From: Aedoeadaptatus urinae
GTDB taxonomy: Bacteria > Bacillota > Clostridia > Tissierellales > Peptoniphilaceae
Length of the DNA: 37,792 bases
Reading direction: 5' to 3'
Assembly: GCF_900155585.1 (NCBI RefSeq)
Contig: NZ_LT707416.1
Coordinates: 273,774-311,565, forward strand
Below, in pieces: positions 1 to 37,792 of the stretch. The first letter of the stretch is position 1, and each line of letters begins with the position of its first letter. The notes under the pieces were generated by a model that saw only the letters and a list, made by a program, of their open reading frames with translations, had not been told where the DNA came from and did not search any database. The translations under genes and the position numbers were made by a program.

Positions 1-212
1 GTGGCTCGTTCGATGCGTTTGTCGCCTAAGATTTCCAGGTCAAAGCCGGCTTCAACGAAGATTTGTTTAGGCCGCTTGCCCTTGGTTAGCGCTTCAATGA
101 AGTGTTTTTTAAATTCGGCCGTATAGAAAATGCATTGATCGTTGACTGATTTGACATTTGGATTGGTGCGTAAGATGGCTTGCTCTTCAGCGGTTAGTTT
201 TCCTCGTCCCAT
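1..212 (-). CDS. IS3-family transposase OrfA-like helix-turn-helix protein, partial
   Basis: This is the N-terminal 70 codons of a reading frame that runs off the left edge. It begins at an ATG (210-212) behind a good AGGAGG-type ribosome site (GGAGGG). The translated start MGRGKLTAEEQAILRTNPNV, followed later by a KRPKQIFVEAGFD stretch, matches the general pattern of short HTH proteins encoded upstream of IS3/IS150-type transposases (a short basic N-terminus, then a 'FK..F...L..GK.P.QIF...GFD' helix-turn-helix). It would bind the ends of its own element. The catalytic OrfB is outside the window. The family call is by pattern only. Confidence 0.6.
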   Translation of the reverse strand, partial: MGRGKLTAEEQAILRTNPNVKSVNDQCIFYTAEFKKHFIEALTKGKRPKQIFVEAGFDLEILGDKRIERA

Positions 213-282
213 GGTTTCCCTCCTTAATTGAATTATACACGATTTAAGGTAGGGGGAATGTCCAAATCTTGGGGACCGGGTT
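1..282 (-). mobile_element. IS3-family insertion sequence, 5' end only
   Basis: The upstream end of the element carrying the OrfA-like gene. Read on the minus strand, the terminus near 282 has an ACCCGGTCCCC..TTTGGACA layout. This resembles IS150-group ends and the TGACCCC..GTTGGAC ends of the remnant at 7760-8226. The exact outer base is uncertain by 1-3 nt because only one end is visible. Immediately outside it begins the AATCGCAA loop of a palindromic repeat. Confidence 0.5.
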
Positions 283-283
283 A

Positions 284-390
284 AATCGCAACGCCCTAGC
301 CCCTTCCCCGGGTTTAAAAGCCGTATAAGAATGGATTTTTATTCAAAATAGAAAATCGGATTTTAATCAGTTGGCTATGCAATTAAATAA
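284..390 (+). repeat. Half-copy of the structured palindromic repeat (type 1)
   Basis: It contains the conserved loop AATCGCAA (284-291), then CGCCC and the right arm GCCCCTTCCCCGGG of the type-1 hairpin, then a tail to about 385. The same loop, arm and tail occur on the minus strand at 28450-28555. There the tail shares the start GGGT.T.AAAGCC, the stretch TAAGAATG.ATTTTTA, and GCTATG near the end, at roughly 70% identity judged by eye. The left half of the hairpin is absent because the IS end lies there. Confidence 0.6.
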
Positions 391-419
391 GGGCCTTGGG
401 AGGAATCTCCTGGATAATT

Positions 420-1424
420 TTAAAATTCGCCGTTTAAGGTGCGGTAGGAGATCCAGCCGTCGCCGATATTGCACCAGGTGCGAACGGAATCGGCCCGCGT
501 GTCGATGACATAGACCTCGGCGCCCCGCGTCAGGGTATAGGCCACGGGATAATTCTTTCCGGGGCCCGTGCGCACATTGGCTTCGGCGGCGGTGACGTAT
601 TGAACCGTATAGAGGATGCGGCTCGCCTCCGACGCCTGCTTGGCGCTTTTCTGTGCCGACGCCTTGGCCTTGGCGGCCTCGGACTCGGCTGTGGCGACGC
701 GAATCTTTTCGTCGCTTATATTCTTCGCCCCTTGCTTCACTTCCTGCTTCAAGCTTTCCAGGCGGTCGTTCGTCGGCGCCACGGCGATGAGGCTGTTGAC
801 CATGTCCATGGCTCCGTCGTAATCGTCGCCGTCCATAAGGGCGCGAATCTTCGGGCTCGCCGCATCCACCACGTCGTCGACGCCTTTGCGTCCCTTGTCG
901 GAAAGGTCGTTGTCGTGTTGAACAATGGCATTATACATGCGCAGGGCCTCGGCGTAAGAGCCGCTGTCGAGAGCGTCCTTCGCCTCGTCCAAAAGCTCCA
1001 CGTCCTTGGCCATGGTCTTGGCCTCCTTGGCCTTTTCCTTATAGACGCCGCGATTGGTGATTTCGTAAAGCTTTTCGTATTGCTCCCGGGCCTTGTCGAA
1101 ATTTTCATCCTCGATGGCGGCGGCAGCGGATTTTTCCAAGCTGATCCGGCGGCCGGTGCGGTAGATAAAGAAAGAAAGGAACAATAAGACGATGATCCCC
1201 GCCACGGAGGCGGCGATGATCACGCCCTTCTTCTTGCCGGAAGCCTTGCTTTCCGCCTCATCAACCCGCAGATCGTCATAGGCATAGGCAGGATCGCTTT
1301 CGTAAGCGTCCACCGGGCGGATCGGCGCCGTGTCCGAGGGTTCTTCGTGGTTAAGAACCTGTCCGCAGGATTTACAGAATTTTGCATCGGCGACATTGTC
1401 TGCGCCGCAATTTAAACATTTCAT
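420..1424 (-). CDS. Zinc-ribbon, single-pass membrane protein with C-terminal SH3 domain
   Basis: A 334-residue protein with three visible parts. Residues 3-20 form a zinc ribbon with two CxxC pairs (CLNC, CKSC). About residues 67-88 are a hydrophobic membrane segment. Residues 90-260 are charged, helical and Ala/Lys/Glu-rich with a TPR-like look. Residues 275-330 form a bacterial SH3-type domain (ANVRTGPGKNYPVAYTL, then GWISYRTL). Such SH3 domains commonly bind peptidoglycan or peptides, so the C-terminus is probably outside the cell and the ribbon inside. Its start overlaps the stop of the upstream zinc-ribbon gene by 4 bp, so the two are translationally coupled. The exact function is unknown; an envelope-sensing or scaffold role is an inference. 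Confidence 0.7.
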   Translation of the reverse strand: MKCLNCGADNVADAKFCKSCGQVLNHEEPSDTAPIRPVDAYESDPAYAYDDLRVDEAESKASGKKKGVIIAASVAGIIVLLFLSFFIYRTGRRISLEKSAAAAIEDENFDKAREQYEKLYEITNRGVYKEKAKEAKTMAKDVELLDEAKDALDSGSYAEALRMYNAIVQHDNDLSDKGRKGVDDVVDAASPKIRALMDGDDYDGAMDMVNSLIAVAPTNDRLESLKQEVKQGAKNISDEKIRVATAESEAAKAKASAQKSAKQASEASRILYTVQYVTAAEANVRTGPGKNYPVAYTLTRGAEVYVIDTRADSVRTWCNIGDGWISYRTLNGEF

Positions 1425-1936
1425 AATACATCACCTAAAAAGGGTACCGTAAAAAGGGTTAAGCCGGACATAAGCGCCAAGAAAATCCAGAATCCGCCGA
1501 TGATTAATTGGGCGATAAAGCAAACGAAACCCGCCGAGTTCCACGTGTCCTGTACTTGGGCAAATTCTTCCATGTCGCGGTAGCGATTGTTTCGAAGAGC
1601 CCATTCGTTGCCCTTAAAGCCGGCGACGAAGGGCATGATAATGCCGACGATGGGCACGAGGCACAAGAGGGTTATGTAACAGCGATTGCCGATTCCCCAT
1701 ATGATGGTCAGGGAAAAAGCGCCCCAGTTAAAGCGGCCGGGCCGTTGGCGATTGTAGGGATCCTTCGCCTTCTCGGGTGCCGGAGTATAGGGCTCGCTAT
1801 AAGGGGCGGATGCGATCCACGTGTCCTCCGATGTCGTAGCGTCCTGCTCATAGCCGTTATCGTCTACGGGCGCGCCGCAGCCGGTACAGAACCTGTCGCT
1901 GGGAAGCAATTCCTTGCCGCAGTGAGTACAAAACAT
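1421..1936 (-). CDS. Zinc-ribbon membrane protein
   Basis: 171 residues starting at the ATG at 1936, chosen because AAAGGAGG lies just upstream; a longer upstream frame has no such site. The start MFCTHCGKELLPSDRFCTGC is a classic double-CxxC zinc ribbon. A Pro-rich linker follows, then hydrophobic segments at about residues 70-105 and 135-165, separated by an 'F.AGFKGNEWALRNNRYRD' stretch of the type seen in small Bacillota membrane proteins of unknown role. It is the first gene of a two-gene operon with the SH3 protein (4-bp overlap). No enzymatic motif is visible. Confidence 0.65.
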   Translation of the reverse strand: MFCTHCGKELLPSDRFCTGCGAPVDDNGYEQDATTSEDTWIASAPYSEPYTPAPEKAKDPYNRQRPGRFNWGAFSLTIIWGIGNRCYITLLCLVPIVGIIMPFVAGFKGNEWALRNNRYRDMEEFAQVQDTWNSAGFVCFIAQLIIGGFWIFLALMSGLTLFTVPFLGDVL

Positions 1937-2010
1937 AGAAACCTCCTTTGTAAATCCATGGTATATTCTTTTGAAAACAATTTCAATATGAAAAATAAAA
2001 AAGTCTATAT

Positions 2011-2050
2011 AAAAACAGCGTCCCTTTAAGAAGACGCTGTTTTTATTTTT
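2011..2050 (-). terminator. Rho-independent terminator after cysE
   Basis: The inverted repeat AACAGCGTC..GACGCTGTT has A/T runs on both sides. It lies between the end of cysE and the start of the zinc-ribbon operon, both on the minus strand, so it should end the cysKE transcript. Confidence 0.75.
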
Positions 2051-2099
2051 CGTATCACGGGCAAATTTTCGCAACGAGTGCTTCGATAAAGCCCCGTCA

Positions 2100-2681
2100 T
2101 TAATTTTGTGCATACCTTCCGTGGTGCGGCTCGCGCTCGAAGGTGAAGGGAAAATCCTCCGGCACCGCGGGGTGGGCGTTGTGGGCGGGCACCCCCACCA
2201 CCGTCTCCTCGGCGAGTACCGAGTGCAGTACCACGGCGCCAGCCCCCACCTTGGCCTCCTCGCCGATGGTCACGGGCCCTAAAATCGTGGCCCGCGCCCC
2301 GACCATGACCCCGTCCTTCACCGTAGGGTGGCGCTTCGTCTTGCTGAGGCCGCGGCCGCCTAAAGTGACCCCGTGATACAGAGTCACCTCGTCGCCGATC
2401 TCCGCCGTCTCGCCGATGACCACCCCCATGCCGTGGTCGATAAACAGCCTTTCGCCGATGGTGGCTCCCGGGTGAATTTCGATGCCGGTTTTTCTCCGCG
2501 ACCGGTGCGACAGAAAGCGGGCCAACGTGGTGTGGCCCTTTTTGTACAGACGGTGGGCACGGCGATGGCTCAAGAGGGCATTCACCATGGGGTAGAGAAA
2601 CATGGCCTCAAACAAATTTTTGCACGCCGGGTCCTTTTCCAAAATCACCCGCGCAATTTTTTTGCGCTCACGAAACAGCAT
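2100..2681 (-). CDS. cysE: Serine O-acetyltransferase
   Basis: 193 residues. The enzyme transfers acetyl from acetyl-CoA to L-serine, giving O-acetylserine for cysteine synthesis. The C-terminal half shows the left-handed beta-helix hexapeptide repeats and the signature HPGATIGERLFIDHGMGVVI, GETAEIGDEV and YHGVTLGG, with the catalytic His in the IDHG and YHG segments. The N-terminal helical part is short, as in Gram-positive SATs. It lies 2 bp downstream of cysK, so the two are co-transcribed. The C-terminus ends in QN rather than the Ile that usually docks into CysK, so formation of the classical cysteine-synthase complex is doubtful (inference). Confidence 0.93.
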   Translation of the reverse strand: MLFRERKKIARVILEKDPACKNLFEAMFLYPMVNALLSHRRAHRLYKKGHTTLARFLSHRSRRKTGIEIHPGATIGERLFIDHGMGVVIGETAEIGDEVTLYHGVTLGGRGLSKTKRHPTVKDGVMVGARATILGPVTIGEEAKVGAGAVVLHSVLAEETVVGVPAHNAHPAVPEDFPFTFEREPHHGRYAQN

Positions 2682-2683
2682 GG

Positions 2684-3562
2684 CTAAAAGAGCTCCGTGG
2701 ACATGTACCGCTCGGCGGCATCGGGAAGCACGGTGACGATATTGCCTTCGAAGCGTTCGGCCAGCTTCAGGGCCGCCAGCACATTGGCACCGGAAGAAAT
2801 GCCCACGCTCAGGCCCTCTTCGGCGCTTAATCTCTTTGCCATGGCGATGGCATCATCGCCGGCGACGGTGATCACCTCGTCCACCACCTCGGGATCGTAA
2901 TTGCCGGGAATAAAATTGGCGCCGATCCCTTGGATCTTGTGGGTGCCCGCCTTCTTTTCCGTAATCAGAGGGCTTTCCGCCGGCTCGATCCCCACGATAT
3001 AAGCGTCGGGATTTTTCGCTTTCAGGGCGCGGCCCACGCCGGTCACCGTGCCGCCGGTGCCGATGCCCGCGACGAATACGGATACGTCGCCGTCTAAGGC
3101 CGATAAAATTTCCGGGCCCGTGGTGAGCTCGTGGACCCGGGGATTGGCGGGATTGTTAAACTGATCCGGCATGAAATACTCGCCGGTGGCCTCCATTTCC
3201 TTGGCCCTATCCACGGCCCCCTGCATGCCGCCCTCTTCGATTAAAATCAATTCGGCGCCGAAGGAGCGGATCAGAGCCTTGCGCTCGTCGCTCATAGAGG
3301 CGGGCATGACGATGGCCACCTCATAGCCCATTTGCTTGCCCACCATGGCCAGGGCGATGCCCGTGTTGCCCGACGTGGGCTCCACGATCTTCATCCCAGG
3401 CTTCAGGTCGCCCCTAGCTACGGCCTCTTCGATCATATTGTAGGCCACGCGATCCTTAATGGACGCGGCGGGATTATTCTTTTCCAGCTTGGCGAAAATG
3501 CGTCCGCCTCCCATGGATAATTGTACGAGAGGCGTCTTTCCCACTGTATCTAAAATATTCAT
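2684..3562 (-). CDS. cysK: Cysteine synthase (O-acetylserine sulfhydrylase)
   Basis: 292 residues, slightly shorter than the usual 305-310. This PLP enzyme makes cysteine from O-acetylserine and sulfide. Visible motifs: the PLP-binding lysine in NPAASIKDR (K36), the substrate loop EPTSGNTG near residue 65, the phosphate-binding loop GTGGTVTGVG near 170, and the SSGAN segment near the C-terminus. It is the first gene of a two-gene operon with cysE and has its own promoter (3598-3626). No T-box or S-box leader is recognisable upstream. Confidence 0.94.
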   Translation of the reverse strand: MNILDTVGKTPLVQLSMGGGRIFAKLEKNNPAASIKDRVAYNMIEEAVARGDLKPGMKIVEPTSGNTGIALAMVGKQMGYEVAIVMPASMSDERKALIRSFGAELILIEEGGMQGAVDRAKEMEATGEYFMPDQFNNPANPRVHELTTGPEILSALDGDVSVFVAGIGTGGTVTGVGRALKAKNPDAYIVGIEPAESPLITEKKAGTHKIQGIGANFIPGNYDPEVVDEVITVAGDDAIAMAKRLSAEEGLSVGISSGANVLAALKLAERFEGNIVTVLPDAAERYMSTELF

Positions 3563-3597
3563 AACAAAACCAACCTTTCAACTCCGATTTATTCGCT

Positions 3598-3626
3598 ATT
3601 GTATCGCTTCGTGAAGAATAAGTAAA
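3598..3626 (-). promoter_or_regulatory. Sigma-A promoter of cysK-cysE
   Basis: Minus-strand TTTACT (-35, 3621-3626) and TACAAT (-10, 3598-3603) with 17-bp spacing, about 35 bp upstream of the cysK start. Confidence 0.6.
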
Positions 3627-3668
3627 CCAAAAAATTCCCCGGTTCACTCGAAAGAGTGAAGCGGGGAA
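3627..3668 (-). terminator. Strong terminator immediately upstream of the cysK promoter
   Basis: A minus-strand hairpin TTCCCCG.TTCACTC / GAGTGAA.CGGGGAA with a TTTC loop, followed by six T. It ends transcription arriving from the IS element side and insulates the cysK promoter. Confidence 0.7.
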
Positions 3669-3800
3669 GAAAAAAGTGTTTTTTGATTTTTGATTCGTAG
3701 TTTTTATCTTATCGTGGCATACGTTCATCTTTCTGACTTCCGGGGGCGGGGAGAATATATCTACTCTTTGATTTTCTGTACACTATCAATCACCATGTCC

Positions 3801-3831
3801 TTTCCGGGGGCGGGAAAAAGGGCGTTGCGAT
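3801..3831 (-). repeat. Half-copy of the palindromic repeat (type 2), left flank of the IS
   Basis: Read outward on the minus strand from the IS: loop AATCGCAA, then CGCCC, then arm TCCCGCCCCCGGA. This is the mirror image of the half-copy on the other side of the IS (5088-5120), with one mismatch in about 30 bp. A second GC arm (GGGGCGG type, 3742-3753) lies further out without a loop. Confidence 0.6.
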
Positions 3832-3862
3832 TGGAATGGCAACAGTTTTTTGGACACTTTTG

Positions 3863-4708
3863 TTAAGGTGTCGCTCGAATAACGGGCTTGCTTTTTATAC
3901 TCTCTCTTTCTCGGTATGCGAGAGGGGTCATGTTTTCAAGGCTTGTATGTCTTCGCTCGCTGTTCCACCATTGAATATAACTGCTGAGTTTCTCCCTTAG
4001 ATCATTCAGGCTTTGAAAGGTTTCTCTCTCTAAAAATTCTGTTTTGAAGCTCTTAAATATGTTCTCTGCTACGGCGTTGTCGTAGGGATTGCCGGGGCGA
4101 CTCAGCGAGCGTTTGATGTGGTTGGCTTTTAAAAGGGCACGTATATGGTTGTTATCGAATTCTTTCCCTCGGTCGGTGTGAAAGCAGCCGATGGCTTCTA
4201 GTGGGTAAGGGATGGTGTCGAATGCTTGTTGTATGAGGGCAGAGTCGCGACGTAAGCCGCAGGAGTAGCCGATGACTTCGCGATTGAAAAGGTCGGTGAT
4301 GGCACAAACGTAGGCCCAGCGCTGATGGATGCGAACGTAGGTCAAATCAGATACGATGACTTCCAACGGCTGACGTTGACTGAATTCGCGGTTGAGCGCA
4401 TTGTGTATTTGCTCTTCGTTTTTCTTTGACGGATGATGTCTGTACTTTGCTTTGGTGTAAACGGAAATCAAATGTAGCTTCTTCATAATGGCGCGAATTC
4501 GTCGCCTGGAGGCGACGATGTTTTCCGCTTCCAATTCACTTTTTATCTTGCGTGCGCCATAGACGTTGCGACTTGCACGAAAGATGGCACGGACCTTGAT
4601 CTCCAGATCGATTGCATCATCGGAAAGAGCTTTCGGCCGGTAGTAGTAGGCGGAACGGCTGATGCCTAGTACTCTACAAAGCGCTGATACCGGGTATTTG
4701 TGTTTCAA
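3863..4708 (-). CDS. IS3-family transposase OrfB (DDE integrase catalytic subunit)
   Basis: 281 residues. An N-terminal HTH_21-like region (ALCRVLGISRSAYYYRPK) precedes an rve/DDE core. The acidic residues are visible in IVSDLTYVRIHQ, in CFHTDRGKEF (second D), and in GNPYDNAVAENIFKSFKTE (E). A C-terminal YIQWWNSERRHTSLENMTP completes the usual pattern. The frame starts at a TTG that overlaps the orfA stop (TTGA). In IS3 elements OrfB is normally made as an OrfAB fusion by -1 frameshifting, but no A6G slippery site is obvious here, so stop-start coupling is possible. All core motifs look intact, so the element may be active. Confidence 0.9.
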   Translation of the reverse strand: MKHKYPVSALCRVLGISRSAYYYRPKALSDDAIDLEIKVRAIFRASRNVYGARKIKSELEAENIVASRRRIRAIMKKLHLISVYTKAKYRHHPSKKNEEQIHNALNREFSQRQPLEVIVSDLTYVRIHQRWAYVCAITDLFNREVIGYSCGLRRDSALIQQAFDTIPYPLEAIGCFHTDRGKEFDNNHIRALLKANHIKRSLSRPGNPYDNAVAENIFKSFKTEFLERETFQSLNDLREKLSSYIQWWNSERRHTSLENMTPLAYRERESIKSKPVIRATP

Positions 4709-5016
4709 ACGATCGATGACGTATCGTTTTTCTCCGCAAGTATCAGCGCGGCCTGCTTTAAAATATCATTCTCCATCTTGAGCCGTTGAATCTCTTTGCG
4801 TAAGGCAATCTTCTCCTGGTCCGATTCACTTAACGATACCGTCTCTTTGAAGGTACCGGTGGTACGGAATTGGCTAACCCAGCGGTCAAAGGCTGATGGG
4901 GTTAATGAATATTTCTGAATGATTTCTTGTCGGCTCATGCCTTCTTCGTAAAGATCCACCACGTGCTGCTTGAACTCGTCTGAAAAGGCTCTTCTTTTTC
5001 TAGGTGCTTTATCCAT
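4705..5016 (-). CDS. IS3-family transposase OrfA
   Basis: 103 residues from the ATG at 5016, which follows AAGGAGGATCAA; a longer frame upstream lacks a ribosome site. Residues 5-55 form a helix-turn-helix (FSDEFKQHVVDLYEEGMS, then SLTPSAFDRWVSQF) that binds the IS ends. Residues 65-100 form a leucine-zipper-like coiled coil (EIQRLKMENDILKQAALIL) for multimerisation with OrfB. The gene ends by overlapping the orfB start. Confidence 0.9.
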   Translation of the reverse strand: MDKAPRKRRAFSDEFKQHVVDLYEEGMSRQEIIQKYSLTPSAFDRWVSQFRTTGTFKETVSLSESDQEKIALRKEIQRLKMENDILKQAALILAEKNDTSSIV

Positions 5017-5087
5017 TTGATCCTCCTTGTTGATCATAAGATACCACACCTTAAGGAAACTGTCCTAATTATTGTAGCCTATCCAGC

Positions 5088-5225
5088 GAATCGCAACGCC
5101 CTTTTTCCCTCCCCCGGAATGAAAAGATGAATTAAAAATCATTTATAAAGTTTGGAAAGAGGCAAGCACCTTTAATTCGCATTTGGAAAGAAGGAGCATG
5201 TCTTGAGCAAGAGAAAAGGGAAAAG
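5088..5225 (+). repeat. Half-copy of the palindromic repeat (type 2) with conserved tail, right flank of the IS
   Basis: Loop AATCGCAA (5089-5096), then CGCCC and arm TCCCTCCCCCGGA (to 5118), then a tail. After a spacer of identical length (43 bp) the tail matches the one at 28898-28965. Shared blocks include ACCTTT, TTTGGAAAGAA and a purine-rich AAGA.AAAA run. The left half of the element is missing, with the IS in its place. Confidence 0.6.
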
Positions 5226-5234
5226 AAGAAAACT

Positions 5235-6230
5235 CTACATTTCCACCATCGTCCCAATCCCTTTTTCTTCTGCAAAGCGGCAGATTTTTTCTCCCACCAC
5301 TACATCAAACACGGCGGAGCCGGTGGACTTAAACAGAGTAATCTCATCGTCGTTTTCTCTGCCGGGGAGCTCGCCTAAGAGCACTTGGCCCAGCTCGTTG
5401 GCGATTTTTTCCCTCGCGACCAATCCGTCTTTTATGGGCTTGATCATGTCGCCGGCTTCGTTCAACACGCCGTCGATGGTGTCGACGTAAATTTTGTCCG
5501 CCCGGGCGACGATTTCCGGCGGCAGCTCGATCATCTCGGGGGTATAGGCGCCGATGCCGTTAATGTGGCAGCCCGCCTTCACCTTGGTGCCGTCGAAGAC
5601 AGGCTCCGTGGCCGTGGTGACGGCGGTAATAATATCCGCCTCGGGGATCACCGGGCCCAAATCGGACACGGGGACGAGCTTGGCGCCGTAGGCCGCCATG
5701 TCCTTTTCCACGGACGCGACAAAGGCCGCGGCTTTTTCCTGTTTGCGGTTAAAGATATAGGCGGTTTCGATGTCCCTCACGGCCAGCACCGATTCCAGTT
5801 GGCTCTTGGCTTGGCCGCCGGTGCCGATAAGGACAAAAGTCTTCGCGTCCTTTTTTGCCAAGACATCGGTGGCGGCACCGGAGAGACCCCCGGTGCGCAT
5901 GCGAGTGAGCTCCGTGCCGTCCATAATGCCCTTTACCAGGCCCGTCTCCGTGTCCATGACCACCATAGTCGCCGGCACGGCGGGGAGTCCCTTGGCGGGA
6001 TTTTTCGGATAGACGGAAATAATTTTAGTCCCCAAAGCCTTGGCGCCTTCCACCAAACCCGGCATAAACAGCGCCTGACCTTCGGCGTCCTTCACGTCTA
6101 AATTGCTGCGCAGGGGAATATTGCTTTCGCCCTTGGAGTAAAGGGCCATGGCCTCCTTGTCGGCCTCGATGACGTCTTTTACGTCCATGGACGCCGTGAC
6201 TTCTTCCGCGTTAAGGATTAATAAATTCAT
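5235..6230 (-). CDS. Ornithine cyclodeaminase / mu-crystallin family dehydrogenase
   Basis: 331 residues from the ATG at 6230, preferred because AAAGGAGG precedes it. The family are NAD(P)-dependent imine or amino-acid dehydrogenases, including ornithine cyclodeaminase (ornithine to proline plus ammonia) and some alanine and N-substituted amino-acid dehydrogenases. Visible: the family GTELTRMRTGGLSGAATD segment with substrate-binding Arg, the Rossmann loop LIGTGGQAKSQ, and the late GCHINGIGAYTP and VDTIDGVLNEAGD segments. Substrate cannot be fixed from sequence. It is a single gene after the terminator at 6255-6290. Its stop lies within 10 bp of the tail of the palindromic repeat. Confidence 0.85.
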   Translation of the reverse strand: MNLLILNAEEVTASMDVKDVIEADKEAMALYSKGESNIPLRSNLDVKDAEGQALFMPGLVEGAKALGTKIISVYPKNPAKGLPAVPATMVVMDTETGLVKGIMDGTELTRMRTGGLSGAATDVLAKKDAKTFVLIGTGGQAKSQLESVLAVRDIETAYIFNRKQEKAAAFVASVEKDMAAYGAKLVPVSDLGPVIPEADIITAVTTATEPVFDGTKVKAGCHINGIGAYTPEMIELPPEIVARADKIYVDTIDGVLNEAGDMIKPIKDGLVAREKIANELGQVLLGELPGRENDDEITLFKSTGSAVFDVVVGEKICRFAEEKGIGTMVEM

Positions 6231-6254
6231 TTTGCCTCCTTTAGACATAACTAT

Positions 6255-6290
6255 TCAAAAAAGAAAAAGTGCCCTGCCGAGGCAAGGCAC
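6255..6290 (-). terminator. Rho-independent terminator of the universal stress protein gene
   Basis: Minus-strand hairpin GTGCCTTGCC..GGCAGGGCAC followed by TTTTTCTTTTTT, lying just after the usp stop and before the cyclodeaminase start. Confidence 0.8.
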
Positions 6291-6298
6291 AGAGATGC

Positions 6299-6739
6299 TT
6301 AGATTCTGCAGGTAACTTTGTTGACGAGGACGGGAACCTTCGCCGCATTCAGCACCTTGTCGGAGACAGAGCCCAACAGCGTTCTGGAAAAACCGCCTAA
6401 GCCGCGACTGCCGATGACGATGAGGTCCACTTCTTTTTCCTCGGAGCATTTTAAAATTTCTTCCGATGCCCGACCGACGCGAACACAGGTTTCCACGTCG
6501 CCCTTGTAATCGATGGTTTCCAGCGCCTTGTTCAAAATCCTTTGGCCTCGTTGTTCCTGGGCCTTTTTAAAATCCGTGGACAGGAAATTGCCGGGATAAT
6601 GTTCGATCACATTGGTATCGGTTAAGACCGTGAGAATAATCAGCTTCGAATCGAAAGCCTGAGCCAATAATTCAGCTTCTTTCAATGCGCAGTAAGAATC
6701 CTGCGAACCGTCGACCGGTACTAATATTTTGTTATACAT
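6299..6739 (-). CDS. Universal stress protein (UspA family)
   Basis: 146 residues from the ATG at 6739, which follows AAAGGAGGCGTTTCC; a longer upstream frame runs into the divergent pirin gene and has no ribosome site. The fold markers are clear: the start MYNKILVPVDGSQDS, then the ATP-binding motif IVIGSRGLGGFSRTLLGSVS (G-2x-G-9x-G-S/T type), then VPVLV near the C-terminus. This points to the ATP-binding UspA subgroup, small cytoplasmic proteins induced by stress or growth arrest. A TATACT -10 lies on the minus strand close to the ribosome site. It is monocistronic, between a terminator and the divergent pirin gene. Confidence 0.92.
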   Translation of the reverse strand: MYNKILVPVDGSQDSYCALKEAELLAQAFDSKLIILTVLTDTNVIEHYPGNFLSTDFKKAQEQRGQRILNKALETIDYKGDVETCVRVGRASEEILKCSEEKEVDLIVIGSRGLGGFSRTLLGSVSDKVLNAAKVPVLVNKVTCRI

Positions 6740-6878
6740 GGAAACGCCTCCTTTGCTAATAGTATACCATACTAAAGCGCCGTTGAAACATAAAACTGAA
6801 AAATGCTCTCCTTTATAAAAGCGGGCTTCGGGTATAAGTAAAACAGAAAGAGATAAGCAACAAAAAGAAAGGAACAAC

Positions 6879-7733
6879 ATGATTCGAAAAATCAAACGCA
6901 CCGTCAAAGGCGAGCCGGGCGTCGACGGCGCCGGCGTGCACCTTACCCACGTCCTCAGCCGCCACACCATGCACGACACCGACCCCCTGCTCCTGTTAGA
7001 TGCCTTTGACGCCACGGACCCTGAAAAATATGTGGCGGGCTTTCCCATGCATCCCCATCGGGGCATCGAGACCATATCCTATGTGGTGGAAGGCACCATG
7101 GTCCACCGCGACTCTCTGGGCAACGAAGACGCCGTTACTAACGGCGGCATCCAATGGATGACGGCGGGAAGCGGCATCCTTCACGAGGAAAAACTGCCGC
7201 CGGTGAAGCGCCTCTTCGGCGTGCAGCTGTGGCTCAACATGGCGAAAGAAAACAAATTCGCGCCACCCGCCTACGTGGCCGTGCCCTCGGAATCCATACC
7301 GGAAATTCCCTTCGACGGCGGCAAAGTGCGCATCCTCGCCGGAAGCTACGAAGGCCATGAGGGCCACCGGGCGCCCTATCATTCCGTGAACTACTACGAC
7401 GTGCACATCGAGCCCGGCAAAACATTTCAGACCAAAGTAAGCGTGACCGCATCCGTGACCCTCTTCGCCCTGGTGGGCAGCCCTACCGTGGAAGGGGAGC
7501 GAGTGGAACATTTCGACGCCGCCATTTTAGGTGAAGGCGACGAAGTTCGCATCTCAAACGACACGGAGGAAACCATCTGCGTCCTGCTCTTCACCGGCGA
7601 GCCCATGAAAGAGCCCATCGCCTGGTGGCCCGGGCCCATCGTCATGAACACGGAAGAGGAGCTGGAAGAGGCCTACGACGAAATAAAAAAAGGCACATTC
7701 CTCAAAGAAAAAATCGCCATGAGCCGGGAATAA
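6879..7733 (+). CDS. Pirin family protein (cupin, possible quercetinase-like)
   Basis: 284 residues, the typical pirin length, with two cupin domains. The four metal ligands of the N-terminal domain are present as H58 and H60 (FPMHPHRGIET) and H102 and E104 (GSGILHEE). Pirins bind Fe or another divalent metal; some bacterial members open quercetin with O2, others regulate central metabolism. The role here is unknown. The start has GAAAGGAAC upstream and a TATAAG -10 near 6835. It is divergent from usp, which may mean a shared stress response (inference). Confidence 0.9.
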   Translation: MIRKIKRTVKGEPGVDGAGVHLTHVLSRHTMHDTDPLLLLDAFDATDPEKYVAGFPMHPHRGIETISYVVEGTMVHRDSLGNEDAVTNGGIQWMTAGSGILHEEKLPPVKRLFGVQLWLNMAKENKFAPPAYVAVPSESIPEIPFDGGKVRILAGSYEGHEGHRAPYHSVNYYDVHIEPGKTFQTKVSVTASVTLFALVGSPTVEGERVEHFDAAILGEGDEVRISNDTEETICVLLFTGEPMKEPIAWWPGPIVMNTEEELEEAYDEIKKGTFLKEKIAMSRE

Positions 7734-7759
7734 AATTTGAAAGCCGCAGGGGAATGCAC

Positions 7760-8226
7760 TGACCCCCAAAAGTTGGACCAAGAAATCCAACCTTTGGGGG
7801 TCTTTTAATGGCAAAATACAGTTATGAATTGAAAAGGAAAATCGTCAAGAAAGACCTGTCCGGGAAGACAAGCTATCATGTCTTATACCGACAATCTTTC
7901 CTTGAACTCGGCTTAACAAATCCGTCCATCATCGGCAACCGGCGCAGGTAATGTCGAGAGGAGTGCATCGAGCGAAACGACGCCTGCCCCTATCGCCGTA
8001 CCTTTCACTCCGATCGCGGGTGGGGCTACCAAAGCCGGCAAGAACTCGTTCGGGCCATTGAAAATTTTATCCGCTATTACAACAACGATCGAATCAAAGA
8101 AAAGTTAGGAGGTCTGAGTCCGAAACAATACCGTGAACGCATGCAATCCGCATAGAACGAATGGTATGTAAAACAAAATCGAGTAAGCGAAATGCTTACT
8201 CGATTAAGTCCAACTTTATGGGGTCA
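7760..8226 (+). mobile_element. Internally deleted IS150-group (IS3-family) remnant
   Basis: It is bounded by the inverted repeats TGACCCCCAAAAGTTGGAC (7760) and, reading inward from 8226, TGACCCCATAAAGTTGGAC. At 467 bp it is about one third of a full element. A short hairpin (TTGGACC..TCCAACC) sits just inside the left end, as in many IS150-type leaders. It marks the left border of the AT-rich island. Confidence 0.85.
7808..8155 (+). pseudogene. Transposase remnant: OrfA start joined to OrfB C-terminus
   Basis: The frame opens MAKYSYELKRKIVKKDLSGK, an IS150 OrfA-like start, and soon hits a stop (near 7950). After the deletion, another frame carries FHSDRGWGYQSRQELVRAI and FIRYYNNDRIKEKLGGLSPK, the end of an IS150-type OrfB including its HSDRG Asp motif, up to the stop near 8155. 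The middle of the transposase is lost, so it cannot be active. Confidence 0.85.
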
Positions 8227-8391
8227 CTCTATTGCTTCATGATATTATTTTCATGGCTGATAGTAGAGATGCTTTCATGATAATAGGTGTTGACGAACTA
8301 AAGCTTAAAAATTATAACAAGCTTGTAATAATTAATTTACTTTATCGGTGTTGATAATATAGTAAAATTGATTAACATAAGGAGGTATCTT

Positions 8392-8759
8392 ATGAAGTAT
8401 GAAGACATTAGATTAAATGTTTCAAATGATTCTATTAGTGATTATAAAGTATTCAAAGGAATAAAATTATATTCTGAAATGTTTAAAGCAGAAGACGGAA
8501 AAAAACTCATTAATAAAAGAGTGTTTGTAACTCAAAAAAAAATTATGTATATTATGAAAGGACAGATATAAATTGGAATTATTGGTCAGATAAAACAAAA
8601 TATGACTCGAGTTTTGATTTAAGTGATAAAAATCATAATATAATATTTGAAGTAACATCTGAATTGGATGATTTCTCAAAATACTTAGATGAAGAAGTAA
8701 TCAAAAAAATTATAATGAAAGAAAAAAGAGAAGAGATAGTAGAAGTACTAGATATTTGA
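8392..8759 (+). pseudogene. EXLDI-like small protein, frameshifted in an A9 run
   Basis: An ATG behind ATAAGGAGG starts a frame that stops at 8571. A -1 shift at the nine-A run (8534-8542) restores a continuous product of about 122 residues: FKGIKLYSEMFKAEDG, then VFVTQK/KNYVYYE, then NWNYWSDKTKYDS and the terminal EIVEVLDI. This follows the general plan of EXLDI-type proteins ('FKG..L..', 'IYRT.KG.Y', aromatic 'W..', terminal E-x-LDI). Function is unknown. The break may be a real mutation, a sequencing error in the homopolymer, or slippage. Upstream (8240-8330) a decayed frame reading DIIFMADSRDAFMIIGVDE may be the trace of another gene. Confidence 0.5.
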
Positions 8760-8930
8760 GACTGTGTAAAATTCTGTGTATAGAAACCTCCCCATTATGG
8801 TAGAAAAACTAATCAGGAGGAATTTTTATGCCATAAGAAAGCGATCAGAAACAAAATCTCTAAGAGGGTAATTGAAGAATATTAACAAGAAACAGCACAA
8901 GATTTACAAGATGCTCTAAAATACCTTTCT
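8758..8930 (+). pseudogene. IS256-type (mutator) transposase 5' remnant
   Basis: It begins with a GAGACTGTGTAAAATTCTGTG-like end and a CAGGAGGAATTTTTATG start region. The broken frames include [20 protein letters not shown], which matches the N-terminal 'I...Y.PES..D.QNALK..' pattern of IS256-type transposases. Stops interrupt it, and after about 170 bp the sequence changes to recombinase. The family is assigned by pattern only. Confidence 0.5.
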
Positions 8931-9134
8931 AAATGCGGGGATATTTACAGGAGAATTGCTTGGAACAACAGAGGGAAAAAGTACACCGTTTGGAGATGTT
9001 GTACAAGAGTAACTCATGGACCAGATGCCTGCCATGCAAGAACCATAAAAGAGACTGATCTATAAGAGGCAGTCGTAGAATCCATTAATCAACTTATATC
9101 TGAAAGCAATGAATTAAAAAAGGAGAATTTATGA
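8931..9134 (+). pseudogene. Large serine recombinase C-terminal fragment
   Basis: The frame reads [19 protein letters not shown], then [20 protein letters not shown], then (after one in-frame stop) EAVVESINQLISESNEL. This is the zinc-ribbon and C-terminal segment typical of resolvases of transposons and mobile islands; the Cys residues of the ribbon are present. The catalytic N-terminal domain is absent, so it is debris of a former integrative element. The stop overlaps the next ATG as ATGA. Confidence 0.7.
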
Positions 9135-9352
9135 AAAATACGATAAAATGCCCAAAGTGTGGAGGAAGTGATATTATATTTGTGCCAGGATCTGCTGGAG
9201 CTTATGGGAATGGTAATAATATTATGACAGGTCTTACAATTAAGTCAGCAGTGCCTGTTGATAGGTATATTTGCACTACTTGTGGTTTTAGCGAGGAGTG
9301 GATTGACCTTGACTACATGGATAAATTAAAAAAGAAATATAATGAAATTTAA
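9131..9352 (+). CDS. Small double-CxxC zinc-ribbon protein
   Basis: 73 residues with CPKCGGSD near the start and CTTCGFSEEWID near the end, joined by a Gly/Asn-rich GAYGNGNNIMTGLTIKSA middle. This arrangement is common in small Bacillota proteins of unknown function; metal binding is expected. A good AAAAGGAG ribosome site lies within the recombinase remnant and a clear terminator follows. It is AT-rich like the rest of the island. Confidence 0.7.
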   Translation: MKNTIKCPKCGGSDIIFVPGSAGAYGNGNNIMTGLTIKSAVPVDRYICTTCGFSEEWIDLDYMDKLKKKYNEI

Positions 9353-9390
9353 TGAAGCAGGACAGATATCCTGCTTCATTAAATTTTTTA
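9351..9390 (+). terminator. Rho-independent terminator of the zinc-ribbon gene
   Basis: AATGAAGCAGGA / TCCTGCTTCATT, a 12-bp perfect stem, followed by AAATTTTTT. It begins at the stop codon of the gene. Confidence 0.85.
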
Positions 9391-9540
9391 CTAGTATTCC
9401 CACGTTTACTGTGTTTATTACAAAAGAATAATTTTAGTCGAGAGCATTAAGATTATAAAGTTTATCTAGCGAAAGTTTAACACAAAATCCAAGTAAAGGA
9501 AGGTTATAATAGTACAACATAACAGGAAAAAGTATCACTT

Positions 9541-10992
9541 TTATTGGGATTTGAAACCTTTATTTTTTTTAACTACTGGAATTATAACTTGTACACAGGC
9601 ATATCCCTCTGGAGTGTTAGATAGATATAGTTCTCCGCCATTTTCTCGTATTACTCTTGCTGTGAAATACAATCCGACACCCCTTATAGTCTGTGTGTAA
9701 TTCTTCTTTTCAGAAAAACCTTTGTCAGTTGCGTGGACTAAGGCAGCATCTGAAAAATGTGATCCGGAATTTGTGATTTTGTATTCGGCTTTCCCGTTTG
9801 AAACGATAAATGTTAGATGAATTGATTGTGGTGAATCACCATGCTCACAGGCATTAAGAATAATATTAGTTAAGGCTTGATGAATTGCACTTTCTTCAGT
9901 GGTTGTATAATCATCTGTATCTTGAAATTGGCTTTTCCACTGATTCCCATATTGCTCACTTAATATATGTCCTTCTTGATTTATTTTGAGATTTAAACTA
10001 TCTAATGCCAATGGTTCCTTGACAAGTTGGTCATTATTTTCATTACTAAGTTGACTAAGTTGTAGTTGCAATCTATCTGCTACCTCTTCCAATCGATTCA
10101 AATTAAAAATAATGGATTCAGTATATTTCAATAGATTTTCATTCATTTTTTCTTTATCCTTGTCAGATAGGAATAGAGTTAATTGACTAAGATCTTCTTT
10201 CATAAACTCAGCATTTGCACGAGCAACGGTCAACGGAGAACGATAATCATGCAGCATTTGGGTTGTTTCTTCTCTTATTTTATGCTCGCTATTCCAAAGT
10301 TCTTCTAATGTTGCTTTTAAATCAACACGCATGTGGTCCATAAGGTTCCCTAGCTCTCTAAACTCTGATATTGATAGGGAGGAAGGGACAGGTATATTTA
10401 AATCTCCATTTCCTATGGAAACAAGAGCTTTTTGTAGCGGTAATACATCTTTATAAATATGTCTGGTAACAGACTTTGCAAACCACATGGTTGGAATAAG
10501 AATCGTAAGGGCAATTATGAAAATAAAAAGTGATTCTGCTCTTGGCAGATGTGCATTTGCCCAATCTGAAGAATAGAATACACCTATTCTGTATTTAAAG
10601 ACGCAGACTCTATTATTGTATACAACCTTTGAAAAATAACCTTTAGAAAAGGGTATTTGTTTTCCATCTAAATAGTCTAGAGCATTCTCTTGATCCTCTA
10701 TCTTCATGTTTGAATTGATAACTTCATTTTCGTTGTTTAGCTGAATGTAGCCAATATTATCAGGCACCCAAGTTGAGTTGAAATTTTGGCTAGAAATGAT
10801 TTTTTCCTTTAAGATTTCAACTTGTTTTTCTTCGTGGTTCGCAAAAGTATATAAATCATGCCTAACTCCATAGTGGAAACCGATAACCAATAAAAGAAAT
10901 AGAAAACAAATTACACCTATGAACACTAAGGAATATATAGATAATATTTTTCTCAAAGTATTTTTATTAGAATAGATATTTTTTATTCCCAT
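9541..10992 (-). CDS. Sensor histidine kinase of a lantibiotic-type two-component system
   Basis: About 483 residues from the ATG at 10992; a TTG at 11010 is possible, but the ATG has GGGGAG upstream. Layout: membrane helix near residues 16-40, an extracytoplasmic domain of about 110 residues, a second helix near 152-172, a HAMP-like linker, the HisKA box with the phospho-acceptor His in MLHDYRSPLTVARANAEF, the N box IILNACEHG, and the G box RGVGLYFTARVIRENGG. The HDYRSPL H-box and the linkage to an FEG-type exporter resemble the NisK/SpaK/CprK kinases that sense antimicrobial peptides. It overlaps the regulator gene by 10 bp. Confidence 0.88.
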   Translation of the reverse strand: MGIKNIYSNKNTLRKILSIYSLVFIGVICFLFLLLVIGFHYGVRHDLYTFANHEEKQVEILKEKIISSQNFNSTWVPDNIGYIQLNNENEVINSNMKIEDQENALDYLDGKQIPFSKGYFSKVVYNNRVCVFKYRIGVFYSSDWANAHLPRAESLFIFIIALTILIPTMWFAKSVTRHIYKDVLPLQKALVSIGNGDLNIPVPSSLSISEFRELGNLMDHMRVDLKATLEELWNSEHKIREETTQMLHDYRSPLTVARANAEFMKEDLSQLTLFLSDKDKEKMNENLLKYTESIIFNLNRLEEVADRLQLQLSQLSNENNDQLVKEPLALDSLNLKINQEGHILSEQYGNQWKSQFQDTDDYTTTEESAIHQALTNIILNACEHGDSPQSIHLTFIVSNGKAEYKITNSGSHFSDAALVHATDKGFSEKKNYTQTIRGVGLYFTARVIRENGGELYLSNTPEGYACVQVIIPVVKKNKGFKSQ

Positions 10993-11645
10993 TTGTAACC
11001 GACTCCCCAAATTGTTTTAATTGGATCAAGTTGATAATTTGAAAATTTTTTTCTGATATTTTTTATATGTTCGACTATAGCTGCAGACTCAGATTCTGTC
11101 CAACATCCACCAACTTGTTCGAGAATATGTTCTCGTGAAAAAACTTGACCTTTATGTCTGGCTAAGAGTTCGCAAATTTCATATTCCATTTTTGTGAATT
11201 TGATTGTTTCTCCGTTTATTTGTATTTCTTTGGCATTCAAGAGAAAACGAATATCTCCAAAAGATAGGTAGGAATGATGAACGCGCTCTTCCCTTCTTAG
11301 ATGTGCTTTTACTCGACTGACCAACTCCAATGGTGTGAAAGGTTTGCGAATGTAATCGTCCCCGCCAAGTGCTAATCCCTCTGCGACATCTGCTTCTGTG
11401 GATTTGGCTGTAAGAAACAAAATTGGACAATCTACTTTTTCACGGACATTTCTGCAAAGTTCAAAGCCATCCATGTCGGGCATCATCACATCAAAAATCA
11501 TCAAATCAAATTGATCGAGAGATAAACTTAAAGTTTCTTTTGCTGAGGAACAAGCATGAACAGAGAATTGAGCACGTTTTAAACTTGTTTCAATAACAGA
11601 TCGAATTTGCTCATCGTCATCAACTACAAGTATGCTTTGAACCAT
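10983..11645 (-). CDS. OmpR-family response regulator
   Basis: 220 residues. Receiver domain at 1-115 with the acidic pocket D10/D11, phospho-acceptor D52 (MIFDVMMPDMDG), the conserved Thr in FLTAKS and Lys in YIRKPF. Winged-helix DNA-binding domain at 130-220, ending IKTIWGVGYKWE. AGGAGG precedes the ATG. It is paired with the downstream kinase and lies downstream of a lantibiotic-type exporter, whose promoter is the likely target (inference from CprRK/NisRK-type systems). Confidence 0.92.
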   Translation of the reverse strand: MVQSILVVDDDEQIRSVIETSLKRAQFSVHACSSAKETLSLSLDQFDLMIFDVMMPDMDGFELCRNVREKVDCPILFLTAKSTEADVAEGLALGGDDYIRKPFTPLELVSRVKAHLRREERVHHSYLSFGDIRFLLNAKEIQINGETIKFTKMEYEICELLARHKGQVFSREHILEQVGGCWTESESAAIVEHIKNIRKKFSNYQLDPIKTIWGVGYKWE

Positions 11646-11679
11646 ATTCCCCCCTCCTTTCGTTTAAATTTAGTCTGAT

Positions 11680-11713
11680 CCAAAAAGAGTACTCATATTA
11701 TGAGAGCACTCTT
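11680..11713 (-). terminator. Hairpin with T-run between exporter and two-component genes
   Basis: Minus-strand AAGAGTGCTCTCAT..ATGAGTACTCTTTTT, an imperfect stem with five T after it. It could end or attenuate the exporter transcript before the regulator, or act as an operator palindrome. Confidence 0.5.
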
Positions 11714-11768
11714 ATCATTCAAAATGATAGTATGATATGGAGATCTTAAACTTTTAATTAATTTAATA

Positions 11769-12509
11769 TTATTCATCACTATTATCGGCTCTACCGTCCC
11801 ATTTATTAAACCATATAGGAATTAAAGCAACAAGTGCAATGGTTACTATGACACATATCAATAAACCATATCTCAGCTCAGATGCAATCTCGAGAATATA
11901 ATCTGTGTGAAAAGTATCTAGAATCATTAGAGATGAAAATCTCGCTGCCCATGTTGGCGGAAGGTAATACCAAAACTTATCCAAAAGACCAGTACATCCT
12001 AAAGCCCCGACAAGAAAAAAAATTACTCCAGAACCTATTGACCATGACGTACCAAATTTAAAAGCGATAAATAGATGGATAAAAACTAGGCAAATAAGTG
12101 GAATAAGCATAAGAATAGTAGCCAAGACGTAGGATATGGTAAGCATCTTTCCATACAGCAAAGCAAACCCAGCAACAGCTATGATCAAACTAAGACCTGC
12201 CATAATTATCAATAAAATAACAAGTGATATTAGCATTTGAATTCTTGATTTTCCAACACATAAAATGTTAAAAGAAGAACCCGCACGTTGTTCCTGCTGA
12301 ACAATACCGGTACACAACATGACAACCAAGCAATCCATAAATAAGGATAAGGCTTGAAAAAATCCAGATATATTTTGCTCAATACTCCATGAAGAAACGG
12401 AATAATAAGCGATAAAAAGTCCTACACAAATAATTGGCCAAAGAATGCTTATATAAAATAGCGGACTTTTTACTATTTTATAAATATGCGAATGTAAACA
12501 TTTCAACAT
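11769..12509 (-). CDS. Lantibiotic-protection ABC transporter permease (MutG/SpaG-like)
   Basis: About 246 residues from the ATG at 12509, preferred because GAGGTGA lies 5-8 bp upstream; a GTG at 12518 overlaps the previous stop. Six hydrophobic segments are visible, with a C-terminal WFNKWDGR. Genes of this kind sit third in FEG-type exporters that expel lantibiotics from the membrane. The assignment to the G subunit rests on gene order and size, as the sequence family is weakly conserved. Confidence 0.75.
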   Translation of the reverse strand: MLKCLHSHIYKIVKSPLFYISILWPIICVGLFIAYYSVSSWSIEQNISGFFQALSLFMDCLVVMLCTGIVQQEQRAGSSFNILCVGKSRIQMLISLVILLIIMAGLSLIIAVAGFALLYGKMLTISYVLATILMLIPLICLVFIHLFIAFKFGTSWSIGSGVIFFLVGALGCTGLLDKFWYYLPPTWAARFSSLMILDTFHTDYILEIASELRYGLLICVIVTIALVALIPIWFNKWDGRADNSDE

Positions 12510-12514
12510 CAAAA

Positions 12515-13264
12515 TCACCTCGCTTCTGATTTTTTATAAAGGGTGGTGGAAACAATGGACAAAATCATCGTTAGTGCCACAGATGCAACAATTGCAATTA
12601 AAATATCATAAGGCTGTGTATAGACTAAATCTTCTTCAACAGGCAAACCATTAGGTAAAAGCCCTAAAATAGAAATCATGGAACGGCTTACCCATGCCCA
12701 TGGACAAAACATCCAATATGGTTTTAGAGCTAAAAACACCCCTGAAAAAGAAATAGCTAAATTGACCAATACCGAAAAGATCACCCCTAATTTTTTTGAA
12801 ATTATAAAGCTAAAAGGGATTTGCCACATGGTTGTAACAAACATGACTATAATCCCTAAAAATATCGAAGCAATACTTAATTGCTTAATTTGATTGATTC
12901 CAAATAAACTAAAAATAAATGGAATACAAATCACAGCAACACTTAATAGAAAACAGGAAAGAAGAGCATAACCTAATACAACCAAAAGTTTAGAGCTCCA
13001 TATTTTTCCCTGAGAAACAGGTAGACAACGGATTGCACGAAGTCCGTGCTTTCCGTTATCGATATTAACAGCTGCTGCGCTGATCAAAGCGAAGGTAGCA
13101 GGTAAAAAAACTACATAGTACCAGTTGAATAAATTCAAGGTAAAATAACCTTGTTGAATAATAGCCATTAGTGCTAAGCAAAGAGGACTGGCAATAGCAA
13201 TTCTTCTTATTGCAGTTCTTTTTGTTTTCAAGAACTCGGCCATTAATATAGTTGAATTACTCAT
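12515..13264 (-). CDS. Lantibiotic-protection ABC transporter permease (MutE/SpaE-like)
   Basis: About 249 residues from the ATG at 13264, behind AAGGAGGCTTCA. It opens MSNSTILMAEFLKTKRTA, the cytoplasmic 'E..K.KR' start typical of ABC-2 permeases, and continues with six hydrophobic segments including VNIDNGKHGLRAIRCLPVS, a family-type loop. It overlaps the ATPase gene by 8 bp and is followed closely by the second permease, so all three are translated from one message. Confidence 0.8.
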   Translation of the reverse strand: MSNSTILMAEFLKTKRTAIRRIAIASPLCLALMAIIQQGYFTLNLFNWYYVVFLPATFALISAAAVNIDNGKHGLRAIRCLPVSQGKIWSSKLLVVLGYALLSCFLLSVAVICIPFIFSLFGINQIKQLSIASIFLGIIVMFVTTMWQIPFSFIISKKLGVIFSVLVNLAISFSGVFLALKPYWMFCPWAWVSRSMISILGLLPNGLPVEEDLVYTQPYDILIAIVASVALTMILSIVSTTLYKKSEAR

Positions 13265-13967
13265 TGAAGCCTCCTTGCTGATTACTAACAACTTTCATAA
13301 AAAGTTGCTCCAAATCCATTTTTGAATCAAATGCACCTTGATAACCTAAATGTCCTGATGCAATAATTCCAATATGATCTGCAATATGTTCGACTTCAGA
13401 TAAAATATGAGAAGACAGAATTACCGTAGTTCCTTGTTGTGAAAAACCTCTAATAAGTTCTCTCAATTCCTTTATTGCAATGGGATCAAGACCATTCGTT
13501 GGTTCATCTAGGATTAAAAGTTTTGGATTACAAAGTAAAGCCAAAGCGATTCCTAATCTCTGTTTCATTCCCATTGAAAATTGTCCAGTACGTTTTTTCC
13601 CTGTATTAGTAAGACCTACGATCTGCAAAACTTCTTGAATTCGCTCTTCTTCAATCCCTAAAGCAATTGATCGTACACGACAATTTTCATAGGCTGTTAA
13701 GTTTGGATATAGTGGTGCATTTTCAATCAATGCACCAATTTCAGAGAGATTTGAACGATTCCAAGGATTATTATTGAATATGATGTCACCAGATGTAGGT
13801 GTAATCATACCGCAAATCATTTTGAGAAGAGTGGACTTTCCGGCTCCGTTTGGTCCCAATAATCCATAAATTTTTCCTCTTGGAACATTGATATTAACGC
13901 AGTCCACCGCTTTTTGTTTCCCGAACTGCTTTGATAGATTTCTAGTTTGTAATATAAAATCATTCAT
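13257..13967 (-). CDS. Lantibiotic-protection ABC transporter ATP-binding protein (MutF/SpaF-like)
   Basis: 236 residues. Walker A GPNGAGKST (residues 38-46), Q-loop in the LIENAPLYPNLTA region, a signature of the FSMGMKQRLGIA form rather than LSGGQ, Walker B LLILDEPTNGLDP, and an H-loop His in LSSHILSEVEH. The FSMGMKQRL signature and the ENAPLYPNL segment are typical of the bacitracin/lantibiotic exporter subfamily. It heads a three-gene operon read leftward, with AAGGAGG upstream of the start. No lantibiotic precursor or modification gene is nearby, so it is best read as self-standing resistance. Confidence 0.88.
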   Translation of the reverse strand: MNDFILQTRNLSKQFGKQKAVDCVNINVPRGKIYGLLGPNGAGKSTLLKMICGMITPTSGDIIFNNNPWNRSNLSEIGALIENAPLYPNLTAYENCRVRSIALGIEEERIQEVLQIVGLTNTGKKRTGQFSMGMKQRLGIALALLCNPKLLILDEPTNGLDPIAIKELRELIRGFSQQGTTVILSSHILSEVEHIADHIGIIASGHLGYQGAFDSKMDLEQLFMKVVSNQQGGFNE

Positions 13968-14200
13968 AGTATATTTTCCTCCTTATCTTTTCTTTACGTA
14001 TGTAATTTTAGGAGAAAAAAATAAGGAAATTATAAGGGTTTCAGAATTTCCATAGTCGGTTGTAAGTGAATCTTTTATGTTTCGATTTTGATTCGGCAAA
14101 TATAGTGATTTTCTCAATGAATTTTCATCAAGGTGTCATTAAATTCAGTGACATCCGTTTTCTGATTGACGATGAAGTACTATAGCCATAGATGCGTTAT
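13968..14200 (-). promoter_or_regulatory. Promoter region of the exporter operon
   Basis: An AT-rich intergenic stretch. A minus-strand TATAAT (14029-14034) without a good -35 would suit an activator-dependent promoter, with a second AT-rich box (TAAAAT) nearer the gene. Beyond 14060 nothing else is recognisable apart from the transposase-like trace described next. Confidence 0.3.
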
Positions 14201-14302
14201 AACAATAGGACGATTAAAGTCGAACAGGATGTACTAAAATAGAGATGATTAGAAGTTTTAAATTGTACAAAAAAGTATTGTCAGATCAGTCTGTAGAGTG
14301 AT
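14201..14302 (+). pseudogene. Possible DDE transposase C-terminal trace (IS1182-like)
   Basis: Broken frames read NNRTIKVEQDVLK and, after stops, MIRSFKLYKKVL. This resembles the 'NRSIQVEGAFGVLKED..FRRF..RGKKNV' segment near the end of IS1182/IS4-type transposases. It is short, shifted and stop-ridden, so the call is tentative. It sits right at the island's right border. Confidence 0.3.
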
Positions 14303-14360
14303 ATATTTCCACATGCCAAGTTTTCTCAAAAGCTCAAATTTTATCCATGATAATTACTCA

Positions 14361-14657
14361 AGCCACCGGGCCATGGGCTACGAAGACGGGACCTTTAAGC
14401 CCGACAACACTTTGACCCGCGCCGAATCGGCGGCTTTTCTGAACCGCGTCTTTAACCGCGTGGCCGACGATAAAGCGGTGGAAGGCTTCGCAGCGCGCCT
14501 GGCGAAGTTTACGGATCTTCAAAAGGGCACGTGGTTCTACTATGAATTAGTGGAAGCCACCAACAGCCATGAATTGGTTCGCCGCGGCGGCCAAGACGAT
14601 TTGGCCCGCGACTACGAACGTTGGACCAATCTTTGGTACGAAAAAGCAGCGAAATAA
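14361..14657 (+). pseudogene. 3' stump of an S-layer-homology surface protein gene
   Basis: From about 14361 base composition jumps back to GC-rich and the frame reads RAMGYEDGTFKPDNTLTRAE, the core of an SLH repeat. It continues KFTDLQKGTWFYYELVEATN to a C-terminus ending in KAAK. The layout matches the last 100 residues of the SLH protein at 21470-23671 (GYPDNTFKPDAEITRAE, then KEFKDLKDKTYWAYYDIVEA). The signal peptide, ectodomain and other SLH repeats are missing because the AT-rich island replaces the 5' part. The short open frame lacks a normal start. Confidence 0.8.
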
Positions 14658-14664
14658 AAATTAA

Positions 14665-14697
14665 TCCCCGATACCGAAACGGATCGGGGTTTTTTTT
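14665..14697 (+). terminator. Terminator of the truncated SLH gene
   Basis: CCCCGAT / ATCGGGG stem followed by eight T, 8 bp after the stop codon. Confidence 0.85.
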
Positions 14698-14777
14698 CGC
14701 CCCTTTTCGGCGGGAACACCTTTCATTTCAGGAAAATGGAAAGAATTCGTTTCCTCTCTTTTCCCCGGCGAAGAGTT

Positions 14778-14786
14778 TGTTATAAT
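14778..14786 (+). promoter_or_regulatory. Extended -10 promoter of walJ
   Basis: TGTTATAAT with no clear -35. The predicted transcript start (about 14793) falls on the GGAGG ribosome site, giving a 5' leader of only about 10 nt. Confidence 0.5.
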
Positions 14787-14802
14787 AGCTGTGGAGGAAA
14801 CT

Positions 14803-15591
14803 ATGAAATTTTGTGCAATCGCCAGTGGCAGCAGCGGCAACTGCCAATATATAGAAACGAACGAAAAGAAGATTTTAATCGACGCCGGCTTAAGCGGCAA
14901 GGCCATCGAGGAGAATTTGCGCGCCGTGGGGGTGGAGCCCGGGGATTTGGACGGAATTCTCGTTACCCACGAGCACAACGATCACGTGAAGGGCGTGGGG
15001 ATTTTGGCCCGCCGCTGGGGGCTGGATGTCTTCGCCAACGAAAACACCTGGCGCGCCATGGAAAAGACGGTGAAGCGCATTGACGATCACAAGCGCCACG
15101 TCTTTGACACGGCCCAAGCTTTTTTCTACGGGGACCTGGAGATCGTGCCTATGGCGCTGTTTCACGACGCCGTCGAGGGCACGGGCTATGTGATTCGCTC
15201 GGGAAGCAAAAAGCTTTCCGTCCTCACGGACACGGGCTGGGTCAATACGTCTATGCTGGAGAAGATGAGCGGCAGCGATCTTTATTACATCGAGAGCAAT
15301 CACGATACGGATATGCTTGAAAGTGGCCCCTATCCCCGCATACTGAAGGACCGCATCGCATCGACTCGGGGGCACTTGTCCAACGAGCACTGCGGCGAGC
15401 TCTTGACCGGGCTTTTGGAAAAGAAGGGCGAGCACGTGGTCTTGGCCCATTTGTCCGAGGAAAACAATCGGCCCCTGTTGGCGGCCCGGGCGACTCGGGA
15501 AATTTTGGCTGAGCACGCCATTTACGAGGGCAGGGATTTTATTTTGGAAGTGGCAAAGGCCAGAGTGCCTTCCCGCTTTATCGAGCTGTAA
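14803..15591 (+). CDS. walJ: MBL-fold metallohydrolase, WalJ/YycJ family
   Basis: 262 residues from the ATG at 14803. A GTG twelve bases earlier is in frame, but it overlaps the GGAGG site that serves the ATG. The start MKFCAIASGSSGNCQYIE is the family hallmark. The metal-binding THEHNDHVKG follows near residue 57, with later SVLTDTGW, ESNHD and LAHLSEENN segments carrying the remaining His/Asp ligands. WalJ acts with the WalKR cell-wall system in many Bacillota and has been linked to mismatch-repair-associated nuclease activity. Here it is not next to walRK but heads a walJ-surE-transporter operon, 9 bp before surE. Confidence 0.9.
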   Translation: MKFCAIASGSSGNCQYIETNEKKILIDAGLSGKAIEENLRAVGVEPGDLDGILVTHEHNDHVKGVGILARRWGLDVFANENTWRAMEKTVKRIDDHKRHVFDTAQAFFYGDLEIVPMALFHDAVEGTGYVIRSGSKKLSVLTDTGWVNTSMLEKMSGSDLYYIESNHDTDMLESGPYPRILKDRIASTRGHLSNEHCGELLTGLLEKKGEHVVLAHLSEENNRPLLAARATREILAEHAIYEGRDFILEVAKARVPSRFIEL

Positions 15592-15600
15592 GGAGGACCT

Positions 15601-16359
15601 ATGAAAATACTTTTGACCAATGACGACGGTTACTTTGCGCCGGGGATTCAGGCTTTGGCCAAGGTGCTGGCCAAGGAACACGAGCTGGTGATCGTGGCGC
15701 CGGAGGAAGAGCATTCCGGCCAGAGCCACGCCATTACCATTACCCACTCCTTAATCGTGAAGTCCGTGGAAATCGAAGGGGTGGAGGCGGACGCCTACAG
15801 CGTCAGCGGCACGCCGGCGGATTGCGTGCGTGCGGGGCTGGACAAGCTGGTGCCCTGGAAGCCCGACGTAATTTTTTCCGGATGCAATGCCGGCTACAAT
15901 GCGGGCATGGACATTATTTATTCCGGCACGGTAAGCGCCGCCCTGGAAGGGGTGCTCTCGGGCGTGCCCTCCGTGGCGGTGAGCGCCGAGTGGATCAAGG
16001 GGCAGTGCCGCTACGACACGGCGGCTTCCGTGGCGAAGAAGATTTTCGACAAGGTGCAGGGGCCTTTTCTCTCCTTGGCGAGCCCCATGGTCTTGAATAT
16101 TAATGTGCCTCATTTAGACGAAGAGGAGCTGAAGGGCCTTCGGGTGGCGGAAATCGGCGACAATGCCTACGACTATTACTTCGAAGAGGAAGTGGACGGG
16201 GAAAGGCGCCTGTCTTTAAGGGGCAGAAGCATTACGGAGCACGCCCCGGGGACGGACCGGTATTTTCTGGAGCGGGGCTATGTAACGGCGACGCCGGTAA
16301 TCTACGGTATGGCCGATCGCGCCGAGATGGACCGGCTGAAGAGTTGGCTCGATGAGTAA
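15601..16359 (+). CDS. surE: 5'/3'-nucleotidase SurE
   Basis: 252 residues. SurE removes phosphate from nucleoside monophosphates in stationary-phase survival and nucleotide salvage. The metal site is visible as TNDDG (D8, D9), HSGQSHAIT (Ser) and SGCNAGYNAGMDIIYSGTV (Asn). The family usually has SGIN.G.N at the last site; here it is SGCNAGYN, a mild change. The gene follows walJ with AAGGAGG in the 9-bp gap and overlaps the next gene by 8 bp (ATGAGTAA). Confidence 0.93.
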   Translation: MKILLTNDDGYFAPGIQALAKVLAKEHELVIVAPEEEHSGQSHAITITHSLIVKSVEIEGVEADAYSVSGTPADCVRAGLDKLVPWKPDVIFSGCNAGYNAGMDIIYSGTVSAALEGVLSGVPSVAVSAEWIKGQCRYDTAASVAKKIFDKVQGPFLSLASPMVLNINVPHLDEEELKGLRVAEIGDNAYDYYFEEEVDGERRLSLRGRSITEHAPGTDRYFLERGYVTATPVIYGMADRAEMDRLKSWLDE

Positions 16360-17260
16360 ATCCATGTCGCGAAAGACTCGCGCCAATCTCATGCTTCTCG
16401 CCTTGGCCATGATCTGGGGCGGCAGTTTCGTTTCGGCAAAGCTTGCCATGGAAAGTTTCGATCCCTATTTTATTATGGTGCTGCGCTTTTTTATCGGCGC
16501 GCTGGCCATGTTTCTGCTCTTTCCAAAAGAGCGGAAGAAGGCCAATAAGGCCACCGTGGTAGGCGGCGTGGAAATCGGCCTCCTCTTAGGCATCGGCACC
16601 GCCTTTCAAATGGTGGGCCTGCAATACACCACCCCCGCCAATCAAACCTTTATTATCGTAAGCTACGTCATTACCGTGCCCCTGATCCGCTTTCTCGTGT
16701 CGGGGATTCGGCCGGGAAAAAATATTGTGGTGGCCGCCGTCTTTACGGTGATCGGCGTGGGCTTTTTAACCCTGGGACCTTCTTTGGCCTTTAATCGCGG
16801 CGACGTCTATACCTTCATTATGGCTCTGCTCTTTGCCGTGCAGATTATTCGCATCGACGGCTACATGCCCCGGGTGGAAAGCGCCGTCTTTTTTACCACG
16901 GTACAGATTTTTGTGGCGGGGATCGTCTCCGCCGCCCTCTTTTTCATTCGAGGGGCGGGAACCGTCGTCGGTCCCGTGACGATAAAATCCATCGCCGCCT
17001 TCTTTTACCTCGTGGTGTTGAATACGGCGGTGGCCTATTATCTGCAAAACGGCGCCCAACGGGACGCCAGTCCCGACGAAAGCGCCCTCATCATCAGCTC
17101 CGAATCCCTTTTCGGCACCTTCGCCGCCTATTTTTTCGCCGGGGAAGAATTTTATCCGAAAAAAATCATCGGCTGCGTCCTGATCCTGGCGGGCCAATTT
17201 GTGGCCCAGGTGCTTCCCGCGCTTCGAAAAATTTTCTCCGATCGGCGAATTTCCATGTGA
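16352..17260 (+). CDS. DMT-superfamily transporter (EamA family)
   Basis: 302 residues with ten hydrophobic segments arranged as two EamA halves. The start NLMLLALAMIWGGSFVSAK and the first-half YTTPANQTFIIVSYVITVPL segment are typical, as are the second-half AYYLQNGAQRDASPDESALI and SSESLFGTFAAYFFAGE. Such proteins export or import metabolites such as amino acids or nucleotide precursors, but the substrate cannot be read here. It is translationally coupled to surE (8-bp overlap). Confidence 0.88.
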   Translation: MSKSMSRKTRANLMLLALAMIWGGSFVSAKLAMESFDPYFIMVLRFFIGALAMFLLFPKERKKANKATVVGGVEIGLLLGIGTAFQMVGLQYTTPANQTFIIVSYVITVPLIRFLVSGIRPGKNIVVAAVFTVIGVGFLTLGPSLAFNRGDVYTFIMALLFAVQIIRIDGYMPRVESAVFFTTVQIFVAGIVSAALFFIRGAGTVVGPVTIKSIAAFFYLVVLNTAVAYYLQNGAQRDASPDESALIISSESLFGTFAAYFFAGEEFYPKKIIGCVLILAGQFVAQVLPALRKIFSDRRISM

Positions 17261-17330
17261 AAGGTGTGGAGTGGCTTTTTTGTGGGTATAAGTAAAGGCA
17301 ATCACTCGCTTTATCGAAAGGAGAACACCG

Positions 17331-18116
17331 ATGAAAAAAACAACCATGGATATTTACAAAGCCATGTTTCCCAGTTTACTGATTTATCTTGTAATCGTCG
17401 CCGCCTTTAATTTAATTTTTGATATGATGGGCCTGGGCACCGACGCCTTTATGACAAACGTGGCGAACTCGCCCATGCCTATGCCGGAATTTCACTTCGG
17501 CGGCACGGCGGTGGCATCCCTCATCGTCCACTTGATCTACTACATCGTCGTGGGCCTCGCGGGCTACGGCCTGATCTTAATGATTTATCGCATGGCCCGC
17601 TACGACACGGAACCGGAATTTGTCGACGTCTTTTACTTTTTTAACGCCAAGGCCGGCTCCACCATCGGCACCTATATTATCGAAAAAATTCTTTCCGGCG
17701 TCTTTTTCCTGCTGCTCTTTGTGCCGGGGATCATCTTTTCCCTGGCCATGGTGCCCCTGGGTGCCGTCATCGGCATCGATCAGATTCGCGGTAGAGCCGG
17801 CGCCTTTACGCCCATTAAAGAGTCCTGGCGCATGACCAAGGGCCACAAGGGCATGATCTTCGGCCGCATGGCCATCGTCATCGTCATTGTCATGGTGCTC
17901 GCCGGCGGCTTCGGCTTGGCCATTGCGGCGGCGGGCCTTTCCCAAGGCACGATGAACACGCTGATCAATGTCTTAGGCACCGTGATCTTCGGCCTCATGA
18001 GCTATGTGGCCGTGGTGGATATCATTCGGGAGCTGGTGGAGCGAGGCGCCTTTGAAACCATCGATCCGATTCATGAAGAAATTGAAGATATGGAAATCCA
18101 AGGAGAGGTTCTATGA
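17331..18116 (+). CDS. Polytopic membrane protein, DUF975/DUF4013-like
   Basis: 261 residues with about five or six membrane segments. A VFFLLLFVPGIIFSLAMVPL segment is followed by SWRMTKGHKGMIFGR, the pattern of DUF975-type proteins ('L..VPGII....S.....KG.K...F'). Function is unknown. A GAAAGGAG site precedes the ATG and a TATAAG box lies at about 17286. Its stop overlaps the next start as ATGA, so the two are coupled. The acidic C-terminal tail (HEEIEDMEIQGE) is probably cytoplasmic. Confidence 0.65.
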   Translation: MKKTTMDIYKAMFPSLLIYLVIVAAFNLIFDMMGLGTDAFMTNVANSPMPMPEFHFGGTAVASLIVHLIYYIVVGLAGYGLILMIYRMARYDTEPEFVDVFYFFNAKAGSTIGTYIIEKILSGVFFLLLFVPGIIFSLAMVPLGAVIGIDQIRGRAGAFTPIKESWRMTKGHKGMIFGRMAIVIVIVMVLAGGFGLAIAAAGLSQGTMNTLINVLGTVIFGLMSYVAVVDIIRELVERGAFETIDPIHEEIEDMEIQGEVL

Positions 18117-18424
18117 GTTATTTAAAAGTTGAAATTTTTATACCGGAAGATTTCGTCGTGGAACTGGCCAACGATTTAAATGAAGCGGATATTTTCCGCG
18201 AAGGCAATTATGACTACACCTTCAGCCTGACGAGGGTGGAGGGCCACTGGCGGCCTCTGGAGGGTGCCGATCCCTACGACGGCGTCGTCGGTCAGGTGCA
18301 AAGCCGGGAAGAGATGAAGATGGAATTTCGCATCGACGAAGAGGACCGGGAAGAGGTACAGCGGATCATCGACCGCATCCATCCCTATGAGGTGCCGGTG
18401 GTCAATTACATTCAATTGGTTTAA
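18113..18424 (+). CDS. NIF3/YqfO C-terminal-like (CutA-fold) protein
   Basis: 103 residues. It begins LKVEIFIPEDFVVELANDL, then GNYDYTFSLTRVEGHWRPLEGADPYDGVVG, and ends with RIHPYEVPVVNYIQLV. This is the 'G.Y....F...G..RP..GA.P..G..G' and 'HPYE.P' pattern of the PII/CutA-like domain inserted in NIF3/YqfO proteins, here standing alone. Trimeric cytoplasmic assembly is expected. Role unknown; the coupling to a membrane protein gene may mean they act together (inference). Confidence 0.8.
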   Translation: MSYLKVEIFIPEDFVVELANDLNEADIFREGNYDYTFSLTRVEGHWRPLEGADPYDGVVGQVQSREEMKMEFRIDEEDREEVQRIIDRIHPYEVPVVNYIQLV

Positions 18425-18465
18425 AAAGCAAGCTATAGACGAAGATCCCTTTACGAAAAGGAGAG

Positions 18466-18488
18466 AAAGTGCCTAAGGGCACTTTTTT
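18466..18488 (+). terminator. Rho-independent terminator
   Basis: AAAGTGCC / GGGCACTTTTTT with a TAA loop, about 40 bp after the NIF3-like gene. Confidence 0.85.
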
Positions 18489-18531
18489 CGTGTGGAGTCG
18501 GTGTATACTGCCTTCGAAAGGAAGGGATCAC

Positions 18532-18591
18532 GTGACTTGGTTAATGATTTTTGTCGCAGCTTGCATCATGTGGATGCCGAAAGGAAAATAG
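18532..18591 (+). CDS. Possible 19-residue hydrophobic leader peptide before nfo
   Basis: A GTG start behind GAAGGGA, reading MTWLMIFVAACIMWMPKGK. It ends one base before the nfo ATG and contains the nfo ribosome site (AAAGGAAAA) at its end. A TATACT -10 box lies at about 18503. It could be a small membrane peptide or a leader that couples translation into nfo. There is no comparative evidence, so it may be chance. Confidence 0.3.
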   Translation: MTWLMIFVAACIMWMPKGK

Positions 18592-18592
18592 T

Positions 18593-19420
18593 ATGCTCAC
18601 TCTGGGATACCATACGTCGACGACGGCGGGCTTTGTAAAGACCATGAACGAGGTGAAAAAATACGGGGCGAACACCTTCCAATTTTTCACGCGCAATCCC
18701 CGGGGCTCGAAAGCCCGGGAGCTCGATAGAACGGATATGGAGGCATTTATTCGAAAGAAAAATGCTTTCGGCCCCGTCGTCGCCCACGCCGCCTATACCA
18801 TGAATCTGGCCTCGAACCGGGAGGACGTGCGCAAGAAGAGCTTCGATATTTTCGCCTCGGACATGGCCCTTCTCGCCCAATACCCGGAGGATACGGTTTA
18901 CGTCTTTCACCCGGGCAGCCACACCAAGGACGGCGTGGAGGTGGGCGTGGAGCGAATTATTCGCGCCATGGATCGGGCGAAGGAGCTGTTTCCACGCCGG
19001 GCCGTTTGCCTGGAGACCATGAGCGGCAAGGGCACGGAAATCGGCGGGCGGCTGGAGGAGCTCGCGGCGATCATCGATGCCGTGGCATCGGAGGATGTGG
19101 GCGTGGTCTTAGATACCTGCCATTTGTTCAGCGCCGGCTACGATCTGGCGGATCCCGAGGCATTTTTCGATACCTTCGATAAGCTGATCGGCCTTGAAAA
19201 AATAAAAGCCGTTCACGTCAACGACTCCCTCACCCCATTCGGCGCAAAAAAAGATCGCCACGCACCGGTGGGTGCGGGCGAAATCGGTTTGGATGTGCTT
19301 GGGCGGTTTCTCTATGCCGCGCCTTTAAAGGGGCTTCCCATGATTTTGGAAACGCCGGGAGAGCCGAAGGATCACGAAAAAGAAATTCAGCGCTTAAACG
19401 CCTTCGGTCAATCCATGTGA
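18593..19420 (+). CDS. nfo: Deoxyribonuclease IV (AP endonuclease, EndoIV/Nfo)
   Basis: 275 residues from the ATG at 18593. A TTG at 18551 would add 14 residues lacking family similarity. The TIM-barrel zinc enzyme cuts DNA 5' of abasic sites in base-excision repair. Visible zinc-ligand segments: VFHPGSHTKDG, CLETMSGKGTEIG, VLDTCHLFSAGYD, AVHVNDSLTPFGAKKDRHAPVGAGEIG (with the family NDS...G...DRH..., split here) and ILETPGE. The length is typical. It converges on glpK, overlapping its 3' end by 13 bp. Confidence 0.93.
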   Translation: MLTLGYHTSTTAGFVKTMNEVKKYGANTFQFFTRNPRGSKARELDRTDMEAFIRKKNAFGPVVAHAAYTMNLASNREDVRKKSFDIFASDMALLAQYPEDTVYVFHPGSHTKDGVEVGVERIIRAMDRAKELFPRRAVCLETMSGKGTEIGGRLEELAAIIDAVASEDVGVVLDTCHLFSAGYDLADPEAFFDTFDKLIGLEKIKAVHVNDSLTPFGAKKDRHAPVGAGEIGLDVLGRFLYAAPLKGLPMILETPGEPKDHEKEIQRLNAFGQSM

Positions 19421-20889
19421 TTGGCCATGGTGACGGCGACGGCTTTCTTCCACCGCGCCCGTTCGCCGGAGAGATCGGCGCCGGTGGGGGAAAGGATTTG
19501 GGCCTTGGAGGCCCGTTTTTTTATGTCCGAAATATCCTTATAGAGGCCGCAGCCTATGCCCGCCATAAAGGCGGCGCCCAGGGCCGTGGTTTCCACCAAA
19601 GCCGGCCGGTGGACGGAGCGGTGAATGGCATCGGCCAGGGTGGTCATTAAATAATCGTTGTGGCTCACGCCGCCGTCGACGAGAATGCGGTCGTGGCTCG
19701 CCTGTAAATCTTTTTCCATGGCATCCACCACGTCGGCGGTCATGTAGGCGATGGCATCGAGGGCGGCCTTCACCAAATGGGCCTTGGTCGTGGAGCGGCT
19801 GATGCCGAAGATGGTGCCCCGGGCTTCCGGATCCCAATAGGGGGTGCCCAGGCCCGTAAAGGCGGGGACGAAGAGCATGGGATTTTGTTCCGCCACGCTT
19901 TCGGCGAGGGCGGCGGTTTCTGCCGCCTTGTCGATAAGCCCCATGTCCTCCTTCAGCCATTCGATGACGCTGCCGCAGGCGAAGATGCTGCCTTCCATGG
20001 CATAAACCGGTCCTTCGCCGATGTCCCAGGCGTAGGAGGAGAGCAGGCCGTGTTCGCTGATGATGGGGGCATGTCCCGTGTTCATTAAGACGAAGGCGCC
20101 GGTGCCGAAGGTGCTTTTCACTTCGCCCACCTCGAAGCACTGTTCGCCGAAGAGGGCGGACTGTTGGTCCCCGATCATCCCCGTAATGGGAATGGAAATG
20201 CCGAAATGCTCCGCCAAGGTGGAGCCGAAATGAGCCGCCGTGGGAAGCACCTCAGGCAAGCACGCCCGGGGGATGTCGAAAAGCTTTAAGAGCTCGTCGT
20301 CCCAATCCAGCTCGTGAATATTAAAGAGCATGGTGCGGGAGGCGTTGGACATATCCGTGCGGTGGACGCCGCCGGTTAAGTGGTAGAGAAGAAAGCTGTC
20401 CACGGTGCCGAAAAGGACCTCGCCTCTTTCAGCCTTCTCCCGCGCCCCTTCCACGTGGTCGAGGATGTAGGCGATTTTCGTGGCGGAGAAGTAGGCGTCC
20501 ACCTCAAGACCGGTCTTTTCGCGGATCATATCGCCGTAGCCGGCGTCTTTGATCGCCTCGGCCCGATCGGCGGTGCGGCGGCACTGCCACACGATGGCCG
20601 GGGCGATGGCCTTGCCTGTGGCCTTGTCCCAAAGGATGGTGGTCTCCCGCTGATTGGTAATGCCCATGGCCACAATGTCTTTTCTGTCGATCTGGGCCTG
20701 GGCGATGGCTTCGGCGCAGACGCCGACGGTGGTGGCTAAAATTTCCGCGGGATCCTGTTCCACCCAGCCGGGATGGGGAAAGAATTGGCGAAAGGGCTTT
20801 TGCGCCACGGAGACCACGTTGGCGTCTTCGTCAAAGAGAATGGCGCGGTTGGATGTGGTGCCCGCGTCGATGGCGAGTAGGTACTTCAT
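19408..20889 (-). CDS. glpK: Glycerol kinase
   Basis: 493 residues, full length. It phosphorylates glycerol to glycerol-3-phosphate with ATP. The FGGY signatures are visible: [20 protein letters not shown] at the start, GWVEQDPAEI, TNQRETTILWD, the Asp of GMIGDQQSALFGEQ, the FTGLGTPYWDPEARG segment, and LVDGGVSHNDYLM. A GAGGTGA ribosome site precedes the ATG. No glpF or glpD is nearby. The start lies 37 bp after a truncated chromate-transporter copy without a terminator between them, so expression may depend on the inserted DNA upstream. A 28-codon copy of its 5' end survives at 23863-23945. Confidence 0.96.
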   Translation of the reverse strand: MKYLLAIDAGTTSNRAILFDEDANVVSVAQKPFRQFFPHPGWVEQDPAEILATTVGVCAEAIAQAQIDRKDIVAMGITNQRETTILWDKATGKAIAPAIVWQCRRTADRAEAIKDAGYGDMIREKTGLEVDAYFSATKIAYILDHVEGAREKAERGEVLFGTVDSFLLYHLTGGVHRTDMSNASRTMLFNIHELDWDDELLKLFDIPRACLPEVLPTAAHFGSTLAEHFGISIPITGMIGDQQSALFGEQCFEVGEVKSTFGTGAFVLMNTGHAPIISEHGLLSSYAWDIGEGPVYAMEGSIFACGSVIEWLKEDMGLIDKAAETAALAESVAEQNPMLFVPAFTGLGTPYWDPEARGTIFGISRSTTKAHLVKAALDAIAYMTADVVDAMEKDLQASHDRILVDGGVSHNDYLMTTLADAIHRSVHRPALVETTALGAAFMAGIGCGLYKDISDIKKRASKAQILSPTGADLSGERARWKKAVAVTMANHMD

Positions 20890-21303
20890 GATTCACCTCG
20901 GTAAGAAAATTTCAGATGGGTTGCGACTAGACCACAAGGGGCAGGGCCAGCTTTAAGACGACGACTAAGACGGCGCCCAGCATAATGAGCTTGATGAGAT
21001 CCATTTTTTTCCAATAGAGCACGCCGCCGACGACGAAGGTCATGAGGGCGACGATTTCCAAGCCGCCTCCTTCGGGCCACAGGGCGTTTTTAAACATTTC
21101 GTAGGAGGCGACGAAGATCAGCCCGATGATCCCCGCCTTGATTCCTCTCAGCAGCATCTCCATGAGGCGGAAGGTGCGCTTTTTCGTAAAGAGAAAATAG
21201 GCGAGAGTCAGGATGATGATGGTCTGAGGCGCCGTCACTCCCGCCGTGGCCACGACGGAGCCCACGGGCCCCGCCACCTGTGCTCCGACGAAGGTGGCGC
21301 TGT
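20807..21303. repeat. Direct repeat, copy A (glpK 5' end plus chromate-transporter 3' part)
   Basis: It matches 23863-24373 in the same orientation at an estimated 95% or more over most of its length. The exception is a short replaced stretch between the glpK start and the transporter stop (about 20901-20935). At 21303 the similarity ends abruptly and AT-rich sequence begins. Confidence 0.9.
20927..21303 (-). pseudogene. Truncated chromate transporter (C-terminal copy)
   Basis: It encodes about 116-125 residues equal to the last two thirds of the intact gene at 23997-24554 (ATFVGAQVAGPVGSVVATAG onward), with a few changes and an LVV rather than LMA end. The N-terminal FGGGY segment is missing because the sequence breaks at 21303. 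A half-protein lacking the first helices is unlikely to transport. Confidence 0.85.
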
Positions 21304-21417
21304 GTCCTTTTAAGCAATTTGTAAAAAATTATACAATTTAATCTTCCAGGATTAACTCAAAATTATCTTTTCATTCCAAAATACATATTATCTATTTTTT
21401 ATATGCATATCCATACG

Positions 21418-21455
21418 AAAATAGTGCTGATGATTTCTCACCAACACTATTTATT
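21418..21455 (-). terminator. Terminator of the LRR-Big2-SLH gene
   Basis: Minus-strand AAATAGTGTTGGTGA / TCATCAGCACTATTTT, an imperfect 15-bp stem with T-run, 15-50 bp after the stop codon. Confidence 0.7.
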
Positions 21456-21469
21456 ATAGAGCCAAATTT

Positions 21470-23671
21470 TTATTTATTTATTAGCTTCCAAACTTCTTCC
21501 AAAGAATTTTCATGGACTCTTGTACATATATGAGCATTAGATGCTTCTACTATATCATAATATGCCCAGTAAGTCTTATCCTTTAAATCTTTAAACTCCT
21601 TTATAACTAAATCTTTAACGCCGTCTTGCCCGACATGTCTTTCAAACAGCCTGTTTAACATTGCCGCTGTTTCCGCCCTGGTTATTTCAGCATCCGGTTT
21701 AAAGGTATTGTCAGGATATCCCATGATTCTCTTGTTGCCGTAGTTTTGGTCTATAGCTTTTTTAAATTTATAACCTTCTATATCTGTGAAGGGAGCCTTT
21801 GCATCATTCTTTTTATCGATGTGGCTAATAATTTGTGCCAGCTCGCCCCTGGTTATCTTTTCATCAGGCCTAAAAGCTTCTCCTGCTTTTTCCTCTAAAA
21901 TTCCTTGCCTATAGGCAGCTTCGATATAGGGAGCACACCACTTATCTTTTCCTACGTCCTTGTAAAGGCCTTGGCCTTCAATTAAAGGATAGCCCTTTAA
22001 CCTCACAACCATAGTCACCACTTCTGCCCTTGTCACCTTGCCTTCGGGCCTTACTGTTTTGTCAGGATAGCCTTTAATATAGGCTAGGTGGACTTCTTCT
22101 TTGGACTCGACTGGTTTCTTCTCATTCTTAGGTGTTACGGTTATTCCTGTTACGGTAGGATGTACGACGGGAGCATTCTGTTTTACCGTTACCGTGGCTT
22201 CTCCGAAGACCTTGTTGTCCGCATTGGATGTCGCCCTTACTTTGAGCGTCTTTGCGTTCTCGTCTTTAGCTACCGTAAGCGTTCCGTCCGCTGCGATCGA
22301 CGTTCCTTCGTGCCCGCCTATAACGCTCCACGTAACCGTCTTATCGAAGTCTCCCGTTCCGCTGACAGTGGCTGCAAATGCCTGCGTCTTGCCCTTTCCT
22401 ACGGTCGCATTCTTAGGTGTTACGGTTATTCCTGTTACGCCGGCCACCGCTGTAGGTTCCTTTACGGTCACCGTAGCTTCTCCGTAGGGCTTATTATCAG
22501 CATTGGATGTCGCCCTTACCGTGAGCGTCTTTGCCGTTTCGTTCTTTCCTACTGTGAGAAGTCCGTTTGCATCGACCGAAGTTCCTGCGCCGCCGCCGAT
22601 CACGCTCCACGTAACCGTCCTGTCAAACTCACCCTGCCCTACGACGGTGGCTGTGAACTGCTGCGTCTTGCCCTTTTCTACGGTCGCAGTTTCCGGAGTT
22701 ACCATTACGCCTTTCAGGCTCACGATATTTATTTTACCGCTGAAGTGGACGTAGACTTCTCCCGTCAAGAATTTATAGGCATCGGCAGCAAATTCAACGG
22801 AGCCCGGCTTGTTCGGGTCGATCAGCTCGAACTCATCTCCGTTCAATCTGACGTTAACGAAGTTTTTCAGGTGCTTCTCATCGTTAAGCAAAGCGTCGTC
22901 GTAGTCTTTTATGATGCTGGATACTTTGCCGTTCTTTGCAAATCTCGTGATAGTTTGATCAGAGGCCTGGTAAAAACGCGGGACCTCAACGATTTCACCG
23001 GTCGTTGAGTTGATCTGTCCCACCCTGGAAAGATCGCTTATATGATTTCCCGCCAATATGAAATTATCCACATTTTTCATGTGATTGAATACGCTCGGGT
23101 CGGTGATGTCGTTATTCGATACGTCGATATTGTTGATGTTCATGTCGCTGAACACGGCGATATCTTCATCGGTAAGATGATTGCCGGAAGCGCTTAAGTA
23201 CTCCCACTCCGTGCGCTTTGTCTTGAGCGGTGAAAGATCTCTTATACCCGTGTTGTTGATTTCGAGGTCAATCAAATCAATTTCCCCGTTTGTTATGAAC
23301 GAGAGATCCTTGATCTTTGCTCCGTTGAGGTTGAGCCTTTTTAAATTTTTAAGGTTGGACAAAGCTGACGCATCCTCTATAGGGTTCCCCGCAAAATTCG
23401 CCCCTTTCAAACTCGTGCAATACTGCAGACCTTCGAGCGTGCGTATGCCTTGATTCATGTAGCCGTCACCGGTATATACTATACGCGAAAGTTCCTCAGG
23501 GGAAAGGTTGTAATCTTCCGGTTTACCGTATTGTGCATTCATCAGCTTTCGCAAAAGAGGATCTTGGATCGTATACTCCTTCGCGAAAGCCTCTTGGGAA
23601 ATCAGCGTCGGCGCCGTTATCACGAACGCTAGGATCACCGCAAGGATGATCGAAAAATGCTTTCTTTTCAT
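21470..23671 (-). CDS. Surface protein with leucine-rich repeats, Big2 domains and SLH anchor
   Basis: 733 residues. A signal peptide at 1-30 ends around AFA. Residues 60-235 hold irregular leucine-rich repeats of about 22 residues (LKNLKRLNLNGAKIKDLSF, then INNIDVSNNDITDPSVF). Two Big2 Ig-like domains follow (about 325-408 and 415-500), each ending ATSNADNK..GEATVTVK. A third stops after VTGITVTPKN and is fused directly to three SLH motifs (about 530-715, e.g. GYPDNTFKPDAEITRAE). SLH motifs bind secondary cell-wall polymer; LRR-Big2 ectodomains often serve adhesion, so a host-binding role is an inference. The gene is AT-richer than its neighbours and lies within ~0.5 kb direct repeats. AAGGAGGAG precedes the ATG; no neighbour shares its operon. 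Confidence 0.9.
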   Translation of the reverse strand: MKRKHFSIILAVILAFVITAPTLISQEAFAKEYTIQDPLLRKLMNAQYGKPEDYNLSPEELSRIVYTGDGYMNQGIRTLEGLQYCTSLKGANFAGNPIEDASALSNLKNLKRLNLNGAKIKDLSFITNGEIDLIDLEINNTGIRDLSPLKTKRTEWEYLSASGNHLTDEDIAVFSDMNINNIDVSNNDITDPSVFNHMKNVDNFILAGNHISDLSRVGQINSTTGEIVEVPRFYQASDQTITRFAKNGKVSSIIKDYDDALLNDEKHLKNFVNVRLNGDEFELIDPNKPGSVEFAADAYKFLTGEVYVHFSGKINIVSLKGVMVTPETATVEKGKTQQFTATVVGQGEFDRTVTWSVIGGGAGTSVDANGLLTVGKNETAKTLTVRATSNADNKPYGEATVTVKEPTAVAGVTGITVTPKNATVGKGKTQAFAATVSGTGDFDKTVTWSVIGGHEGTSIAADGTLTVAKDENAKTLKVRATSNADNKVFGEATVTVKQNAPVVHPTVTGITVTPKNEKKPVESKEEVHLAYIKGYPDKTVRPEGKVTRAEVVTMVVRLKGYPLIEGQGLYKDVGKDKWCAPYIEAAYRQGILEEKAGEAFRPDEKITRGELAQIISHIDKKNDAKAPFTDIEGYKFKKAIDQNYGNKRIMGYPDNTFKPDAEITRAETAAMLNRLFERHVGQDGVKDLVIKEFKDLKDKTYWAYYDIVEASNAHICTRVHENSLEEVWKLINK

Positions 23672-23862
23672 ATGCGTCTCCTCCTTGATTTATAAATAAT
23701 TTCGGATAGATACCGTTCGGGGAAAAGTGTTTGTAAAAGAAGACCCGAACAATTGTCATTTACAAATAAAAAACCATTTTGATAACTTTTTATTATTTTA
23801 TTTCTTTCATTAATTTTTGTCAAGTTAAATATCGAAATAGATAAGAAAATATTATAAAATCA

Positions 23863-23945
23863 ACGGAGATCACATTGGCGTCTTCGTCAAAGAGAATGGC
23901 GCGGTTGGATGTGGTGCCCGCGTCGATGGCCAGAATGTATTTCAT
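23863..23945 (-). pseudogene. glpK 5' fragment (about 27 codons)
   Basis: It begins with ATG behind the same GAGGTGA site as intact glpK and reads [20 protein letters not shown] onward before breaking into AT-rich DNA at 23863. Against the intact gene it has L4I, V-to-I and silent changes, so it is a diverged allele and not a fresh copy. Confidence 0.9.
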
Positions 23946-23961
23946 GATTCACCTCGGTTTA

Positions 23962-23987
23962 GAAAAATTCCCCGCGTTGGCGGGGAA
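23962..23987 (-). terminator. Terminator of the chr-EIIC-chr operon
   Basis: Minus-strand TTCCCCGC / GCGGGGAA stem with a 4-nt loop, followed by TTTTT, 10 bp after the transporter stop. It is absent from direct-repeat copy A. Confidence 0.75.
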
Positions 23988-23996
23988 GAAAACAAC

Positions 23997-24554
23997 TTAC
24001 GCCATGAGGGGCAGGGCCAGTTTTAAGGCGATGCCTAAGACGGCGCCCAGCATAATGAGCTTGATGAGATCCATTTTTTTCCAATAGAGCACACCGCCGA
24101 CGACGAAGGTAATGAGGGCGACGATCTCCAAGCCGCCTCCTTCGGGCCACAGGGCGTTTTTAAACATTTCGTAGGAGGCGACGAAGATCAGGCCGATGAT
24201 TCCCGCCTTGATTCCGCGAAGCAGCATCTCCATGAGGCGGAAGGTGCGCTTTTTCGTAAAGAGAAAATAGGCGAGAGTCAGGATGATGATGGTCTGAGGC
24301 GCCGTCACTCCCGCCGTGGCCACGACGGAGCCCACGGGCCCGGCCACTTGTGCTCCGACGAAGGTGGCGCTGTTAATGGCGATGGGCCCCGGGGTCATTT
24401 GGCTGATGGTCACGAGATCCGTGAACTGGGTCATGGTGAGCCAGCCCTCTTTCTCCACGATGAATTGTTGGATCAAAGGAATGGTGGCGTAGCCTCCGCC
24501 GAAGGAGAAGAGGCCGATTTTAAAGAATTCAAAAAATAATTTCGCAAATAACAT
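23997..24554 (-). CDS. Chromate transporter, short-chain CHR subunit (second)
   Basis: 185 residues, the size of a single-domain CHR protein. The start KLFFEFFKIGLFSFGGGYAT and the MTPGPIAINSATFVG motif are the CHR hallmarks. Five or six hydrophobic segments follow. Short CHR proteins work as pairs; the partner is encoded at 25580-26149 with a PTS-type EIIC gene between. Chromate export is the classical activity, but many anaerobes carry these genes without known chromate exposure, so the anion is uncertain. The 3' two thirds are duplicated at 20927-21303. Confidence 0.9.
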   Translation of the reverse strand: MLFAKLFFEFFKIGLFSFGGGYATIPLIQQFIVEKEGWLTMTQFTDLVTISQMTPGPIAINSATFVGAQVAGPVGSVVATAGVTAPQTIIILTLAYFLFTKKRTFRLMEMLLRGIKAGIIGLIFVASYEMFKNALWPEGGGLEIVALITFVVGGVLYWKKMDLIKLIMLGAVLGIALKLALPLMA

Positions 24555-24563
24555 GGCGCACTC

Positions 24564-25583
24564 CTATATTTCAAGGGCCATGTCCCCGTCGGCGATCCAA
24601 GCCCGCTTCTTCATGTAGCGGTAGACGAGATAGCTGATGATGCCGGGGAGAATGACGTGGATGAGAAGAATGACCAGAAGCAGTTGAGGGAAGGCCATGG
24701 CGCCTTCCATGGCCTGAATGGTGCCTATTTGACCCACCAGGCCGCTGGTGCCCATGCCGCTTCCCAGAGGCGTGTTCTTCAGCTTAAAGACCACGGTGGA
24801 CAGGGGAGCGATGACGGCTCCCGCCACGGTGGGCGGAATCCAGATCCTGGGGTTCTTCACGATATTGGGCATTTGCAACATGCTGGTCCCCAGGCCTTGA
24901 GCGAAGAAGCCGTCGAAGCCGTTGTCCTTAAAGGAAATGACGGCAAAGCCGATCATCTGGGCCGAGCAGCCCACGGTGGCGGCGCCGCCGGCGAGACCGG
25001 AAAGGGAAAGCATCATGCAAATGGCGGCACTGGAGATGGGCAGGGTGAGGGCGATGCCCACGATGGTGGCCACTAAGATGCCCATGATAAAGGGCGCCTG
25101 TTCCGTGGCGGCCATAATCAGCTTGCCCACACTTTCCATAAGCCATTGGATGGAAGGGCCCACCAAGACGGCGAGGAGCGTCCCCGTGAGCACGGTGACC
25201 GCCGGCGTCATGAGGATGTCGATGCGAGTCTCCTTGCTGATGAGCTTGCCCGCTTCCGCCGCCACAATGGCCGCGAGATACACCGCCACCGGGCCGCCGA
25301 TGTCGTAGCTCGCCGCCCCTACCACCGACGATGCGAAAAGCACTAAAGGCGGTGCGTCCAAGGCGAAGGCGATGGACATGGCGATGGCCGGGCCCGTAGC
25401 CGCCTGTGCCATGGGCCAGAGGGTATCCGTTAAAAAGGGAATATTCAGCTGGGTGCCGATGGTGTTTAAAATGGTGCCGATCAGCAAGGTGGCGAAGAGG
25501 CCGTAGGCCATGGCGCCTAAGGCGTCGATGCCGTAGGTCTTTAAATTCGGATGCACATTTTTCTTGTGCAGAAACTCTCTCAT
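24564..25583 (-). CDS. PTS EIIC-type membrane transporter (EIIC_2 family)
   Basis: 339 residues with 8-10 membrane segments. Typical segments of the stand-alone EIIC_2 family (PF13303) are visible: YGIDALGAMAYGLFATLLIG, ASSVVGAASYDIGGPVAVYL, QAPFIMGILVATIVG, PISSAAICMMLSL and NTPLGSGMGTSGLVGQ. No EIIA, EIIB or HPr domain is present, so phosphotransfer coupling is unproven. It lies between the two chromate-transporter subunit genes, overlapping the first by 4 bp and ending 10 bp before the second, so all three share one transcript. The substrate is unknown. Confidence 0.85.
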   Translation of the reverse strand: MREFLHKKNVHPNLKTYGIDALGAMAYGLFATLLIGTILNTIGTQLNIPFLTDTLWPMAQAATGPAIAMSIAFALDAPPLVLFASSVVGAASYDIGGPVAVYLAAIVAAEAGKLISKETRIDILMTPAVTVLTGTLLAVLVGPSIQWLMESVGKLIMAATEQAPFIMGILVATIVGIALTLPISSAAICMMLSLSGLAGGAATVGCSAQMIGFAVISFKDNGFDGFFAQGLGTSMLQMPNIVKNPRIWIPPTVAGAVIAPLSTVVFKLKNTPLGSGMGTSGLVGQIGTIQAMEGAMAFPQLLLVILLIHVILPGIISYLVYRYMKKRAWIADGDMALEI

Positions 25584-26149
25584 TGGTGTCCTTCCTTCGT
25601 GTGATCTTCAAATTTCGTAATGCAAATGCCACTGAAGCCTAAGAGCAAAATAATCAAGGCCGTATTAATATCCGTAAACATCCCCAGGGCCGTGGCGACG
25701 AGAATCATCAACACGGAAAAGCCGTGGTCCTCTTTAATGGCCCGCTTGCCCATGCGATAGGTAGTGAGAAAGAGCACGGCGGAAATAACGCCGCTGATCC
25801 CCACCAGGGCCGCGTTGACGAAAAAATTCGAGCGGAACTGGCGATAGGCCATATTAATGGAAAGAATAATCACCAAACAGGGAAGCACGCTGGCGAGAAG
25901 GCACACCGCCGCCCCCGCCGGGCCGCGCAGCTTGTAGCCCGTCAAGAGGGATGCGGATATGGCCATGGCCCCGGGCCCCGATTGGGCCAGAGCCACGATG
26001 TCCATCATATCGTCTTCACTGATCAGGGGCTGATGCTCCACAAACTCGTCCCGAATAATGGGCACGATGGTGTAGCCGCCGCCGAAGGTGAATGTATTGA
26101 TTTTTAAAAATGTAAAAAATAATCTTCTTAAAGATACCGTATTTTCCAT
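25580..26149 (-). CDS. Chromate transporter, short-chain CHR subunit (first)
   Basis: 189 residues from the ATG at 26149, preferred because AGGAGGT precedes it; the frame stays open further upstream but would run into the divergent proC gene. The start LRRLFFTFLKINTFTFGGGY and the AQSGPGAMAISASLLTG motif correspond to the CHR pair FGGGY / PGP.A. It heads the operon with the EIIC gene (ATGA overlap) and the second CHR gene. The promoter lies in the 64-bp gap to proC. Confidence 0.9.
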   Translation of the reverse strand: MENTVSLRRLFFTFLKINTFTFGGGYTIVPIIRDEFVEHQPLISEDDMMDIVALAQSGPGAMAISASLLTGYKLRGPAGAAVCLLASVLPCLVIILSINMAYRQFRSNFFVNAALVGISGVISAVLFLTTYRMGKRAIKEDHGFSVLMILVATALGMFTDINTALIILLLGFSGICITKFEDHTKEGHQ

Positions 26150-26213
26150 GCATGACCTCCTGTTCAATAGTATACTGTAAGGAGAATACCGCTTCAAGAA
26201 AGGATGGGATTTA

Positions 26214-26969
26214 ATGAATATCGGTTTAATCGGTCTCGGCAATATGGGCCGGGCATTTTACGACCTGTTTTTAGAAGAGGGCCACGAGCTTTTCGTCGGC
26301 TGCCCTCACGAAAAGGACATCTCTACCTTCCAAACTCGGGACAACAGTAGCGTTGTGGATCGCTCGGAGATTATCTTCATCGGCGTCAAGCCCTATATGG
26401 TGGAAGAAGTCATGGCGGAGATCGTGCCGAAGGTAGAAGGACAAATCATCGTGTCCATGGCCGCCGGTGTGAGCCTGGAGCGGCTTCAAAAAATGGCCCC
26501 TACGGAAAAAATCATTCGCATTCTTCCCAACACCCCCGTCGCCGTGGGCTCCGGCGTCGTCGCCTATACCCCGGGCTACGACATGAGCGACGAGGAAAAG
26601 GCCGCCTTTGAAGAGCTGTTAAAAGGCGCCGGGGAAGTGGTGGAGGTGGCGGAAAAGGATCTGGACATCGTCACCGCCTTAACCGGCGCCACCCCCGCCT
26701 TTGTCGCCATGGTCATCGAAGGCTTCGTCGACGGCGCCTGCGCCTGCGGCATGAAGCGGGATCTGGCATACAAGCTGGCGGCCAAAGCCGTGGCCGGCAC
26801 CAGCGATCTCATGACGGCACGGGGACTCCATCCCGGCCAATTAAAAGACGGCGTCACCTCTCCCGCCGGTGCCACCATCGAAGGCGTCTTAATGCTGGAA
26901 TCCATGGGCATGCGCTACGCCTTCGCCCAATCCATTATAAAAACCGTAGAAAAAGGAAAATCTCTATAA
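26214..26969 (+). CDS. proC: Pyrroline-5-carboxylate reductase
   Basis: 251 residues, slightly shorter than the usual 265-275. It reduces pyrroline-5-carboxylate to proline with NAD(P)H. The Rossmann loop GLGNMG is at residues 7-12, ILPNTPVAVGSGV is the family segment near 105, and the C-terminal dimer-forming signature runs through AGTSDLMTARGLHPGQLKDG and TSPAGATIEGVLMLE. A GAAAGGATGGG site and a TATACT -10 (about 26171) lie upstream. It is divergent from the chr operon. The cyclodeaminase-family gene at 5235 could also feed proline metabolism, but that link is speculative. Confidence 0.94.
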   Translation: MNIGLIGLGNMGRAFYDLFLEEGHELFVGCPHEKDISTFQTRDNSSVVDRSEIIFIGVKPYMVEEVMAEIVPKVEGQIIVSMAAGVSLERLQKMAPTEKIIRILPNTPVAVGSGVVAYTPGYDMSDEEKAAFEELLKGAGEVVEVAEKDLDIVTALTGATPAFVAMVIEGFVDGACACGMKRDLAYKLAAKAVAGTSDLMTARGLHPGQLKDGVTSPAGATIEGVLMLESMGMRYAFAQSIIKTVEKGKSL

Positions 26970-27050
26970 AAATTTGTTTTTTCCGTAGGCAAGTCGGCCG
27001 AGCTATGTTAAGATAATTCATCGAGCAAGAACAAGAGAAAAGGAGGGAAT

Positions 27051-28406
27051 ATGAAGCAGAAGAATGTCAACCTAACCGAAGGCGTGATTTGGAAAAACCT
27101 ACTGTCTTTTACGCTCCCCCTCCTCCTTTCCGCTTTACTCCAGCAGCTTTATAACACGGTGGACCTTTTGATCGTCGGCCGTTTTGCGGGCAAGGTGGAC
27201 ATGGCCGCCATCGGCGCATCGGGCCCCATTACCGTTCTCGTCGTCGCCCTTTTCATGGGCATGTCTACGGGGACCTCGGTCTTGGTGGCCCAGTACTACG
27301 GCGCCAAGGACCGGGCGGAGCTGTCGAAAACCGTGCACACCAACTTCGCCATGGCCATTTACGGCGGCCTGGGCCTCACCATCATCACCGTGGCTCTATC
27401 TTCCTGGTTTTTAAGCCTCATCGACACGCCTGAAAGTGTCATGGGCCCCGCCACCCGCTACCTGCAGATCATATTCGTGGGGCTGATCCCGGTCATGGTC
27501 TACAATATGGGCTCGGCGGTTCTGAGAAGCGTCGGCGACAGCGTGCGACCCTTTAACTTCCTCGCCATCGCCGCCGGACTGAACATCGTCTTGGACCTGT
27601 TCTTCGTCGGCTACTTAAAAATGGGGGCCATCGGCGCCGGCATCGCCACGGCCATCGCCCAATCCACCTCGGGGATTTTGGTCATCATCAGTCTCATGCG
27701 GACCACGGACATTTATCGCCTGCGCCTGAAAAAAATTCGCTTCCATAAAAAAACCCTGGAGCGGATTGTGGCCATCGGCCTGCCCGCAGCCATCTCAGGT
27801 GGCATGATCGGCCTCTCCAACGTCATCATCCAGGCGAAGATCAACGTCTTCGGCGCCCAGGCCATCGCCGGCGTGGCGGCGGCCAGTCGTATCGACGGTT
27901 TTGTCTTTACCTCGCTGGAAGCCTTCGCTCTCGCCATCACCACCTTCGTGGGGCAAAACATCGGCGCGAGAAAACCCAAGCGACTGAAGACGGGCATCGG
28001 CACCGCCATTATCATGACCCTGATCTTCGTCGCCTCCGTCTCGTCCATCCTCGTCATCTTCCGCCACCCCTTTATGCAGATCTTTACCACGGATAAAGAC
28101 GTTATCTACTTCGGCGCGAAGATGATCGGGACCCTGGCGCCCTTCTACGTCATCTTCTCCATTACCGAAGTCCTTTCCGGGGCCATACGGGGAAGCGGCG
28201 ACGCCATCCCTATAATGGTCATTACGCTCATCGGCATGTTCGTCATCCGCATCGGCTGGATCATCGTCGCCATGCCCATCTACAACACCATCGACATTAT
28301 TTATTGGAGCTACCCCATTAGCTGGATCTTCACCTGGACCCTGACCCTGGTGTACTTCTTTAAAGGCAAATGGAGGAAAAGAGCCATGGAAGGAGAGATC
28401 GCATAA
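27051..28406 (+). CDS. MATE-family multidrug/Na+ antiporter
   Basis: 451 residues with 12 hydrophobic segments in two homologous halves. The opening SFTLPLLLSALLQQLYNTVD and the QYYGAKDRAELSKTVHT segment are typical of the NorM/DinF-type MATE exporters of Bacillota, as are VGDSVRPFNFLAIA in the first half and TFVGQNIGARKPKRLKTG in the second. They exchange cationic drugs or metabolites for Na+ or H+. AAAAGGAGGG precedes the ATG. It is a single gene whose terminator starts inside the last codons. Confidence 0.92.
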   Translation: MKQKNVNLTEGVIWKNLLSFTLPLLLSALLQQLYNTVDLLIVGRFAGKVDMAAIGASGPITVLVVALFMGMSTGTSVLVAQYYGAKDRAELSKTVHTNFAMAIYGGLGLTIITVALSSWFLSLIDTPESVMGPATRYLQIIFVGLIPVMVYNMGSAVLRSVGDSVRPFNFLAIAAGLNIVLDLFFVGYLKMGAIGAGIATAIAQSTSGILVIISLMRTTDIYRLRLKKIRFHKKTLERIVAIGLPAAISGGMIGLSNVIIQAKINVFGAQAIAGVAAASRIDGFVFTSLEAFALAITTFVGQNIGARKPKRLKTGIGTAIIMTLIFVASVSSILVIFRHPFMQIFTTDKDVIYFGAKMIGTLAPFYVIFSITEVLSGAIRGSGDAIPIMVITLIGMFVIRIGWIIVAMPIYNTIDIIYWSYPISWIFTWTLTLVYFFKGKWRKRAMEGEIA

Positions 28407-28418
28407 GCGGTCTCTTTT
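28394..28418 (+). terminator. Terminator overlapping the MATE gene stop codon
   Basis: GAGATCGC..GCGGTCTC stem with TTTTT after it. The loop contains the TAA stop of the gene. Confidence 0.7.
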
Positions 28419-28449
28419 TCCATGGAGAGAAAACCCTGCGGGGCCTCTT

Positions 28450-28682
28450 TGTTTTTTGCCATAGCTGACGTAATAAAATCAAGTTTCTTTCTTCTTCTAA
28501 AAATTCATTCTTACATGGCTTTGAGACCCGGGGAAGGGGCTAGGGCGTTGCGATTCGCCCTCTGCCCCTTCCCCGGGGCCCCATCCCCATCCACCCACAA
28601 ACGCCTTTTAGCAGTGCAAATGCCTACCGGCATTTGATTTGTATTGGGCCGTGTCGCGGAAGGAAGAATGTGAGTTGGGCAC
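28450..28682 (-). repeat. Structured palindromic repeat, full copy (type 1), minus strand
   Basis: Read leftward from 28682: a GTGCCCAACTCA head; GCCCAA; a 7-bp stem-loop AAATGCC-GGTA-GGCATTT (28618-28635); GCAC; AAAAGGCGTT; a G-rich run (GGG.GG..GGGG..GGGG); then a 51-bp palindrome (28527-28577) with 14-bp perfect arms CCCGGGGAAGGGGC, inner GGGCG, loop AATCGCAA, CGCCC; then a tail to about 28450 like that at 312-385. It is head-to-head with the next copy, 21 bp apart. It occupies the gap after the MATE gene and no protein gene explains it. It could be a structured RNA, a non-autonomous mobile element, or an IS605-type end. Confidence 0.7.
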
Positions 28683-28703
28683 TTAATTTAGAATAAAGGG
28701 CGA

Positions 28704-28965
28704 TTGCCCGACTCATTGTCTTATGTCGGCGAAGAAGCCCAACAGGAATCGGAACCCGCAAGGGTTCCGCACATTAAAAAAGCGTTAGGGTTAAAGGGTG
28801 GGGGTCCGGGGGCGGGATAAGGGCGAATCGCAACGCCCTTTTTCCCGCCCCCGGAAATCGGAAAGCGAAGATATATTTTAAGCGGAAGAAAAGCAAAGGG
28901 CAGGTACCTTTTTCCTGCGTTTGGAAAGAAAGAACATAACCTAAGTAAGAAAAAAGAAAATACGC
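28704..28965 (+). repeat. Structured palindromic repeat, full copy (type 2), plus strand
   Basis: The same order of parts as the copy on the other strand. TTGCCCGACTCA head; GCCCAA; 7-bp stem-loop GGAACCC-GCAA-GGGTTCC (28751-28768); GCAC; AAAAAAGCGTT; G-rich run; 51-bp palindrome (28805-28855) with 13-bp perfect arms TCCGGGGGCGGGA, inner GGGCG, loop AATCGCAA, CGCCC; tail to about 28965 like that at 5161-5225. Over the 47 nt before the first stem the copies align without gaps at about 66%. In the stem, four of seven pairs differ by compensatory double changes. Confidence 0.7.
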
Positions 28966-28982
28966 CCCTTTTCCAGGGCAAT

Positions 28983-29012
28983 AAAAAACAGACCATCTCA
29001 GGTCTGTTTTTT
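28983..29012 (-). terminator. Bidirectional terminator overlapping the stop of the membrane-protein gene
   Basis: AAAAAACAGACC / GGTCTGTTTTTT around a 6-nt loop that holds the TGA stop of the minus-strand gene. T-runs exist on both strands. Confidence 0.85.
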
Positions 29013-29555
29013 ATTGCCCACAATGCCTATATTCGGCAGAAAGAGAAAAATCACTCCGTACACGGCGGCAGCGATTCCGCCCGTGGGCAGCTCGCGTTGT
29101 ATTTTCCCGGGGAGGCTAGTCAGTATTTCCGTGCCGGGGAGGGCGAAGTCCGGTGCGGCGAGGAGGTAGACGAGGCCGAAGACCAGGGCGGAGTAAATGG
29201 CGGCGGCCCATTTTTTCCGTCTCGTGGTGTAGAGGCGAAAGGTACTTTTTCTGAAGGCGTTAAATTGCAAGAAGTAGCTGAGGCTGTAGGCGACGACGAG
29301 AAGGCCGCTTAACAGGCCGTCGGCATTCAGGGTTTTCAGCACGGGGAGGCTGTAGACGATAAGGCCGTTTCCCAGAAAGAGGGCGATGAGCCGAAGGATG
29401 CTCTTTGATTTTTGCACCCATTCCGCCAGGAAATAGGCGATGGCCACGAGGCCCAGGGCTATGATCTGCAGCTTGTCGGCGAGGCCCAGGCTGTAAAGGC
29501 CGGCCCAGATCGCCAGGTGAAAGCCGGTAAGTATGAGGTCTCGGTTGTTTTTCAC
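28998..29555 (-). CDS. Polytopic membrane protein of unknown function
   Basis: 185 residues with about six hydrophobic segments (e.g. LQIIALGLVAIAYFLAEWV, and GGIAAAVYGVIFLFLPNIG near the end) and basic loops such as FRLYTTRRKKW. I do not recognise the family. It is the last gene of an operon with the ClC transporter and the binding protein, overlapping the latter by 4 bp (ATGA). Tight coupling suggests a common process, possibly ion or osmotic balance, but this is a guess from context. Confidence 0.6.
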   Translation of the reverse strand: MKNNRDLILTGFHLAIWAGLYSLGLADKLQIIALGLVAIAYFLAEWVQKSKSILRLIALFLGNGLIVYSLPVLKTLNADGLLSGLLVVAYSLSYFLQFNAFRKSTFRLYTTRRKKWAAAIYSALVFGLVYLLAAPDFALPGTEILTSLPGKIQRELPTGGIAAAVYGVIFLFLPNIGIVGNKKQT

Positions 29556-30643
29556 GATCCCACCTCCACAGATGTGACGTAGTCGGGTGTGTTTCCCTTT
29601 TGGCGCATAATGGGGACGTTTCTCGTCTTGTGGCGCTTGTTGATACCCAGGGCACCGTCGAAGGTATCGAGCCTGCGCAGGTAGCGGGCGACGGCCCCTC
29701 GATCGGGACCCACCTCGTTCATGGCATCGGCGATGAGGTTGTAGGCGTCGTAGCCCATGGCGGCGTAGGAGGTGGGGGCGCGGTCGTAGGCTTTTTCGTA
29801 GGCCAAAAGAAAGGCGTCGGAGGCCTGATTAAAGGTTTCGTAGCGAGCGTAGTGGGCGGTAAAGTAGACGACCTCTACGTCTTTTTTGCCGATTTCTCTA
29901 AAGGACGGATTTTCCCAGCGGTCGGCGCCCATGAGGGGCACGTCCATGCCGGCCTTTTTTACGGCGCGAATAAAGTAGGCGTCGGAGGTGGCGTCGCCGG
30001 GGCAGTAGATGCCGTCGATGGGATATTTTTTCAGCCGGGTGATTTCTCGACTGAAGCGGGTTTCCCCGGTGTGGTAGTGGACGGTGTAGCTGTGGACGTA
30101 GTCGGGGAGGGCTTGGGCAAAGGCGTCGGCCAGGTCGGTGCCGTAGCCCGTCTCCGCATCGACGACGATGGCGACGTCTCTCAGACCCAGGGTGTTTGCG
30201 GCGAAGGCCGCCATAGCCCGGGCCTGTTCTCTGTCGTTCATGCACACGGGGGTGATCCAGTAGTCGTCTTTTAAATCGGTGGCGGTGGAGCCGGTGACCG
30301 TGGGAATTTTCGCCGCCTGAATCACCGGCCGGGCCCGGTTCATGCTGTCGGTGCCGAAGGTGCCGATAAGGGCCAGGGCGCCTTTGTCGGAAAGGACGCT
30401 GACGCCGTTGGCCGCTTCAAAGGATTGGCTCTTCGTGTCGTAAAGGGACAGGGCGATCCTTTTGCCGCCGGCCACGGGGCGCAGGCTGTGGGCAAGCTTC
30501 ACGCCGCGCCAGGTTTCCACGCCGGTTTCGCCGTAAAGGCCTTGCTGGGGCTCGAAGACGCCCAGCATAACTGTATCGTCCGGTGTTTTTTGCCTGCAGC
30601 CTACCAAAAGCAGCAGGGCGAGGAGGGGAATCAGTCGCTTCAT
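29552..30643 (-). CDS. Lipoprotein, branched-chain amino-acid-type periplasmic-binding protein (orphan)
   Basis: 363 residues from the ATG at 30643. The start MKRLIPLLALLLLVGCRQK is a lipoprotein signal with the lipobox LVGC. The body follows the Peripla_BP_6 / LivJ fold: MLGVFEPQQGLYGETGVETW, then LIGTFGTDSMNRARPVIQAA, then a PTVTGSTATDL segment and GYDAYNLIADAM near the C-terminus. Such proteins normally feed a LivHMGF importer, but no permease or ATPase of that kind is present here. The gene overlaps the ClC gene by 4 bp upstream and the membrane-protein gene by 4 bp downstream, so it may work as a ligand sensor for these partners (inference). Confidence 0.85.
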   Translation of the reverse strand: MKRLIPLLALLLLVGCRQKTPDDTVMLGVFEPQQGLYGETGVETWRGVKLAHSLRPVAGGKRIALSLYDTKSQSFEAANGVSVLSDKGALALIGTFGTDSMNRARPVIQAAKIPTVTGSTATDLKDDYWITPVCMNDREQARAMAAFAANTLGLRDVAIVVDAETGYGTDLADAFAQALPDYVHSYTVHYHTGETRFSREITRLKKYPIDGIYCPGDATSDAYFIRAVKKAGMDVPLMGADRWENPSFREIGKKDVEVVYFTAHYARYETFNQASDAFLLAYEKAYDRAPTSYAAMGYDAYNLIADAMNEVGPDRGAVARYLRRLDTFDGALGINKRHKTRNVPIMRQKGNTPDYVTSVEVGS

Positions 30644-32157
30644 GATACGTCTCCGAAATAGTCCGCCAAGTCCTCCAGCTCCTCTTCCCTGCAGAGGACC
30701 AGGAGCTCGTCGCCGCCCTCCAGGGTGGTGTCGGCGTGGGGAGTAAAGGTCACGTCCTCCCGCTTCACCGATGCGATGACCGGATGATGGGGGATGTGGA
30801 GGCTTTTCAGGGGGATATCCAGGTAATCGGCATCGCCGGGGACGAGGAAGTATTGCATGGTGTAGTCTTCGCTTTTCTTGTCGGCCTTTGTCTTGAACAT
30901 ATTGTCGTAAAGGGATTCGTAAATGGGGCCGTTTTTCAAAAGCTGGGCCACGATGTAGGCCACCATGGCGGTGGTGGTGACGGAAATCATTTGAAGCATG
31001 GTGCCGCTCATTTCCGAGACCAGGAGAATGGACAGAAGGGGCGCCTGGACCACGGAGGAGAGGATGGCAGCCATGCCTAAGTAAAGAAAGTTGGCGTAGT
31101 ACATATCGCCGCCCAGTAAGAGGCCGTGGAGTAGGGCGCCGATAAGAGCTCCTAAGGTGAGCACGGGAAGGAAGATGCCGCCTTGGGCGCCGGAGCCGTA
31201 GCCGGTCCACACCAAAATCATGCGCAGGGCGAAAAAGCCCACGAGAATTTTTGCGGAGACGGTGGTGTTGGCCAGCTGCTCGATGAGGCCGTGGCCTCCG
31301 CCTAAGAGGATGGGGTTGTAGAGCCCGGCCAAGAGAGCCAGGACCATGGCGAGAAAAATAATCAGGTAGCGGGGAATGGGGAGTTTTTTCATGCGGGTGC
31401 TTGCAAAGAGCAGGCCTTTATTGAAGACGGAGCCGAAGATGCCGCCGAAGATGCCGACGACGACGGGAGCCCAGATCATTCCCGTGGGGAGCATTTCCTT
31501 CATGGGAAAGGAAAAGGCGGGCTCCATGCCCAAGATGCTGAAGCTGACCCAGTTGGCAACCACCGAGGCCACGACGCAGGGCACGACGAAAAAGTGGGAG
31601 AAGCTTTTGTGCAGCTCTTCCAAGGCGAAGAGGGCGCCGGCCAAGGGCGCGTTAAAGGCCGCGGCGAGACCGGCTGAGGCCCCGGCGGTAATGAAGTAGC
31701 GCTGCTCCATTTCCGTTGCGTGGAAAATTTTGCCGAGGATTTTCGCCAAGGTGCCACCTAATTGAATGGACGGGCCCTCTCTGCCCAAGGTCAGCCCCGA
31801 AAAGGCCGCCATGGCGCCGCCGAAGAATTTGGAAATCAAGGTGGGCACCGGGGCGATGTCGGCCTTGCCCAAAAGCTCGCCGCGAATTTGGGGAATCCCG
31901 CTGCCGCCGCTTAAGGGCGACCAATTCAAGAGCAGGTGCATGGCCACGGCCATGACAAAAAAGAGGACGAGCATCAAAAGAATCCGCATCGGATTGATAT
32001 TGACGTAGAGAAGATTTCTCAGATCGTCCAGCTTGCCCAGGGTAAACCGGTACATGACGGAAATCATGCCCGAGGCCAGCCCCGTGAGAAAGCCGCCGAA
32101 GACCAAATGCAGGCGCAGGCGATTGCGATTGTAATTGTTTGCGTGGTGGGTATCCAT
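30640..32157 (-). CDS. ClC-type chloride transporter with C-terminal TrkA-C domain
   Basis: 505 residues. The ClC filter motifs are all visible: GGSGIPQIRGELL, the gating-glutamate loop GREGPSIQLGG, and GSGAQGGIFLPVLTLGALIG, with the pore Tyr probably in GPIYESLYD. The gating Glu fits either an H+/Cl- antiporter or a gated channel. Residues 430-505 form a TrkA-C (RCK_C) ligand-binding domain (DIPLKSLHIPHHPVIASVKR), so transport is probably controlled by a small cytoplasmic ligand. AAAGGAG precedes the ATG. It heads the three-gene operon with the binding protein and a membrane protein. Confidence 0.92.
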   Translation of the reverse strand: MDTHHANNYNRNRLRLHLVFGGFLTGLASGMISVMYRFTLGKLDDLRNLLYVNINPMRILLMLVLFFVMAVAMHLLLNWSPLSGGSGIPQIRGELLGKADIAPVPTLISKFFGGAMAAFSGLTLGREGPSIQLGGTLAKILGKIFHATEMEQRYFITAGASAGLAAAFNAPLAGALFALEELHKSFSHFFVVPCVVASVVANWVSFSILGMEPAFSFPMKEMLPTGMIWAPVVVGIFGGIFGSVFNKGLLFASTRMKKLPIPRYLIIFLAMVLALLAGLYNPILLGGGHGLIEQLANTTVSAKILVGFFALRMILVWTGYGSGAQGGIFLPVLTLGALIGALLHGLLLGGDMYYANFLYLGMAAILSSVVQAPLLSILLVSEMSGTMLQMISVTTTAMVAYIVAQLLKNGPIYESLYDNMFKTKADKKSEDYTMQYFLVPGDADYLDIPLKSLHIPHHPVIASVKREDVTFTPHADTTLEGGDELLVLCREEELEDLADYFGDVS

Positions 32158-32164
32158 TGAGACT

Positions 32165-32480
32165 CCTTTCCCAACCGACGAAAATGTAAAAAGCGAAAGC
32201 GAAGGAAGATGACCGTGCCGCAGCTGCCGATGGCGGCGGTAACAAATAATAATTTTATCAAATAAGGGCGTGGTTCGAAATAGCAGGCGATTAAATTCAC
32301 CGCCACGGGGAAAATAAATTCACGCGCCGTAGATTTCCGCAAGCCTCGCCGATGATGTTCACGACGACGAGACCGAAGAGTAGGGCGACGAGAAAAGACC
32401 TATGCCCCGTGCGGGCCCCGGCAATAGAAGAAACAACACTTCCGAAGGCATGTGACCTAAAACAAATACCGCGGCAGGAT
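32165..32480 (-). pseudogene. Possible degenerate small membrane-protein gene
   Basis: Two minus-strand frames read hydrophobic stretches, SFLVALLFGLVVVNIIGEA then, after a frame change near 32340, FIFPVAVNLIACYFEPRPY and LLFVTAAIGSCGTVIF. They would join into one three-helix protein upstream of the ClC gene if a single frameshift were corrected. The second frame has no stop before the ClC start. No family is recognised. The rest of the 460-bp gap holds only the promoter of the rightward ABC operon. Confidence 0.25.
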
Positions 32481-32535
32481 AAAAAGCCGTCGAAATTTTT
32501 AAGAGCCTTCCATACAATATATTTCAAAAAAGGGC

Positions 32536-32564
32536 TTTACAAAGCTCGAAAATGGTTGTATTAT
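32536..32564 (+). promoter_or_regulatory. Sigma-A promoter of the amino-acid ABC operon
   Basis: TTTACA (32536-32541) and TATTAT (32559-32564) with 17-bp spacing, about 54 bp before the first gene's ATG. Confidence 0.65.
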
Positions 32565-32617
32565 AAACCCACGATGATTTACCGCGATAAAGCGATAAAC
32601 AAAGAAAGGAACAAATC

Positions 32618-33445
32618 ATGAAGAAAAAACTTTTTACTCTCACAGCATTACTGATGATTCTGCTCGTCGGCTGCTCCGGCGGCGCGAACAAGCAGGAAAA
32701 CAAAGAGGCCAATGACGGCGGCAACAATGCCAAGCAAGAGGCTGCAGGCGAATTGGATAAGAGCAAGACCTATGTCCTCGGTATGGACGACACCTTCGCT
32801 CCCATGGGCTTCCGCGATGAAAAGGGCGAGCTCGTCGGCTTCGACGTCGAGCTGGCACAAGCGGCCGCCAAAGAAATGGGCATTAAGATCGAATGCCAAC
32901 CCATCGACTGGACCGTGAAGGAAACGGAATTGGATTCCGGCAATGTAGACTTCCTCTGGAACGGCTACTCCATTACCCCCGAGCGCGAAAAGAAAGTGCT
33001 CTTCTCGGATCCCTACATGGACAATCGTCAAATCATCATCACATTAAAAGATTCGCCCGTCAATTCCAAAGCGGATTTGGCCGGCAAGCGCATCACCGTG
33101 CAAGGGGAATCCTCGGCACTGGAGGCCGTCATGAAGGACGATGCTTTCGTGAAGAGCTTAGCCGAACCGCCGGTTGAATATGCGACCAACACGGAATGCT
33201 TTAAAGACATCGAAGCGAAACGCTGCGACGCCATCGTCGTCGACGAGGTTCTGGCCCGCTACTACATGAAGCAAAACGGCGAAGAAAACTACAAGGTCCT
33301 GGAGGATAACTTCGGCGAAGAAAAGTTTGCCGTCGGTATGCGCAAGGACGACGCGGCTTTACAGGAAGCATTGAACAAGGCGTTGGCTAAATTGAAAGAA
33401 GACGGCACCTACGACGAAATCTACAAGAAATATTTCGCCGACTAA
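32618..33445 (+). CDS. Amino-acid ABC transporter substrate-binding lipoprotein
   Basis: 275 residues. A lipobox LLVGC (Cys19) is followed by an Asn/Glu-rich linker to about residue 45 and then the SBP_bac_3 fold: YVLGMDDTFAPMGFRDEKGE and LVGFDVELAQAAAKEMG, the family signature; then NGYSITPEREKKVLFSDPY. This is the polar amino-acid (glutamine/cystine/arginine-type) class. With the cysteine operon elsewhere, cystine is one option, but nothing in the sequence fixes the ligand. AAAGGAAC precedes the ATG, and the permease and ATPase genes follow in the same operon. Confidence 0.92.
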   Translation: MKKKLFTLTALLMILLVGCSGGANKQENKEANDGGNNAKQEAAGELDKSKTYVLGMDDTFAPMGFRDEKGELVGFDVELAQAAAKEMGIKIECQPIDWTVKETELDSGNVDFLWNGYSITPEREKKVLFSDPYMDNRQIIITLKDSPVNSKADLAGKRITVQGESSALEAVMKDDAFVKSLAEPPVEYATNTECFKDIEAKRCDAIVVDEVLARYYMKQNGEENYKVLEDNFGEEKFAVGMRKDDAALQEALNKALAKLKEDGTYDEIYKKYFAD

Positions 33446-33467
33446 GGCGTAATGGCAGGAGGCAGCT

Positions 33468-34112
33468 TTGGAAGTACTACAACGATTAATCCCTTTACTG
33501 GGAGAAGGAATGAAGACCACGGCGTCGGTTTTTATCGTCACCATCGTCTTATCGTCTGTGCTCTGTATACCGGTGGCCTGGGCGCGTCTGTCCCGTAACC
33601 CCATTATATCGAAGTTGGCGGCGATTTACATTTACATTATGCGAGCGACGCCTTTGCTCCTTCAATTAATGTTTGTGTTCTTCGGGCTGCCTCTTCTGCC
33701 CGCGGGCATTACCCTGGGCCGGTTTACTTCCATCTTCCTCGCCTTCGTACTAAACTACACGGCCTACCTCGCCGAAATTTTAAGAGGCGGGATTCAATCC
33801 GTGGATCCCGGTCAGTGGGAAGCGGGAAAAGTGCTGGGGCTCTCCAAGGGCTACACCTTCTTTAAGGTCATTCTGCCCGTGGTCATTCAGCGCAGCTTCC
33901 CTGCCTATTCCAACGAAGTCATCACTCTGGTCAAGGACACGTCCTTGGTTTACATTCTGGGCGTCATGGATATTTTGAAGGCGGCCAAGTCCGTTTCGAA
34001 CACCATGTCCTCCATTCTGCCCTACGTCTATGTCGGGATAGTTTATCTGATCGTCGTCGGCCTGTTGACCCTGCTTTTGAGACACACAGAGAGGAAGATT
34101 GAAGCGTCATGA
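33468..34112 (+). CDS. Amino-acid ABC transporter permease (HisM/GlnP family)
   Basis: 214 residues from a TTG start, which has GGAGG in the right place (about 33457); no ATG fits better. Five membrane segments are visible. The start GEGMKTTASVFIVTIVLSSV, YIYIMRATPLLLQLMFVFF, and the EAA loop EAGKVLGLSKGYTFFKVILP are family marks. It forms the membrane channel with the neighbouring binding protein and ATPase. It overlaps the ATPase gene by 4 bp. Confidence 0.92.
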   Translation: MEVLQRLIPLLGEGMKTTASVFIVTIVLSSVLCIPVAWARLSRNPIISKLAAIYIYIMRATPLLLQLMFVFFGLPLLPAGITLGRFTSIFLAFVLNYTAYLAEILRGGIQSVDPGQWEAGKVLGLSKGYTFFKVILPVVIQRSFPAYSNEVITLVKDTSLVYILGVMDILKAAKSVSNTMSSILPYVYVGIVYLIVVGLLTLLLRHTERKIEAS

Positions 34113-34759
34113 AAATCACCGTGGAAAATTTAAAAAAATCCTTTGGCGACCGCTGCATATGGAGCGGAATCGATCTGACCTTCACCTCCGATGAGATCGT
34201 CTCTATTGCAGGCAAGAGCGGCCAAGGGAAGACCACCTTCCTCCGCTGTTTAAACGGGCTGGAAACCTACGACGACGGCAAGGTCTCCTTCGACGGCACG
34301 CCGATGCCGGCGGGAACGACGGATGCGAAAAAAATCGGCATGGTCTTTCAAGGCTACTGTCTCTTTCCGAAAATGACCGTGTGGGAGAATATCCTCCTGG
34401 CTCCCATTTACCACGGCGTGGATCGAAAAGAGGCGGAGGCGCGGGCGGAGCGGCTCATGAAGGAGCTGGAGATTTACGAGGAGAAGGACAAGTACCCGAG
34501 AAATCTATCCGGCGGTCAACAGCAGCGGGTGGCCATTGTGCGGGCCTGTATGCTGGAGCCGGAAATCCTCTGCTTCGACGAGCCCACCTCGGCCCTGGAC
34601 GGGGCGACCATCGACAAGCTGGCCCAAACCATGGCCCGCTTAAAGGAAAAGGGCATGGGCATGATCGTCGTCACCCACGACCGGGCCTTTGCCGAGCGAA
34701 TTTCCGATCGCATCCTGCACTTCGAAGAGGGTCGCTTGAGAGAAGAGATCGTGGCGTAA
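34109..34759 (+). CDS. Amino-acid ABC transporter ATP-binding protein (GlnQ-like)
   Basis: 216 residues, somewhat short against the usual 240. Walker A GKSGQGKTT (residues 35-43, with Gln where Ser is usual), Q-loop in VFQGYCLFPKMTVWENI, signature LSGGQQQRVAIVRA, Walker B ILCFDEPTSALD, and H-loop His in VVTHDRAFAE. It powers the importer formed with the two upstream genes. The 3' end converges on the IclR gene, with a bidirectional terminator between. Confidence 0.93.
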   Translation: MKITVENLKKSFGDRCIWSGIDLTFTSDEIVSIAGKSGQGKTTFLRCLNGLETYDDGKVSFDGTPMPAGTTDAKKIGMVFQGYCLFPKMTVWENILLAPIYHGVDRKEAEARAERLMKELEIYEEKDKYPRNLSGGQQQRVAIVRACMLEPEILCFDEPTSALDGATIDKLAQTMARLKEKGMGMIVVTHDRAFAERISDRILHFEEGRLREEIVA

Positions 34760-34912
34760 GATTTCCTCCTTTTGCCAATAACAATCGCCGCGAATACGAA
34801 GACAAGTAAACGACATTTTCCAACTCGGGCCCCTCGGGCCAAGGCATTATAAAAGTGTCGCAGAGCTCCGCGACACTTGCCATATTTCTATTATTTTCCT
34901 CTTCTCTGAAAA

Positions 34913-34945
34913 AGGTTGTTGTCACAATGGCAGCAACCTTTTTTT
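34913..34945 (+). terminator. Bidirectional terminator between the ABC operon and the IclR gene
   Basis: AGGTTGTTGTC / GGCAGCAACCT (two G-U pairs) with A-run before and T-run after. A second hairpin without T-run, AAGTGTCGC / GCGACACTT, lies at 34852-34877. Confidence 0.8.
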
Positions 34946-34969
34946 GGTCTGTGATGTGTGTAAGATAAA

Positions 34970-35746
34970 TTACAGAGACAACAGCGTCCCCAGGCCCGGC
35001 TCCTCCGCCAAGGCGTCGGCCACGTCGGCGAGGATGTTCTCCAGGCGGTCCATGCCCTTGTGCTCCAGACGGCTCGTGGGGCCCGACAGGCTCACCCCGG
35101 CGATGAGCTCACCTTCAAAATAAATGCCCTTGGCCATGCAGGTCAGGCCGTATTCGTACTCCTCCCGGTCGTGGGCCGTGCCCGTCTCCACCACATCCCG
35201 TAAATCCGCCGCCAAGGCCTCTTTCGTCGTCAGGGTGGAAATGGTGCGGGGCGCCAGCTCGTGGCGGGCGAGGTAGCGGGCGAGATCATCCGCCTCGTAC
35301 TCGGCGAGGAAAATCTTTCCGATGGCGGAGCAGTACAGAGGGGCTACGGGAATCAAGTGGCGCATAATGTAAAATTCTTCCCCGGCCACGGAGTCCAACA
35401 TGACAATGGCGTCGTCGGCGCAAATCCCCAGGTTCAAGCTCTCGCCCATCTCCCGCACCGCCCGCTCCATAATAGGGCGGGTCACCGTGGTGAAATCCCA
35501 GCGATTCCTGACCTCGGCGTCGTAGGGAATAAAGCCCAGACCCAGGCGGTAGCGGTCTTCGCTGTCCTTTGCCACAAAGTGCTCTCCTTCCAAGGTGTAG
35601 AGGATTTTAAAGACGCTGGCTTTGGGCAGCTCCAGGCGAGAAGCAATATCGCCGATGCCGTGGGCGCCGCCGTTTTCCAAGAGAAAATGCAAAATTTGCA
35701 GCGCCTTGTCCACCATAGGCACCGTATAATCCGGTTTTTTTGCCAT
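34970..35746 (-). CDS. IclR-family transcriptional regulator
   Basis: 258 residues. An N-terminal winged helix-turn-helix (about 10-70: KALQILHFLLENGGAHGIGD, IASRLELPKASVFKIL) is followed by the IclR effector domain (80-250), including a GESLNLGICADDAIVMLDSV stretch and the conserved YCSAIGKIFLAE and TCMAKGIYF segments. These usually bind small organic acids. It is divergent from the aminotransferase gene 100 bp away, the classic layout of regulator and target. The gap has two TTGTG.A-like boxes on the minus strand that overlap its own promoter, possibly operators. Confidence 0.92.
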   Translation of the reverse strand: MAKKPDYTVPMVDKALQILHFLLENGGAHGIGDIASRLELPKASVFKILYTLEGEHFVAKDSEDRYRLGLGFIPYDAEVRNRWDFTTVTRPIMERAVREMGESLNLGICADDAIVMLDSVAGEEFYIMRHLIPVAPLYCSAIGKIFLAEYEADDLARYLARHELAPRTISTLTTKEALAADLRDVVETGTAHDREEYEYGLTCMAKGIYFEGELIAGVSLSGPTSRLEHKGMDRLENILADVADALAEEPGLGTLLSL

Positions 35747-35847
35747 TCCGCGAAGCCTCCTTTATAATAGAACCATTCCACAATGATTCACAAGCATTCT
35801 TGCATTAATTTAAGTATAGCAGAAAAAACGCAGATAGAGGAGGAAGT

Positions 35848-37008
35848 ATGAGTAAGGCCATGATTTCGAAAAAATACGGAAACCGGGAGTCGGGGGGCTT
35901 GGCGGCAAGCGCCGATTTAGCCAAGACCTACCACGACGTGGTGGACTTTACCCTAGGCGATCCCGACCTCACCACTCCGGAGGCCATTATTCGCGCCGCG
36001 GCGGAAGATGCCCTGGCGGGCCACACCCACTACACCGACAGCCGGGGCGACGGAGAGCTCATCAATGCCATTGTGGACTTTCAAAGGGAAACCTACGGCG
36101 TGGAGCTTTCACCGGAGAATGTCTTCGTTACCACCTCCGCCTGCCACGGCATGTGGTTGGTGCTGGAAACCATGCTCGATGAAGGCGACGAGGTGATGAT
36201 CATCGAGCCCTACTTCGCCCCCTACGCCGATCAGGTCAAAATGGCGGGGGGCGTGCCCGTGTTTATTCCCACGGATCCCGACGGGGGCTTTCGCCCGAAC
36301 ATGGACGTGATTCGAAAAAAGGTCACGAAAAAAACCAAGGCCCTCATCGTGAACACCCCGAACAATCCCTCGGGCCTGTGCCTGAAAAAAGAAGAGCTCG
36401 TCGCCCTGGGACAGCTGGCGGAAGAAAAAGACTTCTATTTAATAGCCGACGATATTTACACCGCCTTTTCCTACGAGAGCCCCTTCGTACCCATGGCATC
36501 CTTGGACGCGTGCAAAGACCGCACCGTTACCCTGCGCTCCTTTTCCAAGAACTTTGCCATGACCGGCTGGCGCATCGGCTACATTTTAGGAGAGAAAAGC
36601 TTCATCGCCGCGGCCAAATCCGTCAACGAAAACAATGTCTACACCGCCCCGGCCATCTCCCAGCGCGCCGCCCTCTACGCCCTCACCCATCGGGACCAGG
36701 TGCAGCCGCCTGTCGTGGAGGAATTTAAAAAGCGCACCTTCCACGCCTACGAACGATTGACGCGGCTCAAAAACATCCGCATCGCCGAGCCCACGGGCAC
36801 CTTCTATCTCTTCGTGGACATTCGCCCCACGGGACTCACCGAAGACGAGGTGTGGCAAAAGCTGTTGGACGAAGCCCATGTGCTTACGGTGAAGGGCTCC
36901 GCCTTCGGCGAAAGCGGCCGCGGCTTCTTGCGCCTCGCCGTCACCGTCGGCGTAGATAAAATCGACAAGGCCTTCGACCGCATGGAAAAAATGACCATAT
37001 TTCAATAA
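35848..37008 (+). CDS. PLP-dependent aminotransferase, class I/II
   Basis: 386 residues, fold type I. Visible: DFTLGDPDLTTPEAI at the N-terminus, VTTSACHGMWLVLETML (cofactor phosphate region), NTPNNPSGLCLKKEEL, LIADDIYTAFSY with the Asp/Tyr that hold PLP, the Schiff-base Lys in RSFSKNFAMTGWRIGYI, and GFLRLAVTVG with the carboxylate-binding Arg near the end. This is the aspartate/aromatic/MalY-PatA-like subgroup; the amino-acid substrate is undetermined. GAGGAGGAAGT precedes the ATG. Probably controlled by the divergent IclR regulator. Confidence 0.92.
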   Translation: MSKAMISKKYGNRESGGLAASADLAKTYHDVVDFTLGDPDLTTPEAIIRAAAEDALAGHTHYTDSRGDGELINAIVDFQRETYGVELSPENVFVTTSACHGMWLVLETMLDEGDEVMIIEPYFAPYADQVKMAGGVPVFIPTDPDGGFRPNMDVIRKKVTKKTKALIVNTPNNPSGLCLKKEELVALGQLAEEKDFYLIADDIYTAFSYESPFVPMASLDACKDRTVTLRSFSKNFAMTGWRIGYILGEKSFIAAAKSVNENNVYTAPAISQRAALYALTHRDQVQPPVVEEFKKRTFHAYERLTRLKNIRIAEPTGTFYLFVDIRPTGLTEDEVWQKLLDEAHVLTVKGSAFGESGRGFLRLAVTVGVDKIDKAFDRMEKMTIFQ

Positions 37009-37027
37009 AAAGGAATAAAGCATAAAA

Positions 37028-37057
37028 AAAGACGCCCCTCCGAAGAGGGGCATCTTT
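37028..37057 (+). terminator. Terminator after the aminotransferase gene
   Basis: AAAGACGCCCCTC / GAGGGGCATCTTT stem with a CGAA loop. The T-run is short (TTTCGCTCT), so efficiency is uncertain. Confidence 0.65.
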
Positions 37058-37209
37058 CGCTCTATTAAACAAAGGAGCACCATCAGACATAGATGAATGG
37101 ATGTAGGATTTCCTACGCTCTTTATTTTATCAGAAAACGGCGTAAGAAGGTAGTCTATAGATAAAAGGTTTGAAATTCCGTAGATATTCTCCGCCGCCGA
37201 AAGTATTTA

Positions 37210-37239
37210 TTGACCGCTTTTTTATTGCGGATTTATAAT
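37210..37239 (+). promoter_or_regulatory. Sigma-A promoter of the small membrane-protein gene
   Basis: TTGACC (37210-37215) and TATAAT (37234-37239) with 18-bp spacing, about 60 bp before the GTG start. The stretch 37058-37209 between the terminator and this promoter holds nothing I can identify. Confidence 0.65.
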
Positions 37240-37300
37240 AATAAGGTAAAAGCGCCCCGAAACCGGGAAGACGATGAGACCGGGAAAGGAGAAAATACCC

Positions 37301-37465
37301 GTGCAAATAAATAAAATCTTCGCTATAATCACATTTGCCTTTGTCCTGCTAAACTTGGAAGGCATTCTTTGGAAGAGCCGATGGGTTGAAAAACACGAAA
37401 AAACGATCCGGCCTTTGGCCGCCTTCGTCATGCTGTGCATCGGTCTTTACTATCTGTTTCAATAA
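37301..37465 (+). CDS. Small membrane protein (54 residues)
   Basis: It starts at GTG behind AAAGGAG (9-bp spacing); an in-frame ATG at 37274 would place the ribosome site inside the gene. The sequence has two hydrophobic helices, INKIFAIITFAFVLLNLEG and PLAAFVMLCIGLYYLFQ, joined by a charged KSRWVEKHEKTIR loop, so it is a hairpin-type membrane protein. It has its own consensus promoter. The family is not recognised. Confidence 0.6.
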   Translation: MQINKIFAIITFAFVLLNLEGILWKSRWVEKHEKTIRPLAAFVMLCIGLYYLFQ

Positions 37466-37480
37466 AAAGGAAAAACAGCG

Positions 37481-37509
37481 TTGACAGATCTTGGCTCCGA
37501 TGGTAGACT
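37481..37509 (+). promoter_or_regulatory. Tandem promoter P1 (probable rRNA operon)
   Basis: TTGACA (37481-37486), 17 bp, TAGACT (37504-37509). The first of three equally oriented promoters 84-87 bp apart. Confidence 0.7.
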
Positions 37510-37564
37510 ATGCAAGTCGCCTCGAAAGAGATGTAGCTGTTTTAGAAAAAAGTCAAAAAAATTC

Positions 37565-37593
37565 TTGACAGTTCGGATCCATCGAGGTATGAT
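37565..37593 (+). promoter_or_regulatory. Tandem promoter P2 (probable rRNA operon)
   Basis: TTGACA (37565-37570), 17 bp, TATGAT (37588-37593), with an A-rich UP-element-like tract just upstream. Confidence 0.8.
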
Positions 37594-37651
37594 ATAAAAG
37601 TTATCGCGCGAGGCGTGCGGAAAAGAATTTTTACAAAGTGTTAAAAAGTTC

Positions 37652-37680
37652 TTGACAAAGCATTCCCTGCGAGATATACT
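37652..37680 (+). promoter_or_regulatory. Tandem promoter P3 (probable rRNA operon)
   Basis: TTGACA (37652-37657), 17 bp, TATACT (37675-37680), with an A/T-rich upstream tract. The 110 bp that follow carry no open frame, and the 16S start is not reached, so the rRNA link is inferred from the promoter array only. Confidence 0.8.
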
Positions 37681-37792
37681 AAATAAGCTGTTTCGAAAGA
37701 GACAGCACTGAACCAAGTTAATTAAATGGTATAAGAGATTAAACCATAACAATCTAAAAGCTTAAAGCGGAACACAGTCAGTGAATCCGAGC

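Follow-up and report, generated by a model that had tools for sequence, protein, structure and literature searches.

What is the repeat that lies as an inverted pair between two genes of Aedoeadaptatus urinae, and is it as DNA or as RNA, double-stranded or single-stranded, that its structure has been kept? The pair was found in the window, by which is meant the whole stretch of 37,792 nucleotides that was analyzed. On one side is a gene that, by its sequence, we take to encode a MATE efflux pump-like protein, and on the other a gene for a small membrane protein. The parts of the region are these, the outer limits of both copies being fuzzy:

27051-28406, + strand: MATE-like gene, 3' end pointing at the pair
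28457..28683, - strand: copy A (A-type arms); its head faces copy B, its tail the MATE gene's 3' end
28671..28681, - strand: head motif of copy A, TGCCCAACTCA
28617..28636, - strand: hairpin 1 of copy A, 8 bp, loop GGTA on a C-G pair
28600..28604, - strand: GCGTT motif of copy A, which may be a docking partner of the apical loop
28579..28588, - strand: putative third strand of copy A, GGGGATGGGG, mirroring the purine arm
28527..28577, - strand: long hairpin of copy A (purine arm, internal loop, apical stem AGGGCG/CGCCCT, loop, pyrimidine arm)
28548-28555, - strand: apical loop of copy A, AATCGCAA
28703..28909, + strand: copy B (B-type arms); its tail faces the small membrane-protein gene's 3' end
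28705..28715, + strand: head motif of copy B, TGCCCGACTCA
28750..28769, + strand: hairpin 1 of copy B, 8 bp, loop GCAA on a C-G pair
28782..28786, + strand: GCGTT motif of copy B
28796..28804, + strand: putative third strand of copy B, GGGTGGGGG, mirroring the purine arm
28805..28855, + strand: long hairpin of copy B, with the same parts and apical stem as in copy A
28826-28833, + strand: apical loop of copy B, AATCGCAA
28998-29555, - strand: small membrane-protein gene, 3' end pointing at the pair

At 28976-29019, a perfect 19-bp inverted repeat with a T-run probably serves the small membrane-protein gene as a (two-way) terminator.

An earlier note, made from the letters of the window alone, had described a head-to-head inverted pair whose heads lie 21 bp apart. 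The pair is there, with 23 bases between the head motifs. The note was right that 4 of the 7 pairs of the small stem differ between copies A and B by double changes, and right that the arms of the palindrome differ yet pair in both copies; they are not perfectly paired, as it had it, since 6-8 bp below the apex the stem of each copy opens into a small internal loop. Folded as single-stranded DNA, the two copies gave z = -5.5 and -6.2 (against 200 shuffles each), and the GCGTT motif is invariant in an alignment of copies.

We propose, with a probability of roughly 0.6, that the pair belongs to a family of interspersed extragenic repeats of ~200-250 bp, whose G-rich strand would be built to fold as single-stranded DNA into a class I intrastrand purine-motif triplex. 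From 5' to 3', that strand would carry a small hairpin, whose loop, on a C-G pair, is GNNA or GNA; the motif GCGTT; a purine third strand, turning back through a loop of 2-6 nt to lie antiparallel in the major groove of the long hairpin; and the long hairpin itself, whose purine arm (5') leads through a small internal loop to the apex AATCGCAA. Third strand and long hairpin together would make the triplex. In such a fold the end of GCGTT would come to lie next to the apical loop, with which the motif may dock (GCGTT with AA(T)CGC). The fold would form when the strand is single, for example on the lagging-strand template, and its apex may be recognized by some protein, not of the Y1 type in at least some hosts. 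Copies would spread rarely and be homogenized within a genome by recombination. A more elaborate version, possible but doubtful, is a triplex-clamped pseudoknot, in which the 5' GCGTT docks in the AATCGCAA loop with the cGNNAg hairpin beside it, the whole being spread as single-stranded DNA by an enzyme other than Y1. If that is true, then the form found in Oscillospiraceae (below) would be its minimal version.

The earlier note had made further copies in the source genome and in related Peptoniphilaceae the test of its claim, and both exist. A blastn search with 28440-28975 of the 1.82 Mb own genome gave 51 matches at E<=1, self included, with strong clusters at C2 98-130 kb, C2 272-303 kb, C3 164-176 kb, C3 339 kb, and C4 483-486 kb. 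Since the exact apex 18-mer also occurs 15 times in that genome and the reversed pattern not once, the repeat is not a product of chance. The same 18-mer is present in 10 of 130 genomes of the family (the reversed pattern in none): besides the 15 instances in the own genome, six of the genus's seven other genomes have 14, 11, 11, 5, 2, and 1, and three other genera have 8, 5, and 1. When 84,980 species genomes were scanned for the apex, 68 stretches were returned: 50 from Peptoniphilaceae records, 10 from metagenome-assembled genomes (MAGs) of Oscillospiraceae, and 8 single matches in unrelated organisms, without context. In the Peptoniphilaceae stretches that were fetched, AATCGCAA accompanied by a pairing stem occurs in 85 copies or part-copies from ten genomes (15 own, 14 each A. 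coli and KCTC 25270, 11 each A. pacaensis and P. rachelemmaiella, 8 P. nemausensis, 5 P. obesi, 4 A. coxii, 2 Gallicola, and 1 A. ivorii).

The Oscillospiraceae loci hold 10 further copies of AATCGCAA with a stem, and a looser pattern found, in five of the MAGs, 18 copies of a reduced form that runs GCGYT, G-run, three bases, stem, AATCGCAA. Its stems are, for example, GGGGCG/CGCCCC, GGGGG/CCCCC, and GGGGAG/CTCCCC; one of the 18 (L250) has no 3' stem and another (L239) has one mispair. A triplex is doubtful in this form, since the 3' flank seems to pair with the three bases that separate the G-runs. Downstream of the reduced copies in L239-L254 stands a second hairpin (TTTTGGTACTTTT ... AAAAGTAC and similar), whose T-run could form G-T pairs with the upstream G-run. 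Among 297 sampled genomes of the family of the Oscillospiraceae MAG, only the MAG at the center of the sample and one chance match were found. Phage records (50,697) and plasmid records (72,556) gave no blastn match at E<=1e-5. Among viral contigs, 2 stretches have the exact apex and 19 fit a looser pattern; L122, common to both sets, is the only one with the stem. A search of the open-access literature, with subscription papers and preprints mostly outside its reach, gave no account of this repeat family.

Both hairpins covary between copies. The alignment comprised 43 distinct copies out of 64 from seven genomes of the Aedoeadaptatus group, filtered by an intact small hairpin, GCGTT, and length. 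In it, the 25 pairs of hairpins 1 and 2 are paired in 98.2% of 1062 cells, as against 85.6% after shuffling, and double changes are seen in 12 of the 25 pairs (9.1 shuffled) and in 131 cells (45.5 shuffled), counts that are not of independent events, because repeat copies share ancestry. If the partner column is shifted by one, 57.5% or 62.3% of cells remain paired. Further pair types, by contrast, number 19, no more than in the shuffles (20.6; 475 of 500 were as high). Much of what is unpaired in the lower stem is due to B-type copies, which are in another register there. The apical stem has been altered on both sides, to GGCCG/CGGCC in A. coxii and P. nemausensis and to GGGAG/CTCCC in KCTC 25270. 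The octaloop is constant by construction, having served as the search term; nevertheless, the exact octaloop recurs in two families, Peptoniphilaceae and Oscillospiraceae. The claim that selection has acted on single-strand structure, drawn at the outset from two copies, is thus borne out by 43 and by the many further copies in related genomes.

What, then, is the G-rich tract that precedes the palindrome? The earlier note had seen G-runs in both copies and suggested that a quadruplex might compete with the hairpin. The G-runs are present, but their best reading is one that the note did not see: when copies are compared side by side, the tract is the mirror image of the left (purine) arm of the palindrome. 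Examples are GAGAGGGG-TTAA-GGGGAGAG and AAATGGGGG-TTAA-GGGGGAAAA in P. obesi, AGGATTGGGG-TTTTA-GGGGAAAGGA in P. nemausensis, AGGAGGGGG-TCT-GGGGGAGGA in Gallicola, and AGGGTGGGGG-TCC-GGGGGCGGGA in copy B of the window. The order on one strand of third strand, purine arm, and pyrimidine arm, with purine-motif triads, is that of class I at the level of sequence, the name being the one used in the available part of PMC4666352.

The relation was scored in the 66 of the 85 copies that have GCGTT upstream, collapsed to 37 distinct types (GCGTT is missing in the other 19, many of them interrupted by an insertion sequence or another module; among copies, the motif and the apical loop are near-constant). 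Nine positions were scored under the antiparallel purine-motif rules, by which G may stand on G.C and A or T on A.T; for real and permuted pairings alike, the loop (2-6 nt) was the one that scored best. The rules are obeyed at 316 of 333 positions, whereas reading the tract as a direct repeat gives 267 of 333. Individual types score between 7 and 9 of 9 in the mirror reading. Opposite G.C pairs there is G at 244 of 252 positions, and opposite A.T pairs there are 40 A, 30 T, and 4 others; only 2 of the 7 C positions in the arms have a legal partner, T both times. Reduced to 13 distinct arms with one context each, drawn from four genera but not fully independent, 109 of 117 positions are legal; 20,000 permutations averaged 93 and reached at most 105, none as high as the real pairing. 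The direct-repeat reading fits the 13 arms far more poorly (89 of 117; 10 of 20,000 permutations as high), and it too beats permutation because the G-runs are partly symmetric. That the three strands change together is the firm new point of this analysis. Three other readings of the tract were considered: the T residues of the tract argue against a parallel duplex with the pyrimidine arm and against a pyrimidine-motif triplex on the opposite strand, and an origin by strand switching would require a direct repeat where a mirror repeat is seen.

The small hairpin bears on whether the strand is DNA or RNA. GNNA and GNA loops on a C-G pair are exceptionally stable in DNA, and GNRA is the loop favored by RNA. 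The hairpin was found in 52 of 61 copies with a GCGTT-like anchor, and, in a search that slightly favored four-base loops among copies of shared ancestry, 46 of the 52 loops proved to be cGNNAg or cGNAg and 2 to be GNRA. The major loops are GTCA (18, plus one on a T-G pair), GTTA (11), and GCCA (6), the minor ones GGCA, GCAA, GTA, and GCA (2 each), GACA, GATA, and GGTA (1 each), with five others. These loops speak for single-stranded DNA, not RNA, and the putative purine-motif third strand points the same way.

Of the two possibilities raised by the earlier note, structured RNA or single-stranded DNA, it is therefore the second that stands. A structured RNA family, either a small RNA or an element of 3' untranslated regions, would account well for the strong covariation of the hairpins and for their location after gene ends. 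It would account poorly for the scarcity of GNRA, and Rfam 15 recognizes no family at gathering score in the window; with the search relaxed over 28400-29030, it gave 51 matches, all under the cut-offs, the best of them (E about 0.0006-0.006) on the palindrome. Moreover, purine-motif triplexes are said in the available part of PMC4666352 to be unable to form in RNA. RNA is for these reasons quite improbable. A G-quadruplex element, in which tract and arm G-runs form a quadruplex in competition with the hairpin, draws support from the at least four G-runs that precede the loop in the copies read by eye, those of P. obesi included. One would not expect from it, however, that the positions of A and T in the tract and the lengths of its runs should mirror the arm, and it is distinctly unlikely; judged by their sequences, tract and hairpin fit a class I intrastrand triplex better. 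Regarding the triplex itself, the same source, in the part available, reports for the E. coli triplex motif that no stable triplex was found in vivo and that footprinting did not show folding.

What might carry or recognize such a repeat? The earlier note had thought of mobilization in the manner of REP/RAYT or IS200/IS605. The own genome has three full-length Y1 transposase genes (one with an internal stop) and a broken one, all of an IS200-like element, and the repeat is absent within roughly 1.5 kb on either side of them. The Y1 profile (Y1_Tnp, PF01797) has no match in three genomes that carry the repeat, G003, G013, and G017 (the last 81% complete), so a Y1 transposase is not the recognizer in at least these three carriers. 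The note's alternative, a TnpB tail marking an omega-RNA relic, fared no better: the TnpB profile PF07282 has no match in the own genome, the one genome searched. For the repeat itself, neither sharp ends, terminal inverted repeats, nor a target duplication was found, nor a parent transposon or recognizing protein.

Other elements do insert into it. In the own genome, 3 of 3 copies of one IS3-family element sit in the apex of a palindrome. One insertion, L256, looks simple, with a 4-base duplication; in the window copy (L255) and in L257, the flanks come from different repeat copies, which implies recombination. A second element, also IS3-like, has a single frame of about 455-480 aa (HTH_Tnp_2, HTH_21, rve) and lies beside or inside the repeat in fetched loci. 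Several copies are interrupted, in the third strand or the small hairpin, by a two-hairpin module of ~100-115 bp (GACCTATCCCGACGAG ... GATGTATAGTTGTA); one such insertion, in L213, shows no visible target duplication. The sites are:

3833..5085 of the window, - strand: IS3-family element with two reading frames, apex and right arm of further repeats on both flanks (L255)
window 1-283; L023 7620-9057; L024 14697-16136; L026 5439-6878; L021 3120-4556: second IS3-like element
L213 (3' flank of the A. pacaensis MATE gene); L022 5850-5925; L025 5508-5611; L028, L045, L091, L097, L101, L104: 100-115 bp module

The repeat keeps to the spaces between genes: none of the 85 copies falls inside a called gene, 78 being intergenic by the gene calls and 7 lying where a stretch ends. 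The neighborhoods of copies in part recur. Among the nearest open reading frames are what we take to be aroA-like and aroC-like genes in six genomes of two genera and an MFS-type transporter gene in five genomes. Elsewhere copies have been gained or lost. Within the genus, the 3' flank of the MATE gene (274 bases inspected for A. coli, 600-800 for the others) has the repeat in 2 of 8 genomes, the own and that of A. pacaensis. The small membrane-protein gene is present in 6 of the 8 genomes of the genus set and is followed directly by the repeat in the own genome, A. coxii, and P. nemausensis, and behind an insertion sequence in A. pacaensis; in G004 and A. ivorii, no repeat lies within the 600-900 bases read after it. 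The adjacency of the two window genes is broken in A. pacaensis, with a copy near each, as would be expected of recombination at repeats. Surface-protein genes lie near several copies in different genera (L024 8063-10444, L100 1173-3863, L164 746-2755), their products sharing the signal peptide MNKKxLSLVLALVMVLG and weak SLH matches.

There are 16 neighboring pairs within 1.5 kb. All 10 inverted pairs closer than 600 bp are heterotypic, with 11-15 of 22 left-arm bases alike, and in two wider ones (631 and 1490 bp) the arms are nearly alike. In KCTC 25270, pairs are tail-to-tail, not head-to-head, and at several loci (including L156 7600-9110) repeats stand in intergenic mosaics of more than 1 kb with direct repeats of ~100-200 bp. 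Also in that strain, spurious frames in L157 5504-7696 repeat the peptides GSPPRVREV and ITPACAGS, which to us recall translated type I-E CRISPR repeats. Runs of N near the repeats of P. obesi (L154, about 11913-12245, 15012-15560, and 17894-18403) are probably assembly gaps or masked stretches.

Two further explanations can be weighed against this background. The repeat might be a site read as double-stranded DNA or through supercoiling, as with BIMEs, by a nucleoid protein or gyrase or as a topological insulator between convergent genes. Convergent intergenic regions are indeed in excess, at 23 of the 64 that bear the repeat and 42 of the 267 that do not (odds ratio 3.0, p = 7e-4). Of 78 copies, 54 have the 3' end of a gene facing the tail side and 43 the head side. 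These figures come from an ad hoc gene caller and non-independent loci, with IS genes included. Some positions recur between genera, as noted above. Against such a site, the arms vary freely while their pairing and their relation to the third strand are kept, which a duplex protein reading sequence would not need. We regard it as unlikely. The other explanation, a REP or REPIN mobilized by a RAYT or another Y1 (HUH) transposase, is highly improbable. The repeat does resemble REPs in being extragenic, palindromic, arranged in inverted pairs, multicopy, and a target of insertion sequences (REPs are so described in the available part of PMC1525189), and it resembles REP, BIME, and REPIN arrays also in its mosaics and in attracting the IS3 family; IS1397 and ISKpn1 likewise insert in REPs, according to the same source. 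However, the unit of about 200-250 bp is much longer than a REP, described in the part available of PMC3733652 as a palindrome of 20-40 bp with a conserved tetranucleotide tag such as GTAG, and it has a third strand (as we read the tract) and a second hairpin. A REP-RAYT system has a Y1 transposase in the carrier, usually flanked by the repeat; G003, G013, and G017 gave no Y1 match, and in the own genome the Y1 copies are IS200-like and free of the repeat.

To return to the proposed single-stranded triplex, with which known elements does such a repeat belong? MITE-like miniature transposable elements are small, noncoding, and multicopy, as it is, but the sharp ends, terminal inverted repeats, target duplications, and parent transposon that would go with a MITE were not found here. 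The nearest known kind is the E. coli triplex repeat known as BoxC, PIT, or TM_ECO, which is of class II. As depicted in the available part of PMC4666352, it too is intergenic and multicopy, has one strand capable of a G/C-rich purine-motif triplex, combines two types in close inverted pairs (type A with type B in 5 of 5), and has no known carrier or enzyme. It differs in the order of its domains, class II where that of our repeat is class I; the TM_ECO consensus CCCTCNCCC-GGGNGAGGG-GGGNGAGGG given in that source does not describe the repeat studied here, in which the domain order is reversed and the arms differ. Unlike in TM_ECO, the arms vary and covary between species, and an invariant apex, an upstream GCGTT, and a second, GNNA-type hairpin are added. 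Insertion sequences enter the apex here, whereas TM_ECO is presented in the same part of the source as having no association with mobile elements.

The best studied family of intrastrand triplexes, again going by the part of PMC4666352 available, is nearly constant in sequence. Here, by contrast, all three strands vary in concert across four genera, and this points to the triplex itself as the object of selection. Joint change of three strands between species would be an uncommon kind of evolutionary evidence for a natural DNA triple helix, and as to the role of intrastrand DNA triplexes in living cells, the repeat may offer natural covarying variants ready-made for testing. It also suggests that some bacterial repeats may be kept as folds of single-stranded DNA without a RAYT transposase.
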